From IMG/VR virus record IMGVR_UViG_3300036766_001162, positions 1 through 57,201 of that record: DNA of 57,201 nt. One strand, given 5' to 3'. The translations under genes and the position numbers were made by a program. How positions within the stretch are numbered: position 1 is the first letter of the stretch; every line of letters starts with the position of its first letter. The notes beneath the pieces are model-generated. The model had not been told where the DNA came from. It did no database searches and was given only the letters and a program-made list of their open reading frames with translations. This document shows, piece by piece, positions 1 to 57,201 of this stretch. This DNA comes from a virus.

Positions 1-152
1 CCCACGCCGCCGTACATGATATTGTGGGAAAAGGAGGCGTGCTGCATCCCCAGTGCCACCATGGGCGACCCCAGGAATGCGATCATGGGGTCGGGATTGC
101 ACTTCTTGACCCCCGCATTGCAGCTCCCGGTGCAGTCCGCATCACTGAAGCA
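1..152. repeat. Left copy of the terminal direct repeat
   Basis: Bases 1-152 match 57050-57201 with one substitution: G at 26, T at 57075. An overlap of this size at contig ends is what an assembler leaves on a circular or circularly permuted molecule. It lies inside one open reading frame that continues across the junction, so the two ends join in frame. The difference changes one residue of that protein (His here, Asn in the right copy). Confidence 0.95.
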
Positions 153-2588
153 GATAGTGCCCCGGGTGGTCGTGCAGGAGGCATCACAGGTCATCCCCCA
201 GTCCGCCCCGAATGGCGCCGAGCCTTTGTTGATGTAGTTACCCACTACCTGGATTCCCGCTCCACCCGCGGCAATGGGGGCGCCCGCCAGCCCCATAAAT
301 CGGTTCCCCGTTATGCTGGTATTCACGAGACCGTCAGTGCGGGTTCCTGTGGAGAATCCTCGCCAGCCGTTGTAGCAGATATTGCCCTCAACCACGTTCC
401 CCGTTGCGAGATTGTCGTCCAGGATACACTCGGGATGGAGCGCGGTGGTGAGCCCGTTCGGATTGGTGATGATGTCGAGCTCGAAGCAGGTATTCAGGGC
501 AATTTTGGATATACCCCCGAAGACGTTATTCTGCCCCAGCCAGATACACGCCTTGCTCGGATGGTAAATGATATTGTCGGCAATCGTGGCCCCGAACGCC
601 GTCTGATCCATCTTGATCCCCGTCTGGAGGGTCTCGACGGCAAGACTCACCACCTGATTGCCCGTAATGACGGCATTGCTATTGCTGGTCAGGATGCCGA
701 CGCCCGTGGCGCCACTGCCCTCAACGTAGTTCGTTTTCAGGTCGGCGTTGGTAGCCTGGGCACTGATCCCAATGCAGCTCCCAGCAATCCCCTTGATGTT
801 GTTCCCCGTCGCATGGTCATTGGCCCCGGACATCAGGATGCCCGTGCAGCCCGTGGCGCCCGTGATGAAGCCAAGCTTGTTCTCGATCGCGGTGGCATCG
901 GTCCCCGTCAGCGCAATGCCCGTGGCGCCCGCGGCGAGATCGAACGCATAGCTCTTCGCCACCATGCCGAAGTTCCCGACGCTATAGCCTTGCGATTCCT
1001 TCCCCGGCCCCGCCGTGGAGCTGGGCCAGATCGTCGATTCGTCGATCCGGGTGTTGGCGCCCCCGATGATGCCCGCCGTGCTTCCGCGGCCCCACACGCG
1101 CAGCAGTTGCGAATCGATCCCCACACTCACGCCATTCGTGACCGCCACCGTGGGTTGCACGTTGGAGGTAGCCGCGTTGAATGCCCCATAGCAGCACTTC
1201 CCGGCATTCGCCGCGAAGCAACTGGAGTTCGCCGGGGTGCCGGGAATTGGCGACGAGCAATCCGTGATCTCGCGGGCAACGTTCGTGTCATAGAGGGTCG
1301 CCTGGTTCTCGGTCTTGATGCCGAAGTCCCCAGTAAAGTGGTCCCAGACATTGACCCCGGCGAAGGTCGCATTGAACGTGCGCGCCAGGTCCACGGCATT
1401 GATGCGTCCAGGGCCGCTGGGTGGCACGATCGTCGCATCGGGGTGGGTGTTCGGCGTCCCACTACACGTCCCCCCGGGCGTCTTGCAGTCCGCGATGCGG
1501 AGACACAGGCTCCCGGTATCCGCCGGCACCGCGGCCCCGAGCGACGCATCCGCCACGTTGTCGGTGAACTGCTGGGTGGTGTTGTCGGATTGCGTGCCCA
1601 CCAGCAACCAGTTACCGGTGTCCCCCGCGATCCGGCGATATACCTTCCGTGATGTCGTGCCCACCGGTCCGAGCGCGATGTTGACCGTGACCTGGCCATG
1701 GGTGCCATCCGTCGTGAGGATACCCGAGGTCGCAGACACCCCTCCCTGCCCGTTGGCATTGTTGAAGGTCACTTTCCACGAATGCGTGCCGTTGGTGATG
1801 TTCCCCGCCGCGGTGATGAGCGCCACGACCGGCGTCGTTGGCACCGCGCCGGCACAATCCGTTTGCGCTTCGCACCGGGCGCCCGGCGTGGCCGCCGCAC
1901 CATCACACTCCTGCCGACAGGGATCGCCCGCGTTCGTGCCGGCGACGCACCGTTGGTAGGGGTCCGACTGATACGTCCAGACGCTGCACCCCTCGAGGAA
2001 GATATCCGAGGACTTTGCGTCCGTGTCCCTCAACATCTCGTACGTCGCGCCGCTGGTGGGTGCGAAGCACGTGGCGGCCGTGCAGGGACTCGTCCCCGCG
2101 ACGCCGAAGGACGACGTACACGTGCCGCCCCCAAGGCATTCCGCCGTCGCCTTACACGCGGCGCCAGGATACGTCCCACCGGAGCAATACTGGCGGAGCG
2201 GGGCAAAGCCCGCAGAGAGGTCTTCGCATTGGATATGCGTGTTGTCCTGCACCGCGAGCGCCGAAAAGATGCAGCAGCTCGGACAGGTCGCGCCGATGCC
2301 GCACCCGTTGGTCTGGTCGGTCGTGTCCAACGTACAGGCGAGCCCGGAGCGGGCGCCGTTGGCGCAGGTGCCGGAGGTCGGGGACGCGAGCGTCGGCACA
2401 CAGCCCGTCGGGAGGAACAGCGTCTTCCCCCCCGCGACGGCGGTACTCAGCGCGGTGTTGGTCTGCGACGTGGCATCGACGGTGCCCGTGCAGTTGGCGT
2501 AGTCGTCCAGCCGGATTTGATGCCGCAGGGGATTCATCCCCGCGGCAATCAAGAGGAGGAGGAGGGCCCCGAGGTTCAGGCGTCGCAT
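1..2588 (-). CDS. Large Cys-rich beta-helix-type appendage protein, N-terminal part (continues across the circle junction at 57049)
   Basis: The frame is open from the ATG at 2588 to base 1 and continues without a stop from 57049 to 56089. The whole protein is 1182 residues. It begins with a signal-peptide-like segment (MRR, then GALLLLLIAAG). An N-terminal region rich in Cys follows, with motifs such as GARCEAQTDCAG. Next comes a fibronectin-like stretch (THSWKVTFNNANGQGG) and a long array of short Asn/Gly/Ile-rich turns (ITGNQVVS, ATIADNIIY, NTSITGNRFMG) typical of right-handed parallel beta-helix, pectate-lyase-like proteins. Such folds are common in phage tailspikes and surface polysaccharide-binding proteins. 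It lies downstream of portal and small appendage genes. A virion tailspike or a secreted surface protein are both possible; the signal peptide and many Cys residues favour export. No catalytic residues can be assigned by eye. Confidence 0.8.
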   Translation of the reverse strand, partial: MRRLNLGALLLLLIAAGMNPLRHQIRLDDYANCTGTVDATSQTNTALSTAVAGGKTLFLPTGCVPTLASPTSGTCANGARSGLACTLDTTDQTNGCGIGATCPSCCIFSALAVQDNTHIQCEDLSAGFAPLRQYCSGGTYPGAACKATAECLGGGTCTSSFGVAGTSPCTAATCFAPTSGATYEMLRDTDAKSSDIFLEGCSVWTYQSDPYQRCVAGTNAGDPCRQECDGAAATPGARCEAQTDCAGAVPTTPVVALITAAGNITNGTHSWKVTFNNANGQGGVSATSGILTTDGTHGQVTVNIALGPVGTTSRKVYRRIAGDTGNWLLVGTQSDNTTQQFTDNVADASLGAAVPADTGSLCLRIADCKTPGGTCSGTPNTHPDATIVPPSGPGRINAVDLARTFNATFAGVNVWDHFTGDFGIKTENQATLYDTNVAREITDCSSPIPGTPANSSCFAANAGKCCYGAFNAATSNVQPTVAVTNGVSVGIDSQLLRVWGRGSTAGIIGGANTRIDESTIWPSSTAGPGKESQGYSVGNFGMVAKSYAFDLAAGATGIALTGTDATAIENKLGFITGATGCTGILMSGANDHATGNNIKGIAGSCIGISAQATNADLKTNYVEGSGATGVGILTSNSNAVITGNQVVSLAVETLQTGIKMDQTAFGATIADNIIYHPSKACIWLGQNNVFGGISKIALNTCFELDIITNPNGLTTALHPECILDDNLATGNVVEGNICYNGWRGFSTGTRTDGLVNTSITGNRFMGLAGAPIAAGGAGIQVVGNYINKGSAPFGADWGMTCDASCTTTRGTICFSDADCTGSCNAGVKKCNPDPMIAFLGSPMVALGMQHASFSHNIMYGGV

Positions 2589-2599
2589 GATCCGCTCAG

Positions 2600-2881
2600 T
2601 CATGGAGGGACGGGCATCCCGGGGAGCGCCGGAGTCGGCGTCGCGCCCAGCGCCCCCGCTTCGTCGGCCATGGCCCGCCGACGATCGGCGACCTCGGCAT
2701 CGAAGGCTGTCCCCTCGGCAGCGAGTGCCACGACCGACCGGCCCAGCACCGCGGGCCCAGCACCGAGGTGCGCGCTGATGTTGCAGACCGGCAATATCCA
2801 CGAGCGGGGGAACCAGAGCAGGTAGGCGAGCGCAATCCATCCCGTCCACGCCATGGCGGTAAACGCGCTGCGCCACACCAC
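2600..2881 (-). CDS. Small membrane protein, function unknown
   Basis: A protein of about 93 residues with one strong membrane segment near its N-terminus (MAWTGWIALAYLLWFP) and an Ala/Pro-rich tail. I chose the GTG at 2881 because GGGAGGG at 2893-2887 lies five bases upstream, just after the previous gene's TAA. A longer ATG start at 2938 would overlap that gene by about 40 bases. The next gene starts 12 bases downstream. No family recognised; its place beside appendage genes does not define a role. Confidence 0.6.
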   Translation of the reverse strand: MVWRSAFTAMAWTGWIALAYLLWFPRSWILPVCNISAHLGAGPAVLGRSVVALAAEGTAFDAEVADRRRAMADEAGALGATPTPALPGMPVPP

Positions 2882-2897
2882 CTGGGCCCTCCCGGGG

Positions 2898-3311
2898 TTA
2901 GAGGGCGGATTCGAAGCCGCGAATGTCGGATGTACCATCGCTGATCACCCAAATGTCGATCGGTCCGATCGGCAAGATGCCGGTGTCGCCGAGTTGTGCG
3001 AGTTTGACCCCAGTCGCCGCCGTCACGCCTGACGTAAAGCCGAAATAGGCGACACTTCCGCTCGCGTTTTGGATCAAGACGCCGCGGCGGCCCGTCTGCG
3101 GCGTTGTGACAATCTTCGCGGCCGTCGTGGTCGCCGTGAAGTTGAAGCCCACCACGGTCCCGAATGCCGGCGGGCTGGCGGGGTAGGGATGGGTCGCGTC
3201 GGCATCCACGCCATCCGGCGTACGTAGCAGGACGCGCTGGTGCTTGACGCCCCCAATATCCTTGGAGGCGATGACATCGCCGGTAGCCGGGAGGGTATTG
3301 TTGTCTGCCAT
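2898..3311 (-). CDS. Phage structural protein, probable appendage or fibre-associated
   Basis: A 137-residue protein with an acidic, Gly/Thr-rich, beta-strand-like composition. The N-terminal phrase DIGGVKHQRVLL resembles a motif I recognise in many phage tail or fibre-associated proteins (variants of IGG-x-x-x-QRV). The rest (TTAAKIVTTPQTGRRGVLIQ, FGFTSGVTAATGVKLA) looks like a small jelly-roll or immunoglobulin-like virion domain with no membrane segment. It lies in the block of appendage genes between the portal gene and the large beta-helix gene. The structural assignment is by resemblance and context only. Confidence 0.6.
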   Translation of the reverse strand: MADNNTLPATGDVIASKDIGGVKHQRVLLRTPDGVDADATHPYPASPPAFGTVVGFNFTATTTAAKIVTTPQTGRRGVLIQNASGSVAYFGFTSGVTAATGVKLAQLGDTGILPIGPIDIWVISDGTSDIRGFESAL

Positions 3312-3340
3312 CTCGTCGCCCCGCTCGAGCGATCCCGAGC

Positions 3341-3814
3341 TCAGTCAGCGGTGAAGGCGAGTTGCCCGATCGCAAAGCTGAACGTGACCCCGCTCAGGAC
3401 GACGACGCCCACGGCCCCGTTGACCGTGCCGGCCATCAGGAGGTTCCCGGCGGACGACGCATCATAGAGCCCGCACCACTTGATGGCCGCGCCGCCGAAC
3501 CAGTCGGCCGATGCTTGCGGGAACGTCACCGCGAGCTTATTGGTGACTCCCCACGCCGTGCCGCTGACCGCCGAGATGTTCCAGCTCACGGCGTTGCCCG
3601 ACGCATCGTCGGCGTCCTTTGCCATGGCGACGCGCGCGTAGGAGCCACCGCTCAGCTCGCCAGCGCTCACGTCGGCCGGATCGGTCGAGTGCAGCGACAC
3701 CCACAGGTTCGTGGGGCCGGTGGCGGCGAGCGCCGTGGCCGCGGCACCGTCCTTATTGGTCTTGAAGAGCCACTGGATTAGGCGCGTCTCGAAATAGGTA
3801 CTGAAGCCTGCCAT
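3341..3814 (-). CDS. Phage tail fibre-like protein
   Basis: A 157-residue protein matching a common phage family often annotated as tail fibre protein. It begins GFSTYFETRLIQWLF, followed by TGPTNLWVSLHSTDPAD, then SGGSYARVAMA and a C-terminal beta region ending FAIGQLAFTAD. The phrases NLWVSLHSTDP and GGSYARV are characteristic of that family. The start is 3 bases from the portal-MuF stop, implying translational coupling. The family's structural role is not well established; virion appendage is the best guess. Confidence 0.7.
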   Translation of the reverse strand: MAGFSTYFETRLIQWLFKTNKDGAAATALAATGPTNLWVSLHSTDPADVSAGELSGGSYARVAMAKDADDASGNAVSWNISAVSGTAWGVTNKLAVTFPQASADWFGGAAIKWCGLYDASSAGNLLMAGTVNGAVGVVVLSGVTFSFAIGQLAFTAD

Positions 3815-3817
3815 AGG

Positions 3818-6800
3818 TCACCCCTCCTCCGCGTTCTTGTCAGATAGCACCAGCAAAAGATCGCATACGCAGCGCGGATGCGCTGTCGGCGCGTCGTCAC
3901 CACTCGGGAATGCCGCGTCGATCGGCACGACGCCGGCCGCGGCATTCGAGTCGCAGTTGCTCGTTACGACGTTCTCGGCTATAAAGAAGCCAGCATCTGC
4001 CGTCAGGTTGAACACCTCGCAGGAGGCCATCCGATGAGCCGTCATCATCACCCGCTCGAACCCGGCGTCATGCGGCGCGTAACCCGCCTTTATCTGCGCG
4101 AGCAGCGTTCGCTTCTGGACGTTGCCGCCGCGACCGGCCTCACATACACGCGCATCCGGAACGCACTCCTGCGCGCGGGATATCCGCTGCGTGGCCGCAC
4201 GGAGGCGGCGAGCCATGTCGTCGCCGCTGCCAAACGCCGAGAGTCGATGATGGCGCGCTATCAGGCCGGCCAGCCACTCGCGAAGATAGCGCAAGCCCTT
4301 GGCCTCACGAGGAGGAATGTGGTGCATCACCTCAGCCAAGCGGGTATCGACCTGCGCCAGCGCCCGGCCATTGCGACCAGCGAATTGCACCGCCTGTACT
4401 TCGATCGCGGCATGTCCGCGCAAGCAATCGGCATGCGGGTGGGAATCTCTGCTGTTACCGTGGGCCAACGTCTTCGCCGCGCGGGCTATACTCTCCGTTC
4501 CAACAGCGATGCCCTCGCACGCTGGTATCAGGGGGTCACCAAGGCCGAGCGCCTCAATCGCCTGCGCGCCGCGCACGCCGAGACGCCGAAGGCCCGCGAG
4601 CGCCGCGGCAATTTCGGTTCGGATACGGAACGCCGTCTCTACGAGTTGATCGCAGATCACGGACGCTTCGCCGTGCAGAAGGCCGTGGGCCGTTACAGTG
4701 TGGACATGGCTACCGATACCGTCGCCGTGGAAATCGCCGGCGGACGTTGGACGGGTCGCCGTTCGTCCCGTAAACGCACCGACTACCTCCTCCAGTCGGG
4801 CTTCCACGTGATCGAAATCGTATGCAGTGCCCAGAGCCGATTTCAGCCAAGTGCCGCTGAGCAGGTAATCGCCTTCCTTCAGGAGGTGAAGCGGCTTCCA
4901 CCCGGCATCCGTGAGCACCGGATGGTTCGGGGTTCCGGTCAGCCGATGACCACTCGACAGGTCCACATCGACTACCGTCCCGCGGTAGTGTCGGCGGAAG
5001 GTGCGATGTAGCGCGCCCGTCGAGACGCGCATGTCGCCGATCAGGCATTCATCGTCCGTGTCGTGCTCACTCCCGAGGACCCATTCCTTGCCCGCGACCT
5101 CGCCGCTGGCCTTCCAGGTCTCGAGGTTGCCGCGGACGAGCGCGTTGCTGATCTCGGTCCGCGCAATCAGCGCGGCCCGCTCGTCGCTGAAGGCGTACGA
5201 GTCCGCCAGCGCGGTCGCGAGATCGGCCTTGCTCCACTGCTCCGCAAAGGCCTCCGCGATCGTGCCGCGCAGGAGTTCGCGGGTGCCATCTGTGATCGCG
5301 TAGGCCGCGTTCGGGTTCTCGCCCACGCTCCCGTCGGGGAGCGTCCGCATGCCGACGAGTTCGGCGGCGCGCGCGTTTGCTGCCGCGACGATCGCGGCAT
5401 TCGGGAGCGCGAAGTCGGCCGCGGTCGGCACCGCCAGGGTGAGCGTCGCCAATGCCTGCGTGGCCCCGCGCTGCCCGATGTCCCCGAGGAGCTGCGCTGT
5501 GGGATCGATCAGAACCGTGAAGCCCGCCATGTCGACGGCGGCCAGCACCTGGTCGACGATGTCCGCAGGCTCGTCCTTCCGCAGCGCGACGCCCACGCCC
5601 TTCGCCAGGTACGGCGCCGCCGCCGCGAGGACCGCCGCCTGCACCGTGACGAAGGCTCCGCGGACACGCTTCGCCAGGGCGCGCTCGGCCTTCTGCACCG
5701 GCGCGGTCGCGCGGGCCGCACCGGCCAGCAACTTCCGCTTCGCGCGGGGGAGGCTGGCGATCGTGACGCGCACCGGGGCTCGCACCGGGGCTCGCTTCGC
5801 CGCGGGCCGCGCGTTCGCCTTGGGCTCCGGCGTCGGCGGCGCGGCCGCGGCGGGCGGCTTCCCACCCCTCGGCGGAGGCGTCCCGCCGTCGGGCGGTGCC
5901 TCGGGTGGTAGCGGCTTCCCATCTGGCCCGAGAACGACCGGGACCACCGGGACCACCGGCTCGGGCGGATTCAGGATGTCGGCCAGCCGCACGGCGCCGT
6001 TGGCCCCACCGTAGATCAGGGCCTGGTCGCCATCCGGGACCGGGTCGAGGCTCTTCGTCTGCCGGACCTCGTTGATCGTGAGGACGCCGAGCTTCAGGTA
6101 CCGCTCGTCGAGCTCGCTCTGTGTCCTCGCATCCGGCGTCCGGGCATCGTCGAAGAAGAAGCCGAGGTCGGTGAAGCCGAAGTCGTGGTGGATGACGTCG
6201 TACGTCATGAGGTCCTGGAAGAACCCCATCAGCGGCAGCGTGCCCTCCTCGAGGGCGACGTCCTGCATAATCTCGCCTGTCGCGCGATTAGTCTGCTTGA
6301 TGAATGCCGTGGGAGGTATATCGAAAGCAAAGCAGATTTTCCGCAGCAGCCACTCGTCGAACTCGTCTTTCAGCGGCGGCAGGCGCGTCTCGTGGAGCGT
6401 GACGCCGGCGCCCCCTGGCACGAACTTGACCTTGCGGCGCTCCTCGGTGCCGCCCTCGAAGAAGCTCGCCCACTTCTGCGCGAACTGCTCGACCTGCGGG
6501 GCGCTCCACCCTTCGGGGAGCGTGACGATCATGTCGGGGATATTGCCCGCCGAGTAGTACTCAAGCTGGGACGTCACGCGGCGGAGCGCCAGGTTGATCG
6601 TGACGAGGATCTGCTCTGTGGGCCCGAACCCGTAAGCGTGCGTGCTCCGCGGATTCCGGGGCCGATAGATCAGCTCGTCCGCCGTGAAATCCGTCGTCGG
6701 CATGCCCTTGATGATCTGGCGGTAGGCCGTTCCGCTGTCGGGCCGGTTCCCGCGTTCGTCGAGCACGGGACGAATGGTGCCGCCGTCGAAGATCTCGAGC

Positions 6801-7309
6801 GCGTAGAGGCCGCCGGCGCGGGTCGGACGCCGGAAGATCGTGAGCGCGTCGACCACCAGCACTTCCTCGAGCGCCTTCCGCAGCCACGTGTTCCACGGCA
6901 GCACGCGGTCGGGCACGCGGAGCAGCGCTTCCACCTGCTGCACTCGCGCATCTCCGGGCTGCACCTTCGCCCGCGGATCGAGGGGCCGCACCGACCAGCC
7001 GAAGCGCGCCATGCGCGACTTGACCGTCTCGATCACGATGCGGACGGAGTCGGAGCCGTCGGCCAGCGCCCGCAGCATCGGGAAGCCGGTCAGCTCCTCG
7101 CCGCGCGGCGTGGTGCGCAGGTTGAAGCCGCTCGGGTAGTCCCAGGAGCGCGCGGGCACCGTGATCGGCGCCACGACCGGTGGTAGCGACCCGGGGCCGA
7201 ACCAGCCGGTCAGTCGCTCATAGACCCGCTGCGCCACCGAGCGGCGGGTATCCGCCGAGGCGGCGACAAGGGTCGGGTCGATCGGCGTGCCCGACAGGCG
7301 GGACGCCAT
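3818..7309 (-). CDS. Portal protein fused to a MuF-type head morphogenesis domain, interrupted by an intein
   Basis: The 1163-residue precursor has three parts. Residues 1 to about 460 are an HK97-type portal (EEVLVVDALTIFRR, NPRSTHAYGFGPTEQI, GEIMQDVALEEGTLP), forming the dodecameric DNA channel at the head vertex. After a Pro/Ala-rich linker, residues about 510-754 and 1119-1163 form a MuF-like domain (ERAALIARTEISNALVRGN ... EWVLGSEHDTDDE, then CDSNAAAGVVPID and TAHPRCVCDLL). Between Glu754 and Cys1119 sits a 364-residue intein. Removing it rejoins DDE to CDSN, restoring the usual MuF region before the terminal HPRCVC motif; the spliced product would have 799 residues. Portal-MuF fusions are known in phages. 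The start at 7309 follows a 17-bp inverted repeat. Confidence 0.92.
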   Translation of the reverse strand: MASRLSGTPIDPTLVAASADTRRSVAQRVYERLTGWFGPGSLPPVVAPITVPARSWDYPSGFNLRTTPRGEELTGFPMLRALADGSDSVRIVIETVKSRMARFGWSVRPLDPRAKVQPGDARVQQVEALLRVPDRVLPWNTWLRKALEEVLVVDALTIFRRPTRAGGLYALEIFDGGTIRPVLDERGNRPDSGTAYRQIIKGMPTTDFTADELIYRPRNPRSTHAYGFGPTEQILVTINLALRRVTSQLEYYSAGNIPDMIVTLPEGWSAPQVEQFAQKWASFFEGGTEERRKVKFVPGGAGVTLHETRLPPLKDEFDEWLLRKICFAFDIPPTAFIKQTNRATGEIMQDVALEEGTLPLMGFFQDLMTYDVIHHDFGFTDLGFFFDDARTPDARTQSELDERYLKLGVLTINEVRQTKSLDPVPDGDQALIYGGANGAVRLADILNPPEPVVPVVPVVLGPDGKPLPPEAPPDGGTPPPRGGKPPAAAAPPTPEPKANARPAAKRAPVRAPVRVTIASLPRAKRKLLAGAARATAPVQKAERALAKRVRGAFVTVQAAVLAAAAPYLAKGVGVALRKDEPADIVDQVLAAVDMAGFTVLIDPTAQLLGDIGQRGATQALATLTLAVPTAADFALPNAAIVAAANARAAELVGMRTLPDGSVGENPNAAYAITDGTRELLRGTIAEAFAEQWSKADLATALADSYAFSDERAALIARTEISNALVRGNLETWKASGEVAGKEWVLGSEHDTDDECLIGDMRVSTGALHRTFRRHYRGTVVDVDLSSGHRLTGTPNHPVLTDAGWKPLHLLKEGDYLLSGTWLKSALGTAYDFDHVEARLEEVVGAFTGRTATRPTSAGDFHGDGIGSHVHTVTAHGLLHGEASVICDQLVETAFRIRTEIAAALAGLRRLGVRGAQAIEALGLGDPLIPACEGIAVGTESIARAAKTLAHGNSRDSHPHADCLRGHAAIEVQAVQFAGRNGRALAQVDTRLAEVMHHIPPREAKGLRYLREWLAGLIARHHRLSAFGSGDDMARRLRAATQRISRAQECVPDARVCEAGRGGNVQKRTLLAQIKAGYAPHDAGFERVMMTAHRMASCEVFNLTADAGFFIAENVVTSNCDSNAAAGVVPIDAAFPSGDDAPTAHPRCVCDLLLVLSDKNAEEG
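4021..4026 (+). promoter_or_regulatory. Ribosome-binding site of the antisense endonuclease gene
   Basis: A perfect AGGAGG lies seven bases before the ATG at 4034. It decides the start: an ORF open from 3878 has no such site. The same bases on the minus strand encode the Ala-Ser-Cys just before intein block F, so one stretch serves both as RBS and as intein codons. Confidence 0.75.
4034..5011 (+). CDS. Putative homing endonuclease (three helix-turn-helix repeats plus Vsr/DUF559-like nuclease), encoded antisense inside the intein
   Basis: A 325-residue protein. Residues about 9-160 contain three related helix-turn-helix units, each ending in an AG-x-x-LR phrase (LLDVAAATGLTYTRIRNALL; LAKIAQALGLTRRNVVHHLS; SAQAIGMRVGISAVTVGQRL). 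Residues about 194-265 resemble the Vsr/DUF559 PD-(D/E)XK fold: SDTERRLYELIADHG, then VGRYSVDMATDTVAVEIAGG with candidate catalytic Asp and Glu, and RKRTDYLLQSGFHVIEIV. DNA-binding repeats joined to such a nuclease suggest a sequence-specific homing enzyme. The gene lies wholly within the intein on the opposite strand, in exact codon register, and has its own AGGAGG. Antisense ORFs in this register are often open by chance in GC-rich DNA, but here the plus-strand protein is the one with recognisable domains. Activity is inferred. Confidence 0.82.
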   Translation: MSRHHHPLEPGVMRRVTRLYLREQRSLLDVAAATGLTYTRIRNALLRAGYPLRGRTEAASHVVAAAKRRESMMARYQAGQPLAKIAQALGLTRRNVVHHLSQAGIDLRQRPAIATSELHRLYFDRGMSAQAIGMRVGISAVTVGQRLRRAGYTLRSNSDALARWYQGVTKAERLNRLRAAHAETPKARERRGNFGSDTERRLYELIADHGRFAVQKAVGRYSVDMATDTVAVEIAGGRWTGRRSSRKRTDYLLQSGFHVIEIVCSAQSRFQPSAAEQVIAFLQEVKRLPPGIREHRMVRGSGQPMTTRQVHIDYRPAVVSAEGAM

Positions 7310-7319
7310 CTAGGCTCGC

Positions 7320-7389
7320 GTGGGCGAGCGAAGACGCGCTCGCTCCGATCTAAGGCTCCGCACCACCGTGATCGTCTCCGCTCGCCCAC
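7320..7389. repeat. 17-bp inverted repeat upstream of the portal gene
   Basis: Arms 7320-7336 and 7373-7389 are complementary over 17 bases apart from one position that becomes G-U in RNA; the loop is 36 bases. The arms contain GTGGGCGAGCG and CGCTCGCCCAC. The structure ends 10 bases before the portal start (7309), so it would form in the leader of the portal message. There is no U-run after it, so a simple terminator is unlikely; a translation-control hairpin or a recombination site is possible. Confidence 0.75.
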
Positions 7390-7435
7390 CGTCGAACAGG
7401 AGGGAGGCGAATCCGAGCCATCACGCATGGACGCT

Positions 7436-7457
7436 TGCAGCCAGACTGCGGGGGTTG
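7436..7457. repeat. 22-bp dispersed repeat, copy 1
   Basis: Identical over 22 bases to 52518-52539; it contains GCAGCCAGACTGCGGGGG, with a small GCAG/CTGC hairpin. On the minus strand both copies encode Asn-Pro-Arg-Ser-Leu-Ala-Ala in a frame that ends shortly after. This copy lies between an HNH gene and the portal gene. Confidence 0.85.
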
Positions 7458-7467
7458 TTCCGGAGGC

Positions 7468-7863
7468 TCAGGAGAGCGCCCCGTCGCCCGCGAAGATCGC
7501 GATGCGGCGGACGACGAGATTCTTCGGGTGGTCGTTCTGGCGGTTGCCGTCCAGGCGGATGACGCGCTCGTTCCCCGCCAGCGGGCGCCCGAGGCGCCCT
7601 TCCATGGTGATGCGCGCCAGGGACTTGTAGCCGAGCTGGTCGGCCCCGGGCACGCCGATGCCAACCAGGACGTAGTGATAGCCGCCCCGCAGGATGGTCG
7701 TTGGGGTGGTGGCGCGCCGGTGCTTGGCGTGCGCGCGCTGGCACGCGCGCGAGCAGGTGGGGGCCGCGGCCTTCACCTGCGCCGCCCGCCGGCCGATGGG
7801 GCCGCCGCAGAAGGCGCACGGACGGCGCTCGAGCGCCGGGAGGAAGCGCGCACGGGTGGACAC
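7468..7863 (-). CDS. HNH endonuclease, probably a free-standing homing enzyme
   Basis: A 131-residue protein. It has a zinc-binding pair near the N-terminus (RPCAFCGGPI, then TCSRACQRAHAKH), a middle region (GGYHYVLVGIGVPGADQLGY) and the HNH-like phrase VIRLDGNRQNDHPKNLVVR. DHPKNL is typical of HNH domains where the Asn follows the metal-binding His. Such enzymes often sit between terminase and portal genes of phages, where some assist packaging and others are selfish homing enzymes. The 158-bp gap downstream holds a dispersed repeat and a large inverted repeat. Family assignment is fairly secure; role unknown. Confidence 0.75.
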   Translation of the reverse strand: MSTRARFLPALERRPCAFCGGPIGRRAAQVKAAAPTCSRACQRAHAKHRRATTPTTILRGGYHYVLVGIGVPGADQLGYKSLARITMEGRLGRPLAGNERVIRLDGNRQNDHPKNLVVRRIAIFAGDGALS

Positions 7864-7865
7864 GG

Positions 7866-8069
7866 TCAGGAGGAGCCCCGGGCGGCGTGGAGGTTATCCC
7901 ACCAACGAGAGAACTCGCGTATCTGGCCCTCCGTCCAGGGCTCCCTCGACTCCGGGATTGGGATGCCCCCTGCCGGAACAGTCGTGGCCCGGCGCCATCG
8001 CGTATCCTCCGCTTCGACAAAGCGCTGCGTCATGCCAGCAGCCAGCAGGGCGGCCACTGCCCCCGTCAC
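7866..8069 (-). CDS. Small protein with a hydrophobic N-terminus, function unknown
   Basis: The frame encodes TGAVAALLAAGMTQRFVEAE followed by an acidic, Trp-rich tail (EPWTEGQIREFSRWWDNL). I list the GTG at 8069 (67 residues), which would give a short membrane-like N-terminus. An ATG at 8033 would give 55 residues without it; no clear Shine-Dalgarno site separates them. The stop lies 2 bases before the HNH gene start. No family recognised. Confidence 0.5.
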   Translation of the reverse strand: MTGAVAALLAAGMTQRFVEAEDTRWRRATTVPAGGIPIPESREPWTEGQIREFSRWWDNLHAARGSS

Positions 8070-8091
8070 CGCAGCACCGACAGCGCGGGCA

Positions 8092-8379
8092 CTAGATGCC
8101 CCACAGCGTCGGCCGCACGATCTGCTGCCGCTCCGCCTCCCGCTGGGCCGCGGCGGCGAAGAATCCCCGCAGCATCGTCCGGCCCTGTTCGTCGAGCAGC
8201 ATCGCCACGGCCGCACGCTGCATCGCCCCGATCCCTGGGGACTCCAGCACGTCGAACTGCGCCGAGTTGGGGCTGGCGAATCGGACCAGGAGCCAGGGCT
8301 GGCCTTCCTCGACCGGGGGCAGCTCCTGCACCGCCGGCTTGTCCGTGGGCAGCTTCCCGTTGATCTGTTCGTCGCTCAT
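8092..8379 (-). CDS. Conserved-looking small phage protein, function unknown
   Basis: A 95-residue soluble protein starting MSDEQINGKLPTDKP. The central part PWLLVRFASPNSAQFDV and the helical AMQRAAVAMLLDEQGRTML suggest a compact alpha/beta fold. Its ATG at 8379 overlaps the upstream stop as ATGA, which decides the start against a longer frame beginning at 8409. It lies in the small-gene cluster between terminase and portal. Confidence 0.65.
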   Translation of the reverse strand: MSDEQINGKLPTDKPAVQELPPVEEGQPWLLVRFASPNSAQFDVLESPGIGAMQRAAVAMLLDEQGRTMLRGFFAAAAQREAERQQIVRPTLWGI

Positions 8380-8618
8380 GCGTGCCTCCGTGAGATGAGA
8401 CGCCGCCACCAGGGCCGCGCCTGTTCGTGGTACTCGACGGCCGCGTCGACATGGGCGCGGAGCGCCACCGCCTCGGCGCCCGTGATGGGCACGAGGACGG
8501 TGCGGGTGCGGCTGCTCTTCAGCACGCGGAAGAGCCGGACGCCGGCGGGCGTCTCAACGGGGCAGTAGCTGCCCTCGGGGAGGTAGGGCTTCGGGGCAGT
8601 GCGGTCCGTGGCCATCAT
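8376..8618 (-). CDS. Small basic protein, function unknown
   Basis: An 80-residue protein with LPEGSYCPVETPAGVRLFRV, a beta-like middle (TRTVLVPITGAEAVALRAHV) and a basic C-terminus ending PWWRRLISRRHA. The ATG at 8618 overlaps the upstream TGA as ATGA and is preferred to a start three codons upstream. It is translationally coupled on both sides. No family recognised. Confidence 0.6.
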   Translation of the reverse strand: MMATDRTAPKPYLPEGSYCPVETPAGVRLFRVLKSSRTRTVLVPITGAEAVALRAHVDAAVEYHEQARPWWRRLISRRHA

Positions 8619-8806
8619 CGTGTGCACCGCTGCTCGCCCTTGCCTTGCGGGAGTCGCAGGCCCACGCGGCCACCGGAGAGGAGCGCCGCCACCGCAACGG
8701 GCCCGACGTGCTCGAGACAGATCGGGCGACTCGTCGGGTCGTCCTCATCATCGAGCACGAGCTGGGCCCGCTTCGGGCAGGTCCCCATTCGGCGATCGTC
8801 GCTCAT
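8615..8806 (-). CDS. Small protein downstream of the large terminase, function unknown
   Basis: A 63-residue protein starting MSDDRRMGTCPKRAQLVLDD and containing three Cys (GTCPKR, RPICLEH, RCTR). Its ATG at 8806 overlaps the terminase stop as ATGA. The spacing of Cys and His could bind a metal, but no known zinc-finger pattern is complete. Confidence 0.6.
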   Translation of the reverse strand: MSDDRRMGTCPKRAQLVLDDEDDPTSRPICLEHVGPVAVAALLSGGRVGLRLPQGKGEQRCTR

Positions 8807-10242
8807 GCTACTGCATCCTCCTTCGGCGCCTGCGCCGCCACCTTCGCGTCGAGCCAGCCCATGAGCCCGTGGTCCGTGGTCGCGAACGCGAGCATCATCG
8901 CCTCGGCGCGGTCTGGGCTTTTCACACCCCGCTTCTGCGCCTCCTCCTTGCTCTCGATCTCCATCTGGCCACGCGCGTTGTGGCGGTACCGGAGCCCGGC
9001 CAGCTGACTGACGGCGCGCTGGCTCCCGACGCCCGAGACGGCGCCGTCCTTGAAGCGCTGGCGGAGGCCGTCGTAGAGCTCGGCCTTCAGGTTCTTGTAG
9101 CGCTCCGAGTTCCGCGGGGCCTCGCCGACGTTGATGAACTCGACCGGGAAGCCCAGGTCCTCCAGGTGGCGGGCCAGGTAGTAGCCGATCCCCGCGCTGT
9201 CGACCTTCACCGAGCGGAGTCGCGGCTTGAACGGCGTCAGCGTCGCCACGATCTCGCCCCGCGGGTCCTGATTCGGCCAGGCCCGCTCGAGCAGCACGCG
9301 CGGCCCCTCGACCAGGTCGAGTACCGTCTCGTCTTCCCCGGGGCCCGCGACATCGATGCCCGCGTCGAGGGGGCCGCCGCCATCGGTGATGTCCCGCGCC
9401 TGCGCCGCCTCGAGCCAGGCGAGGCTGATGAGCGCGTCCTCGCTCTGCGCCGGGAACGATCCCAGGACGCGCGCCTCCCAGAGCGGGTGACCCGGCCCCC
9501 ACTCGGAGTGCTTCTCCTTCACCCACCGGCGCGTCGTCAGGTAGGGACGCACGTTCGTGTCGAGCGCCTCCTCCGGCATCCCGAGGATGTCCTCGAGCGT
9601 CAGCCCGGCCAGGTTCGGCGTGTCGAACGCGCCGATGGTGAACGGCGCCCAGCCGTCGCGGTTGTCGGTGAAGGCGTCATGAAACGGCCCGCTCGCAATC
9701 GTCGGATTCCCGAGGGCCAGGATTCGCACGTCGCCGCCGGCGCGCGCGCCTTCGATGGCCTCCCAGATGTCCGGCTTCACGCCGGGCGCCTCGTCGAGGA
9801 TGACCAGGATGTGGTTGCCGTGGAAGCCCTGGAACCGCACGCCCTCGTTGGTCGACAGGCCGATGGCGTAGTTCCCGGGGCCGAGCTTCAGCTCCGTGGT
9901 GTTGGCCTTCGGGTAGGCGATCCGCGCGCTCGCGATCGCCTTGTGGATCTCGCCCCAGAGCAGAAGCTCCACCTGCGTCCACGTGGGTGCCGTCGTAACG
10001 ACGATGCCGTCGTCGAAGCGCGTCACCCACCAGAGCGCCGCCAGGGCGGCGACCATGGTCTTGCCGCTGGCGTGGCAGGCCTTCACGGCGGTACGCGGGC
10101 GCGTCGCCACGGAGCGGAGGATGGCTTCCTGCGTGGCCCACAGGTCTTGCTGTAGAAACGTCTGAGCAAAGGCCACCGGATCCATCAGGCATTCGACGGC
10201 CTGGCCCTCCAGCCGTTCGCGATCGTCTCCCGCCGCGTTCAT
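8803..10242 (-). CDS. terL: Terminase large subunit
   Basis: The 479-residue packaging motor: an ATPase that drives DNA into the prohead through the portal, and a nuclease that cuts the concatemer. Visible motifs are Walker A CHASGKT (56-62), Walker B ILVILDEA (145-152), and an RNase H-like nuclease region with Asp297 in AGIDVAGPG and Asp348 in VKVDSAGIG, ending with SPDRAEAMMLAF. Length and order are normal for the family. The start overlaps the small-subunit stop. The cohesive-end, headful or other packaging mode cannot be told from the sequence. Confidence 0.95.
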   Translation of the reverse strand: MNAAGDDRERLEGQAVECLMDPVAFAQTFLQQDLWATQEAILRSVATRPRTAVKACHASGKTMVAALAALWWVTRFDDGIVVTTAPTWTQVELLLWGEIHKAIASARIAYPKANTTELKLGPGNYAIGLSTNEGVRFQGFHGNHILVILDEAPGVKPDIWEAIEGARAGGDVRILALGNPTIASGPFHDAFTDNRDGWAPFTIGAFDTPNLAGLTLEDILGMPEEALDTNVRPYLTTRRWVKEKHSEWGPGHPLWEARVLGSFPAQSEDALISLAWLEAAQARDITDGGGPLDAGIDVAGPGEDETVLDLVEGPRVLLERAWPNQDPRGEIVATLTPFKPRLRSVKVDSAGIGYYLARHLEDLGFPVEFINVGEAPRNSERYKNLKAELYDGLRQRFKDGAVSGVGSQRAVSQLAGLRYRHNARGQMEIESKEEAQKRGVKSPDRAEAMMLAFATTDHGLMGWLDAKVAAQAPKEDAVA

Positions 10243-10706
10243 CGCCCCGCACCGCGCTTCTCGAGGAGCGCCCGGAGGGCCTCCAGCCCGAACACGGGCT
10301 GACCGTCCTTGCCCGTCACCTCATGCCGCTCGACGAACATTCCCAGGTGCTTCCCGATCAGTTCCAGTGCCCGGTTGGCGACCGAGCCCGCATAGACATA
10401 TTCGCCCGTCGGCTCCCCCTTCGAGTCGAGCACCGGCTCGGCTTGCAACGCGCGCTGCAGGTTCTTCCGTAGGTTCCGCAGTACCCAGTCCGCACTCAAC
10501 TCTGCCCGCTTCGTGCGCGCTGCCTTGCCCGCAGCGATGGCAGCGCCCACCCGAACATTCCCCAACAACCGCGGGCCCTGCACGTCCGCCGTCTTCGCGC
10601 TGTACCCGGCCCGGATCGCGGCCTGCGTCGCGTTCAGGTCCTTCAGGTATTCCTCGACGAAGCGGCCCTGGCGCGGCGTGAGCTTCCCGAGCGCGGTCAC
10701 GCGCAC
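10239..10706 (-). CDS. terS: Terminase small subunit
   Basis: A 155-residue protein of the Terminase_2/XtmA type. The N-terminus LTPRQGRFVEEYLKDLNATQ AAIRAGYS is the usual helix-turn-helix that recognises the packaging site. The oligomerisation region includes ELSADWVLRNLRKNLQRALQ and ANRALELIGKHLGMFVERHE. It lies directly upstream of the large subunit with a 4-base overlap, the classic order. Confidence 0.93.
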   Translation of the reverse strand: MRVTALGKLTPRQGRFVEEYLKDLNATQAAIRAGYSAKTADVQGPRLLGNVRVGAAIAAGKAARTKRAELSADWVLRNLRKNLQRALQAEPVLDSKGEPTGEYVYAGSVANRALELIGKHLGMFVERHEVTGKDGQPVFGLEALRALLEKRGAGR

Positions 10707-11197
10707 ATCTCGAACGCGCGCGGCGGCGCGGGCATTGGGGCGCGCGCCTCCCAGGGCTCGGCCAGCGGCGCGCCGCTGGGCTGGAACTGCCCGTGCCCCT
10801 CGCGCCGCAGCTTCCGCAGCTCGAAGAGGTCGGCGTGCTCCGGATGGTGCAGGAGGAAGAGCCGGCTGTAGAGCGCGTGGAGGTGATCGTTCAGCTTGAA
10901 CTCGGCGTCGTGCGTCATGGCGACGTGCACTTCCCAGCGCACGCGCTCCCAGACCATGCGGACGCCGTAGCGGTGGCTTTTCCGCTCGGACCGGGCCCGC
11001 GCCTGGGCCGCCTCAAGGGCAAACCGCTCGACCGCGCGGTAGACCTCGGGGTGCGCCGCATGGAACGCGAGGAAGCGGGCGAGCTTCTCGGTACGACCGA
11101 CCTGGTCCTGCACCTGGGCGATGAGGAGCGCCATGGCGGCGGCGACGGGGCAGGCGCGGGTCGGCTGCGCGAAGAGGGGGCCGAGCCCGGGCGTCAC
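10697..11197 (-). CDS. Conserved phage protein (FKLNDHL family), function unknown
   Basis: A 166-residue protein. Its middle, VRMVWERVRWEVHVAMTHDA followed by EFKLNDHLHALYSRLFLLHH, matches a conserved phage protein I recognise from FKLNDHL and from the pattern hydrophobic-W-E-x-VRW. The family is usually encoded near terminase or early DNA genes and has no established function. Several His and Arg residues raise the possibility of nucleic-acid or metal binding. The start overlaps the upstream stop by 4 bases. Confidence 0.65.
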   Translation of the reverse strand: MTPGLGPLFAQPTRACPVAAAMALLIAQVQDQVGRTEKLARFLAFHAAHPEVYRAVERFALEAAQARARSERKSHRYGVRMVWERVRWEVHVAMTHDAEFKLNDHLHALYSRLFLLHHPEHADLFELRKLRREGHGQFQPSGAPLAEPWEARAPMPAPPRAFEMCA

Positions 11198-12186
11198 GCG
11201 CGGGCCTCCGCCTGGTCGGCGATCCGCACGCCCTCGGCCAGCACGTCGTCGAGCGCGTCCATGATGAACCGGATGTCATTGGCGAGGGCAGCGAACGCGC
11301 GGAACTTGGCGACGAACGCTTCGGACAGTTCGATGGCCTTCTCGGCGTGCTCCCGCGATCGGAGGGCGAGTCGGGCGTACTTCGGCAGCGGCGTCTCCCG
11401 CCCGTGCGGTCTCGTCGCACGTCCGGGGATGATCGTCTCGGCCACGGGCGCCGTCGGCGAGGGCGGGGGCGGAGATAGCGGGGAGATCGGCACATCCCCG
11501 GCGAGGTCGAGGATGCGCTGGCCGAGCGTGCCACAGTGCGGCCCGAGCCCCTGCGCCTCGATCCGCGAGACGCGGGTGACCGACAGGCCGAGCAACGCCC
11601 CCATCTCGGTCTGGGAGAGGCCACGCGCCTTCCGGGTGCGCCGGAGGAGCGCCCCGATCTCGGGCCCCATGATGGGGGGTGCTACCGGCGGCGCGGCCGC
11701 GACCGCCGCCGCCAGCGCGGCGATCTTGGCCTGGCACTCGGGAGACGGCTTCCGGCGCCCGTGCTCGAGGTTGCCGACGTAGACCTTGCAGACCCCGAGA
11801 CGCTCGGCGGCTTGTGCCTGCGTGAGGCGGGCCCGTGCGCGAATCCCGCCGAGGACGGCGCCCCAATCGCGCGCGCCGGGCGTGGGGGCATCTGCGGCCG
11901 CCGCCACCCGGGGCGTGCCGTTCCCCCGCGCGGGCGGATCCTCGACCGCAGCCGGGGCCATGGGCGGGGGCGCGGCCGGCACGGCGTCGTGCCGCGGCCA
12001 GGTGCCCGCGTGCTGCGCCTCGCGGCGGATCAGGTCCGAGAACCGCGGCGACGGATCGTCCATCCCGGTCTCGATCAGGTTGACGTCGTTCCGCGACATC
12101 CCGAGCCGGGCGGCCCACGCGCGCTGGTCGAGGTGCAGCGCCTGGCGCGTCGCCTTCGACACGTCGCCGTAGTCGACGAGGTTCAC
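11194..12186 (-). CDS. Regulator with three XRE-type helix-turn-helix domains
   Basis: A 330-residue protein with three Cro/CI-like domains: residues about 10-45 (TRQALHLDQRAWAARLGMSR, NDVNLIETG), 108-150 (RARARLTQAQAAERLGVCKV, YVGNLEHGRRKP) and 176-215 (RRTRKARGLSQTEMGALLGL, SVTRVSRIE). They are joined by Pro/Ala-rich linkers. A helical C-terminus (about 270-330, YARLALRSREHAEKAIELSE) may dimerise. Three XRE units in one chain are unusual and suggest binding to several operator half-sites. It lies just upstream of the packaging genes, so a late-gene regulator is one possibility. Function is inferred from domains only. Confidence 0.75.
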   Translation of the reverse strand: MNLVDYGDVSKATRQALHLDQRAWAARLGMSRNDVNLIETGMDDPSPRFSDLIRREAQHAGTWPRHDAVPAAPPPMAPAAVEDPPARGNGTPRVAAAADAPTPGARDWGAVLGGIRARARLTQAQAAERLGVCKVYVGNLEHGRRKPSPECQAKIAALAAAVAAAPPVAPPIMGPEIGALLRRTRKARGLSQTEMGALLGLSVTRVSRIEAQGLGPHCGTLGQRILDLAGDVPISPLSPPPPSPTAPVAETIIPGRATRPHGRETPLPKYARLALRSREHAEKAIELSEAFVAKFRAFAALANDIRFIMDALDDVLAEGVRIADQAEARA

Positions 12187-12587
12187 GCCCGCCTCGCGGG
12201 ATGCCGGGACCGCGGCCGGCGAGTGATGGGCCGGTCGAGTTGCCGGCGGTAGCGCCAGCGCAGCGTGCGGAGGCGCGCGCCGTACTCGTCCGGAATCGTC
12301 GGGATCGGGAGCGTGGCGAGGAAGGCGACACTCTGCGCGAAGGCCTTGTCAGTGCCGGCCGCCGGGAAGCGCACCTGCGCCCACAGTTTGCGCGCGAGCG
12401 TGCGTTCGTAGTCGGACATCGGACGCCGCGTGACGGTCGGCGGGACCATTCCCACCGCCGCCCCCTCTCCCGCGGCGGCGTCCGACTGCGAGGCCTGTCG
12501 GCCGAAAGGCAGGGTGCGGGAGACATCGGGAAGGCGGACGCCGGGAAGACCCAGCGGGAGCTGTCGTGTGGGGGCGAGCATCGGCAT
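12183..12587 (-). CDS. Hypothetical protein with a basic C-terminus
   Basis: A 134-residue protein with MSDYERTLARKLWAQVRFPA in its middle, then DKAFAQSVAFLATLPIPTIP and an Arg-rich end (LRTLRWRYRRQLDRP). The latter half looks helical and could bind DNA or a partner. The ATG at 12587 shares a base with the upstream stop (TGATG), which decides this start over a much longer frame. No family recognised. Confidence 0.6.
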   Translation of the reverse strand: MPMLAPTRQLPLGLPGVRLPDVSRTLPFGRQASQSDAAAGEGAAVGMVPPTVTRRPMSDYERTLARKLWAQVRFPAAGTDKAFAQSVAFLATLPIPTIPDEYGARLRTLRWRYRRQLDRPITRRPRSRHPARRA

Positions 12588-12718
12588 CACCAGGGGCGCT
12601 CCCGGTCGGTCAGCACCCGAAGGGCCAGGTAGAGCGCGAGGCCGATCAGCACGGCATCGAGGAACCCGATGTGGTGCGCCAACCCGGCGGCCAGCAATAA
12701 GGCGGTCGTCTCGATCAT
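12587..12718 (-). CDS. Tiny membrane protein
   Basis: A 43-residue protein: ETTALLLAAGLAHHIGFLDA, then a hydrophobic span VLIGLALYLALRVL and a charged end TDRERPW. It begins at ATG 12718 after GGGAG and overlaps its downstream neighbour as TGATG. One or two membrane segments; role unknown. Confidence 0.6.
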   Translation of the reverse strand: MIETTALLLAAGLAHHIGFLDAVLIGLALYLALRVLTDRERPW

Positions 12719-12879
12719 GCGGCACTCCCGCCGTGGAGGCGCTGGCGCAGCCGCGGGCGACGACGGCCCCGCGCGATCGGGACGACGGGCGTCGGCGAGG
12801 GCGGCCACCAGGCGCGGAGCGCGCGGCGGAGGGCCTGCCAGAGGCGGATGAGCATCCCGCGGCAGAGGGCGGTCAGCAC
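12715..12879 (-). CDS. Tiny Arg-rich protein
   Basis: A 54-residue frame containing MLIRLWQALRRALRAWWPPS and a basic C-terminus (RGRRRPRLRQRL). I list the GTG at 12879, next to GGAGGG and overlapping the upstream stop; the ATG at 12855 is an alternative. The amphipathic Arg/Trp-rich helix could associate with membrane or nucleic acid. No family recognised. Confidence 0.45.
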   Translation of the reverse strand: MLTALCRGMLIRLWQALRRALRAWWPPSPTPVVPIARGRRRPRLRQRLHGGSAA

Positions 12880-13181
12880 AGGGCCCTCCGTTCGAGGTCG
12901 CGGCGCGTCGCCGCTTCGATGGCGGCGAGGACGGTCGGCGCGATGCGCGCCAACGCCCGCCGCATGACATGGCGCTCCTCCACGACCAGGTGCGCGCGGC
13001 CGAGGGCGCGGGTCGCTTCCTGCAAGAAGCCGTCGAGGTCCATGCTGAGCAGGCGGAGGGCGCACGGGGGGCAGTACAGACTGGCCGCATGCGGAAATCC
13101 GAAGCACGGCTGGCCGCAGCCCGCGCAGGTCCGAAGATCGTCGGCCCGTGGGCTATAGTTGCGGGTCAAGGGGATGCTCAT
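12873..13181 (-). CDS. Small zinc-ribbon protein
   Basis: A 102-residue protein. Residues about 18-42 form a four-Cys site (RTCAGCGQPCF then YCPPCALRLL). A helical region follows, with LDGFLQEATRALGRAHLVVE and ending RRDLERRALC. The ATG at 13181 overlaps the upstream HNH stop as ATGA. Probably a small zinc-binding protein in the DNA-metabolism cluster; its target is unknown. Confidence 0.65.
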   Translation of the reverse strand: MSIPLTRNYSPRADDLRTCAGCGQPCFGFPHAASLYCPPCALRLLSMDLDGFLQEATRALGRAHLVVEERHVMRRALARIAPTVLAAIEAATRRDLERRALC

Positions 13182-13987
13182 GCGACGTGCCCCCACGCGA
13201 CCCGGCGCAGGATGTCGCGAATCTGGCGAGGACTGATCCCGAAGGCAATCGCCAACGCAGCCATGGTGGCACCGAGCGCCTGCTGCCCACGAAGCTGGCG
13301 CACATCCTCCTCGGTGATCCTCGCCTGGCCGTTCCGCGATCCTCGCGGCGCGCGGTCCGGATGCCGACGCATCCCATGCTCATCGCCGCGCCGCAGTGAT
13401 TCTGGATGAGTGCGAGTGCCGTTACGATTGCCGGCCGCCGTCCGCCCCTTTAGGGCGCAGTCATGCATGTTGTCGGCGTGCGTTCCTAGAAAGAGGTGTT
13501 CTGGGTTGACGCACGGCGGCGTATCGCATCGATGCAGAACGTGAAGTCCATTCGGGATGGGCCCGTGCGCGAGCACCCAGGAGATGCGATGGGCGCCGCG
13601 GCGCCCCCCCTCCACCGACAGTTGGCCATAGCCAGAGGTTGAGAGCTTCCCCTGCCACAGCCAGCAACCCAGCGCCGGGCGGGATGACACCTTCGCCCGG
13701 AATCGGGCCGCCAAGTCCCCCGGGTCTTCGAGAACCAAGTGCCCGGGGTTCACACACGCGCGTACACCGCAACGGTGAAGCACAAACATCCCGTCGGGCA
13801 CGGGACCATGCGTGAGCTTCCATGCCATCCGATGCGCCCGGCCGGTCTCGCCGCGATCTCCGAAAAACGCGCCGTAGCCGTTCTGGAAATAACCGGCCTT
13901 CCACGGCCAGCAGCTATCCGCCCCAGCCTTCTCGACCTTCGACCAGAACCGCTCGGCCAGGGGCGCCCGATGGGAGATGGCAGCCAT
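13178..13987 (-). CDS. Double-HNH homing endonuclease with C-terminal helix-turn-helix
   Basis: A 269-residue protein with two tandem HNH units. Unit one has RFWSKVEKAGADSCWPWKAG ... NGYGAF ... AHRMAWKLTHGPVPDGMFVL HRCGVRACVNPGHL. Unit two has CWLWQGKLSTSGYGQL ... AHRISWVLAHGPIPNGLHVL HRCDTPPCVNPEHLFLGTHA. The C-terminal region (ARITEEDVRQLR ... FGISPRQIRDILRRVAWGHV) is a helix-turn-helix typical of homing enzymes. Each unit carries HRC, C-x-NPxHL metal and catalytic positions, so both may be active. It is related to the single-HNH gene at 27988. The ATG at 13987 follows the upstream TGA by 2 bases. Confidence 0.85.
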   Translation of the reverse strand: MAAISHRAPLAERFWSKVEKAGADSCWPWKAGYFQNGYGAFFGDRGETGRAHRMAWKLTHGPVPDGMFVLHRCGVRACVNPGHLVLEDPGDLAARFRAKVSSRPALGCWLWQGKLSTSGYGQLSVEGGRRGAHRISWVLAHGPIPNGLHVLHRCDTPPCVNPEHLFLGTHADNMHDCALKGRTAAGNRNGTRTHPESLRRGDEHGMRRHPDRAPRGSRNGQARITEEDVRQLRGQQALGATMAALAIAFGISPRQIRDILRRVAWGHVA

Positions 13988-13989
13988 CG

Positions 13990-14100
13990 TCAGTTCGGGA
14001 AGACCGCCGTCTGGAGGAGGTAGGCCCACAGGGACATGCGGACGCGCCAGGGCGTGCGACCGCGACGTATCCCGACCACGAGGATGCGGCGCTTCGTCAT
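13990..14100 (-). CDS. Tiny basic protein
   Basis: A 36-residue frame starting MTKRRILVVGIRRGRTPWRV and ending SLWAYLLQTAVFPN. Its ATG overlaps the nuclease stop (ATGA) and its TGA lies 2 bases before the double-HNH start, so it fills the space between two genes exactly. Coupled spacing is the main support; function unknown. Confidence 0.5.
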   Translation of the reverse strand: MTKRRILVVGIRRGRTPWRVRMSLWAYLLQTAVFPN

Positions 14101-14681
14101 GCCGCGCGCGCCTTCATCCATTTGCGGCCGATCGTGTAGGTCTCGGGCGCCCACAGGTCGTAATGCGGCAGCGCCACCCGCTGGGCGCGATACGTCGCGC
14201 TGTCGACGGCGTCGAAGTGGTCGATCAGCAGGTAGAACTCGAGCGCCGCCCGCATCCCGGCGGCACCGAGCGCGACGACCGTGTAGTGGCCCTCGGCGTG
14301 CAACGCCGCGAGCCACGCTTCTTGCGACGGGCTGGTGACCCCGGCGAGCGTCTTCAACTCGCCGTAGAAGCCGTGAAAGGGCCCGCGCGCGACCGGGAGC
14401 ACGAGGTCGGGCACCCCGGCGCGCAGCCCTTCGGCCTTCAGGCGGCCGGCCGTGCGCTTCGACCGGTACCCGCCGTTCGGGACCGCGTAGAGCAGCCGCA
14501 GCGCCGGCATTTGCCGGAGCGCCAACAGGTCCGCCCACGCGATGACCGCCTGCTGCTCCGCGCTCTCGCTGGCGTGCGGACCCGCCGAGGCGGTCAGCGC
14601 GCGACGCCCGGTTGCCACGCCGAGGCCCCGGCGCCGCGCGGTACTGCGGAGGGCATACGAGTAGCGGACGGGGCGGCTCAT
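14097..14681 (-). CDS. VRR-NUC-type nuclease
   Basis: A 194-residue protein with a PD-(D/E)XK fold of the VRR-NUC kind: Glu in ASESAEQQAVIAWADLLAL, then YAVPNGGYRSKRTAGRLKAE GLRAGVPDLVLPV with the catalytic Asp, and FHGFYGELKT giving the E-x-K pair, followed by SPSQEAWLAAL. Stand-alone VRR-NUC proteins are common in phage replication regions and may process branched DNA. The start at 14681 overlaps the upstream gene as ATGA; the upstream frame to 14753 is not needed. Confidence 0.88.
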   Translation of the reverse strand: MSRPVRYSYALRSTARRRGLGVATGRRALTASAGPHASESAEQQAVIAWADLLALRQMPALRLLYAVPNGGYRSKRTAGRLKAEGLRAGVPDLVLPVARGPFHGFYGELKTLAGVTSPSQEAWLAALHAEGHYTVVALGAAGMRAALEFYLLIDHFDAVDSATYRAQRVALPHYDLWAPETYTIGRKWMKARAA

Positions 14682-14848
14682 GCGGGCCTCGGTGGCGTAG
14701 CCAGCGACACCTGTTTCGCGCACAATCGCAGTTGCGCGGCATAGAGCAGGCACACATCGGGCTCGAGTTCCTCCGGCGTCTCGAGCAGCCGCGTGAGCCG
14801 ATCCCGGACGCGCGTGAGACTCGCCACAACAGGCGCGGGCGCGGCCAT
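14678..14848 (-). CDS. Small helical protein, function unknown
   Basis: A 56-residue protein starting MAAPAPVVASLTRVRDRLTR and continuing LLETPEELEPDVCLLYAAQL, predicted largely helical with a possible short coiled coil. It starts just after the helicase stop (14850) and ends in an ATGA overlap with the nuclease, so it belongs to the replication operon. No family recognised. Confidence 0.6.
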   Translation of the reverse strand: MAAPAPVVASLTRVRDRLTRLLETPEELEPDVCLLYAAQLRLCAKQVSLATPPRPA

Positions 14849-14849
14849 G

Positions 14850-16117
14850 CTACACGCCCTCCCGCGGGTGGAACATTGTCAGCGGCCCGTCCCACGTCAG
14901 GTTGACGACGCCCTGCGGCCCCCCGCGATTCTTCGCCACCAGCAGCGTGGCCTCCGTGGCGGCTCGGTCCTCCCGGTGCAGGAACCAGACGGCGTCGGCA
15001 TCCTGTTCGATCTCGCCCGAATCGCGCAAGTCCGACAACGTCGGCGGCCGCAGCACGCCGTCCCGCTCCGCGCCGCGGTTCAACTGCGACACGAGCAACA
15101 CCGCGCAGTGCAGCTCGCGTCCGAGCGCCTTGAGCGCCTTCGTGAGCCGCCCGATGCGCAACGTCTGCGACTCATGCCGCGCGTGCGCGTCCGCGAGGAA
15201 GCCCAGGTGGTCGATCACGAGCAGGTCGAGCGCCGTCCGCGCGTGGTGCCGCCGGGCCATGGCCGCGATCTCCGCCGTCGTGATGACCGCCGCGTCCGAC
15301 AGCCAGATCGGCGGCAGGGCCACGCCCGCTGCGATCACCGCCTCCTGCTGCCGCGGTGTGAGGAAGGCTTGCCGGAGCCCCTCCGTCGACACCTGCGCCC
15401 GGGACGCCAGCACGCGCTCCATGATTTGCCAGCGCGACATTTCCGGCGAGCACACCCCGACGTGGCCCCCCGCGTCCCCAACCGCCAACGCGAATTGCTG
15501 GGCGATGGCGCTCTTCCCGATGCTGGGCCGCGCCGCCAACACCGTGAGTTCGCCGCGCTGAATCCCGCCCGACAGCCGATCGAGCACGCGGAACCCCGTC
15601 GACAGTCCCGGCAACGACCCCGCCTGCCGCGCGAGCAAGCGCTCGATGTACGCCCCGGCCGCCACCGGGTAGAGCGGCTGATCCTGCTCCGCCAGCGGGG
15701 CATCCACCGCGCGCAATCGCGCCAGCACCTCCTCGACGCTGCCCACCTCGGCGTCCTCGGGGTGCGCCGCCAACGCCGATAGCGCGGTGCCGGCGTCGCG
15801 CAGCAGGCGGCGCCGCGCGAAGGCATGCAACGTCGGCAGCACCGCGCCGACGACCGTGCGCTCCGCGGCGTGCAGGGCATCCGCCACGAGCAAGCCCGGA
15901 TTGCCGATGCCCGCGGTCACGAGCACCTCGACCGCGCTCAGCGCATCGACCGTCACTCCGCGCCGCGCCATCGCGGCCAACTGCCGCCAGGCCGGCGCGT
16001 AGGCGGGATCGGCCACGAGGGTGTCGGCCACGTCGGGGCGGTCGATCAGCGCACGGTCGCCGAGCAGCAGCCCGAGGAGCGCTTGCTCGGCAGGCGGATG
16101 CGTCCAGGCGGCGGCGC

Positions 16118-16121
<4 letters not shown>
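14850..16121 (-). CDS. dnaB: DnaB-like replicative helicase
   Basis: A 423-residue helicase that unwinds the replication fork as a hexamer. The N-terminal domain (1 to about 140) has the DnaB helical pattern (EQALLGLLLGDRALI ... APAWRQLAAMARRG). The RecA-like domain includes GLSTGFRVLDRLSGGIQRGE, Walker A AARPSIGKS (196-204), Walker B LDLLVIDHLG, LLVSQLNRGAE, the LSDLRDSGEIEQDADAVWFL sensor segment and NRGGPQG near the end. All family motifs are present. The start at 16121 overlaps the loader/initiator stop as ATGA. Confidence 0.93.
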
Positions 16122-17112
<991 letters not shown>

Positions 17113-17113
<1 letters not shown>

Positions 17114-17427
17114 CAGAACCGCGCCGCCTCCCCGCGAGAATCAAACCGTCCGACCTTCGCGGCGTTACAGCGATCACAGAGGGCCTGCAGGTTCTCGGGA
17201 TGATGGGAGCCGCCATTGCGCCGACTGAGGATGTGATCGGCGACCAGGTTTTCAATGGATCCGCACCGCCTACACCGGTTCCCGTCCCGCGCGAGGACGA
17301 ACGCCCGAAGGTCGCGGTGTAGAGGAATCCGACCCGGCTTGAGTCTCCCCAGAATCGTCGGGACCGCGCGCGGGCGTCCCTGAGGGTCTGTCCAGAAGCG
17401 CGCGCGCACCTTCGCGTACTCGCGCAT
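17113..17427 (-). CDS. HNH endonuclease
   Basis: A 104-residue protein with the classic HNH fold: RDLRAFVLARDGNRCRRCGS, then VADHILSRRNGGSHHPENLQ and ALCDRCNAAK. The two Cys pairs (CRRC, CDRC) bind structural zinc, and DHI and HHPEN supply the active-site residues. It is short, with little beyond the catalytic domain. It starts within TGATG overlap of the upstream gene and overlaps the initiator gene start. Such proteins may be homing enzymes or packaging partners of terminase; here it lies far from terminase. Confidence 0.85.
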
Positions 17428-17630
17428 CAGCCCCGCCCTCCCACCAGCACCCCGGGCAATTCGCCCCACGCCTGCTCGAGCGCCCGCGTCGCCCGCTGCA
17501 ACGCGAGCCCAGCCTCAACGAGGTCCGCCGTCGTGCCCCGTCCCGCCGCGAGGTCGCGCAACAGGTGCGCCCCCTGCTCGGCGTCCGACGCCGCGAGGCT
17601 CAAGCTGCGGGCCACGACGGATGCGCTCAT
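17427..17630 (-). CDS. Small helical protein, function unknown
   Basis: A 67-residue acidic protein, MSASVVARSLSLAASDAEQG AHLLRDLAAGRGTTADLVEA, predicted fully helical. It is coupled by ATGA to the gene above and TGATG to the HNH gene below. No family recognised. Confidence 0.6.
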   Translation of the reverse strand: MSASVVARSLSLAASDAEQGAHLLRDLAAGRGTTADLVEAGLALQRATRALEQAWGELPGVLVGGRG

Positions 17631-18076
17631 GCCGGCCGCGCCTTCTCGGGCCACCGACCCGGGCCGAGTTTCTTCGGGTTGGGCCGCGACGGGCGCACGT
17701 CGCTGCGCCGGCACGCGAACGCATGCGTCCGCATCCGCGGGGCGATCGGGGCCAGCAAGGGCAATCGCGCCCGGACCGCGCTCACGTCCAAGCCGAGGAT
17801 GGCAGCCACGTTGACGAACGCGAACGCGGGCGCCCGATCCTCGGAGGCAAACCACGCGACCGCTTGGCCGCGCAACTCCTGCCCTTTCGGGGTGCCGGGA
17901 TGCTTGCGCACTAGGTCCAGCGCGTCCTCCACCATCGCCGCCAGCAGCTTCCGCTCGGGACTGGCCCCGGAGATGCGCGTGACCTGACTCGCGAGGAGCA
18001 CGTCGACCCCGAACATGCGACCGACCCGATCGAGGTCACCGCCCTTCGTGGACGTCAGGATCGAGACCGACCTCAC
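17627..18076 (-). CDS. DNA-binding-like phage protein, paralogue of the next upstream gene
   Basis: A 149-residue protein with SPERKLLAAMVEDALDLVRK, WFASEDRAPAFAFVNVAAIL GLDVSAVRARL and a basic C-terminus. The last phrase is a helix-turn-helix pattern recurring in a phage family (acidic W-x-x-S/A-x-E/D, then hydrophobic FAFV-x-hydrophobic-LGL). The upstream neighbour has the same order of segments. The start is a GTG at 18076 overlapping the neighbour's TGA; a shorter ATG start inside is possible. Likely regulator of this operon; inferred. Confidence 0.65.
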   Translation of the reverse strand: MRSVSILTSTKGGDLDRVGRMFGVDVLLASQVTRISGASPERKLLAAMVEDALDLVRKHPGTPKGQELRGQAVAWFASEDRAPAFAFVNVAAILGLDVSAVRARLPLLAPIAPRMRTHAFACRRSDVRPSRPNPKKLGPGRWPEKARPA

Positions 18077-18768
18077 GCGGACATCCCGGCAATGTCTGCT
18101 CGGAGGCCCACGAGGAGTTCCCTGCGCCGACGCCAGACGCGCCGCGGGAGCGACGGCGATGATGCGACCGCGATCGGCGCGCGCGCGAGGGGACGCCGCG
18201 GGTCCGCGATCGGCGCCCGCCCACAGACCATGGTCCGCGTGCCGCCCTGCCGATGCTGCCGCGGGAAGACGCGCCGCTCGGCCGCACACCGCCGCAGCCC
18301 GCGACGGAGCGCGCCGACGGACAGCCCGAGCACGTCACAGATGCTCACGAATGCGAACGGCCATTCGGCTTCCGCGCTCTCGATCCACTCCCACGCGAGC
18401 GCAGCCCCGGAGCCCGCGGCCATGGCCCCGCCCCGCAAGGGCCGCGCCCGCAGCGCACAGTCGATCGCGTCCTTGAGCACCGCATGGGCGAGCCGCTGCT
18501 CCGGACTCCACTCGCGATGGGGCGCCTCCCACTGCTCGGGAAGCACCACCTCGTCCGTGAGCAGACCGCCCACCGTGCGCGCCACGGTGCCCGCGTCCCA
18601 GACGCCGATCCCCACACCGGCCGCGACCGCCCCGCCGCCGCTGTGTCCCCGCCCGCTGGCCCCGGCAAATTCCCCCGCGGTCCCCTCCACGTCCGACCCC
18701 GCCGACACGCGCACCCCCGAGGCCGCGTGCCCCCTGACCGTCCTTGCCGCCATGCCGCTGGCGCCCAT
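18073..18768 (-). CDS. DNA-binding-like protein at the head of the long leftward operon
   Basis: A 231-residue protein. Its N-terminal 75 residues are low-complexity Gly/Ala/Val-rich. Residues about 88-150 contain SPEQRLAHAVLKDAIDCALR, WIESAEAEWPFAFVSICDVL GLSVGALRRGL, a helix-turn-helix shared with the gene below, and the C-terminus is Arg-rich (RRVWRRRREL). The ATG at 18768 follows AGGGAGG and GTGGAGG, supporting this start. As first gene of the leftward unit it may control that transcription; this is inference from position. Confidence 0.65.
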   Translation of the reverse strand: MGASGMAARTVRGHAASGVRVSAGSDVEGTAGEFAGASGRGHSGGGAVAAGVGIGVWDAGTVARTVGGLLTDEVVLPEQWEAPHREWSPEQRLAHAVLKDAIDCALRARPLRGGAMAAGSGAALAWEWIESAEAEWPFAFVSICDVLGLSVGALRRGLRRCAAERRVFPRQHRQGGTRTMVCGRAPIADPRRPLARAPIAVASSPSLPRRVWRRRRELLVGLRADIAGMSA

Positions 18769-18922
18769 CCTCCACCGCCTCCCTTGGTAGCTGCTACGTC
18801 ACATGCGCTACGAGATAGGCAAGGGTTCGCCGCATCTTCCCTTGACAGCTTGCTCGTTCTTCGCGTACCGCTGACGCCAGACGCGGAGGGGCGGCGCCTC
18901 GGACGGCGAGGAAGGCACGCCG
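18769..18922. promoter_or_regulatory. Divergent intergenic region between the leftward operon and the integrase
   Basis: 154 bases between divergent starts. A perfect plus-strand TTGACA lies at 18842-18847, but the matching -10 (TACCGC near 18866) is poor, so an integrase promoter here is only possible. An 11-bp palindrome with arms GTAGC/GCTAC occupies 18787-18797 and could be an operator. AGGAAGG just before 18923 is the integrase RBS. Confidence 0.45.
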
Positions 18923-19879
18923 ATGCCCGAGCCGATGACCGTCGCCGCCTACGCCGCCCGCTGGTTGCGGCGATTGCCGGCCCTCGTAGAACCGCCCACC
19001 GTCGCCAGCTATGAACGCCAGATGCGGCTGCACGTCCTGCCCTTGCTCGGAGAGCGGACGCTGGCGGCCCTGACGCAGCCCGATGTCCGACACGCGCTGT
19101 TCGCCCTCCGCGCCAAGGGCCTCAGCAAAACCACGCTCCGGAATCCGCTCTGCGCGCTGCAGTCCATGCTGAACGAAGCCGCCGCCGACGGCCTGGTGAT
19201 CGGCAACGCCGCTCTCGGCGCGGGCAAGCGCATCGTGCAGACCGGCCTCCGCCCAGTCCGGCATCCCATGAGCGAGGCCGAGTTGCTGCGCTTCATCCCC
19301 GCCGTCGACCACCACTACCGGGAGATCATGCTGTTCCTGGTGCTGACGGGCCTCCGCATCGGCGAGGCCGTCGGGTTGCCGTGGGGCGCCGTCGACTTCG
19401 CCACGCGCCGGGTCCGGGTCGCCCAGACGTGGACATACGGGAAGCCCACGCCCACGAAGAACCGCGAGGTCCGCTTCGTCGACCTCTCGCGCGGCGCCAC
19501 GGACCTGCTCGCCGTGCGCCGCGATCAGCACCCCACGGATGCGTGGGTGTTCCAGTCGGCGGTCCGGGCGCTCCCCTGCGACTCCAGCATGGTCCGGCGT
19601 GCCATGCGGGCTGGGCTCGCCGCGGCCGACCTGCCCATCGCCTGGACCCCCCATGCGCTGCGGCACACCTTCGCCACCCGCCTGCTCGGGCTCGAGGACC
19701 CGCAGACCGTGCAACGCATGCTCGGGCACGCCAGCATCCAGACGACCGTGGACCTCTATGGCGCCTTCCGGAAGCGCCGGCCACTGGCCTCGCTCGACCA
19801 GCTCGACCTGCCCGTGACCGCCCACCACCGCCCCCCGCTCCCGTTACGCCCGCTGCGATCCGTGAAGCTGCGCGCGTGA
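18923..19879 (+). CDS. int: Tyrosine-recombinase integrase
   Basis: A 318-residue integrase that would insert and excise the prophage by site-specific recombination. The N-terminal SAM-like core-binding domain spans about 5-95 (PPTVASYERQMRLHVLPLLG). The catalytic residues are all visible: Arg145 in TGLRIGE, Lys179 in TPTKNREV, His244 and Arg247 in HALRHTFATRL, His269 in LGHAS and Tyr279 in VDLYG. It looks intact and full length. It is the only gene here on the plus strand before the switch and converges with the regulator at 19844. I could not identify the attachment site. Confidence 0.95.
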   Translation: MPEPMTVAAYAARWLRRLPALVEPPTVASYERQMRLHVLPLLGERTLAALTQPDVRHALFALRAKGLSKTTLRNPLCALQSMLNEAAADGLVIGNAALGAGKRIVQTGLRPVRHPMSEAELLRFIPAVDHHYREIMLFLVLTGLRIGEAVGLPWGAVDFATRRVRVAQTWTYGKPTPTKNREVRFVDLSRGATDLLAVRRDQHPTDAWVFQSAVRALPCDSSMVRRAMRAGLAAADLPIAWTPHALRHTFATRLLGLEDPQTVQRMLGHASIQTTVDLYGAFRKRRPLASLDQLDLPVTAHHRPPLPLRPLRSVKLRA

Positions 19880-20212
19880 GGAGGCCCCCCCGACCGCCGT
19901 AGGCGGATGCAGGGGCTCGGGGCTGGGGGCCGATGCCCGAATGCACCCACCATTCGAGCGCGGGCGGCGCTTGCCCGGCTGCGGGGCTGGCGCTGGCGCT
20001 TCTGGTGCCGGCGCGAGCCCGGCCAACTCCTCGATGGTGACCTCGTGACCCCGTTCGCGCGTCGCCTTAGCGACGGCGATGGCGTGCCGGGCGTCGAAGA
20101 TGCGGCCCGCCTTGAGCCAGCCGTACACGGCGGGTCCGCTGACTCGACAGATCACGGCAACGTCCTCGACACGCCCTCCGAGAATCTGCATCGCGCGTTC
20201 GATCCCTGTCAT
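19844..20212 (-). CDS. YdaS/Cro-like helix-turn-helix regulator
   Basis: A 122-residue protein. Residues 1-65 match the YdaS-like Cro family: RAMQILGGRVEDVAVICRVS GPAVYGWLKAGR, then ARHAIAVAKATRERGHEVTI EELAG. The C-terminal half is Pro/Ala-rich and probably disordered. It is divergent from an XRE gene at 20328 and so is one half of a lysis-lysogeny switch. Its 3' end overlaps the integrase by 36 bases. A -35 TTGACG (20249-20244) with a weak -10 ends so close to the ATG that its message may be leaderless. Confidence 0.8.
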   Translation of the reverse strand: MTGIERAMQILGGRVEDVAVICRVSGPAVYGWLKAGRIFDARHAIAVAKATRERGHEVTIEELAGLAPAPEAPAPAPQPGKRRPRSNGGCIRASAPSPEPLHPPTAVGGASSRAQLHGSQRA

Positions 20213-20327
20213 GCCCGAGCGTCTAGCATGGCGCGCGCGCCGCCGTCAAGCTGAGCTTCCAGCGTTCTGCAGCACCACTTTCAAGCCTACTTGACACGTA
20301 CCCTTTCGCCCGGCTATATGCTGCGGC
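20213..20327. promoter_or_regulatory. Lysis-lysogeny switch region: divergent promoters with paired operator-like palindromes
   Basis: Plus promoter: TTGACA 20291-20296 and TATATG 20315-20320 (18-base spacer). Its start site would fall at or next to the ATG at 20328, implying a leaderless message. Minus promoter: TTGACG 20249-20244, 17-base spacer, CTAGAC 20226-20221, again leaving almost no leader before ATG 20212. Operator candidates: TCAAG-CCTA-CTTGA at 20281-20294 overlapping the plus -35, and AAGCT-G-AGCTT at 20248-20258 within the related TCAAG-CTGA-GCTTC, overlapping the minus -35. Confidence 0.72.
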
Positions 20328-20531
20328 ATGCCTGACGGAATGCCGCCCGCCGCTTGGACGCCCGAGGCGATTCGGGCGCTCCGCAAACGGCTCGGATTGG
20401 TGCAAGACGATTTCGCGGCGCTCGTCTGTACGCGCCAGACAGTGGTCTCTCGCTGGGAAGCCGGGGCGGCACACCCCCTGCGCGCGTTCTGTCGGAAGCT
20501 CGACCTGCTCGCCGCCGAGGGCGCCCGATGA
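20328..20531 (+). CDS. XRE-family transcriptional regulator (CI-like role)
   Basis: A 67-residue protein that is essentially one helix-turn-helix: WTPEAIRALRKRLGLVQDDF AALVCTRQTVVSRWEAGAAH, then a short helix. It resembles the antitoxin/XRE type that binds operators as a dimer. It starts right at the predicted transcription start of a good promoter, so translation is probably leaderless, as for lambda cI. Divergent from the YdaS-like gene. Which of the two maintains lysogeny cannot be told from sequence. Confidence 0.8.
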   Translation: MPDGMPPAAWTPEAIRALRKRLGLVQDDFAALVCTRQTVVSRWEAGAAHPLRAFCRKLDLLAAEGAR

Positions 20532-20533
20532 CC

Positions 20534-20932
20534 TCAGTGGGGGGGATCGACGAAGTCGTTGAACTCCGCGAGCAACACTTCCCGCGGGGGCGTGCAGCCG
20601 TACATGCGGTCCACCGGGTTGTCGGCGCACCAGGCGTCGACCTGGATCCGATAGCGCCCCTCGCCTTGCGCGATCTTCTGCACGATCCAGGCGGGATACG
20701 GCGTGGCAAGCGGCCCTTCGGTGGTGACCAGGAAGTCCGTCGCGTTGCGGATCTTCCAGTGGCTGCGGGCGCTGATCCACTGCACGACCCGCCCCCACTT
20801 GACCTCGCAGTCGTCGCCGCGCGTGCAGAACATCGGCCGCTCGGCGAGCGCGACAACGTGGGGATCGGGGACGTAGGGCCGGAAGCAGCCGGCGAGCAGG
20901 ACCAGGGTGAGCGGGAACCAGCGGGTACGCAT
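20534..20932 (-). CDS. Phage-encoded lipoprotein
   Basis: A 132-residue protein with a lipoprotein signal: RTRWFPLTLVLLAGC, where Cys16 would be lipidated after cleavage. The mature part has Cys residues at RPMFCTRGDDCEVKWG, VDAWCADNPVDRMYGCTPP, consistent with disulfides in the periplasm. It lies alone on the minus strand beside the repressor, convergent with it by 2 bases, a position typical of morons expressed from a prophage. Superinfection exclusion or host-surface modification is plausible but unproven. GTAGGGG upstream may be the RBS. Confidence 0.85.
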   Translation of the reverse strand: MRTRWFPLTLVLLAGCFRPYVPDPHVVALAERPMFCTRGDDCEVKWGRVVQWISARSHWKIRNATDFLVTTEGPLATPYPAWIVQKIAQGEGRYRIQVDAWCADNPVDRMYGCTPPREVLLAEFNDFVDPPH

Positions 20933-20980
20933 GCCGGGTCCCCTACGCTCGTCGCGTTCGCGGCGTCAACCCCGCGCGGT

Positions 20981-21136
20981 CCTGAGTGGCCCACGCTCGA
21001 GTGCGCCGCGGCGGACTGCCACCTCCACCTCTGCCCCACCTGCCCGACCATCTACGAGCACATCGACGTCGCCTGCGAGGCCGGGCTCATCCGCGTCTGC
21101 TGGCGCTGTCGCGCCACGAAGGAGGTTCCCCGATGA
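20981..21136 (+). CDS. Possible small zinc-ribbon protein, start codon unclear
   Basis: The frame reads PEWPTLECAAADCHLHLCPT CPTIYEHIDVACEAG and ends RVCWRCRATKEVPR. Cys/His spacing fits a small zinc ribbon, and the stop overlaps the next ATG (ATGA), as for genuine genes here. There is no in-frame ATG or GTG nearby; the coordinate given is only where protein-like sequence begins. A non-standard start or an inactive remnant are both possible. Confidence 0.35.
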   Translation, partial: PEWPTLECAAADCHLHLCPTCPTIYEHIDVACEAGLIRVCWRCRATKEVPR

Positions 21137-21369
21137 TGCCCGCTCCACACGTCTCACCCCGCAACACCGACGGCTGGCGCCCCGACTACTGCGATCACCG
21201 CGATCAGGAGTATCCGCGCGGCCAGGTCGTGAGCGTGCCAGACCCGACGCTGCCGCGCAGCTACCGGCTCGTCAGCATCGCAATCCTCGGGCTGACCCTG
21301 TGGGCGCTCGGGGAGCTGGGCATCTATGCCGCGGCGCACCAGCTCTTCGCGTGGGGCGTTGGCCGATGA
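21133..21369 (+). CDS. Small membrane protein
   Basis: A 78-residue protein. The N-terminal half is soluble, with TDGWRPDYCDHRDQEYPRGQ; a single membrane segment follows (LVSIAILGLTLWALGELGIY). GGAGG at 21121-21125 with 7-base spacing decides the ATG at 21133. It is coupled by ATGA to the next gene. First well-supported gene of the plus-strand early operon. Confidence 0.65.
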   Translation: MMPAPHVSPRNTDGWRPDYCDHRDQEYPRGQVVSVPDPTLPRSYRLVSIAILGLTLWALGELGIYAAAHQLFAWGVGR

Positions 21370-21659
21370 GCCTCCGCGACACCTGGCGCCCGGACCCGGG
21401 CACGGGCCTCCTCGGCACCAGCCGGATGGCGAGCGAGCGCGGGGCACGCGACGCCCGCGACGACCGGCCGCTCTGCGAGGTCTTCGAATGCACGGGCTGC
21501 CGGCACCTCCAGGTGCAGCGCGTGCCGGACCGGCCGGGGCAGTTCCGCGTGATCGACCGTTGTAACCGCTGCCACCAGCCGGTGCGCAGCCTCGGGCGTG
21601 CGCGCGAGGGCGAGCAGCTCCCCGGCGCCACCCCCATCACGAAAGGAGTCCTTCCATGA
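21366..21659 (+). CDS. Small zinc-ribbon protein
   Basis: A 97-residue protein with a four-Cys site: CEVFECTGCRHLQVQRVPD, then RVIDRCNRCHQPVRS. The C-terminus ends PITKGVLP and its coding end contains the RBS GAAAGGAG of the recombinase gene. ATGA overlaps on both sides show tight coupling to the recombination module, so it may bind DNA or the ATPase; that is inference. Confidence 0.7.
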   Translation: MSLRDTWRPDPGTGLLGTSRMASERGARDARDDRPLCEVFECTGCRHLQVQRVPDRPGQFRVIDRCNRCHQPVRSLGRAREGEQLPGATPITKGVLP

Positions 21660-22882
21660 GCACCCCCCACGCCGTCACGTTCAGCAAGGCCACCAAGAAG
21701 CAGGCTCGCGCGCGCGTCGCCTTCTGCGGCCCCTCGGGCACCGGCAAGACGTTCACCGCGCTCTCCGTCGCGCGCGGCCTCGTCGGCCCCGAGGGGCGCA
21801 TCGCCCTCATCGACAGCGAGCACGGCTCGGCCGCCAAGTACGCCGACCTCTTCGACTTCGACCACTGCATCCTGACGTCGTTCAGCCCGGACCGGTACGT
21901 CGAGGCCATCCACGTCGCCGAAGAAGGCGGCTACGACGCGATCGTCCTCGACTCGCTCTCGCACGCCTGGATGGGGAAGGACGGCGCGCTTGAGCAGGTC
22001 GACGCCGCCGCCGACCGGTCGCGGTCGGGCAACAAGTTCGTCGCCTGGCGCGAGGTGACGCCGAAGCACCAGGCGCTCGTCGAGGCGATCCTGCAGTCCG
22101 CCTGCCACGTGTTCGCCACGATGCGGTCCAAGACCGAGTACATCCTCGAGAAGGACGAGAAGGGGAACAGCGTGCCGCGGAAGATCGGCATGGCTCCCGT
22201 CCAGCGGGACGGCATCGAGTTCGAGTTCGACGTCGTCGGCGACCTCGATCTCCGGCACAAGCTGCTGGTGACGAAGTCGCGGTGCCCGGAGCTGGCCGAC
22301 CAGGTGATCGAGAAGCCGGGCGCCCGCTTCGGCGAGCGACTCCGCGCCTGGCTGACCGACGGCGCCCCGGCGACGCCGCCCTCCCCCGAGGTGGTGATCG
22401 GCGGGCGCACCTACCGGACCGCCGGCATCACCGCCGCCGACGTCCAGGTGGTGCGCGATCTCTCGGCCGCGCTGGATGCGCTGCGCGGCGAAGGCGCGGG
22501 CCGCGCCCTGATGCTCGCCACAGTGCAGAAGGATCGGCTGGTCATGCTCACCGCCCCCGAGGGCACCAGCGTGATTGGGGCCCTCCGGGCCGCCATCACC
22601 GGGGTCACGGGGACGCCGCCGGTGGCGGGTAGCACCCCGACGCCGGCGCCCGACGAGACCCCCACCGGCTCGGGCATGATCACCCTCGGGCAGCGCGGCA
22701 CCCTCCTCGAAGCGTGCTGCGAGTCTGGGCTCGGGTACGAGACGCTCAAGGAGTACCTCGGGCGCGAGCACGGGATCGCTGCGGTGTCGGACATCCCGGT
22801 TGCCCTCTACCCGACAGTCGAGGCCTGGATCCGGGCCGCGGCCGCGACCCGCCCGGAAGCCGCGGGGTCGTCGGCCGCATGA
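21656..22882 (+). CDS. Sak4-like RecA-fold ATPase (single-strand annealing/recombination)
   Basis: A 408-residue AAA ATPase of the Sak4 type. Walker A is FCGPSGTGKT (23-32), Walker B YDAIVLDSLSHAW (93-105), with IALIDSEHGSAAKY between. Sak4 proteins are truncated RecA/Rad51 relatives that work with phage SSB in single-strand annealing. The extended C-terminus (about 250-408, with QVVRDLSAALDALRGEGAGR and a Pro-rich linker) is longer than the core family and may add a second function. It lies directly before an exonuclease and near an SSB gene, the usual recombination cassette. Confidence 0.88.
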   Translation: MSTPHAVTFSKATKKQARARVAFCGPSGTGKTFTALSVARGLVGPEGRIALIDSEHGSAAKYADLFDFDHCILTSFSPDRYVEAIHVAEEGGYDAIVLDSLSHAWMGKDGALEQVDAAADRSRSGNKFVAWREVTPKHQALVEAILQSACHVFATMRSKTEYILEKDEKGNSVPRKIGMAPVQRDGIEFEFDVVGDLDLRHKLLVTKSRCPELADQVIEKPGARFGERLRAWLTDGAPATPPSPEVVIGGRTYRTAGITAADVQVVRDLSAALDALRGEGAGRALMLATVQKDRLVMLTAPEGTSVIGALRAAITGVTGTPPVAGSTPTPAPDETPTGSGMITLGQRGTLLEACCESGLGYETLKEYLGREHGIAAVSDIPVALYPTVEAWIRAAAATRPEAAGSSAA

Positions 22883-23478
22883 GCGAGACCCTCCACTTCG
22901 ACCCGATCGCCCACGAATACCGGTGGGGCGATCGGGTGCTCCACGGCGTGACCGACATCCTCACGGCCACCGGGATCGTGTCGTACGCGCACGTGCCACC
23001 CGACGTGCTCGAGCACGCGAAGATGCGGGGCCTGGCCGTGCATGCGGCGATCCATGCCCGCGCGATCGGGGAGGCGCCGGTCCTCGACGACGAGACCATC
23101 CCGTACGTGATGGCCTGGGACCGGTTCGTACGGGAGACCGGCTACGTCTCGACGCATGTCGAGCGGCCGCTGGCGGACCCGACGCTCGGCTTCGCCGGCA
23201 CCCCCGACGACGTCGGCCTCCTGGGTGGGCTGGCCACCGTCGTCGACCGGAAGGCCGTCGCGCAGGTGCAGGGCTCCACCGCCGTGCAGCTCGCCGCCTA
23301 TCGGTGGCTCTGCAAGGTGAACTGCATCGCCGCCGTGCGGCGGATCGCCGTGCAGCTGCGGCCCGACGGCACGTTTCGCCAGATCGAGTATCGCGATCCC
23401 GTCGATGAACAGGAATTCCGCGCGGCCCTGCTGCTCGTCCAGCGGCGGACCGCGCGCAACGGAAGGAGTCTCCGATGA
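22879..23478 (+). CDS. PD-(D/E)XK exonuclease (Cas4/RecB-like)
   Basis: A 199-residue nuclease. The N-terminus FDPIAHEYRWGDRVLHGVTD is typical of this phage family. Active-site motifs: RGLAVHAAIHA (50-60), GTPDDVGLL with Asp (107-115), VVDRKA giving D-x-K (121-126) and STAVQLAAYRWL (133-144). These match the RecB/Cas4 nuclease order H-D-DxK-QxxxY. With the Sak4-like ATPase upstream it would resect DNA ends so that the partner can anneal strands. ATGA overlap on the 5' side. Confidence 0.88.
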   Translation: MSETLHFDPIAHEYRWGDRVLHGVTDILTATGIVSYAHVPPDVLEHAKMRGLAVHAAIHARAIGEAPVLDDETIPYVMAWDRFVRETGYVSTHVERPLADPTLGFAGTPDDVGLLGGLATVVDRKAVAQVQGSTAVQLAAYRWLCKVNCIAAVRRIAVQLRPDGTFRQIEYRDPVDEQEFRAALLLVQRRTARNGRSLR

Positions 23479-24170
23479 GCGTAGCCGCGACGGCGCTGGC
23501 GAGCGCCCAGACGACCGAGTTGGAAACCCGCACCCGCACATGGCCCGAACGGGCGCGCGCCGCGGCAGTCACCGACGCCGACAGCTTCCGCCAGGCTGGC
23601 GAGTTGCTGACCGGCATCAAGGCGCTGCGGAGTGAGATCGCGTCCACATGTGATCCGGTGATCGCGGCGGCGCACAAGGCGCACAAGGCGGCCACCGGCC
23701 AGAAGCAGACGCTCGAGGGGCCCCTCGTCGAGGCGGAGACGATCATCAAGCAGAACATGGCGACCTGGTCGCGCGCCGAGGATCAGCGGCGTCGCGACGA
23801 GGAGGCGCGGCTGACCGCGCTCGCGCGGCAGCAAGAGGAGGAGAGCCGCCTGGCGGAAGCCGTCGGGCTCGAGGCGGCGGGGGAGCCGGAGCTGGCGGCC
23901 GCGGTGCTGGACGCGCCGAGCACCACGGCCGCCGTGACCTTGCCGAAGGCCGCCGCCGACGGCGTGAGCATGCGCCAGCTCTGGCGGGGCGAGTGCCTCG
24001 ACCTCCGGAAGCTCTGCGCCGCGATTGCCGACGGCACCGTGCCGCCGAACGCGGTGGTCGCGGACCAGAAGGTGCTAAACAACATGGCCCGGGCCCTCAA
24101 GGAGAACTTCAACTGGCCCGGGTGCAAGGCGGTGGTCGAGACCTCGGTGGCCGCGCAGGCGCGGTACTAG
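23475..24170 (+). CDS. Coiled-coil protein of the recombination module
   Basis: A 231-residue, strongly helical protein. Its central part (about 85-145) is a charged coiled coil (EDQRRRDEEARLTALARQQE). Before it is ADSFRQAGELLTGIKALRSE, and after it a compact C-terminal domain (LDLRKLCAAIADGTVPPNAV, ALKENFNWPGCKAVVETSVA). Proteins of this shape are common between phage exonuclease and SSB genes; some resemble Gam-like end-binding proteins, but I see no decisive motif. Role unknown beyond its module. Confidence 0.65.
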   Translation: MSVAATALASAQTTELETRTRTWPERARAAAVTDADSFRQAGELLTGIKALRSEIASTCDPVIAAAHKAHKAATGQKQTLEGPLVEAETIIKQNMATWSRAEDQRRRDEEARLTALARQQEEESRLAEAVGLEAAGEPELAAAVLDAPSTTAAVTLPKAAADGVSMRQLWRGECLDLRKLCAAIADGTVPPNAVVADQKVLNNMARALKENFNWPGCKAVVETSVAAQARY

Positions 24171-24173
24171 GCC

Positions 24174-24632
24174 ATGGGCTCGCTGAATCGCGTGCAGCTC
24201 ATTGGGCACCTCGGGAAAGATCCCGAAGTCCGGTTCACGGCCAACGGGGTCGCCGCCTGCCACTTCTCGATCGCGACCACCGAGCAGTGGACCGATGCGC
24301 AGGGCCAGAAGCAGGAGCGCACCGAGTGGCACCGCATCACGGCCTGGGCGAAGCTCGGCGAGGCGTGCGGCAAGTTCCTCGCGAAGGGGCGCCAGGTCTA
24401 CGTCGAGGGGAAGATTCAGACCCGGTCCTACGACAAGGACGGCCAGACGCACTACGCGACGGAGATCATCGCGCACAGCGTCGTGTTCCTCGGCGGCGGG
24501 GCTCGCGCGGGCGATGGGACGCGCCCCGACGGCGCAGCCCCGGCGGCTGCAGCGGAGGACGACATCCCGTTCGCCTGGGCGATCGTGCCCTTCGCCGGGC
24601 TGCTGCTCGGCCTGCATACGTGGGTTGCGTAG
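24174..24632 (+). CDS. ssb: Single-stranded DNA-binding protein with a hydrophobic tail after the acidic tip
   Basis: A 152-residue SSB. The OB fold spans 1 to about 106: [80 protein letters not shown]. The linker leads to EDDIPF (128-133), the tip through which SSBs recruit partners and which is normally the last residues. Here 19 more, mostly hydrophobic residues follow ([19 protein letters not shown]). It would coat single strands for the recombinase and helicase. The tail is noted separately as odd. Confidence 0.93.
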
Positions 24633-24904
24633 TAGCATTGGTATCATGGTCGCACGTACGCAGACCCCGATGAGCCCGTTGGAGGCATGATGAAGCCAAG
24701 CGGACTCACATTCGAATAACAAGCACGCCTCCCGTCGCATGCTCATAGTGAGGGGGCACTGCAGGCATGGCGGACGGCGACAGACTTGGGGTTGCAGGAC
24801 TGCGACCGGCTCTTGAGCCGCTGCACCGACCTAGAGGCGCGGGTCAAGGCGCTGGAGCCACGGCCCTAACGGCGACAACGGTATCTTTGCACTGAGGAGG
24901 GGAA
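24633..24904 (+). other. Stretch between ssb and the small-gene cluster, no secure gene
   Basis: 272 bases with only very short frames. One encodes a plausible coiled coil (LQDCDRLLSRCTDLEARVKA then LEPRP) ending near 24867, but it has only a TTG as start. Two ATG-initiated frames of 14 and 10 codons lie near 24646-24720. GAGGAGGGG at the end is the RBS of the next gene. I see no strong promoter. Confidence 0.5.
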
Positions 24905-25006
24905 ATGGGTTCGCCAGTCATAGACAAGGAGCGGCTGCATAACGTGTGCAAGATCGGCCAGGGACCCGAGACATGTCGCTACGTCACGGGGAGCGCGGAA
25001 GGATGA
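24905..25006 (+). CDS. Tiny protein with two Cys
   Basis: A 33-residue protein, MGSPVIDKERLHNVCKIGQG, followed by PETCRYVTGSAEG. A strong GAGGAGGGG precedes the ATG at 24905, and the stop overlaps the next ATG as ATGA. The ETCRYVT phrase recalls small phage proteins with a conserved C-R-Y-hydrophobic motif; function unknown. Confidence 0.6.
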   Translation: MGSPVIDKERLHNVCKIGQGPETCRYVTGSAEG

Positions 25007-25173
25007 CGCTCAAGGAACAGAACCAGAAGCTCCGCAAGGCTCTCACCGAGCTGATCGCGGTGGCGGAGCGGATGGCGACCGACAAGCCGCGCGGGCAGCG
25101 GCACGATCCCGACTGCCCGATGTGCTCGGCGGTAGCGCGGGCGGGGGCGGTGCTCGGTGACAACCAGGGCTAG
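25003..25173 (+). CDS. Small helical protein with Cys pair
   Basis: A 56-residue protein: MTLKEQNQKLRKALTELIAV, a coiled-coil-like helix, then HDPDCPMCSAVARAGAVLG with a CPMC metal-site half. Start fixed by ATGA overlap. It overlaps the following GTG start by 17 bases. No family recognised. Confidence 0.6.
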   Translation: MTLKEQNQKLRKALTELIAVAERMATDKPRGQRHDPDCPMCSAVARAGAVLGDNQG

Positions 25174-25402
25174 GCAGGTGCGCGGCGCACTCGCAGGGAT
25201 CGGATGGATACTCGGATTGGCGATGAACCGTGTCTCGGACCCGCAGGCGAGCTGGGCCGCGGCAGTGGTGTTCGCCTATAGCGCACTCTTCATGCTCGGG
25301 GCGCTGTACCTCACCATGGTCCTGGCCCTCGAAGCCGTGTTCGAGGATCGCGACCAGGCGAAGGCCGAGGCCGCCAACAAAGAGACGGGAGCGGGGAAGT
25401 GA
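25157..25402 (+). CDS. Small two-segment membrane protein
   Basis: An 81-residue protein from a GTG at 25157. Two likely membrane segments (GALAGIGWILGLAMNRV, and VVFAYSALFMLGALYLTMVL) are followed by an acidic helix. The C-terminus ANKETGAGK is one of a set of similar tails on early genes here whose DNA contains the RBS of the following gene. Confidence 0.6.
   Translation: MTTRARQVRGALAGIGWILGLAMNRVSDPQASWAAAVVFAYSALFMLGALYLTMVLALEAVFEDRDQAKAEAANKETGAGK
25373..25402 (+). repeat. Junction cassette copy 1
   Basis: The DNA encodes Ala-Asn-Lys-Glu-Thr-Gly-Ala-Gly-Lys and a stop, contains GACGGGAGCGGGG as RBS, and ends in the overlapping GTGA start of the next gene. It is nearly identical to 26948-26977. 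Confidence 0.8.
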
Positions 25403-25623
25403 CGAAGCTCGGGGACACGGCCGTGGTGTTGTGGCTGTTAGTCCCGGCGTTCTGCATGTTCGGGATGATGTCCACGATGGCGGGGGTGGTTCCGCGCACG
25501 ATCGGGGATCGCTGCGTCCTCGGATTGATCCTCTGGTTCGCTACCAGCGCGGTCGGCGCCGCAGCAGTGGCGTTGCACTGTATCTGGTTCGGCGACAAGG
25601 CGAACACGGGAGAACGCGAATGA
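25399..25623 (+). CDS. Small two-segment membrane protein
   Basis: A 74-residue protein beginning with GTG inside the cassette: TKLGDTAVVLWLLVPAFCMF, a second hydrophobic span CVLGLILWFATSAVGAAAVA and tail KANTGERE. Its first five residues are the same as those of the next gene (TKLG after the initiator), suggesting that junction sequences have been copied. Function unknown. Confidence 0.6.
   Translation: MTKLGDTAVVLWLLVPAFCMFGMMSTMAGVVPRTIGDRCVLGLILWFATSAVGAAAVALHCIWFGDKANTGERE
25600..25623 (+). repeat. Junction cassette copy 2
   Basis: Begins GCGAACACGGGAGAACGC, identical over those 18 bases to 27202-27219, and ends in an ATGA overlap. It gives the upstream protein the tail Ala-Asn-Thr-Gly-Glu-Arg-Glu and provides GGGAGAA as RBS. 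Confidence 0.85.
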
Positions 25624-25880
25624 CAAAGCTCGGACAGATGCTGACCACGGGGAGCCCGAGCTTCGCGACGCCCGCCGATCTCCTCCATGTCATCGGCCCT
25701 CTGCTCGCTGTGCTGGAGGCAGCGCGGAGAGAGTACGAGGCGCACGCTGCCCACGGTCGCCGGCATTTCGGAGGACGGGCGTGCGAGTGCCTCTACTGCG
25801 AGGCGTTCCAGGTACTGCTCCCGCCCTGTGACGCCGACCCGCTGCTCGCTCCCGTCGCGCCCACGGGGGAGGGGAAGTAG
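25620..25880 (+). CDS. Small soluble protein, paralogue of the gene at 26974
   Basis: An 86-residue protein with VIGPLLAVLEAARREYEAHA, ACECLYCEAFQ and CDADPLLAPVAPTGEGK. The gene at 26974 shares LLAVLEAA, a C-x-C pair and ADPLLAP followed by the same type of tail, so the two are likely duplicates. The Cys pairs could bind zinc. Function unknown. Confidence 0.62.
   Translation: MTKLGQMLTTGSPSFATPADLLHVIGPLLAVLEAARREYEAHAAHGRRHFGGRACECLYCEAFQVLLPPCDADPLLAPVAPTGEGK
25857..25880 (+). repeat. Junction cassette copy 3
   Basis: A variant reading GCGCCCACGGGGGAGGGG before a TAG stop; the next ATG follows one base later. It provides a strong GGGGGAGGGG RBS and the tail Ala-Pro-Thr-Gly-Glu-Gly-Lys. 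Confidence 0.75.
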
Positions 25881-25881
25881 G

Positions 25882-26250
25882 ATGTCGTATCCGGGCCCCT
25901 GGGTCGTGAAGCACCGCATCTCCGAACTCCGAGGGGACGCCGATCCGTGGGAGCGTCCCGACGAACACTGGGAGGTCATCGACACGGATGGGCGCCTGCT
26001 GGTCTACGTCAGTGATCCCGACCTGGCCGAGCTGCTGCGGGCGGCGCCCGAGGTACTGGAGGAGCGGGAGCGGCTGCGGGCGCTCGTCGCGCAGCAGGAG
26101 GCATCGCTGGTGATCCTGCGCCACGCGGCGTCGCCTGTGAGTGACGACCCGAACGACGTGGACCCGGTGCTTCCGTGCGGCTGCCCCATGACGGCCACGG
26201 GTGGGCATCGCCCCTCGTGCTGGCTATTCGGCGCGCAGGAGGGGCCGTGA
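25882..26250 (+). CDS. Small acidic coiled-coil protein with C-terminal Cys motif
   Basis: A 122-residue protein. The first half (PWVVKHRISELRGDADPWER ... WEVIDTDGRLLVYVSDPDLA) looks like a small beta-sandwich. A helical stretch follows (LRAAPEVLEERERLRALVAQ) and then VLPCGCPMTATGGHRPSCWL, a probable metal site. The longer frame from 25687 is not needed: cassette copy 3 supplies an RBS for the ATG at 25882. No family recognised. Confidence 0.65.
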   Translation: MSYPGPWVVKHRISELRGDADPWERPDEHWEVIDTDGRLLVYVSDPDLAELLRAAPEVLEERERLRALVAQQEASLVILRHAASPVSDDPNDVDPVLPCGCPMTATGGHRPSCWLFGAQEGP

Positions 26251-26441
26251 AGCCCACCGGCGCCGCCCTCGTGGACCTGCGCAATCTCGTCGTCGAGGAG
26301 CACGAGACGAGCCACGGCCTCGACGTGGACCGGCGCTCCGATCGGCTCTCGACGTGCCACAAGGCCATCTGCCGGTGGGCAGCGCGCGAGCTGGGGGACC
26401 AGGAGTTCCCACCGCTGCCGATGCAGGGGGACCCAGCGTGA
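26247..26441 (+). CDS. Small protein, function unknown
   Basis: A 64-residue protein from a GTG at 26247 overlapping the upstream stop (GTGA) and preceded by GGAGGGG. It reads VDLRNLVVEEHETSHGLDVD and KAICRWAARELGDQEFPPLP. Mixed alpha/beta, no membrane segment, no recognised family. Confidence 0.55.
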   Translation: MKPTGAALVDLRNLVVEEHETSHGLDVDRRSDRLSTCHKAICRWAARELGDQEFPPLPMQGDPA

Positions 26442-26551
26442 TGGACACGGGCTACACGCACGCCGAACTCCGCGCGATCTTCAACGAGTACGAGCGGCGG
26501 ATTGCGAAGCTCGAGGAGCGGGTGGATGTAAGGACTGGACGGGAGTCATGA
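26441..26551 (+). CDS. Tiny coiled-coil protein
   Basis: A 36-residue protein, MDTGYTHAELRAIFNEYERR then IAKLEERVDVRTGRES, probably a short helix. TGATG overlap with the gene before and ATGA with the gene after. Function unknown. Confidence 0.5.
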   Translation: MDTGYTHAELRAIFNEYERRIAKLEERVDVRTGRES

Positions 26552-26745
26552 CGACCTCACGACGGCAACGCCTGCTTCTCGCAGCCGAGACGGGTCGGTT
26601 ACGCGACGCGCTGGAACACAATCGGATCGACTCAGACGTCGCGGACCTCGTGGTGGACATCTGTATGCGGTACGCCGAGCCGCGCCGAGGGCCGCGCCGC
26701 ACGGTGCCAGCGTTACCGTTCAGTCTCGTCACGAAGGGATGCTAG
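26548..26745 (+). CDS. Small basic protein
   Basis: A 65-residue protein, MTTSRRQRLLLAAETGRLRD followed by ALEHNRIDSDVADLVVDICM and a basic tail. ATG fixed by ATGA overlap. Mostly helical, possibly nucleic-acid binding; no family recognised. Confidence 0.55.
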   Translation: MTTSRRQRLLLAAETGRLRDALEHNRIDSDVADLVVDICMRYAEPRRGPRRTVPALPFSLVTKGC

Positions 26746-26758
26746 AGGCAGTAGGACG

Positions 26759-26977
26759 ATGGCCTTCAAGAACGACGCCGCCAGCTACCGCGTCCAACTC
26801 ACCGATCGCGAGGGCACGATCCGCCAGCTGGTGGAGCTGGCCACGCGGATCATGGGGGGCGAGCCGGCGACGTTCGCCCTCAAGTTCCTCGGTCTCAAGG
26901 GGTCGTTTGTCCACCCGGCATGTCTACGGAAGGCACGTAGTGCCAAGGCGAACAAAGAGACGGGAGCGGGGACGTGA
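26759..26977 (+). CDS. Small helical protein ending in a cassette tail
   Basis: A 72-residue protein, MAFKNDAASYRVQLTDREGT, IRQLVELATRIMGGEPATFA and a basic end with tail AKANKETGAGT. Its last 30 bases are the fourth junction cassette. No family recognised. Confidence 0.58.
   Translation: MAFKNDAASYRVQLTDREGTIRQLVELATRIMGGEPATFALKFLGLKGSFVHPACLRKARSAKANKETGAGT
26948..26977 (+). repeat. Junction cassette copy 4
   Basis: Nearly identical to copy 1 (25373-25402): GCGAACAAAGAGACGGGAGC, then GGGGAC and the overlapping GTGA start of the next gene. Confidence 0.85.
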
Positions 26978-27222
26978 CGACACGTTTTGAGCAGAACCTC
27001 GACGTGGGATTTCCGGCGGTCGAATGGCGGATGGCTGAACAGTCGATCCGTCGGCTCCTGGCAGTGCTGGAGGCGGCGCTGCTGGTGCGTCACAATATGG
27101 AGCACGGGTCGCCCTGTCTGCAGTTGGTATGCACTTGTGGCGCAGTGGAGTTCTGGCAAGCCTGCGACGCGGCAATAGCCGATCCACTCCTCGCTCCACA
27201 GGCGAACACGGGAGAACGCTGA
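26974..27222 (+). CDS. Small soluble protein, paralogue of the gene at 25620
   Basis: An 82-residue protein starting at GTG 26974. RRLLAVLEAALLVRHNMEHG, LQLVCTCGAVEFWQACDAAI and ADPLLAPQANTGER align with the 25620 product around LLAVLEAA, the C-x-C pair and ADPLLAP. Probably a duplicated accessory gene. Function unknown. Confidence 0.62.
   Translation: MTTRFEQNLDVGFPAVEWRMAEQSIRRLLAVLEAALLVRHNMEHGSPCLQLVCTCGAVEFWQACDAAIADPLLAPQANTGER
27202..27222 (+). repeat. Junction cassette copy 5
   Basis: Starts with the same 18 bases as copy 2 (GCGAACACGGGAGAACGC) and ends TGATG into the next gene. Confidence 0.85.
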
Positions 27223-27353
27223 TGTCGACGGCTGACCTGCTGGTGATGTTCGTATCCGTCGCGGTTCTGATGGGAGCAATGTGGCTGTTCGGGTATGCGT
27301 GCGGTAAGGCTCCCGGCGCGCCCAAGGGCAAGGCGAACACAGGAGCCGAGTGA
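27222..27353 (+). CDS. Tiny membrane protein
   Basis: A 43-residue protein with one membrane segment: TADLLVMFVSVAVLMGAMWL, then FGYACGKAPGAPKGKANTGA. Start is ATG 27222 in TGATG. It ends in the sixth cassette. Function unknown. Confidence 0.58.
   Translation: MSTADLLVMFVSVAVLMGAMWLFGYACGKAPGAPKGKANTGAE
27333..27353 (+). repeat. Junction cassette copy 6
   Basis: Reads GCGAACACAGGAGCCGAG and a TGA overlapping the next ATG. GGAG is the RBS. A clear variant of copies 2 and 5. Confidence 0.78.
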
Positions 27354-27595
27354 TGGATGGATTCGCAACACTTCCTGACTTCACGCATTGGCCGATCCCC
27401 AGCCTGGCACTGAACGATCTAGAGGACGCGCTGCGCCATGGGCAACCTACCCTGAGTCAGCGGCTCCAAGCGGCGGCGATCATCGGGGCATATCGGCAAC
27501 TCGTGAATGTATCAGGAGATCGTCGGGCTGATCTGGTGCGGTGGATTCGCGCGGCCCAGGCGCGCGCCTACGCGCCCACGGGAGAATCGAAGTGA
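27353..27595 (+). CDS. Small soluble protein ending in a cassette tail
   Basis: An 80-residue protein, MDGFATLPDFTHWPIPSLAL, NDLEDALRHGQPTLSQRLQA and VRWIRAAQARAYAPTGESK. Start is ATG 27353 (TGATG); a GTG one codon upstream is possible. Helical; no recognised family. Confidence 0.58.
   Translation: MDGFATLPDFTHWPIPSLALNDLEDALRHGQPTLSQRLQAAAIIGAYRQLVNVSGDRRADLVRWIRAAQARAYAPTGESK
27572..27595 (+). repeat. Junction cassette copy 7
   Basis: Reads GCGCCCACGGGAGAATCGAA then GTGA, encoding the tail Ala-Pro-Thr-Gly-Glu-Ser-Lys. The next gene starts at the overlapping GTG. Confidence 0.78.
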
Positions 27596-27705
27596 GACCA
27601 TGCCTGTACTGCCCAGACCGCGTGGACAAGCATCCGGCGTTGCCGGGTCGCGTTCTCTGCGCGTGGTGTCTCCTCTGGTGGAACACGCCGCCGCGGGGTT
27701 GGTGA
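27592..27705 (+). CDS. Tiny zinc-ribbon protein
   Basis: A 37-residue protein from GTG 27592 (GTGA overlap): RPCLYCPDRVDKHPALPG, then RVLCAWCLLWWNTPPRGW. Two C-x-x-C pairs 17 residues apart form a compact zinc site. Another frame over the same bases lacks any motif. Function unknown. Confidence 0.6.
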   Translation: MRPCLYCPDRVDKHPALPGRVLCAWCLLWWNTPPRGW

Positions 27706-27735
27706 CAACGGACTGAAGGGAGCGGGGGGATTGGG

Positions 27736-27960
27736 ATGAAGCCACAAGAACGCGAGGTGCTCCGCGCGGCCGTCCTCTGGGCTATCGCCAGAGACCAGCA
27801 GGGCGGGTTGGAGGACGAAATCAACGACGTCCCGAACCACCCTTCCCTGCCCGAACTGCGGAAGCTCGTGCGCACCTATGAGCGCGCGGAGACGCGGCTG
27901 CTGAAGGCAGCGCGGGTGCTGGGCGCGACGTGCGACAGCATGAACGACGTCGGGCGGTAG
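27736..27960 (+). CDS. Small helical protein, function unknown
   Basis: A 74-residue protein, KPQEREVLRAAVLWAIARDQ, PELRKLVRTYERAETRLLKA. Predicted helical throughout. GGGAGCGGGGG lies upstream of ATG 27736. No family recognised. Confidence 0.6.
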   Translation: MKPQEREVLRAAVLWAIARDQQGGLEDEINDVPNHPSLPELRKLVRTYERAETRLLKAARVLGATCDSMNDVGR

Positions 27961-27987
27961 CTCGGCGCATAGGGACTGGTTTCTCGA

Positions 27988-28422
27988 ATGAAGCCTAAGC
28001 CAAAACCCAAGACACCCTGCTTCCTCTGGCCCGGCATGCGCGGGAGCAACGGGTACGGCCTTCAGTGGTCGAACGCTCGGAAGCAGCCGGTTGGCGTCCA
28101 CGTCATCTTCTGGGAGCACTCGCACGGCCCCGTGCCGAAGGGGAAGATGGTGTGCCACCGCTGCGACGTGAAGCACTGCTATCGGCTGAGCCACCTGTTC
28201 CTCGGGACGCACCAGGACAACATGACGGACGGCGTGCTCAAGGGGCGGTTCCGGCGCGGCGAGAACCATTCCGCTGCCAAGCTGAACGACGTCGCGGTCC
28301 GCGTGATCCGGTACTTCCTTGCGCGTGGCATGCCGCAAGGAAGACTCGCGCAGGCGTACAAAGTCCACGTCCGGGTCATTTCGGCAATCAACGTGCGCCA
28401 CACGTGGAAGCACGTGGCCTAG
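27988..28422 (+). CDS. HNH homing endonuclease
   Basis: A 144-residue protein. The N-terminal HNH unit reads TPCFLWPGMRGSNGYGLQ, VGVHVIFWEHSHGPVPKGKM, VCHRCDVKHCYRLSHLFLGT, and is followed by HQDNMTDGVLKGR and GENHSAAKLNDVAVRVIRYF, the DNA-binding region ending RHTWKHVA. It is the single-unit relative of the double-HNH protein at 13178. The Asn usually present before the metal-binding His is Arg-Leu-Ser-His here rather than the NPxH of its relative, which may weaken activity. Confidence 0.85.
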   Translation: MKPKPKPKTPCFLWPGMRGSNGYGLQWSNARKQPVGVHVIFWEHSHGPVPKGKMVCHRCDVKHCYRLSHLFLGTHQDNMTDGVLKGRFRRGENHSAAKLNDVAVRVIRYFLARGMPQGRLAQAYKVHVRVISAINVRHTWKHVA

Positions 28423-28436
28423 CGAACAAGAGGCAG

Positions 28437-28565
28437 ATGCAACCGCCACGAGTGACCGCCCGCGACTGGCAGCGTCTCCGCGCGCTCGCACGAGTTGTGG
28501 AGTCGATCAAGCGACGACACCGGGCGCTCCGGACGCGGCTCGGGCTCAGTAGCAAGTCGAAGTAG
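28437..28565 (+). CDS. Tiny basic protein
   Basis: A 42-residue protein, QPPRVTARDWQRLRALARVV then ESIKRRHRALRTRLGLSSKS. Strongly basic and helical, so nucleic-acid binding is likely. AGAGG lies just before ATG 28437. Function unknown. Confidence 0.5.
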   Translation: MQPPRVTARDWQRLRALARVVESIKRRHRALRTRLGLSSKSK

Positions 28566-28575
28566 GGGGAGGACG

Positions 28576-28758
28576 ATGGGCAGCTTACGAGACGAGTACG
28601 GCGTTACGGTGGTGACGATCTATCGCGTCGAGTGCGTGGCCTGCGGAGCCGCGATCGCAGAGGGCCCCCGCGAGGACGACGCCACATCGCTGGCGATTCG
28701 TCACGCGGGGGAGCACGAGATGCGTGCTACCAAGCGGGACATTGCACCGGGGGGGTGA
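28576..28758 (+). CDS. Small protein with a CxxC motif
   Basis: A 60-residue protein, RDEYGVTVVTIYRVECVACG then AAIAEGPREDDATSLAIRHA. The VECVACG pair and a later His pair (RHAGEH) could bind zinc. GGGGGAGGA precedes ATG 28576. No family recognised. Confidence 0.58.
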   Translation: MGSLRDEYGVTVVTIYRVECVACGAAIAEGPREDDATSLAIRHAGEHEMRATKRDIAPGG

Positions 28759-28759
28759 A

Positions 28760-28915
28760 ATGGAACTGTGCTCGCACCCCAAGGGACACTTCTTCTCGAT
28801 CTGGCGTACGCTGTCGTCCCTCGGCACTCAGCTTCGCCAGCGTCGAGTGTGCCTGTGGTGTCCAGAGCAGCAGCACCGCACCGTGCAGCGCGGAATGGAC
28901 GAGGAATGCGCATGA
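28760..28915 (+). CDS. Small Cys/His-rich protein
   Basis: A 51-residue protein, MELCSHPKGHFFSIWRTLSS then RRVCLWCPEQQHRTVQRGMD. Cys-His and C-x-x-C spacing again suggests a small metal site. It overlaps the next start as ATGA. Function unknown. Confidence 0.55.
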   Translation: MELCSHPKGHFFSIWRTLSSLGTQLRQRRVCLWCPEQQHRTVQRGMDEECA

Positions 28916-29169
28916 AACTGGTCCTGATCGAATGGGTAGACTCGCACGCGGGGCGCGGGTGGCAGGACCTTGACAAGATCGAGGCGGCATCCGAACCACT
29001 CCGGTGTCGCTCGGTAGGCTGGCTCGTATCAGAAGCCGGGAACTGCAAGGTCATTGTGCCGCACCTGGCCGGCGAAAAGAACGGCGGGATCGTCCTACAG
29101 GGTTGCGGCGATCTGACGATCCCGCGTCGAGCCATCACCAAGCTGCGCGTATTGAGGACGGATGGGTGA
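28912..29169 (+). CDS. Conserved phage protein (KLVxIEWVDS type), function unknown
   Basis: An 85-residue protein: KLVLIEWVDSHAGRGWQDLD, CRSVGWLVSEAGNCKVIVPH, GDLTIPRRAITKLRVL. This pattern is familiar from a small family found in many phages, of unknown role. ATG 28912 is preferred to 28906 because GAGG is then seven bases away and it forms an ATGA overlap. Its last 14 bases overlap the tRNA gene. Confidence 0.65.
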   Translation: MKLVLIEWVDSHAGRGWQDLDKIEAASEPLRCRSVGWLVSEAGNCKVIVPHLAGEKNGGIVLQGCGDLTIPRRAITKLRVLRTDG

Positions 29170-29240
29170 GCGGCCGAAACCACCGGGCTTGAACCCCGGC
29201 AGTCCGCAAGGGCTCGTAGGTTCAAATCCTACTCCGTCCG
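29156..29240 (+). tRNA. tRNA-Ser (anticodon UGA)
   Basis: The acceptor stem GGACGGA (29156-29162) pairs with TCCGTCC (29233-29239), discriminator G 29240; CCA is not encoded. The D arm is closed by GGT/ACC. The anticodon stem is CCGGG/CCCGG with loop CTTGAAC, giving anticodon TGA (29190-29192). A long variable arm (AGTCC-GCAA-GGGCT) is typical of class II tRNA-Ser, and the T arm is GTAGG-TTCAAAT-CCTAC. All stems pair. It reads UCA, a codon rare in GC-rich DNA. Its 5' end lies inside the preceding gene's last codons. Confidence 0.93.
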
Positions 29241-29287
29241 CTATCGAGGCCAGGACACTTCGTCGCTGTCTCAAAGAGAGGGCTCTC

Positions 29288-29303
29288 GGGGGTGACGACC
29301 CCC
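29288..29303. terminator. Hairpin between convergent transcription units, possible terminator
   Basis: GGGGG-TGACGA-CCCCC, between the tRNA and the last leftward gene. A second weaker hairpin (GGGGC/GCCCC, about 29316-29336) follows. No long U-run is present, so factor-independent termination is uncertain; position between converging units is the main support. Confidence 0.4.
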
Positions 29304-29357
29304 TCATGGCTGCGGGGCTAGCCTCCTCAGGCCCCAACGACCACTCTGGAGTCCCGG

Positions 29358-29735
29358 CTACTCCTCCAGCCAGCCGCGAAGAGTAGCTCGCAGCACGCCG
29401 GCTCTGAGGCCGACGTCGATCGCTCCATCCACACCCTGGTCGAGCACCCGGTCGATCGCCGCGCGGATCGCCGGGTCCTGCGCACGCTCGGCCAGCGCCG
29501 CGACCGCCACCGCCGCGCGACTCACGCCGGCGAGCCACGTCAGCCCCGTCCGAATCGCCGCCTCGGCCTCCGTCGCCGCCTGGTCGTCGAGCGGGGTGTC
29601 CGTGTGTGACGCGAAGGCGCGAAAGGCGCGAATGGGGTTGCCGCTGGTCGCGAACTCCGCTCGCGCGGCATCGACGCCCGCGTGCCCCTGCTGGACGGCG
29701 TCATACAGGACGCCGGCCGTGCGGAAGAGGCTCAT
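29358..29735 (-). CDS. Last gene of the leftward unit, helical protein of unknown function
   Basis: A 125-residue protein, MSLFRTAGVLYDAVQQGHAG, RAFRAFASHTDTPLDDQAAT, GLTWLAGVSRAAVAVAALAE and an Ala-rich helical end. ATG 29735 overlaps the holin-like stop as ATGA, and this beats a frame open to 29867. Its place after lysis genes does not define a role. Confidence 0.62.
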   Translation of the reverse strand: MSLFRTAGVLYDAVQQGHAGVDAARAEFATSGNPIRAFRAFASHTDTPLDDQAATEAEAAIRTGLTWLAGVSRAAVAVAALAERAQDPAIRAAIDRVLDQGVDGAIDVGLRAGVLRATLRGWLEE

Positions 29736-30034
29736 GTGATGACGGGCGGGGGTGCTGGCGACGTGGGCCGCGCGAAGAGCCCGCGCTTGAGCGCCGGTAT
29801 CCCCGGGCTGAGCACGGTCAAGCTCAACCCGATCTGGCCGAGCAGCCGGAAGAGGTAGGTGGGACACCAGCCCGACCAGGCCGCCACCTCGCTCGAGGTA
29901 CAGCTCTGCATCAACAGGTCCCCGGCCTGGCGGTGCGCGAGGAGCAGCTCGACGGACCCCACGAGCGACGTGAACGCCCCGAACATGATGCTGACCGAGC
30001 CCCCAACCCGGGCCGCCTCGCCCACCGTCGCCAT
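29732..30034 (-). CDS. Small membrane protein of the lysis region, possible holin
   Basis: A 100-residue protein with two hydrophobic segments (VGGSVSIMFGAFTSLVGSVE, and LFRLLGQIGLSLTVLSPGIP) and a Cys-containing loop. Two membrane segments and adjacency to another tiny membrane protein and a lytic enzyme suggest holin or holin-partner. No family signature seen. Confidence 0.5.
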   Translation of the reverse strand: MATVGEAARVGGSVSIMFGAFTSLVGSVELLLAHRQAGDLLMQSCTSSEVAAWSGWCPTYLFRLLGQIGLSLTVLSPGIPALKRGLFARPTSPAPPPVIT

Positions 30035-30043
30035 GGGACCGCG

Positions 30044-30205
30044 TTAGGCCTTCGGGATGGCGCTGCGCAGCGCGGCCAGTCCACCCGCCCCGAGGAACCC
30101 GGCCGCGATGTTGTACTGCTCATCGGTCACGTAGCCGAGCGCATGGGCCCCAGTGAGCACGGCCAGCAGGACCGCCACGATGTACGTCTTGTAGTTCTTC
30201 AACAT
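30044..30205 (-). CDS. Small holin-like membrane protein
   Basis: A 53-residue protein: MLKNYKTYIVAVLLAVLTGA, HALGYVTDEQYNIAAGFLGA, GGLAALRSAIPKA. A membrane segment, a short linker and a second amphipathic segment match a common group of small phage holin-like proteins. GAGGAGG directly upstream of ATG 30205 is a strong RBS. It would form the membrane lesion that frees the lytic enzyme at 30833. Confidence 0.72.
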   Translation of the reverse strand: MLKNYKTYIVAVLLAVLTGAHALGYVTDEQYNIAAGFLGAGGLAALRSAIPKA

Positions 30206-30297
30206 GCGTCCTCCTCACTCGTGGCGGGCCCGGAAGCCCTACCGCCGCCCATAACCACCGCAGACCCCGTGGCCCCCGAGCACCGCCGCGACTGCGC

Positions 30298-30612
30298 TCA
30301 GGCCGCCTGATCGAGCGGCGTCCCGAGCTTCGCCTTGGCCGCGTTCACCGCGAGTTCGATCGCGAGGTTGACCGCGGAGGCGGCCGCGACCTTCCCCTCG
30401 GCCTGTAGGTCCGCGAGGATCAGCGCCTCGACGGCGGACCGCTTCTCGGCACCACTCTTGGTGTCGTCCCCTGCCACCTTCTCGACGTACAGCTCGGCCA
30501 GTTGGAGCAGCTTGTCGAGCGTGCCCCGGTCCTGGAATCCCTGAAACACCTGCGCCATCAGGCGCCCGGCGGCGCCCATCAGGTGCGCCAACATCTCTTG
30601 CAGCCAGTTCAT
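30298..30612 (-). CDS. Hypothetical helical protein of the lysis region
   Basis: A 104-residue acidic helical protein, MNWLQEMLAHLMGAAGRLMA then QGFQDRGTLDKLLQLAELYV and VNLAIELAVNAAKAKLGTPL. An amphipathic N-terminus could be peripheral to the membrane. Coupled to its neighbour by ATGA. No family recognised. Confidence 0.58.
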   Translation of the reverse strand: MNWLQEMLAHLMGAAGRLMAQVFQGFQDRGTLDKLLQLAELYVEKVAGDDTKSGAEKRSAVEALILADLQAEGKVAAASAVNLAIELAVNAAKAKLGTPLDQAA

Positions 30613-30836
30613 ACGATCCCCGCTTTCTTGCGGCCCTCGTCGAGGGCACGCGCTACGGCGGCCTCGGTCTCGGCGGCCGCCTGGTCTCGAACCTCCTGGT
30701 CACTGTGTGGCGCCCGCCAGCCGCCCCGCACCATCGCCCACGCCTTGGCCCACAAGCCGAGGGCCTGCTTGGGGCTGAGCGCCGGGGTCGACTCTTCGAG
30801 GATGCGGCGCACTTCCCCGTCGCTACCGGTGCTCAT
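30609..30836 (-). CDS. Small hypothetical protein of the lysis region
   Basis: A 75-residue protein, STGSDGEVRRILEESTPALS and LGLWAKAWAMVRGGWRAPHS, then a charged helix. ATGA overlap with the transglycosylase stop and with the following gene. No family recognised. Confidence 0.58.
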   Translation of the reverse strand: MSTGSDGEVRRILEESTPALSPKQALGLWAKAWAMVRGGWRAPHSDQEVRDQAAAETEAAVARALDEGRKKAGIV

Positions 30837-31339
30837 GCGCCTGCGACCTCATGGAGCAGGGCCACCCACCCGAGCACATGCGCCGGATAGTTTAAATTGC
30901 CACCGCCATTATAGCGGAGCAGGCTCGCCTTCACGGGGTCGACCGCCGCTGCCGCTTGCGCGAGGCAGCGCGCGAGTTGCCGGCACCCCGCCTCAATCCC
31001 GGTCTCGGGATCACACAGATCGGTCGGGTACTCGAGGACCATGCCGCGCTCGAGCGCGACCGGGAACATCATCTGCGTCAGCCCGTAGGAGGCCGACACG
31101 AGGTCCGGGTACTTCGCCCACTTCGACAGTCCCGCCTTCGCCAGGTCCGCCAGGATGCCCGCCTGATACCGCGCCCAGAACTCCCGCTCGACGCGCACAG
31201 CCCCCGACTTGCCCGCACTCTCCTGGGCGATGAGCCCGAGGAGTAGCCAACGGTCGAGGCCGTATCCGCCGACCCGCCGATCGACGGTCGGCGCGTACCG
31301 GAGCACCCGCTGGCAGACGGTGGCTTCCGCCGGCGTCAT
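30833..31339 (-). CDS. Lytic transglycosylase-type endolysin
   Basis: A 168-residue enzyme of the soluble lytic transglycosylase fold, cleaving peptidoglycan glycan strands. Motifs in order: the catalytic Glu in LLLGLIAQESAGKSGAVR, SASYGLTQMM (the S-x-G-L-x-Q block) and LLRYNGGG (the equivalent of AYNAG). No signal peptide, so it probably depends on the holin. The ATG at 31339 overlaps the upstream stop as ATGA. In the lysis cluster this is the best endolysin candidate; a virion-associated role is less likely. Confidence 0.82.
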   Translation of the reverse strand: MTPAEATVCQRVLRYAPTVDRRVGGYGLDRWLLLGLIAQESAGKSGAVRVEREFWARYQAGILADLAKAGLSKWAKYPDLVSASYGLTQMMFPVALERGMVLEYPTDLCDPETGIEAGCRQLARCLAQAAAAVDPVKASLLRYNGGGNLNYPAHVLGWVALLHEVAGA

Positions 31340-31764
31340 GGCTTCCCCTCGCCGAGCACCCACGGCCGGGGCGCCTCCTGCTGGGACAGGTCGGCGCCGC
31401 CAGGCACGGCCTCGAGATGCAGCCGCAACGGGCGCCGGGGGCGCACCTCAAGGTCGCGCTGCGCCTGCGTCAGCAGATCCAGGCGCTTGATAATTAGGTC
31501 CAGTTGGATGCTGATGCTGCGGAGCTCCGCGAGAAACTCGGTCTTCCGCACCAGCTCGCTGGCCGGCGCAAAGTCCTTGGTCAGCTCGCGAAGCCGGCCC
31601 ACGTCCTCCGTATTCCGCTGGACCCGTTGCACCAGGGCTTCGTCGGTGCGCGCCAGTTGGACGTAGACGCCCACCACCGCCCCGAGTCCGCCCGCGAGCA
31701 GCCCCGCGATGGCAATCCCGACAGTCGCCCATCCGACGCGCCCCCGGCCTTCGCGTGCGGTCAT
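31336..31764 (-). CDS. Membrane-anchored coiled-coil protein, possible spanin-like
   Basis: A 142-residue protein with one membrane segment near the N-terminus (TVGIAIAGLLAGGLGAVVGV) followed by a long coiled coil (TDEALVQRVQRNTEDVGRLR, LRSISIQLDLIIKRLDLLTQ) and a Pro-rich end. This is the shape of inner-membrane lysis partners (Rz-like), and it lies just before the endolysin. No lipoprotein partner gene is obvious nearby. A holin regulator is an alternative. Confidence 0.6.
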   Translation of the reverse strand: MTAREGRGRVGWATVGIAIAGLLAGGLGAVVGVYVQLARTDEALVQRVQRNTEDVGRLRELTKDFAPASELVRKTEFLAELRSISIQLDLIIKRLDLLTQAQRDLEVRPRRPLRLHLEAVPGGADLSQQEAPRPWVLGEGKP

Positions 31765-31825
31765 CGGTCCCTCGGTGGTGTGGCGGTCATAGTGCTCCCC
31801 CTCCGCCTGCCCCGCGTCGCCACGA

Positions 31826-32788
31826 CTAGAGCGCCGGGTCCGTCCAGCCGAGCACGGCGAGCGTCAGGCCGCCCGTGCCGGTGGTGTTCGTCACCTTGTA
31901 CTGGATCACCTGGCTCGCATCGGTCACGACCGTAGCCTCCTGGGCGGAGAGACAGCCACCCGTACTGAAGGCGCGCCCGAGCCGCCGGCCCGTGCTGACC
32001 GTCGACCCCTTCGCGATCACGCGCACGATGCTGTCGACACTGCTGGTCGATCCGAACTCGGCATACAGCCGCGCGTTCTGCACCCACGGCGGCACATAGG
32101 CCGCGAGGGTGACGTCCGTGAAGGTGGTCGCGGTGCCGCCGTTCAGCGGCGTGAAGTCCTCGTCCATGTCGTAGGTGACCCGGCCGCCCACCTGCGTGAC
32201 GCAGCGGAGTGCGGTCGCCGTGCCCGTACTGCGCAGGGAGCCGATCCGCCGGAATCGGGAGTATCCGGTGGGGAGTGTCGGGGCGGTGGCACTCGTGGAC
32301 GCCAGCACGCCGACCAGCGAGCCGTCCTCGTTGCAGATGGCGTGCAGCGCGTACCAGGTGTTGGTGGCCCAGGAGCCGGCATCGAGCGCGTTGACGTTCC
32401 CCGCCGCCGTCGCGGTGTTGAGGACCGGGGCCGTGCCCGGCTTCGCCAGGTACGGGCCCTGCACCGACAGCGCGTCCCACGTGACCGTGCAGGTCGTCAT
32501 CGTGCCCGTCGTGGAGCTGTGCGTGATGCTGACGTTCGTGCCCTCGCCCGAGTCGAGCAACCCGCCGAGCGGCCCCAGCGTGATCCACGCCGTGTTCGCG
32601 GCGTTCCGCAGCTTCAGCACCACCGCCGTCGTGTCGGCCCACAACTGGTAGGCATAGGGCTGCCCGCCGGTGCTCGGCGCCGACGGGCCGGAGGAGAGCC
32701 GCGCGAGCGAGTCGAGGGCGTTGTTGACCGCCGCGCGCACGTTGGCCCCGCTCTGCCCCCCGGCCACCACCATCGAGTTCTGCGACAT
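31826..32788 (-). CDS. Tail tip or fibre protein downstream of the hub
   Basis: A 320-residue protein. Its N-terminus has the pattern of phage fibre proteins: VVAGGQSGANVRAAVNNALD, PYAYQLWADTTAVVLKLRNA, ANTAWITLGPL. The rest is beta-rich, with conserved Cys at TCTVTWDA, CNEDGSLVG and GGCLSAQE. ATG 32788 follows AAGGGAG and beats a frame open to 32974. Directly downstream of the hub gene, it is the best candidate for a distal receptor-contacting protein. Confidence 0.72.
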   Translation of the reverse strand: MSQNSMVVAGGQSGANVRAAVNNALDSLARLSSGPSAPSTGGQPYAYQLWADTTAVVLKLRNAANTAWITLGPLGGLLDSGEGTNVSITHSSTTGTMTTCTVTWDALSVQGPYLAKPGTAPVLNTATAAGNVNALDAGSWATNTWYALHAICNEDGSLVGVLASTSATAPTLPTGYSRFRRIGSLRSTGTATALRCVTQVGGRVTYDMDEDFTPLNGGTATTFTDVTLAAYVPPWVQNARLYAEFGSTSSVDSIVRVIAKGSTVSTGRRLGRAFSTGGCLSAQEATVVTDASQVIQYKVTNTTGTGGLTLAVLGWTDPAL

Positions 32789-32804
32789 GGGTCTCGGTCT
32801 CCCT

Positions 32805-35800
32805 TCAGTAGCCCTGGGCGATCCAGTCGACGACGCGCGGCACGGCCACGCCGCTATTCTGGACCGAGAGGGTGGCGCCGAAGCGCGTGACGTTGCTGAC
32901 CAGGACGCGGTCGCCCGCCTGGGCGTCCCGAGCCGTGGCCTGCAGGTTCGGAATCGCGTTGAACACGCGCGCAAACTGGATGGCGGTCGGAATCGGTGCC
33001 GGGGGCAGCGCCACGACGATGCCGGACCAGGGGCGCGGGTAGGCGTAGGGACTCGCCAGGGTCGCCATCGCGGTCACGGCGGCCGTGGTTGGGGCGACCG
33101 ACACGGCGGGGATCACCGTCGCTTGGAACAGCGGCGCCGCAGGGTTGAACGCCCCCGGGGCGGGCTCGAGCTGCCCGGCCGTTGGCGTAACTGTCTCGCC
33201 CTTGATGAGCCCGAGCCCCCACACCGCCACCACCAGGTCGCCGGCCTGCGCCAGGGGGGCGGTCGGGCCGATGCTCGCGGTGCCTCCGGCATCGATCGTG
33301 CCGCTCACGCCCTTGGCCTGATCGAGCGGCAGCGTCACCCCGGTCAGGACGAAGGCGCTGGCCGCGATCGGGCGCGCCACGCCATCGGCGCAGGTGACCG
33401 TGAGGCGGTCCCCGCCGACCAACGCGGTGCTGACGGTGGCGAGCGCCACGTAGACCCCGGCCACGGCGGGATTCTGGGTCGGCTGATAGACGGCGTAGGT
33501 GTTTCCGCGGGAGTCGGTGACGCCCATGTACTGCGCGGTCGGCGTGGCGAAGGCCACGGCCATCACCGTTCCCACGTCGGCGCCGCCGACCGAGACCTGT
33601 ATGTCGACGGACGCCGCGTCCGGCTTCTTGACGGGCGTGAACGCGCGCGCCACGCCGACGCCGACGGGGGTGGCGGTGCCGGTCTCGACCCGATCAGGCA
33701 CGTCGACCGTCACCGAGGCTCCGGTCAGCAGGATCGGGGCCGTGGCCGCGCGCGAGGTCAGGACGATCCGGAACTTGACGCCGGCCGTGTTGTACACGCC
33801 GGCCTTGAGCGGCGACCAGGGCCCGAAGACGAAGAAGCCCGCATCATCGACCTCCGGCATCGGCGACCCGAGCTGGGCCACCTCGAGCGCCCAGTCCGTC
33901 CACGGGGCCGTACTCCCATCCACGACGGCTTCGGCATCCAGGTCCGGGATGTCGTCGAAGCTCGGATACTGCGGCACCGTCTCGACCGTGGTGGACGCCG
34001 TGATCCGGACCGGAGCGATGGACGATAGCAGCACCGACTCCGTCGCATCGAGATAGAAGACGCCGCGCGTCAGCACGCCGCCCAGCGTGTCGATGGTCGG
34101 CGCCGCGTCAAAGTCGGCGAGGCTGTCGAGGGAGGTCGCCGCCGCGAGCCCGATGGCTCCCTCGACCTGATCGACCCAGACCGACAGGGCCCCCGCGGCC
34201 GCGGCCGCGGTGAAGAGGGCACCGTCACTGGCCGGCAACAGGGGGAGCACGGCCCACTCATCGATCGAGCCATCGAACCAGGCGGCGCCGACCGCGGCCG
34301 TGCCGATGGCCCAAATCCCCTGCGGCGTCCCGAAGCCCTGCGCCGCCGTCACGTGCGCTGGGCCGATCACGGTCACGCCGTCGACCAGCACCTCCACCGT
34401 GCCGTCCTTGGCCAGCGCCGTGACCCCTGCGACATCCGGCACCCAGCGCAGCAGGAGCACATGGACGGCCCCGTCGGTCAGGGCCGTGGGCGCCAGCGCG
34501 GTGAAACTGCCGCTCCCACTCGCAAGCTTCAACTTGTTCGTGGCACCATCGAACAGGAGTTGTGGGCCGATCCCCGCGATCCCGGAGGCGTCCAGGAGCA
34601 TCTGGTTGGTGCCCGTCGTCTCGCGCTGGAAGGCGAACACGACCGAGAAGCCCTGGTCGTAGAACCGCAGCACGGAGATGCCGAAGTCGATCGCGCCGAG
34701 CCAGCCGGCGGTGGCCGGATGATTGCGGAGTGCGGCATCGCCGTCGCCGGCCACCAACGAGGCGCCGAGGGCGACCCCCGAGGAGCCCATGATGTAGCCG
34801 TGTCCGGAGAGGTCCGCGCGCTGCACCGCGGTCGTGTTCATGCGAAAGTAGGCGAACGGGGCCCGCGAGAGCACCGCATCGACGAAGCCGCCGCTGGCGC
34901 CGGGCCAGCCGTCCGCCGCGAAGTCCCGCGTGACCACGACGTTCTCGACCAAGGTGGCATCACTCACCGCGACCCCGAGAGGCACCGGCGAGTACCCCAC
35001 CAAGGTGGTCAGCCCCGCCTGGACCGTCAGGCGCGCCGCGATCCAGTAGGTACCCGCCGTCAGCACGCGGAAGGCCCGATCGATGGTGCGCGCCTCGGTC
35101 TGCGCCGTGTCCCAGGTTGCGCCGCGGCGGACCTCGTACTCGACCGCTCCCCGAGGGTCCGTGACGGCATCCCACTCGAGACTCGCGCGCCCATCGTCGA
35201 ACGCTTCGCGCGCGTTCACCACGTTCGGCACAGCGCCGAGCAGTGGCGCCCCGGTGATCGTCCAGGGGATCGCGTCGATTGTGGAGAGGTCCGGGCTGCC
35301 CGCGCCGAACGTGTTGAAGGGCAGCAGCTTGAGGAAGACCGTGCTGCCGATCAGCCGAGATTCCAGGGGGATCGCGACCGCGGCGTCGTTCAGCAACGCC
35401 ACCGCGTCGTTGACCGTGTGGGCCGTGATCGGGGTCTGGTGCGCGCCGCGCACTTTCGTGCCGGGGAGCGTGTAGAAACTCATCCCGGAGGCCAGCGCAA
35501 GGAAGGTCGCCGTCGTCGGCGCCACGAGCTCGTAAGCGTCCCCGCGCCCGATGTAGAGGATCCCCTGCAGCGCGGACGCCTGGTCCGACGTCTGACTCGG
35601 GAGCACGGCGGCGTTCCAGAGCGCCAGCGACGGCGCGGTCACCGTGTCGGGATTCGGCTGCGCCGCGAGCGACGAGACGAGGAACCCGTGCGTCCCCGCC
35701 CGGTCGACGACCGCCACATGGCGGTAGGCGGCCCCGTCCTCGGAGAGCCAGACGGTGCAGCCGCCCCAGTTCGTGCCCCCGCTGACGACCAGCAACAACG

Positions 35801-37478
35801 CCAGCGCGCCGCCGGTCAGCGTCATCGGCGCCTCGAAGAGCACCGGCGGATGCATCGAGCCGGGCGGCGCGTTGTAGTCCACGCTGGTGCCCGTGCCCAC
35901 CTGACTCGCGTATGGGGCGATGCTGTGGACGCCGACCGGGAGATCCTCCGCCTCGATCGCGAGCGTCCCCTGCTCGTTCTCGACGATCGCCGTGATCCGC
36001 ACCGGCGTCTGCGTGAGGCCGCAGGTGGCGTCCGTCAGGGTCACCACGTCCATCGGCTCGAGCAGCACGAACTCCCAGCCGAGATGAAACTTGTACTGGT
36101 TCCGGACCGCGATCGCGCGTTGCAGGTAGCGTTGCGCCGTATCGCGCGCGACCTGCTGGTCGCAGATGGCGTGCGCCTGCTCCGCGGGCGCCACGCGGAC
36201 CGGGCCGGTCGCGATGCCGGCGGAGTCCTTCGCTTCGGCGATGCTCGGCGCGTACCCGTTTTGCCGATCGAGCCACTCCACTTGCAGCGTGTTGTAGGTG
36301 TCGGCGAGTGGCGTGCGCGTGATGATGACCGGGTCGACGTCGGCCGAGTCCCGCAGGAAGTCGTCGTCGGCCAGATCGTAGCGCGCGTTGATCTGGGCCC
36401 CGACCACACTGTAGGTCGGATCGCTCACCGCCAGATCGGGCGTGTAGGACACCCCGGTCCGGGTTGATACCAGCTCCGTGTCGCCGTAGGGGATGACCTT
36501 GAGCAGCCCTTCCGACCACACGACGGCGCTGTTGGATTGCCGCGTCAGCTCCTCGAGCGCCTGCGAGGCCGGCCGTTGCGAGTCGTAGAGCGGCGACAGG
36601 AAGATCTCGGCCGCCCGACAGTAGGTGCTGAAGCTGTTCGCGCCCGTGAACCAGTCCGCGAGGCTCGCGACCGGGAAGCCCGCGCCATGGGCCGCATTCG
36701 TCAACAGATCGACGGCGATCTGGGCGGGGTCCGCGTCGAAGATCGATTCGTGCGTGGGAGCCAAGCCGTAGGTCTGGAAGTACGGCAGCAGCCCGATCAC
36801 CGGGAAGTTGAAGTTTGGGAGCGAGGCGTTCGAGTCGAGCGGGACATTCTTCCCGGCGACGTAGGCGATCCCGGGATAGGCCAGGTGCTCGTCGCCGTTT
36901 CCGGGGCCGAAGTGGTAGTACAGATGCGACCAGTAGATCGTGCTCCCGTCGCCGGCGTTGAGATCGGCCGCGACAGGCGAGCCCGGACTCGCCGACACCA
37001 GGATGCCCTGCGCCAGCGGCCACAGCTCGAGCAACTGGTACGAGGTCGGCCATGCCCCGGGATTGCTGCCGACCCCACGCCCGGAGAACGGCCAGAACCC
37101 GGCGTGCGGCGTGCCCAGCCCCGGGAGCGGGAACATGGCCTTCTTGATCTTCCAGATGCCCGGCTCGTAGGCGACGGACCCGTTGGCCCGTGACGCCGAG
37201 GCGAACCCGAGGGAGTAGGCCGGGCCCTCACAGAGCCCGAGGATGACAGACGCCGTGTACGTGAAGCTGACCTCGGTGACGCGCCCCCCCTTGGCGCTGC
37301 CGCTGTGCGCGTGGGACTCATGCGCCTTGAAGCCGTCGACCCAGAGGAGATTCGCCGCGAGCCGCTGCGTGCCGTAGAGGAGCGGGATCACGATCCCGTA
37401 CGCACTCGACTGCACGCGAAGCTGCCGGATCGCCTGGGGCTGATCCCCGCCGCCACTCTTGGGGGCCTTCATCCCCAT
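32805..37478 (-). CDS. Tail-tip hub/host-specificity protein (TipJ/GTA gp15-like) with a ConA-like domain
   Basis: A 1557-residue protein. The N-terminus RVQSSAYGIVIPLLYGTQRL is the signature of tail proteins of the GTA/TipJ type, followed by VSFTYTASVILGLCEGPA. The middle includes a baseplate-like SLYD/PASQALEELTRQS region and Ig-like segments. Residues about 860-1090 resemble a concanavalin/LamG fold (FAYFRMNTTAVQRADLSGHG, GFSVVFAFQRETTGTNQMLL). The C-terminus is a series of beta-sandwich domains. It forms the tail tip and reaches the host surface. GTA-like neighbours (NlpC/P60, DUF2163) directly precede it. Confidence 0.88.
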   Translation of the reverse strand: MGMKAPKSGGGDQPQAIRQLRVQSSAYGIVIPLLYGTQRLAANLLWVDGFKAHESHAHSGSAKGGRVTEVSFTYTASVILGLCEGPAYSLGFASASRANGSVAYEPGIWKIKKAMFPLPGLGTPHAGFWPFSGRGVGSNPGAWPTSYQLLELWPLAQGILVSASPGSPVAADLNAGDGSTIYWSHLYYHFGPGNGDEHLAYPGIAYVAGKNVPLDSNASLPNFNFPVIGLLPYFQTYGLAPTHESIFDADPAQIAVDLLTNAAHGAGFPVASLADWFTGANSFSTYCRAAEIFLSPLYDSQRPASQALEELTRQSNSAVVWSEGLLKVIPYGDTELVSTRTGVSYTPDLAVSDPTYSVVGAQINARYDLADDDFLRDSADVDPVIITRTPLADTYNTLQVEWLDRQNGYAPSIAEAKDSAGIATGPVRVAPAEQAHAICDQQVARDTAQRYLQRAIAVRNQYKFHLGWEFVLLEPMDVVTLTDATCGLTQTPVRITAIVENEQGTLAIEAEDLPVGVHSIAPYASQVGTGTSVDYNAPPGSMHPPVLFEAPMTLTGGALALLLVVSGGTNWGGCTVWLSEDGAAYRHVAVVDRAGTHGFLVSSLAAQPNPDTVTAPSLALWNAAVLPSQTSDQASALQGILYIGRGDAYELVAPTTATFLALASGMSFYTLPGTKVRGAHQTPITAHTVNDAVALLNDAAVAIPLESRLIGSTVFLKLLPFNTFGAGSPDLSTIDAIPWTITGAPLLGAVPNVVNAREAFDDGRASLEWDAVTDPRGAVEYEVRRGATWDTAQTEARTIDRAFRVLTAGTYWIAARLTVQAGLTTLVGYSPVPLGVAVSDATLVENVVVTRDFAADGWPGASGGFVDAVLSRAPFAYFRMNTTAVQRADLSGHGYIMGSSGVALGASLVAGDGDAALRNHPATAGWLGAIDFGISVLRFYDQGFSVVFAFQRETTGTNQMLLDASGIAGIGPQLLFDGATNKLKLASGSGSFTALAPTALTDGAVHVLLLRWVPDVAGVTALAKDGTVEVLVDGVTVIGPAHVTAAQGFGTPQGIWAIGTAAVGAAWFDGSIDEWAVLPLLPASDGALFTAAAAAGALSVWVDQVEGAIGLAAATSLDSLADFDAAPTIDTLGGVLTRGVFYLDATESVLLSSIAPVRITASTTVETVPQYPSFDDIPDLDAEAVVDGSTAPWTDWALEVAQLGSPMPEVDDAGFFVFGPWSPLKAGVYNTAGVKFRIVLTSRAATAPILLTGASVTVDVPDRVETGTATPVGVGVARAFTPVKKPDAASVDIQVSVGGADVGTVMAVAFATPTAQYMGVTDSRGNTYAVYQPTQNPAVAGVYVALATVSTALVGGDRLTVTCADGVARPIAASAFVLTGVTLPLDQAKGVSGTIDAGGTASIGPTAPLAQAGDLVVAVWGLGLIKGETVTPTAGQLEPAPGAFNPAAPLFQATVIPAVSVAPTTAAVTAMATLASPYAYPRPWSGIVVALPPAPIPTAIQFARVFNAIPNLQATARDAQAGDRVLVSNVTRFGATLSVQNSGVAVPRVVDWIAQGY

Positions 37479-37481
37479 AGG

Positions 37482-37904
37482 CTAGCCTCGCACCCGCCAG
37501 GCGCCCGCGTAGCGGTGCGCGAGCTCGCCCGAGGTGGCACTCCCCACCGTCACGCCGCTATCGGGGTCCGCATGCAGGATCGCGGGCCAGACCGTGACGA
37601 TGCCCAGATGGGCGCGCGCCGCCCGGCCCACTTGGAAGCAGGCCAAGTCTCCGGGCTGGGGGGTCATCGGCACCGGGTCGCAGTAGCGGGCGAGCCACGC
37701 CTCGAAGCGCCCCTCGTTCCGGTGGAGGAACCACGTGGGCGCATAGGCCGCCGGGTCGCCATCCGGGACCAGGCCGATCGCCTGGAGCACGCGGAGCACG
37801 AACATGCCGCAATCGGCGCCCTGCCCTCGGACGCCAGCGCCATGGCGGAAGGGCGTCCCCAGCCAGGTCTCCGCCTCGGCGACGATGCGCTCGCCCGTCG
37901 TCAC
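37482..37904 (-). CDS. NlpC/P60 family peptidase of the tail tip
   Basis: A 140-residue protein with the NlpC/P60 fold: ERIVAEAETWLGTPFRHGAG, then RGQGADCGMFVLRVLQAIGL with the nucleophile Cys, and GRAARAHLGIVTVWP with the catalytic His. The Cys normally followed by S is C-G here. In GTA-like and lambda-like tails this enzyme lies between the DUF2163 and hub genes and cuts peptidoglycan during entry. Start is GTG 37904 in a GTGA overlap; the longer frame from 37976 is out-of-gene. Confidence 0.88.
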   Translation of the reverse strand: MTTGERIVAEAETWLGTPFRHGAGVRGQGADCGMFVLRVLQAIGLVPDGDPAAYAPTWFLHRNEGRFEAWLARYCDPVPMTPQPGDLACFQVGRAARAHLGIVTVWPAILHADPDSGVTVGSATSGELAHRYAGAWRVRG

Positions 37905-38875
37905 AGCGCGTTGTCCGGCTGCGGGATGTACGGCTGACCGCGGAAGTTGCCCCGGTTGTCGAACTTCGCGACGCACGTGGCGACTTGCTTGTCGCAGCCG
38001 GCCTGGAGCACGACGGCCTGGGTATTCGGAAGCGCGAACGGCAACGGCTGAATGAGCGAGACCACGGCCCCCACGTGGCGCTTGATCGTGCGGCGGAGCC
38101 CCCGGAAGGCGCCCGCGGAGACCTCGAGATAGCCCAAGTCGAAGTACCCGTCGGGCTGCGTCGGAGCCGATGCCAGTGTGATGCTGAGCACCGTGCTGCT
38201 CGCCGCCACCACGGTCCCGCTGGCCTGGAAGCTCTGGCCGCCCGCGCTCCCCGTCTTCGACAAGTTGCAGATGCCGTCGTAAAGGCTATTCGCGCAGCCC
38301 GGCTGGTAGGTGTTCCGCGGGATCGGCGCGCGGAGTTGCTCCAGTCCCGACGCCATCGTCAGCACGGCCTTCGTTCGCTGCACCTCGATGTCGCGGACTT
38401 GGCCCGCGAAGAGCGTCACCGCGCCCAGGCTCGGATCGATCGGCGTGCCCCAGACGGGCGGCGTGGCGAGATACAGGCGCCGGAGCGTGAAGGCCGCACC
38501 ATCGAAGAGGCCGCGCTGGATCGCTTGGAGGATCGCCACGGAGGTGCCAGGGATGACGTCGGCCGCGCCCGTGGTCGTCTGTGGCGCGATCGTGACGTCG
38601 AGCGTGTCGACTTCGACCCCGACCACGGTCTTGCAGTTACCGCGGCTGAGTTGGCTCGCGCGCGCCGGGTACGCAACACCCTCGAAAACGAGGTCGACTT
38701 CCGACCCAGCGAACGACAACACGGTCGCCGGGGGCGTGCCGCTCGCGCCGAAGGGCAGCGTGAACTGGTAGAGGTCCACCATGCTGAAGCTGGACGCGCG
38801 CCGTCCCGGCCCTGGGAAGAGATAGGTGCTCAGCGCGGCCGTGGTCTCGGTCGCTCCGTTCCACGCGCGCTTCAC
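37901..38875 (-). CDS. DUF2163/BR0599-family tail-tip protein
   Basis: A 324-residue protein of the GTA gp13 type. It contains SMVDLYQFTLPFGASGTP, AVTLFAGQVRDIEVQRTKAV, then the Cys-bearing block IPRNTYQPGCANSLYDGICN and VLQAGCDKQVATCVAKFDNR followed by GNFRGQPYIP. The last motif, C-D-K-x-x-x-T-C-x-x-K-F-x-N-x-x-N-F-R-G, is characteristic and binds an iron-sulfur cluster in GTA-like tails. GTG at 38875 overlaps the upstream stop (GTGA); no good Shine-Dalgarno site, so it depends on coupling. Confidence 0.9.
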   Translation of the reverse strand: MKRAWNGATETTAALSTYLFPGPGRRASSFSMVDLYQFTLPFGASGTPPATVLSFAGSEVDLVFEGVAYPARASQLSRGNCKTVVGVEVDTLDVTIAPQTTTGAADVIPGTSVAILQAIQRGLFDGAAFTLRRLYLATPPVWGTPIDPSLGAVTLFAGQVRDIEVQRTKAVLTMASGLEQLRAPIPRNTYQPGCANSLYDGICNLSKTGSAGGQSFQASGTVVAASSTVLSITLASAPTQPDGYFDLGYLEVSAGAFRGLRRTIKRHVGAVVSLIQPLPFALPNTQAVVLQAGCDKQVATCVAKFDNRGNFRGQPYIPQPDNAL

Positions 38876-41511
38876 GGGAGGACGCCCACCGCGCCGCTCT
38901 TGAGCGTGCCATGCCGCAGGAGCGGCGGCATGGTCGTCGGCGGGACGGTGCTGGTCGTGGACGTCGTAGAAGTCGAGGTCGAGGTCGTCGCTCCGGGCAC
39001 GGTGCTCGAGGTCGTCGAGCTGGTGGAACTTACGCTCGTTGAGGTCGTGGTCGTGACCGTCGTTGACGTCGAGGTCGTCGAGCTGGTGGAGCTCACACTC
39101 GTTGAGGTCGTGGTGGTAACCGTCGTTGATGTCGTCCCCGAGGCGACCCCCTGGTAAGCGCCCATGCTCCACTGACCCGCAGGCCGAGCGATACCAAGGA
39201 CGTCCGTGGAGAACCCTAAGGCGCTGAGATCGAGCCCGGTCTGGTACGCTGGACTCGCGAGCTGAATGCTGAGATTGCTATACGGCGTGACGAACAGTGG
39301 ATCGACGTTCAACGAATGCGTTTCATTGGCCGCGTTGGAGTTGAACGTCCGAAGGCCAGTCTGGAAGGCGGAATACGTCGTATAGGTGGTGTTCCCTACC
39401 TTCCAGACGCCATTGATCCCACCCCAGTCATTGTAGTCGATGTCCGTCTGCCCGGCGAAGACGGGGTCAATCTGGAGTAGCGGGAATTGCCCAGCCGAGG
39501 TCGTATCGCGGACCATGATGTTGTTCTTGAACAGAAACTTTGAGCCGTCCGCGCCGTCCATCGTCCAGTTTGGATAGGCCGTGGCCCAAAACTGGATGAT
39601 CGCCCCGACTCCCGGTGAACGAGCATCGCCCTTCACATGGAACGTGTTGTTGACGATCATGCCAGCAGTCGCGGGTTTGCCCAGGGTCCCCACACCGCCT
39701 GGGGCGATGAACGTGCCAGTTTGCAACGAATTATTGTAGACGTTCTCGAACACGTTGTTCCGAATAATCGCGCCCTTGTCCGAGGCATTCGGGAATCGCG
39801 TCGGAATGGCCAGCGAGAGTTGCTGTCCTAACGCGCCACACCCTCCGATGGACTGGCAGTGGGACACCAGCATGGGTGGATAGAGACTGCCATCGCCCGC
39901 GTAGAACATGCGCCCCATGTCCACGCGGTTATTCTCAAACAGCAGATCGCCGCTGCCTTCCTCAAAGAAGGACAGCAACCCGCCGTCGTGGAGGTAACAG
40001 TTGCGAATCGTCTGGCCGTTGGAGGTCGTGATGAATTGGCCATCTGTGTCGCCCCCTCCTCCCAGTGGACCCCAATGTGAAGGGAAATGCGTGCCCCACG
40101 CGGCATAGCCTGGTGGTGGCCAGGACGGCTGGACCTGATTCGTGTAGGCATTCGGCGTCAGCGTGGTGCCCCCCGAAAGCCCGTTCGGCATGGCATACGG
40201 CGCATCGCCCATTTCCTCATTCTCAAAGAGGATATTGGTAAACCGATCCTTCGGGCCGTTGCCGATGAAATGGACCGCTTCATTCCCATCTGTCCCGTGG
40301 ATTGCCCCTCGGCGGAACGCGATATTCCGGACGACATTCGACCCGTTGATGCCCCATCCGAGCACTAAGTACGAATCGCCTCTATTGATAGGCGGAAAGT
40401 TGGAACCGTTCGCAACGCCCTTCGCCACGTAGGCGCCGCCCGCATACGCCCGGGACGTATACCCCAGGTCGGAATCTTCAAACGTCAGGTGATCGGCGTT
40501 CTTCAGGATCAGGATGTCGCTGAGTGCCCACCGAAAGAAGAATTTCCGTCCGTTGTTGTTGTTCGTAAACGTCACGTATTGCAGTGTCGTGGAGGTTCCC
40601 GCATCGTTCGTGACGTCATTGTAGAAGAGGTTCGGCATGATCGGGAACTCGACGGGTCCGAAGGTGGAATCCCCGACACTCGATGGCGACGCCCCAGTCT
40701 CCGTCTGCACGTAGATGCGAGAGTTGGTACAGGCGCCCGTCCCCAGCCCCGTGCAACACCAGAATGGCGTGCGGGACGCAGTGCACATGTTCTGGAGTCC
40801 ATGGCCGGTCCCAAAGTCCTGCGTCGCCGGGAGCGTCGGATACGGGAGCACCTGCGCATGTCCAGCCGTGAACGTTGGCATTTTGATCTGGTCGCTGCCG
40901 GCTTGCGCATAGAGACGTTCGTAAATCTTCGGGGCACCCCCTGGCGTGGTCGAGGGCTGATAGGCCACCCCGGCCGCGTATCCGTATATATAGATGCCGT
41001 TGTTATCCGCCGCCGCCCTGGTCCACCAGACCCCGGGCATATCGGTACACGTTCCCCCGTCACACTCAGTCGCCGTGTCGCAGGCGGCGTCGATGTGGGA
41101 ACCAGTTGTACACTTGCGCGCCTGCGTCCAGGCCGGAACACCACAGAGTCCCGACCGTGCTCCACCATGGAACTCGACATCGCCCGGTTGCGAGGTATCC
41201 ACGCTCACCGTGATGGGTTGCCCAGATAGACCACCGGGACCCCAAATGCGCGTGATCAAGTACCCCATGCCATCACAGACGGCGTACCGGCCAGGTCGAA
41301 AGAACACCGTGTCACCGGGATGGATCGTCGCGGTGTTCAGCGCCGTGATAAACTTGAACCAGGTTCGCCACGGCGCGAGTGCTGTTCCCGCGCTGGCATC
41401 GTTCCCAGTCGCGGCATCCACGTAATACGTGGTCGCGCGCGCTACGCTCGCCCAGAGGAGGAGGACAGCCGTACACACGCCGCCTCGCCGCCACGTCGTG
41501 TCCCTGCTCAT
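38872..41511 (-). CDS. Exported beta-helix (pectate-lyase-like) protein with a Thr/Ser linker
   Basis: An 879-residue protein. Signal peptide: RRGGVCTAVLLLWASVARA. The mature N-terminus TTYYVDAATGNDASAGTALA PW is a DUF1565-like opening of right-handed beta-helix enzymes. A Cys-rich insert follows (KCTTGSHIDAACDTATECDG; FWCCTGLGTGAC). The helix body has HLTFEDSDLGY, NILFENEEMGDAPY and LLFENNRVDMG. Residues about 790-860 are an almost pure Thr/Ser linker containing VPGATTSTSTST, shared with the upstream gene. The ATG at 41511 overlaps the upstream TGA. It may be a virion tailspike-like enzyme or a truly secreted protein; the signal peptide argues for the latter. Confidence 0.82.
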   Translation of the reverse strand: MSRDTTWRRGGVCTAVLLLWASVARATTYYVDAATGNDASAGTALAPWRTWFKFITALNTATIHPGDTVFFRPGRYAVCDGMGYLITRIWGPGGLSGQPITVSVDTSQPGDVEFHGGARSGLCGVPAWTQARKCTTGSHIDAACDTATECDGGTCTDMPGVWWTRAAADNNGIYIYGYAAGVAYQPSTTPGGAPKIYERLYAQAGSDQIKMPTFTAGHAQVLPYPTLPATQDFGTGHGLQNMCTASRTPFWCCTGLGTGACTNSRIYVQTETGASPSSVGDSTFGPVEFPIMPNLFYNDVTNDAGTSTTLQYVTFTNNNNGRKFFFRWALSDILILKNADHLTFEDSDLGYTSRAYAGGAYVAKGVANGSNFPPINRGDSYLVLGWGINGSNVVRNIAFRRGAIHGTDGNEAVHFIGNGPKDRFTNILFENEEMGDAPYAMPNGLSGGTTLTPNAYTNQVQPSWPPPGYAAWGTHFPSHWGPLGGGGDTDGQFITTSNGQTIRNCYLHDGGLLSFFEEGSGDLLFENNRVDMGRMFYAGDGSLYPPMLVSHCQSIGGCGALGQQLSLAIPTRFPNASDKGAIIRNNVFENVYNNSLQTGTFIAPGGVGTLGKPATAGMIVNNTFHVKGDARSPGVGAIIQFWATAYPNWTMDGADGSKFLFKNNIMVRDTTSAGQFPLLQIDPVFAGQTDIDYNDWGGINGVWKVGNTTYTTYSAFQTGLRTFNSNAANETHSLNVDPLFVTPYSNLSIQLASPAYQTGLDLSALGFSTDVLGIARPAGQWSMGAYQGVASGTTSTTVTTTTSTSVSSTSSTTSTSTTVTTTTSTSVSSTSSTTSSTVPGATTSTSTSTTSTTSTVPPTTMPPLLRHGTLKSGAVGVLP

Positions 41512-42890
41512 GGCGCGGTGAAATTGCAGGCCGGCAGCGTGCAATCATGACACTGCGTGTGGTTGCGGCCCATACACTTGCCGTGGAAGGTGTCGCACGA
41601 GCCGGTCGTGCCGCCGCAGTCGGCGTCCGCCGCACATGTCTTGTAGTTGGCCGGCGCCGCTGGGTCGCATTTCGACAGCGCGTGGTCGGGATCGACCGAG
41701 CAGCCGTAGCAGCCGAGCGCGGCCGTCGGCGCGGCCTTGTAGACGAGAAGCCCGTCGAGATAGCCGACGATCGTCTGCCCCGTGGGTCCGAGGCGGAGGG
41801 TCGGAGACGGGTTCGGCGCATAGTTGCCGGGTGGCCCCGTCAGGAGCGTGCCCCCGTCCACACTGATGAACGGACTCGTGCCGTTGTAGCCGCCAAGGAC
41901 GAAATGATAGGAGTCAAGCGGAACGCTGGCCGTGGGCGACGCGCTGAATGTGCTGCCGAAGCGGACAGCAAACTGTGCGACTTGCGATGCCTGCCCATAA
42001 CTGAACTCAAAGCCCGAGGTGTAGTTGTCGTTGAACATCCAACTCGGAAATCCGGACGTGTCGTTGTCCTCGACCCAGCCCATCAGGAAGAATGGGGCCG
42101 TCGGCGCGAGAAGCGCCGAGGCCGAACCGGGACCCGATCCGCTCGTGATGTGGCAGGCGCTCGAACCCTGCATCTTGGTCGAACTGTCGTAGGTCGGCGT
42201 CCATGTTCCGCCAGTGAGATCGCAGTTTGCCGGTGTCCCGCCGCAGGACGAAGCGCCACCGTGGTTCTGCGTGTCGCCGTCGCACGTATACCACCCGATC
42301 GTGTTCGCCTTATTGGTGAGGTCAGTCTCCTGCGACAGGATCGTCGTCGAGGTCGTCGAGGTGCTCGTGGTCGTCGTGACCGTAGTGCTTGAGGTGGAGG
42401 TGCTGGTTGAGGTCGTGGCCCCCGGCACGGTGCTTGAGGTTGTGGACGTGCTACTGGTCGACGTGGTGCTGCTGCTGGTCGACGTCGTGGTCGTCGGCAC
42501 CGCCGGGCTCGCACAGGTGAGGAGCCCATTTGCGTCGAACAAGACCGCCTGCCCCGTGCAGAGGGAATTCCCGACATCGCCCGCCGGGAGCGACCCGTTC
42601 TCGGGATTGAGGACGATACGCCGCGTGCCCGGCGTGATCCCAGTATCGGGCATGCAGATTTGCACCCAGCCGCCGCCCGCCCCGATCGATTCCTTCAGGG
42701 TGACGCAGCCGCCGTGCGTGGCGTCGGGGTCACAGTCCACGAACTTGTCGCCCAGCTGGCAGAGCGTGATACCCGTCCCGGCATCTTTCCCGACGCCTTT
42801 GATGCCTGGGGCAGGGATGAACTGCGCACTGACGACGGTCGCCACCAGGAGCCCCACGAGCACCGCGATCCGCATGGTTCGCATCGTCAT
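41508..42890 (-). CDS. Exported LamG/ConA-like protein with a Thr/Ser linker
   Basis: A 460-residue protein with a signal peptide (RTMRIAVLVGLLVATVVSA). An N-terminal domain with Cys (GITLCQLGDKFVDCDPDATH) is followed by a Thr/Ser run (about 130-185) containing VPGATTSTSTST. Next is a concanavalin-like domain (FFLMGWVEDNDTSGFPSWMF, DSYHFVLGGYNGTSPFISVD, VGYLDGLLVYKAAPT) and a Cys-rich end (YKTCAADADCGGTTGSCDTF). ATG 42890 follows GAGGGGA; the frame open to 42938 is not needed. It is placed between DUF2460 and DUF2163 genes that are normally adjacent. Confidence 0.8.
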   Translation of the reverse strand: MTMRTMRIAVLVGLLVATVVSAQFIPAPGIKGVGKDAGTGITLCQLGDKFVDCDPDATHGGCVTLKESIGAGGGWVQICMPDTGITPGTRRIVLNPENGSLPAGDVGNSLCTGQAVLFDANGLLTCASPAVPTTTTSTSSSTTSTSSTSTTSSTVPGATTSTSTSTSSTTVTTTTSTSTTSTTILSQETDLTNKANTIGWYTCDGDTQNHGGASSCGGTPANCDLTGGTWTPTYDSSTKMQGSSACHITSGSGPGSASALLAPTAPFFLMGWVEDNDTSGFPSWMFNDNYTSGFEFSYGQASQVAQFAVRFGSTFSASPTASVPLDSYHFVLGGYNGTSPFISVDGGTLLTGPPGNYAPNPSPTLRLGPTGQTIVGYLDGLLVYKAAPTAALGCYGCSVDPDHALSKCDPAAPANYKTCAADADCGGTTGSCDTFHGKCMGRNHTQCHDCTLPACNFTAP

Positions 42891-42895
42891 TCCCC

Positions 42896-43531
42896 TCACC
42901 CCTTCACGCTCCGCAGCGTCAGTTTCTGGAGCGCCCACAGGTCGAGCATGAAGTTCTCGAAGTCCGCCTCATCCGCTTCGAAGCGCACGCGGAAGTAGAA
43001 GCTGCCGGTCACCACGATCGGCGCGAACGCGGCGGGCGGACTCGCGAAGTGCAGCCACCCATCCTGCGGGCTGTTGAGCGTCGGCGACGCGCCGCTGCCG
43101 CCCACCGTCACGGTGAATCCCGTCGCGTTGATCGCGCCCACCGGCTCGGCGAAGCTGGAGGCGGACCCCGCCAGCGTGCGGATCATCGGGAAGTCCGTCG
43201 TCACTGCATCGCCGGTCGCGATCGTCTGGGTCGTCACACGATAGTCGGTCGGGTCCGTGAACCAGAACGGCTCGAAGCTCCCGCGCCGTGCGAGGAAGAA
43301 CGCGCAGAGGTTCCGGAGTTCGTCCGCGGGGGCCGTCGGGGCCACATTGCTCCGGACCGACCGATCGTCCCGGAGCACGTTCCACGTGAGATCGAAGCGG
43401 TAGATCGGGTACGTCCAGAAGGCCGCGCGCCGTTCCTGCCCCGAGGCACTCGTCTGCACGCGCGTCGCGAAGAACGGACGCTTGTGCACCGACCAGCCGA
43501 GCCCCGGCAACGTCGGGAAGACCGCCGCCAT
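42896..43531 (-). CDS. DUF2460-family distal tail protein (GTA gp12-like)
   Basis: A 211-residue protein. Recognisable features are FPTLPGLGWSVHKRPFFATR, VQTSASGQERRAAFWTYPIY, RFDLTWNVLRDD, LRNLCAFFLARRGSFEPFWF and a C-terminal VRFEADEADFENFMLDLWAL QKLTLRSVKG. This is the TIGR02217/DUF2460 pattern. In GTA-like tails it forms the hexameric ring that joins the tube to the tip. It overlaps the tape measure stop. Confidence 0.9.
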   Translation of the reverse strand: MAAVFPTLPGLGWSVHKRPFFATRVQTSASGQERRAAFWTYPIYRFDLTWNVLRDDRSVRSNVAPTAPADELRNLCAFFLARRGSFEPFWFTDPTDYRVTTQTIATGDAVTTDFPMIRTLAGSASSFAEPVGAINATGFTVTVGGSGASPTLNSPQDGWLHFASPPAAFAPIVVTGSFYFRVRFEADEADFENFMLDLWALQKLTLRSVKG

Positions 43532-46230
43532 CAGGGGCGGGCCCCATTGCGCTCCCGTTCGACCCGCCGCATCGCCTGCCAGAGCTCGCGGCGGTTCTCC
43601 ATCAGCACGCGCTTCACCGACGCGCCGTCCATCGCGTAGATCGTCGCGTGGAACTGCGTGCCGCCGCCCGGCTCCGTCATGGTCCGCACGCGGTCGGCCA
43701 GCTCCGGCGAGAGCACCATCTCGCGGAAGTGCAGCCGGGAAATCTGGTCGCGGTCGACCTCGCCGCCGTGCGCGAAGCCGCCGCCGCCTCCCCCGGAACT
43801 CCCCGTCCCGCCCCCACCCCCCGTGCCGTAGCCCTGCCCCATGTCCGACACTTCGGCGATGAGGCCGCCCGCCATCTGCACCTCGTGGGTGAACAGCGGT
43901 GTGCCGGCGTGGTTGAAGACCTCCATCTTCTGGTTGCCCACGTTCTGCACCGGCATCGCCGTGCCGTTGGCCGGGGCGACCGCGACCTGGCCGTGCACCT
44001 TGTGCACGCTGGTCGTGATCGGCGTGCCACTATCGGTGACGGCCACCGGGTGCCGCGTGCTCGCGATCTCGACGGGCGTGGCCTTGCCGCCCCCACCGGC
44101 GACCACGCCGCCACTCTGGTAGCTACCACTCGCCGCCAGTGTCCGGATGACGTTCGCCTGCTCCGCCGGCAGCACCATCTCGCGGGGATGAAGCTGGGCG
44201 ACGGGCGACTCGTTCCCGAGGTCCGCGCCCCCTTCCGCGCTGATCGCGGCATAGGCGGTGATGCCCGCGAAGACGACGGCCGCGGCGGCGATCCCGAGGA
44301 TGGCCCCGATGTAGCCGAAGCTCTTCGTGAGCGCCGCCCAGACGGCCGCGGCGGCACGGGCGGCCGCCATGTAGATCGACTTGATGGTCGCGGCCAGCTC
44401 GACCGCGAGACGCTCGGCCCAGCCGACCACGGAGGCGGCCGTGATCTCGGTCTGCGCCGCCCATTCGACGGCGACCATGATGGCGTGGTCCTTGATCCAG
44501 GTCGCCACCATCTTGATGCCCATGTTGACGAACTCGCCGAGGATCGACTGGCCGACGTTCCGGACCGCGTCTTTCAGCTTGGTCGTGCCCTGGATCATGC
44601 CGTTGATGCTGCGATCGACGGCCTGCTGTGTCGCCTCGAAGACGCCGGTCAACGTCGTCCGCATGATGTTCGCGAGCGACAACTCCTCCTCGAGCTTCTG
44701 CTGCGTCAGGGCGCTCAGGTTGACCGCGTTCTCCTGCTGCGCCCCCTGCGCACGACCGGCGAGTCCGGATTCGGCCACGGGATTCCGCACGCCCTGCTGC
44801 TCCTGCAACACGCGCTCTTGGTCGATCGACGCCTTGATGATCGCGTAGCGTTGGTTCTCCAGATCGATGAGGGCATCGATCTCGGCCTGCTTCGTGATGA
44901 GGCCGCGCTCGAACTGCCCCTGTACTGCGAGCTTCTGCAGTGCGATGGCGTCCGTCTGCGCCTTCGTCTCCTGCTGGAGCCCGTCGATCGCGAGCTTCAA
45001 CCGCTGGTCATTCGCCTCGCGGAAGGCCGTCGTCTCAGTGAGGAGCTGCTTCTGGTACTCCTCCGACTGGGCGCCGAAGAGCCGCCGCACTTCCTCCGAG
45101 TACGCGCGCGCGATCGCGAGCTTCAGGTCCGCGTTGTGCGCGGCATCCGCGAGGGCCGTCGCTTCCTCCGTGCGGAGATGGTCGTAGACCTGCTTCTGCG
45201 CCGCGATGACATCGGTCGCCTTCGGCGGCGGCGTCGGGGCCCCCTTCGTGCCGCTCCCGCCGGACGCGCCCAGCGACATGCCGCCGGCCTCCGCGAGCGG
45301 CGCAGTGGTCTCCCCGAACGGAGCCGCGAAGCCATAGTATTCGGCGGCCTTGTTGACCGCCTGCGACATCCAGCCAACGAGTTGGCGCCATTCGTCCGCC
45401 AGCCAGTGCACGCCGTCCTTCAGGAACCCCACGATGTCGCCGAGCCACCCGAGCTGATTCCCGATGAAGCGGATCGTGTCCCCGCCGCCGAACAACTCCG
45501 CCATGAGCTTCTTCCACTCGTTCCCGAGCGAGCCCCAGGCGTCCTCCATCTCCTTCGCGGTCTTGGCCTCCTGATCCGAGACCACGCGCGCCTGCCCGAG
45601 CCACTGGCGCATCGCCTCGGGGCCTTCGGCGATGAGCAGGTTGAGCGTCTGATAGCCGCGGCCCAGCAACTCGTTCGCGATCACGTTCCGCTGTGCGCCG
45701 GCGTCGTACTGCGCGAACGCATCCACGACGGCGAGGAGTTGTGCCGTGGCGCCCTGCTTCATGAGGTCGCCGGCGTGCTGCGACGAGATGCCGACCGCCT
45801 CGAAGTTGGCGCGGGCGTCGCCGCTCTTGGTGGCCGCTTCCTCGAGCCGCTGTTGCAGGATGCGGACGGTGCGGCCGAGCTCGTCGGCATCCACGCCTGC
45901 CTGCTGGGACGCGAACGCGAAGCGCGACATCTCCTCCGTCGTGTCCCCGTAGCGGACCGCCAGGTTCCGCATGGCGAGGTCGTGCGAGATGACCGCGCCG
46001 ATGGTGCCCTCGAAGAGGCGCTTCACCCCTTCGAAGACCTTCCCCATCAACTCGAGCGCCTCGTTGACGAGGAGCACTTGGCCGCCGACCCCTTCGAACG
46101 CACTCCCGAGGCGCCCGAGGCTCGAGCGCATGTCGTCGGTCGTCGACGCGGTGTGGCTCGCCGCATCCGACATCCCCGACTTGAAGTCGGACGTGGTCGC
46201 GGTGACCTTGACGTCGATCTGGTCAGCCAT
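43531..46230 (-). CDS. Tail tape measure protein
   Basis: An 899-residue protein setting tail length and exiting into the host. The N-terminus DFKSGMSDAASHTASTTDDM is typical of tape measures, followed by a helical region with QQAGVDADELGRTVRILQQR. A central coiled-coil stretch (ATALADAAHNADLKLAIARA) leads to a hydrophobic segment (GAILGIAAAAVVFAGITAYA) that may enter the membrane. The C-terminus is Gly-rich with HGGEVDRDQISRLHFREMVL. Coupled to the chaperone frame (3-base gap). Confidence 0.9.
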   Translation of the reverse strand: MADQIDVKVTATTSDFKSGMSDAASHTASTTDDMRSSLGRLGSAFEGVGGQVLLVNEALELMGKVFEGVKRLFEGTIGAVISHDLAMRNLAVRYGDTTEEMSRFAFASQQAGVDADELGRTVRILQQRLEEAATKSGDARANFEAVGISSQHAGDLMKQGATAQLLAVVDAFAQYDAGAQRNVIANELLGRGYQTLNLLIAEGPEAMRQWLGQARVVSDQEAKTAKEMEDAWGSLGNEWKKLMAELFGGGDTIRFIGNQLGWLGDIVGFLKDGVHWLADEWRQLVGWMSQAVNKAAEYYGFAAPFGETTAPLAEAGGMSLGASGGSGTKGAPTPPPKATDVIAAQKQVYDHLRTEEATALADAAHNADLKLAIARAYSEEVRRLFGAQSEEYQKQLLTETTAFREANDQRLKLAIDGLQQETKAQTDAIALQKLAVQGQFERGLITKQAEIDALIDLENQRYAIIKASIDQERVLQEQQGVRNPVAESGLAGRAQGAQQENAVNLSALTQQKLEEELSLANIMRTTLTGVFEATQQAVDRSINGMIQGTTKLKDAVRNVGQSILGEFVNMGIKMVATWIKDHAIMVAVEWAAQTEITAASVVGWAERLAVELAATIKSIYMAAARAAAAVWAALTKSFGYIGAILGIAAAAVVFAGITAYAAISAEGGADLGNESPVAQLHPREMVLPAEQANVIRTLAASGSYQSGGVVAGGGGKATPVEIASTRHPVAVTDSGTPITTSVHKVHGQVAVAPANGTAMPVQNVGNQKMEVFNHAGTPLFTHEVQMAGGLIAEVSDMGQGYGTGGGGGTGSSGGGGGGFAHGGEVDRDQISRLHFREMVLSPELADRVRTMTEPGGGTQFHATIYAMDGASVKRVLMENRRELWQAMRRVERERNGARP

Positions 46231-46233
46231 GGA

Positions 46234-46518
46234 TCACCGTGCGCCGTTCGTGCCTGCGGCCATGCCGCTCGCGTGTTCCAACTCGTCGAAGAACGGCCCG
46301 AAGTCCGCGGGCGCATCGGGCGCCCCAGCGGGCGTCACATGCCGCAGCTTCGGCTTGATGCCGAGGTAGCGCGCGACGAGCAGCGCGATCGGGGGCACGT
46401 CCTCCCAGAAGGCTTGGAGGGCCCGGAGCCGCGGCAGCGTCAGGTGGTGCTCGACGTACTCGGGCGTCCAGCCAGTAAACGCGGCCACGCGCATGTACAG
46501 CTCGTCGAAGTCTAGGGG
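46234..46518 (-). CDS. Downstream frame of the tail assembly chaperone (probably made by -1 frameshift)
   Basis: A 94-residue frame with no good start: PLDFDELYMRVAAFTGWTPE, YVEHHLTLPRLRALQAFWED, VPPIALLVARYLGIKPKLRH. The domain resembles the T part of G-GT chaperone pairs (small helical, WTPEYVEHHLTLPR). It lies in the -1 frame relative to the upstream chaperone, whose end it overlaps, and just before the tape measure. A separate start at the internal ATG (LYMRVAAF) is possible. Confidence 0.7.
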   Translation of the reverse strand, partial: PLDFDELYMRVAAFTGWTPEYVEHHLTLPRLRALQAFWEDVPPIALLVARYLGIKPKLRHVTPAGAPDAPADFGPFFDELEHASGMAAGTNGAR

Positions 46519-46838
46519 CTCGCCCCCGCCGCCTTGAGACGTTCCACGAGGCCACTCGCCCCCATGACGGCTGCGAGCGCGATCTGAATGTTGGCCGCGT
46601 CGAGCAACTCGTCCCGCACGTGCTCGGGCGTCAGGTCTGGGTAGTTCCGCTGGAGCGCCGCATGGATGACGTCCACCGCCGTGTCGCGGTCCTCCTTGTT
46701 GAAGAGGACGTTCCCGCTCTGGAGCTTCCCGAGGGCGTCTTGCCGTCGGTCGATCTGCCCGAGCGTGAGCGGCGGCACGGTGTAGATCGTGCCATCCGCG
46801 AACTCGACCGCGATGCCCTTGTGCCGCATGTCGGCCAC
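46512..46838 (-). CDS. Tail assembly chaperone (G-type)
   Basis: A 108-residue protein: MRHKGIAVEFADGTIYTVPP, LTLGQIDRRQDALGKLQSGN, RDTAVDVIHAALQRNYPDLT, and DELLDAANIQIALAAVMGAS. Position between major tail protein and tape measure is that of chaperones which coat the tape measure before tail assembly. The last codons run through a G-rich heptamer-like site (46529-46521) before a TAG. Confidence 0.8.
   Translation of the reverse strand: MADMRHKGIAVEFADGTIYTVPPLTLGQIDRRQDALGKLQSGNVLFNKEDRDTAVDVIHAALQRNYPDLTPEHVRDELLDAANIQIALAAVMGASGLVERLKAAGASP
46521..46529 (-). other. Candidate -1 programmed frameshift site
   Basis: On the minus strand the last codons are GCG GGG GCG AGC CCC TAG. Slipping back one base lets GGG re-pair as GGG and continues in the downstream chaperone frame without meeting the TAG. 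The downstream frame is open and protein-like from here. Confidence 0.5.
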
Positions 46839-46847
46839 GACCCCTCC

Positions 46848-47591
46848 CTACTCCGCCGAGGACCAGTCGAAGACGATGCCGCCTGCGTCCGCGAACGCCT
46901 GGAAGTCGAACTCGGGGATCATGAAGTCCTCGAGCTTCGACTGGAGCGTCAGCTTGGACGCGATGCACTGGCGCAGCCGCACGAACAGCGGCTTCCCGGC
47001 CCGCTGCCCCTGGAACGTCACCGAGAAGAACGGCGAGGTGCCGAGCAGCTGGTTGTCGTAGACGAAGCTGCCCTTGGTCGCGACGGTGGTCGTGTAGCGG
47101 TACGAGATGTAGACGGGCCCCTGCGTGTTCGCGAACGTGTAGACGCCCGTCGAGTTGTTGACCATGTAGGAGACGCCCGCGACCGGCGCTGAGGCGACCA
47201 GGCTCATCTGGAGGCCCGTCGTCGCGTCGAGACACCCCTCGTCGACGAAGCCCGTGGTGTTGGACGCCGTCGCCGTCGGCGGCGGGCCGCCGGCGGGGGT
47301 CTTCGGCTCGTTCGTGATGCCGATGGTCTCGGTCGTCCCGGGCGCCGTCGTCGGCTGGAAGAAGATGTCGGCCAGGAGCGCGCCGTTGATGTTGGCGGCC
47401 TTGGCCTTGCCCGTGAGCTTCGCCGTGCCACGGCCCACGTCGACCGGGAACTGGTACTGGCCGTACAGCTCCTTCACCGTCCATGTGAAGTCGAGCGAGC
47501 ACTCTTGCAGCGTGCCGAACTGCCGCGGCGTCTGCGTCCCCGCGGCCGTGTTGACCGCGAACAGGTTGCCGGACCCGAAGAACGTCTGCAT
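46848..47591 (-). CDS. Major tail protein (tube)
   Basis: A 247-residue beta-rich protein: MQTFFGSGNLFAVNTAAGTQ, TPRQFGTLQECSLDFTWTVK, LYGQYQFPVDVGRGTAKLTG, and LEDFMIPEFDFQAFADAGG at the end. The first strand, the ELYG-x-x-x-PVDV phrase and the closing I-P-E-F-D motif are typical of tail tube subunits. Position before the chaperones fits. The tube polymerises from many copies. Confidence 0.87.
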   Translation of the reverse strand: MQTFFGSGNLFAVNTAAGTQTPRQFGTLQECSLDFTWTVKELYGQYQFPVDVGRGTAKLTGKAKAANINGALLADIFFQPTTAPGTTETIGITNEPKTPAGGPPPTATASNTTGFVDEGCLDATTGLQMSLVASAPVAGVSYMVNNSTGVYTFANTQGPVYISYRYTTTVATKGSFVYDNQLLGTSPFFSVTFQGQRAGKPLFVRLRQCIASKLTLQSKLEDFMIPEFDFQAFADAGGIVFDWSSAE

Positions 47592-47594
47592 GAC

Positions 47595-47771
47595 CTACTC
47601 CTCCACCTTCCCCGCGGGCGCCCCGAGGGCGGCGCTGAAACGGGCCTTCAGGTCGTCGAGCGCGGCCTCCCAGACCCGGTTCACTTCGTTGCCGGCGCGC
47701 GTCACCGCCGAGTCGCGAATCTTCTCCGCTACCCAGGCATCGATCACCGCGGCCGCTGCTGCTGGCGTCAT
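47595..47771 (-). CDS. Small helical protein of the connector-tail region
   Basis: A 58-residue protein starting MTPAAAAAVIDAWVAEKIRD, then AVTRAGNEVNRVWEAALDDL. ATG 47771 is preferred; the frame open to 47921 overlaps the gene above in antiphase. Probably a minor assembly factor; no family recognised. Confidence 0.55.
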   Translation of the reverse strand: MTPAAAAAVIDAWVAEKIRDSAVTRAGNEVNRVWEAALDDLKARFSAALGAPAGKVEE

Positions 47772-47781
47772 GCCGCCTCCT

Positions 47782-48213
47782 TCATGGGCCGACCACGATC
47801 TCGAACGGGACCAGCGCCACGGCCTGATCGCCGAGCGAGCCGTCGTCCCGGATGATCGGTCCCGGGCCGAGCCGCACCACGTCGACCAGGCCGCCGAGCG
47901 TCTGCGGCTGCCCGAGGACATCCGCCGCCAGCACCGTCTCGATCGGATCGAGGAGCGCGGAGAGCACCGTCGAGGGCGCCACGGTCCGATCCGCCGTGTT
48001 CGCGTACACGTAGAGCTCCCCGTGGACCGTCCACTTCACCGCCGCGGCGGACTTGAGGTACTCCGGCACCTCGTGCAGCACCGCCAGGAAGAGCGCCGGC
48101 TGCTGATTCGGCGGCACGTCCGCCCAGTGCTGCACCCGTCGGCTCTTGGTCACCCAGCGCGCATCCGCCGCGAGGAGCGCCCAGAGCGCCGCCAGGATGG
48201 GTTCCCGGGTCAC
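47782..48213 (-). CDS. Tail terminator/completion-like protein
   Basis: A 143-residue protein: REPILAALWALLAADARWVT, QPALFLAVLHEVPEYLKSAA, VHGELYVYANTADRTVAPST, VALVPFEIVVGP. Size, beta-strand pattern and place between the HK97 gp10-like and tail tube genes match tail-terminator proteins (lambda gpU type), which cap the tube and join it to the head. Assignment by context and pattern. Confidence 0.68.
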   Translation of the reverse strand: MTREPILAALWALLAADARWVTKSRRVQHWADVPPNQQPALFLAVLHEVPEYLKSAAAVKWTVHGELYVYANTADRTVAPSTVLSALLDPIETVLAADVLGQPQTLGGLVDVVRLGPGPIIRDDGSLGDQAVALVPFEIVVGP

Positions 48214-48704
48214 GCATGCACCGCCTCGGCAATCCCGGCCCGGAGTCCGTCGAGAATCGCCGGCCGCTGCTCGGTAAGCGCGCTCCGCAAGAACGATCGC
48301 TCGGGGAGGTGCAGGCGGCGCGTATGCGCGCGCACGCTGACGCTGACGGGTGCGATCGCGTGTCCGAAGGCGTTCGACACCGTGCGGGTGTGTGCCGGGA
48401 CGCTAACGGTTCCCGTGAAGCCGTACTCATGCGCGCGGCCGTAGACGACCGTCGGGCCGCTGAAGATGCCGACGCGGCCGGTCACCGTGTCCCCGCTCGC
48501 GGTCACCGTCTCCGCGATCGAGGCGCGGAGGTGCCCGGTGCGGTTCTTCAGCACCTGCCCCGAGAGTTTCGCCTCCTTGACGGTCCGTTGGAGCCCCAGC
48601 ATGAGGCGGGTCATCACAGGCTGCAGGCGCTGCACGAGCACGCCCGGGAGCGCCCGGAACCGCTCGATCAGCTCGCGGTCGCCCACCACCGTGACGGTGA
48701 TCAT
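48210..48704 (-). CDS. HK97 gp10-like head-tail connector protein
   Basis: A 164-residue protein of the HK97 gp10 family: VVGDRELIERFRALPGVLVQ, LKNRTGHLRASIAETVTASG, VVYGRAHEYGFTGTVSVPAH and LPERSFLRSALTEQRPAILD. The R-T-G-x-L-R-x-S, Y-x-x-x-x-E-Y-G and R-x-F-L-R-x-A-L motifs define it. It forms part of the neck between head and tail. ATGA overlaps on both sides. Confidence 0.85.
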   Translation of the reverse strand: MITVTVVGDRELIERFRALPGVLVQRLQPVMTRLMLGLQRTVKEAKLSGQVLKNRTGHLRASIAETVTASGDTVTGRVGIFSGPTVVYGRAHEYGFTGTVSVPAHTRTVSNAFGHAIAPVSVSVRAHTRRLHLPERSFLRSALTEQRPAILDGLRAGIAEAVHA

Positions 48705-49267
48705 GCGGGCACGATCCGGCGGAGCCCCTGGAGCGTCCGTATGGCGCGATCGGGCATCGCGCGCTGCATGTAGGTGATCACCTCACCCGCCAGCGTCTTC
48801 GACTGCACGTCGATCCGATCCTTCGACTTGTAGACCAGCGCGCAGAGATCGATGCAGGTCTGCGCGATCATGGGTGGCAGCGTGTCGGCGTCGAACCCGG
48901 CGGTTCGGACGACGCGCACGTTCTGGACGCCCTTCGTGAAGCGGTAGCCCCGGAGATAGACCGCGACGTCATCGTGGACCCATCCGGCCGCGATGTCCGT
49001 CGGCGCCCGCGGGAGCGTGGCGCCGTCCACGGTGACCAGTTGCACGAGGGTCACTGGGACCTGCGGCAGGACGAGCGTCCAGCCGCCCGTACCGTTGAAC
49101 CGCGAGTCGTAGTCGTCCGCCAGCAACGGAGCGCCGATCTCCTGGACGATCCAGTCGGAGACGGCCGTGATGAGATCGCCGAGCAGTGCGTCGTCCGCGG
49201 TGCTCCCACTCGGGATTCCGAGGAACGTCTTGAGCTTCGGCAGCGTGCACAGGTCCCCCGCGGCCAT
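48701..49267 (-). CDS. Head-tail connector (HK97 gp6-like)
   Basis: A 188-residue helical protein: LCTLPKLKTFLGIPSGSTAD, DALLGDLITAVSDWIVQEIG, VVRTAGFDADTLPPMIAQTC and LVYKSKDRIDVQSKTLAG. The opening L-x-x-L-K-x-F-L-G-I and following D-D-A-L-L pattern match the gp6-like connector that binds beneath the portal. In the usual place two genes after the capsid. Confidence 0.85.
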   Translation of the reverse strand: MAAGDLCTLPKLKTFLGIPSGSTADDALLGDLITAVSDWIVQEIGAPLLADDYDSRFNGTGGWTLVLPQVPVTLVQLVTVDGATLPRAPTDIAAGWVHDDVAVYLRGYRFTKGVQNVRVVRTAGFDADTLPPMIAQTCIDLCALVYKSKDRIDVQSKTLAGEVITYMQRAMPDRAIRTLQGLRRIVPA

Positions 49268-49270
49268 GGG

Positions 49271-49537
49271 TCACTCGGCCGCGTCCCCCTTGGTACGGCG
49301 CCGCTTGCCCGATTCGGGAGCCTCGGCGGAGTCCGGGGCGTCGGTCGCGTCCCCTTCCCCCGGCGCCACGGAGGCAACCGGCGCGGTGGGATCGGCCATC
49401 GGCGCGTGGCCGTGCCGCAGGAGTTCGCCCAAGGCTTCGTCGGGCAGGCCCGAGACGATCCCGTCCGGGTCGGGGGCATACTCCCGCCCCCAGAACCCGA
49501 ACGAGCACGCCTCAGGCTTGAGCTTCGCGCGGAACAT
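49271..49537 (-). CDS. Small acidic protein after the capsid gene
   Basis: An 88-residue protein, FRAKLKPEACSFGFWGREYA, GLPDEALGELLRHGHAPMAD and a disordered Ala/Pro/Glu-rich end. Small proteins at this place often complete the head or bind the capsid; nothing more specific can be seen. Confidence 0.58.
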   Translation of the reverse strand: MFRAKLKPEACSFGFWGREYAPDPDGIVSGLPDEALGELLRHGHAPMADPTAPVASVAPGEGDATDAPDSAEAPESGKRRRTKGDAAE

Positions 49538-49541
49538 CGGC

Positions 49542-51062
49542 CTACGCGATGCCCGGCTTGATGTTGTAGATCATGCCGAAGGCCGGCGGGAAGTAGCACT
49601 GGAGCACTTCGTTGCAGTACACGCCGTACTGGTACTTCGGCGTGGTCATCGGCCACTCGGTCTGGAACCACTCCCGGACCGCCTTCAACTGCAGGATGTT
49701 GCTGAAGTTGGCGGTCGCGTACGGGATCGTCTCCGTGAAGAACAGGATCATGCCGGGCGGCGCGTCGGGGTGCAGGATGATCTTGATCACTTTCCCGCCG
49801 CCGAGCGCCGTCTTGTTGATGTAGCCCGCAACCGAGCTGCCGCCGACCAGACCGGCCAAGCCGCCAGCGCCGATGTCCATGACGTTCCGGAACAGCGGCG
49901 CGCCACCGTTCTTCACGATCAGGTTGTTCAGATCGACGCACTGCTGGGACTGCATGATCATGTAGTCGGGGCTGAGCCGCGACGTGTCCCAGAAGGCCTG
50001 CAGCGCCGTGTTGATCTGGGCGCAGCCGCCCGCGTCGTCCGTGACGAGCTGGACGTTGTCGAGGGAGGCGACGTAGGAGCCAGAGCCAGACTTCGTGATG
50101 AACGAGATCAGGCCGTTGAAGACGTAGGGGTTGGCCGAGTGATCGGTCGCGAAGTTGGCGCCGACCGCGCCCGCGAACCCCGTGCCGACCGAGGGGGCCG
50201 TGACCGTGGCCGTAATGGTGTAGGCGTTGACCGTGACGATGGCGCCGAGGTTGCAGTTGGTGGTGGCATCGGCGCCCCAGAAGAGCGCGTAGGCGACGGC
50301 TCCGGGGACGGCGACCCAGGAGCAATCGATGCGGCCCGTGCTGCCCGAGGCGACCGTGGCCGTCCCGTCCGCGGACACGATCGAGGAGCCGGCATTCATG
50401 GTCGTAGTCGTGCCGCCATCGCCCGAGACGACGGCCTGCGTGACCGGAATCCCGAGCGTCAGGCTGGCCCGCTTGTAGCCCGCGAGCGTGAGCGCGACCG
50501 CGCGGACGTGGTAGGTGGCCGCCGCGAGGGTGCCTCCCGTGATGGCGCCCGTCTGCGTCACCGTCGTGCTGGTGCCGAGGGCGTTGGTGCCGTTGCCGCC
50601 GACGACGAGCTGCTCCTCGCCGATGCGCGCGGCCTTCAGCAGGTTGAGCGCCATGAGCGCCCGGATGTTGTCGAAGCCCTGCGCGGCCCACTCGGCCTGC
50701 CAGTCAGCGCTGGCCTCCAGGCCGACCGTGACGTAGGTGGCCGTGTTGCGGGTCGTGTTGACGTCCATCACGCCCGCGCGCGTCCCACTCGGCACGCCCA
50801 TCGGCAGGTTCGCCGTGTTGATGGCCGTGACGGAATCCCAGTTGGTCGCTGTGCCGCCGACGCCGGGCACGCGCGGGATCATGCGGATCAGCGGCGTGAT
50901 CTCGGGCACGGTGATCTTCGCCTGTGCCTCGAGGTCGTAGTAGTTGATCGGGCTGGTGCTCGTGCTCGGCAGCCCGAAGGTGGCCTTGGCCAGCATGTCG
51001 GGCGGCAGACTCCGCAGCACCGCATTCAGGTTCGCCAGGGCCTCGTTTCCCGTCTGGTTCAT
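49542..51062 (-). CDS. Major capsid protein with an inserted Ig/fibronectin-like domain
   Basis: A 506-residue HK97-fold capsid protein. The N-terminal arm and P-domain start (YYDLEAQAKITVPEITPLIR, MIPRVPGVGGTATNWDSVTA) and the C-terminal part (LSPDYMIMQSQQCVDLNNLI, ILHPDAPPGMILFFTETIPY, EWFQTEWPMTTPKYQYGVY) are typical. Residues about 165-295 form an insertion (TYHVRAVALTLAGYKRASLT, RIDCSWVAVPGAVAYALFWG) resembling an immunoglobulin or fibronectin domain, probably displayed on the head. The upstream protease/scaffold supports the assignment. Confidence 0.9.
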   Translation of the reverse strand: MNQTGNEALANLNAVLRSLPPDMLAKATFGLPSTSTSPINYYDLEAQAKITVPEITPLIRMIPRVPGVGGTATNWDSVTAINTANLPMGVPSGTRAGVMDVNTTRNTATYVTVGLEASADWQAEWAAQGFDNIRALMALNLLKAARIGEEQLVVGGNGTNALGTSTTVTQTGAITGGTLAAATYHVRAVALTLAGYKRASLTLGIPVTQAVVSGDGGTTTTMNAGSSIVSADGTATVASGSTGRIDCSWVAVPGAVAYALFWGADATTNCNLGAIVTVNAYTITATVTAPSVGTGFAGAVGANFATDHSANPYVFNGLISFITKSGSGSYVASLDNVQLVTDDAGGCAQINTALQAFWDTSRLSPDYMIMQSQQCVDLNNLIVKNGGAPLFRNVMDIGAGGLAGLVGGSSVAGYINKTALGGGKVIKIILHPDAPPGMILFFTETIPYATANFSNILQLKAVREWFQTEWPMTTPKYQYGVYCNEVLQCYFPPAFGMIYNIKPGIA

Positions 51063-51098
51063 TGCGTCCTCCTCCTCATCCCATCCGTGGCGAACCGG

Positions 51099-52487
51099 TC
51101 AGGCCGTCGCCGCAGCGCCGATGGGGTACATCGGTCGCGGCGTGCGATGGGCGCGCTTCGTGAGTGCCAGGGCGCGCTCCATCGGGTCGGCGATCTTCGC
51201 GATGTTCGCGTCGCTCAGCGGATCGTCCACGGGATCGAGGCCGAGCGCCTTCTCGGCGGCGACACTGGCCACGCCCTTGCCGGGGCCCGGGCTGGTCTCG
51301 AGCGCCGCCAGCCGGGCGCCCTGCGCCTCGAGCGCCTTGGTGAGCGCGTCGCGCTGCGCCTTCGGCTCCGTCAGCGCGGTGGCGATGGCCTTCTCGACGG
51401 TCTCGCCGATCGCCTTCGTCACCGACTCGGTGAGGCCCTTCGTGAGGACCGTGTCGCGCTCGTCGAGCGCCGCCTTGAGTTGCGTGGCATCCATCTCCGC
51501 TCCCTCCACCGCGCCTACCGGCGCTGCCTTCGTCGCTGCGCAGTCGGCGCCCAAAGCGACCGACGTGTCGTGCATGCTGTTCAGCCGCTTCTGATCGGCG
51601 CTCGAGTTCCGCCGGCCACTCTTCTCGAGGCCGTCGGTGCGGGCCGCGAGGAGCGCCAGGCCCCCGGCGTCACCGGGCAGCGCGGCGGTCGCTTCCGCGA
51701 CCTCTTCTTCGGCCATCGCGACCAAGGCGTCGCCGAGCGCGCGGACGCTGGCGGCCAGGCGCGCCGGGACCGTGCTACCGTCGCCCTCGTAGTCCGCCTC
51801 GTCGGTGGCGTCCGACGTGAGCCAGCGCAAATCGTCGAGCAGAGAGGCCAGGCGCCCGACCGACCAGAGACCCTTCCCGAGCGGCGCGTCGGCCGCGAGC
51901 CCCGTGGCCATGAGCGCCGCGAGAGCTGCGGCCCCCCGATCCCGAAGCGCGACCAGCGCCGCGCGGGTCGGCGCGACCGCGGCGGGCGCCTGGAACTTCC
52001 GCAACTCCGTCGACCCGTCGGCCTTGAGCGCCTCGAACGTGGCGCCCACCATGCACGGGTTGTCGACCAGCGAGCCTTCGCTCGGCTTGGCGACGTACCG
52101 CGTGACGTTCTTCCGCGTCGCGTCGGGCTCGCGGCTGACATAGGCGCCGCCGAGCGAGAACCCGGTGTAGACGCCCTCCGCGCACTTCTGCCAGGCGGCC
52201 TCGTCGACGACCTTGGCGCCGACCCGGACCTTCTTCGCGGCGTCGTCGAAGTCCATCGCGATGAACTTCCCGGCCGCCGTCTGGCCGTGCATCTCGCGAA
52301 GATTGCCGAGGCTGACGCCGCCGGTGCGCTTTGCGAAATCATCGCTCCACGCCTGAAAATGCGGCTTTGAACCCGCGTAGTCGAAGATCTCGCGGACCTT
52401 GTCGACGGCCTCTTCAGCGAGAACGCCCCAGACCTCGCGGCGCTCCAGATCGACTTTGGTGATCGGAACGAAGAGCCGGCACTTCAT
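51099..52487 (-). CDS. Prohead protease with C-terminal scaffold region (XkdF-like)
   Basis: A 462-residue protein. The first 160 residues resemble XkdF-type proteases: LFVPITKVDLERREVWGVLA, GGVSLGNLREMHGQTAAGKF, KCAEGVYTGFSLGGAYVSRE, EGSLVDNPCMVGATFEALKA. The likely catalytic pair is the His of REMHG with the Ser of GFSLGG. The rest is Ala/Leu-rich helical, with AALDERDTVLTKGLTESVTK, as expected of an internal scaffold removed during maturation. It lies directly before the capsid gene. Confidence 0.85.
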   Translation of the reverse strand: MKCRLFVPITKVDLERREVWGVLAEEAVDKVREIFDYAGSKPHFQAWSDDFAKRTGGVSLGNLREMHGQTAAGKFIAMDFDDAAKKVRVGAKVVDEAAWQKCAEGVYTGFSLGGAYVSREPDATRKNVTRYVAKPSEGSLVDNPCMVGATFEALKADGSTELRKFQAPAAVAPTRAALVALRDRGAAALAALMATGLAADAPLGKGLWSVGRLASLLDDLRWLTSDATDEADYEGDGSTVPARLAASVRALGDALVAMAEEEVAEATAALPGDAGGLALLAARTDGLEKSGRRNSSADQKRLNSMHDTSVALGADCAATKAAPVGAVEGAEMDATQLKAALDERDTVLTKGLTESVTKAIGETVEKAIATALTEPKAQRDALTKALEAQGARLAALETSPGPGKGVASVAAEKALGLDPVDDPLSDANIAKIADPMERALALTKRAHRTPRPMYPIGAAATA

Positions 52488-52517
52488 GTCCAGCCCTCGG
52501 CACCACGCCTATGCGCC

Positions 52518-52539
52518 TGCAGCCAGACTGCGGGGGTTG
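52518..52539. repeat. 22-bp dispersed repeat, copy 2
   Basis: Identical over 22 bases to 7436-7457. On the minus strand a 27-codon frame (52592-52509) runs through it, ending INPRSLAAGA; both copies encode NPRSLAA. It lies in the gap between the protease start and the next gene upstream. Confidence 0.85.
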
Positions 52540-52636
52540 ATGCGCAAGTGGCGGGCGTGCCCTTCTGCCGCCTTTCTCGTGGGCACGGCCATCGGGCGAC
52601 GGATTCGTGCGACACCGTCCTGCGCCCGCGAGCGTG

Positions 52637-52981
52637 TCAGCCGAGGTCGTCTTGCACCACGATCGACACGTAGCCGCCGTCGGGGACGCTCTCGACGATG
52701 CCGCCGCTGTAGGTGATCTCCCACTGCGCTTGGAACACCCCGACGGCCGCGGTGCCCCCCGCTCCCCAGCCGTACTCGACGATGCCGTTCGGCGCATCGA
52801 TCACCGTGGCTGGAGCGCCGACGATCTGGGCCCCGCTGCCGGGGTCGCGCATGAGGAAGCGGACGGTGCCGCCCGTCAGGTCGACGGCGATGAACGTGCC
52901 CGAGCCTACCGGACTCTCCTTCTGCAGGGTCATCCGGATCGGCTTCGTATCGCGACGGTTCGTCTTGAAGGGTCGTGCCAT
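52637..52981 (-). CDS. Small virion protein, BppU-like N-terminal domain fold
   Basis: A 114-residue protein: ARPFKTNRRDTKPIRMTLQK, FIAVDLTGGTVRFLMRDPGS, APNGIVEYGWGAGG, VFQAQWEITYSGGIVESVPD. The V-D-L-T-G-G-T-V-R-F-x-M-R-D phrase is characteristic of the beta-sandwich at the start of baseplate upper proteins (BppU/DUF2479). Stand-alone, it is probably a small appendage or joining protein. ATG 52981 is chosen; the frame open to 53401 is a shadow of the repeat gene. Confidence 0.68.
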   Translation of the reverse strand: MARPFKTNRRDTKPIRMTLQKESPVGSGTFIAVDLTGGTVRFLMRDPGSGAQIVGAPATVIDAPNGIVEYGWGAGGTAAVGVFQAQWEITYSGGIVESVPDGGYVSIVVQDDLG

Positions 52982-52983
52982 AG

Positions 52984-54540
52984 CTATGCAGCCTCCTCGA
53001 GCGTGATGGTGCGCGGTGTGCTGGGGGTCGCGCGAGTTCGGGACGGCACAAGGGTAGCGCGCGCCGCCGGCGTGGCGAGGAGTCCCTGCGTCTCGGGCGT
53101 GACCAGGACGGCCCGGCTGCGCGCGCGATGCTTCGCAACCAGCGTCGGGATGCCGGCGCCGGACCCCGTGCCACGGGCCGCGCCCGAAGTAGCGAGTGAC
53201 GCGGCGCCCGCGCCCGCGCCGGTGCCCGTGGCGACGCCGGTGTTGCCGGTCGTGCCGGTCGCCGTCCCGCCGCCCGCTCCCACACCGGCGGCCGCGCCGG
53301 CAGCCGCGAGCGAGGGGACGCCGCTGCTGACCCCACTGCCGGCTGATATCGCCAGGGCCCCGAGGCTCGGTTGTCCCGCGCCGGTGCCCACGCCCGCACA
53401 CAGGCCCGACGCCGAGACCGTCGGCGGCCCGGCCCCACTGCCCGTGCCCGTGCCCGTCGCCGCGCCGGTCGCCCCCGCCGCACCGGTGCCTGCCCCGACG
53501 CCCGCGGCCACGCCGCCGGCACGGACGGTGGGAGCCCCGGTCCCACCCCCAGTACCCGCGGCCGCGCCCGACCCGACGACCGTGGGGACGCCGTTCCCGC
53601 CCCCGACACCCGCGACGGTGCCCGGAGAGGCTACGGATGCGGCCCCGGCCCCGGCGCCCGTGCCGCTCCCCGCGCCCGAGCTGCCCGCGACGCCAGCCCC
53701 CGCGCCAAGCCCGATCGCCGCGCCACCCGCGGCCACCGATGGCGCGCCGCTGCCCGCCCCGCCTCCAGCCGCCGACCCCGCGCTCGAGACATTGATCCCG
53801 ATGCCGGTGCCCGTGCCCGTTCCACTCGAGCTCCCCGCGCTGGTCTCGGTGGCGCCACCGGTGCCCGTCCCGAGGCCGGCACTACTCGCCGTCGTGTCAA
53901 CAGTCGGTGGTCCGGTCCCGGCACCGATCCCCGTCCCGGCTCCGCCTGCCACGATCGATGGCGCGCCGGCGCCGGCACCGATGCCCGGCGCGCTCGCTGC
54001 CACCGAGAGGTTTCCCAGGCTGGCGGAGGCGGTGCCCGTGCCGGCACTGAGGCCCACCACGGAGATCGCGGCGCCGCCGGCGCCCGCGCCCCCCTGCGCG
54101 GCGCTAGCCCCAAGCGCGCCGACAAGCGCGCCGCTCGTCGCGGCGCCGAGACCGGCGCCACTGGCCGGGGTAGCCACCGTGGGTGGCCCGGTCCCCGCGC
54201 CGATCCCGGTCCCGGCGCCCCCGGCGACGATCGCAGGGAGGCCCCCCGTCGTCGCTCCAACGCCAGCGGCACTCGCCGTCGTCCCGAGGAGGAGGCCCGC
54301 GCCCGTCGCCACGCCAGTCCCCGTGCTGATCCCAACGGCCGCGAGTGACGCGCCCCCGCCGCCACTCCCGGTCGCGCCACTGAGACCGGCTGCGACAATG
54401 CGGGGAGTCCCCGTCCCCGCTCCGACAGCCACGGCGGCCGCGGGCGCCGAGAGCGTGGGCATCCCGCTCCCCATCCCGCCGCCCGCGCAGAGCCCGACAT
54501 CCTGCGCCTGGTTCACGGCGGCAAAGATGAGCAGCAGCAT
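52984..54540 (-). CDS. Gly/Ala-rich protein made of about 24 tandem repeats of about 18 residues
   Basis: A 518-residue protein. After a short hydrophobic start (MLLLIFAAVNQAQDVGL), residues about 38-462 are repeats with consensus near AAGxGAGTGxPSVAAxGA, drifting by a residue here and there. The C-terminal 50 residues (TPETQGLLATPAARATLVPS) are different and resemble tails found on small phage head or baseplate proteins. Glycine-rich repeat arrays occur in phage adhesins that form polyglycine helices and in elastic surface proteins. It lies among appendage genes. Function inferred only. Confidence 0.7.
   Translation of the reverse strand: MLLLIFAAVNQAQDVGLCAGGGMGSGMPTLSAPAAAVAVGAGTGTPRIVAAGLSGATGSGGGGASLAAVGISTGTGVATGAGLLLGTTASAAGVGATTGGLPAIVAGGAGTGIGAGTGPPTVATPASGAGLGAATSGALVGALGASAAQGGAGAGGAAISVVGLSAGTGTASASLGNLSVAASAPGIGAGAGAPSIVAGGAGTGIGAGTGPPTVDTTASSAGLGTGTGGATETSAGSSSGTGTGTGIGINVSSAGSAAGGGAGSGAPSVAAGGAAIGLGAGAGVAGSSGAGSGTGAGAGAASVASPGTVAGVGGGNGVPTVVGSGAAAGTGGGTGAPTVRAGGVAAGVGAGTGAAGATGAATGTGTGSGAGPPTVSASGLCAGVGTGAGQPSLGALAISAGSGVSSGVPSLAAAGAAAGVGAGGGTATGTTGNTGVATGTGAGAGAASLATSGAARGTGSGAGIPTLVAKHRARSRAVLVTPETQGLLATPAARATLVPSRTRATPSTPRTITLEEAA
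53155..54429 (-). repeat. Tandem protein-coding repeats (about 54 bp unit)
   Basis: The DNA behind the Gly/Ala repeat array. Units have diverged in sequence, with recurring GCGGGCACGGGCAC-type stretches, so recombination between units is plausible. Some units are nearly the same, for example two both reading VAGGAGTGIGAGTGPPTV. Confidence 0.8.
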
Positions 54541-54580
54541 AGTGACTCGTCAGTTCAACGGAGGACGGAGGGACATGAGG

Positions 54581-55126
54581 TTACGGTCCCTGCACGAGGC
54601 GGAGGGAATCCGGCCGCTTCCCGATCCGGGACATTCGATTCACCCGGGGGAGGGTAGTCACTTCATCCACCGCCCAGTAGACGGACGCGCCATCAACATT
54701 GGTGCCCGTCGGGTTGCTCGCGTTGGTCGTCCCGGTGAAAATCCGGTACTCGCCGCACGCATCCATATCAGTGTCGGCGGTACTGCCTGTCGTCCCGTTG
54801 CACGCGATCGTGGTAAAACTGGCCGTGACCGTCCAGGTCCCCGCAGTCGGACGCTCCAACCCGGCGCATCGGACACAAAGGTGCTCTGCGCTCACCAGGT
54901 TGGTGACATTGATGGACCCGGGGTCCTGCAGGTCGCTGGCTACCTGCGACCGGGTGCCAACCAGCGCGATGCCGTTACCCGCGGTGATGGTGCCGTTCTC
55001 CTCAATGGCGAGGATGGCCCCCTTGACGATCTCGATAGCGGTGGAGCCGCGCCCGTAGGGCCGCACCTCGGCCGGGAGGCTGGGGCCAGCCGGGAGCGGC
55101 CCATTGAAGACCAGGAGCAAGCTCAT
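54581..55126 (-). CDS. Beta-rich small protein, member of the appendage paralogue set
   Basis: A 181-residue protein with no obvious signal peptide. SLLLVFNGPLPAGPSLPAEV, a strand-rich centre (AIEIVKGAILAIEENGTITA), then LCVRCAGLERPTAGTWTVTA and CNGTTGSTADTDMDACGEYR. Its layout of paired Cys and the phrase C-x-x-x-x-x-R-P-x-A-G-T recalls the two small exported proteins upstream, but similarity is weak. ATGA overlap with the upstream stop. Confidence 0.6.
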   Translation of the reverse strand: MSLLLVFNGPLPAGPSLPAEVRPYGRGSTAIEIVKGAILAIEENGTITAGNGIALVGTRSQVASDLQDPGSINVTNLVSAEHLCVRCAGLERPTAGTWTVTASFTTIACNGTTGSTADTDMDACGEYRIFTGTTNASNPTGTNVDGASVYWAVDEVTTLPRVNRMSRIGKRPDSLRLVQGP

Positions 55127-55599
55127 CCGCTCGTCATTTCCACATCACAGGTTGCGTTCGACAATAGTGGGACAGAGGCCCCAACAACGCGAATGACCAT
55201 GCGACTCCCCGCAGGCACCACAGCCCCAGTCGTCAGTTCCGCACTGCACGTACAGTTAGGCACCGTACAGCTCGATGTGGTGGTGCAGGTCAACGACGGA
55301 CTCAAATCCGCCGGAGTACACGCGGAGGTACTGCAGGCGCGCACCGTAAAAGACCGCGTATGCGTCCCCGGGCTGACATCCATCGCACACGCTAATCGCC
55401 AGATAACGAACTGCTGGGCCGTCACATAGTTAGTATTCGCGGCAGTTGTCGTTGTCGCCGCGATACCATCCAGTGACATGAACTGGGCCGCGGAGGAGGC
55501 AGGCAGGGCAATCACCGTGCTATGCATAATGAAGTTCTCCGCCCAGGAAGCCCCGCAGAAGAACAGCACCCCTACAATCCCCACAATGACGCGGTGCAT
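55123..55599 (-). CDS. Small exported Cys-containing protein, paralogue of the upstream gene
   Basis: A 158-residue protein with a signal peptide (RVIVGIVGVLFFCGASWA). The mature part has ENFIMHSTVIALPASSAAQF, YVTAQQFVIWRLACAMDVSP, GTHTRSFTVRACSTSACTPA, DLSPSLTCTTTSSCTVPNCT. It is clearly related to the next gene upstream (LACxxDVxPGxxTRxFT; DLSPSLTC). Several paired Cys suggest disulfides. Function unknown; the same module seems to close the large beta-helix protein. Confidence 0.78.
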   Translation of the reverse strand: MHRVIVGIVGVLFFCGASWAENFIMHSTVIALPASSAAQFMSLDGIAATTTTAANTNYVTAQQFVIWRLACAMDVSPGTHTRSFTVRACSTSACTPADLSPSLTCTTTSSCTVPNCTCSAELTTGAVVPAGSRMVIRVVGASVPLLSNATCDVEMTSG

Positions 55600-55600
55600 T

Positions 55601-56089
55601 TTAGTCGCTCGTGGCTTCCACGTCGCAGGTCCCGGTCGCCACCGCGATGCCGCTTTGGGCTACGGACTTTACAAATACGCTGGTCCCAGCCGCCACGGGA
55701 GACCCTGTACTCTCCCCCGTACACGTACAGGCGGGAACGGTACAGCTCGCCGAAATCGTACAGGTCAACGACGGACTCAAATCCGCCGGAGGAGTCGCCT
55801 GAGTACACGCAGACACACTACAACTAGACAGCGTAAATATCCGCGTAAATGCCCCTGGATTCACATCCACTGAGCACGCGAGGCGATACAATACCAGGTT
55901 GCGTGGAGTCACATACCCCGCATTTCCCGCCGCGCGCCCAATCGTGGTCGTTTGCCCGTAGACCCCCTGCAGGGGAAGATAATTTGCCGTCGTGGAATTT
56001 GGGAGCCCAATCGCCGTCGCATGGTACACGTAATTATCCGCACGGGCCGCCCCCGCGAGAACCCAGAGCAGGAGGAGCAGGCGTCGCAT
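55601..56089 (-). CDS. Small exported Cys-containing protein, paralogue of the downstream gene
   Basis: A 162-residue protein with a clear signal peptide (RRLLLLLWVLAGAARA). The mature part has DNYVYHATAIGLPNSTTANY, GYVTPRNLVLYRLACSVDVN, PGAFTRIFTLSSCSVSACTQ, DLSPSLTCTISASCTVPACT and ends GTCDVEATSD. About half the positions look shared with its downstream neighbour. ATG 56089 overlaps the beta-helix stop as ATGA. The frame open to 56125 is not needed. Confidence 0.8.
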   Translation of the reverse strand: MRRLLLLLWVLAGAARADNYVYHATAIGLPNSTTANYLPLQGVYGQTTTIGRAAGNAGYVTPRNLVLYRLACSVDVNPGAFTRIFTLSSCSVSACTQATPPADLSPSLTCTISASCTVPACTCTGESTGSPVAAGTSVFVKSVAQSGIAVATGTCDVEATSD

Positions 56090-57201
56090 CACATCACCGT
56101 GTCGTAGCTGACGTAGAGGGCGCACGTCCCTTGCGCGGCGGCGAGCGCCGTCCCCACGACCGATACCTGCTTCATATCCATCTGATCCCCCGCGGTGAAC
56201 GCAATCGGCGCACTGGCCGACCCCGCCGCGGGCGTGCAGGTCTTGATCGCATTCGTGATGGTGCAGAGCATCGTGGTGTCCGCCAAGTTCTTCCGCAGCG
56301 TGAACGCCCGCGTGCTGGTATTCGTGGGGGTGGCATTGATCTGACAGGTCATCTTCCAGACCGTGCCGCTCCCGACCATCACCTGCACTTCATTCGTCTC
56401 CGTCGCGCTCGTACCGTTCGAGGGGCCATCGAGCGGCGCATAGATCGTCTGCGCGCCCGTGGTCAGAATCGGGAATTGGCTGTTTTGGATGCCGCCATTC
56501 TGCAGCAGCAACGAGCCGAAGCTCCCCTGATAGTTGGCGATGTTCCCGGTCGAGGCTGGCGTGGTGAAATTGTGGATGTTGTTGTCCCCGATCGCGATGT
56601 TGGTGATGGTATTGAACGAGGTCGGGAACTTGATCGCCGTGGTCGCCGTAGCCGTCGCCGCATTGAGCGTGTTCCCCGCGATCTGCCACTGACTAATCCG
56701 CGTATTGCCCAGGCTGGCCGAGGACTGGAAGTCCAGCCATATGGTATTCTGTGCATTACTGAATATCTGATTCCCCAAAATGATGACATCTGCCTCAGCA
56801 CTGCCGAGGAGGGCATCATAGTCCAGATGGCGCAAATACGTCGTATCGGTGCGATACCCGCAGGTGCCGGGCGTCCCATTGTTGCCACAACAGAATGCGC
56901 CTCCTGTCGCGCACACCCCGATGGCATTGGCGCTATGGACCGTGTTGGCATTGCAGGCGTTGGCACCACCCGCACACTGCGAGACGGTACACGCCTGCCC
57001 AATCGCAGCCCCACTGCCAGCCCCCACCGTCGAACACTGCTGTACCGGGCCCACGCCGCCGTACATGATATTGTTGGAAAAGGAGGCGTGCTGCATCCCC
57101 AGTGCCACCATGGGCGACCCCAGGAATGCGATCATGGGGTCGGGATTGCACTTCTTGACCCCCGCATTGCAGCTCCCGGTGCAGTCCGCATCACTGAAGC
57201 A
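56089..57201 (-). CDS. Large Cys-rich beta-helix appendage protein, C-terminal part (begins at 2588 across the circle junction)
   Basis: Continues the frame from base 1, so only 56089-57049 is unique; 57050-57201 duplicates the left end. This part has a Cys cluster (QACTVSQCAGGANACNANTV, ATGGAFCCGNNGTPGTCGY), more beta-helix turns (ADVIILGNQIFSNAQNTIWL, NTITNIAIGDNNIHNF) and a last domain of about 125 residues: TNEVQVMVGSGTVWKMTCQI, TSTRAFTLRKNLADTTMLCT, GDQMDMKQVSVVG, GTCALYVSYDTVM. That domain resembles the two small exported proteins just downstream (order of T-R-x-F-T, Cys pairs, closing T-C-x-x-x). Confidence 0.82.
   Translation of the reverse strand, partial: CFSDADCTGSCNAGVKKCNPDPMIAFLGSPMVALGMQHASFSNNIMYGGVGPVQQCSTVGAGSGAAIGQACTVSQCAGGANACNANTVHSANAIGVCATGGAFCCGNNGTPGTCGYRTDTTYLRHLDYDALLGSAEADVIILGNQIFSNAQNTIWLDFQSSASLGNTRISQWQIAGNTLNAATATATTAIKFPTSFNTITNIAIGDNNIHNFTTPASTGNIANYQGSFGSLLLQNGGIQNSQFPILTTGAQTIYAPLDGPSNGTSATETNEVQVMVGSGTVWKMTCQINATPTNTSTRAFTLRKNLADTTMLCTITNAIKTCTPAAGSASAPIAFTAGDQMDMKQVSVVGTALAAAQGTCALYVSYDTVM
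57050..57201. repeat. Right copy of the terminal direct repeat
   Basis: Matches 1-152 except T at 57075 against G at 26, which puts Asn instead of His in the encoded protein. See the left copy for interpretation. Confidence 0.95.

Follow-up and report, generated by a model that had tools for sequence, protein, structure and literature searches.

A putative homing endonuclease gene encoded antisense, in exact codon register, within the intein of a phage portal-MuF protein

Introduction

In canonical inteins the endonuclease—LAGLIDADG or HNH—is an in-frame domain. The locus analyzed here raises the question of whether this activity might instead be encoded by a separate gene on the opposite strand. 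The window, i.e., the whole stretch of DNA under study, is a 57.2-kb virus record in which a portal-MuF fusion precursor, encoded on the minus strand, is the host gene of an intein. A preliminary description of this DNA had proposed that a homing endonuclease-like gene lies antisense within the intein. We ask whether the antisense open reading frame (ORF) is a selected protein, whether the sense element is still an intein, and whether the antisense product is likely to be a homing enzyme.

Results

The precursor gene (3818-7309, minus strand) encodes 1163 residues in a single open frame. In profile searches, the portal part of its product matches PHROG 2662 (E 7e-79), and head morphogenesis families match the precursor over residues 652-755. 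The intein, 364 residues from C1 to N364 (3956-5047, minus strand), sits at DTDDE|C of the MuF part. Block B (GHRLTGTPNHPVLTDAGW; 4898-4951, minus strand) contains TPNHPVLT, the block F zone (3974-4030, minus strand) contains EVFNL, and block G (AENVVTSN; 3956-3979, minus strand) ends at the C-terminal junction TSN|C. The criteria of a Hint intein—a block A nucleophile, TxxH in block B, a C-terminal Asn followed by Cys/Ser/Thr, and a Hint fold—are met. In contrast, the criterion that defines canonical endonuclease-bearing inteins, an endonuclease in frame and on the same strand, is not. Searches of the sense translation of the precursor with Pfam/PHROG-type profiles found no match to a same-strand endonuclease; such a match would have refuted the preliminary description.

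The antisense ORF, a homing endonuclease gene by inference, spans 325 codons on the plus strand (4034-5011). It is preceded by a Shine-Dalgarno sequence, AGGAGG (4021-4026, plus strand), which lies antisense to the block F zone, 7 nt before its ATG at 4034, and its stop codon, TAG (5009-5011, plus strand), is the antisense of the intein Leu13 codon CTA. The tail of the product, HRMVRGSGQ, is encoded by the strand opposite block B. Upstream of 4034, the plus frame continues without a stop as far back as an ATG at 3878; the start that bears a Shine-Dalgarno sequence is the one at 4034. All of the coordinates given in the preliminary description for the intein, the ORF, and its AGGAGG proved right, and so did the exact register: the two frames share their codon boundaries, each with starts at positions equal to 2 mod 3. 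In this register, the first position of a sense codon is the third position of an endonuclease codon. Many long antisense ORFs occur in the same register in the window, and in a GC-rich genome such an ORF is by itself weak evidence. This one stands above chance because of its codon-position pattern, its fold, its conserved catalytic residues, and its conserved start and stop signals.

The protein encoded by the plus strand has the domains that had been proposed for it—three helix-turn-helix (HTH) repeats and a Vsr/DUF559-like domain—as judged by profile matches, with DUF559 just under the cut-off, and by a fold model. The HTH units occupy residues 10-149 (4061-4480, plus strand) and resemble sigma region 4 and Cbp1; the product matches sigma/HTH families with an E value of 7e-8. 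The Vsr/PD-(D/E)XK-like catalytic domain, recognized by structure match and conserved residues, spans residues 194-308 (4613-4957, plus strand). Matches to Pfam nuclease families are subthreshold, at 19.8 bits for DUF559 (E 7e-4, cut-off 20.6) and 14.4 bits for MTES_1575 (cut-off 38.2). The AlphaFold2 (AF2) model of the antisense product has an overall pLDDT of 88. After realignment with VIA, its best fold match is the endonuclease-like protein NGO0050 (3hrl, Z 9.8), followed by Vsr (Z 9.4) and I-Bth0305I (3r3p, Z 9.2, rmsd 2.4 over 89 aligned residues). It is this realignment that ranks Vsr-like structures on top, not Foldseek, which alone gave no match for the model at an E value below 0.001. 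A sequence profile of the endonuclease also finds NGO0050 (E 4e-5) and I-Bth0305I (E 0.0012). Three residues of the catalytic domain stand out by conservation: D224 and E233 (at 4703 and 4730, plus strand) are invariant in 58 of 58 diverse members, and E199 (at 4628, plus strand) is present in 55 of them. The family motif is E...D...VAVExxGGxWH, with WH in most members and WT in the window. Set beside the E-D-xHD motif, without a residue-by-residue superposition, the family conserves E199 and D224, followed by the invariant E233 and, mostly, WH. On the sense strand, a conserved motif DFHGDG (4719-4735, minus strand) aligns as the antisense shadow of the catalytic VAVE. The same motif recurs across annotated phage head proteins, in which it is the reverse reading of VAVE. 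DFHGDG has been built into at least one published head-protein profile (PHROG 15127), though it reflects the antisense nuclease rather than the head protein.

The antisense layout is widely conserved. The plus-strand product has matches in 103 phage records and the minus-strand intein in 119; the two map to the same capsid genes, on opposite strands. When viral contigs were scanned, the window endonuclease by itself retrieved no relative, and a profile of eight diverse endonucleases lacked any segment of sufficient conservation for scanning; a profile of the sense intein retrieved at least 568 loci encoding relatives. Our first set consisted of 89 loci, namely the best 80 of these (at least 568) viral loci, eight annotated phages, and the window, and in all 89 the endonuclease is antisense in the same exact register. 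Nine further phages share layout and register: Actinobacillus Aaphi23, Vibrio H2, Klebsiella P12620-1, E. coli KMB36, Salmonella PhiSTP2, Idiomarinaceae 1N2-2, and the Gordonia phages Keitabear, Fosterous, and Angelicage. In bacterial genomes, the layout is found at 65 of 77 intein loci, which span Actinobacteria, Chloroflexi, Planctomycetes, Proteobacteria, Firmicutes, and others. The remaining 12 align only around block B, show no antisense match, and look like unrelated inteins. Conservation of the antisense ORF among relatives, which had been put forward as a check, therefore extends to more than 150 loci overall, including those of AT-richer phages such as Aaphi23 and ES2. The host genes are mostly MuF or portal-MuF fusions; a portal gene (locus L010) and a terminase-like gene (L057) also serve. 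Because the examples from which we built the profiles carry the antisense gene, the frequency of the layout is overstated; in addition, the profiles of the two strands share information. In Salmonella phage GE_vB_M4 (L098), both frames seem to be broken; this locus was disregarded, since its record is labeled UNVERIFIED and none of its frames is intact.

The conserved start and stop signals of the antisense gene are found within the splicing blocks of the intein. In most relatives, the antisense strand of block F carries a Shine-Dalgarno sequence and a start codon, the latter exactly 60 nt inside the C-terminal end of the intein: block F HVYNLQ, CATGTGTACAACCTCCAG, reads in antisense CTGGAGGTTGTACACATG, i.e., a Shine-Dalgarno sequence and an ATG. 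Codon choice follows suit in two separate sets, the first loci and the bacterial genomes. The block F Leu is CTC in 35 of 43 cases (10.3 expected) in the former and 22 of 32 (9.4 expected) in the latter, and the block F His is CAT in 38 of 46 (21.3 expected) and 34 of 41 (17 expected). Likewise, the endonuclease stop often lies at intein residue 2, Leu2 being CTA or TTA in 24 of 32 cases (3.3 expected) and in 12 of 14 (2.7 expected), respectively. The antisense of block G holds a -10 box at one fixed position in 38 of 105 distinct loci (TATAAT in 28, TACAAT in 10). Its source is the rare Ile codon ATA (33/56, 8.8 expected) after ATT (46/76, 19.1 expected), and an NCA codon (38/66, 9.5 expected) supplies the TG of an extended -10. 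To judge from these sequences, the antisense signals are set by synonymous codon choice within blocks G, F, and A; their presence is observed, and their use is inferred. In the window, the signals are shifted. The block F His is lost (EVFNL), the start lies 18 nt inward with a new AGGAGG, and the stop is at Leu13. Block G gives no good -10 box—TACGAC is read at the position conserved in relatives—and a possible promoter upstream of the endonuclease (TTGCTC-N17-TATAAA; 3957-3985, plus strand) is weak.

The exact register makes it possible to determine which strand is under selection. In the middle of the intein, mismatch rates at sense positions 1/2/3 are 0.51/0.28/0.35, versus 0.16/0.08/0.55 in the terminal splicing zone before the endonuclease stop and 0.23/0.16/0.46 in that of block G. 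The position-1 excess in the middle is seen with alignments in either frame, sense or antisense, and the endonuclease third position is the most variable one there in 16 of 16 sequence pairs, not all of which are phylogenetically independent. Across these pairs, the middle shows 624 codon changes that leave the endonuclease unchanged and alter the sense protein, compared with 176 that are silent in the sense frame and alter the endonuclease, for near-equal neutral opportunities (6299 endonuclease-silent to 6716 sense-silent). The splicing blocks show the reverse pattern, with 73 endonuclease-silent versus 262 sense-silent changes. Purifying selection on the plus strand, the second check that had been proposed, is thus borne out, and the antisense ORF is confirmed as a real, selected protein. 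Because codon changes in the middle favor those that are silent in the endonuclease, the sense middle is little more than a stop-free tether between the ends of an ordinary intein. The prediction that the minus strand must stay open, which forbids TTA, CTA, and TCA in the endonuclease, is met without exception: none of these codons was observed in the endonuclease frame in 140 loci versus ~778 expected, a count based on the codon usage of the flanking host gene and from which eight loci with mis-set ends were excluded. The exact register costs the enzyme no amino acid, because all three forbidden codons have synonyms, and we infer that this synonym-only cost may lie behind a register that never changes. 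The notion that GC-rich codon usage alone produced the antisense ORF, with only the sense intein coding, could appeal to the many such ORFs in exact register in the window and to the conservation of DFHGDG, readable as an intein constraint, yet it was rejected on the codon-position data, in which the pattern of the middle is that of the antisense frame, and it retains next to no credibility when the antisense product folds confidently as a nuclease and the sense middle does not, the layout is kept in AT-richer Aaphi23 and ES2, and the choice of start, stop, and -10 codons is inexplicable from the sense side.

Is the sense element still an intein? It could be degenerate, the endonuclease being functional in an element that no longer splices or that the portal tolerates as an insertion. 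This possibility draws on two window residues or motifs that depart from the consensus (a penultimate Ser for His and, in block F, EVFNL for HVYNL) and on the Pfam Intein_splicing match to the insert, which at E 1e-6 is below the curated cut-off. However, the catalytic residues C1, TPNH, N364, and C+1 are all in place. Residues 1-60 and 331-364—the Hint ends—are modeled by AF2 with a pLDDT of 92-98, the poorly predicted part (pLDDT mostly 30-77) being the sense-frame middle, and the splicing blocks of relatives are under ordinary sense-strand purifying selection. We consider degeneracy unlikely and retain the reading in which an antisense gene is nested in a mini-intein that would splice.

The remaining question is whether the insert moves. 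A Jerseyvirus MuF query from which the intein had been removed matched 402 of 488 phage records over at least 80% of its length. These uninterrupted sites are up to 93% identical, in one piece each among the matches listed, and the remaining records are split. With a Gordonia query, the site is uninterrupted in 97 of 160 records, up to 94% identical. Such uninterrupted sites in close relatives indicate, as far as sequence comparison can, that the insert is mobile. Two MuF sites are in use among Kagunaviruses: the Snoke intein lies at HPN|C and the KMB36 intein at the other MuF cysteine, each phage being uninterrupted at the site of the other, and the site in the window is of the KMB36 kind. 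One and the same site holds two different inteins in Gordonia phages whose flanks are nearly identical. The preliminary description would have been undermined by homologs in which the plus-strand ORF is broken and the sense insert is conserved as protein. This is not what the two broken copies that we found suggest: L132, with an internal stop in the endonuclease, and L138, with an endonuclease both shortened and broken, keep the sense frame open and look like the decay phase of a homing cycle.

These observations bear on an alternative in which the antisense protein is selected and is not a homing enzyme for its own site, acting rather as a repressor of the portal transcript, a nuclease directed against competitors, or a free DNA-binding regulator. 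The resemblance of the HTH units to sigma region 4 and Cbp1 is compatible with such roles, antisense transcription could also dampen the late gene, and there are no cleavage-specificity data for the endonuclease. Nevertheless, the invariant catalytic D and E in a Vsr/I-Bth0305I fold, the patchy occurrence with uninterrupted alleles in close genomes, and the decayed copies with an open sense frame all best fit a homing cycle, so we regard a purely regulatory or defensive role as unlikely.

Discussion

We conclude, with a probability of roughly 0.88, that the insert comprises a mini-intein within which an autonomous homing endonuclease gene lies antisense. Our computed support covers conservation, selection on the antisense strand, fold, catalytic residues, signal positions, and empty sites; expression, splicing, target recognition, cleavage, and homing are inferred. 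The insert would be a mobile element of two fully overlapping genes. The sense frame would encode a mini-intein whose Hint domain is assembled from both ends and which splices itself out of the portal-MuF precursor. The antisense frame would encode a homing endonuclease with a Vsr-like fold and three HTH units. Its transcription and translation would be independent, by means of a -10 box provided by block G, a ribosome-binding site and start provided by block F, and a stop provided by block A. This enzyme is predicted to bind MuF alleles that lack the intein and to cleave them at the point of insertion; repair of the double-strand break with the intein allele as template would then copy the entire insert. 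More broadly, and with less assurance, we think it probable that these loci represent a class of mobile inteins that is widespread among the phages and prophages of Actinobacteria, Proteobacteria, Chloroflexi, Planctomycetes, Firmicutes, and other groups. In this class, a complete and autonomously expressed endonuclease gene would be antisense to and coextensive with the intein, and its promoter, ribosome-binding site, start, and stop would lie in the conserved splicing motifs. The same bases would then fix both the splicing chemistry and the expression of the endonuclease, and the timing of this expression could be set independently of the late capsid transcript.

Comparison with known systems highlights similarities and differences. 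With canonical inteins, these elements share a Hint splicing domain, a conserved capsid or packaging host gene, and a sporadic distribution with empty alleles; the difference is that the endonuclease is there an in-frame domain of the spliced polypeptide and here a separate antisense gene. With I-Bth0305I (EDxHD) and Vsr-like homing endonucleases, they share a Vsr-type fold, helical DNA-binding modules, and a phage homing context, but the motif is here E...D...VAVExxGGxWH and the modules are ordered HTH3-catalytic. Moreover, I-Bth0305I sits in a group I intron, whereas the window enzyme is antisense in an intein. Antisense homing endonuclease genes have been described in the nuclear rDNA group I introns Dir.S956-2 and Dsq.L2066 (PMC9548176). 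There too the gene lies opposite a self-splicing element and has its own transcription, which for our locus is inferred, but it occupies a peripheral loop of the ribozyme and shares no protein-coding sequence (PMC9548176), whereas every endonuclease codon here doubles as a codon of the sense protein. Finally, in ShiLan-type insertions in phage methylases, the reading frame of a phage protein gene likewise continues across an insert in which an endonuclease is concealed in a different frame. That endonuclease is an HNH enzyme on the same strand and out of frame, with no intein splicing blocks and no detectable ribosome-binding site (PMC11855218). The window element, being antisense, Vsr-like in fold, and located within a real intein with splicing blocks, a Shine-Dalgarno sequence, and promoter-like signals, does not meet the criteria of this type.

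In the literature that we searched, no antisense endonuclease is described within an intein. The search did not cover a 2025 preprint (10.1101/2025.01.02.630785), which PMC11855218 cites on non-canonical actinobacteriophage inteins with overlapping reading frames. Part of the antisense layout may already be described there, Gordonia MuF inteins being in its scope. The earlier statement that no family with this layout had been described holds for the literature searched and needs to be qualified for antisense endonuclease genes as such, which are known in group I introns (PMC9548176).

If our reading is correct, an intein can divide endonuclease activity and splicing between separate polypeptides, encoded even on different strands. 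The loci also provide a large collection of natural antisense genes that overlap over their full length, and since the folds of both products are known, they allow site-by-site measurement of selection on overlapping codes. The recurrent and so far unexplained DFHGDG of annotated phage head proteins is accounted for as the shadow of a nuclease active site. The gene family has been largely missed by current phage annotation: the records that we inspected name the sense protein alone, save for fragmentary hypothetical ORFs in a few. These elements may also be a source of small inteins and rare-cutting endonucleases for use.

Several minor observations concern individual loci. Three inteins (L037, L067, and L076) are short, with 183-191 residues, and keep VAVE and both open frames, their antisense genes having lost much between the first HTH and the catalytic strands. 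Those of L148 and L170 appear to begin with Ala rather than Cys (NAIFEGTEV and NAVMAGTQI) and keep the antisense gene; they appear, from these residues, to belong to a different splicing class. L030 has a much longer host stretch with two separate antisense endonuclease matches (from 3001 onwards, and 1657-2814 on the minus strand), possibly two nested elements in one gene. L136 and L137 are near-identical copies of the element on one chromosome of Paenibacillus sp. P25, presumably in two prophages. In the window itself, a free-standing HNH endonuclease gene (7468-7863, minus strand; PHROG 20891, E 1e-10) lies between the gene for the terminase large subunit (8803-10242) and that for portal-MuF, adjoining the intein-bearing gene. 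Farther away, a gene on the strand opposite the structural genes (21656-22882, plus strand) matches PHROG 1366 (E 4e-82) and shows weak similarity to Sak4/UvsX-like recombinases.
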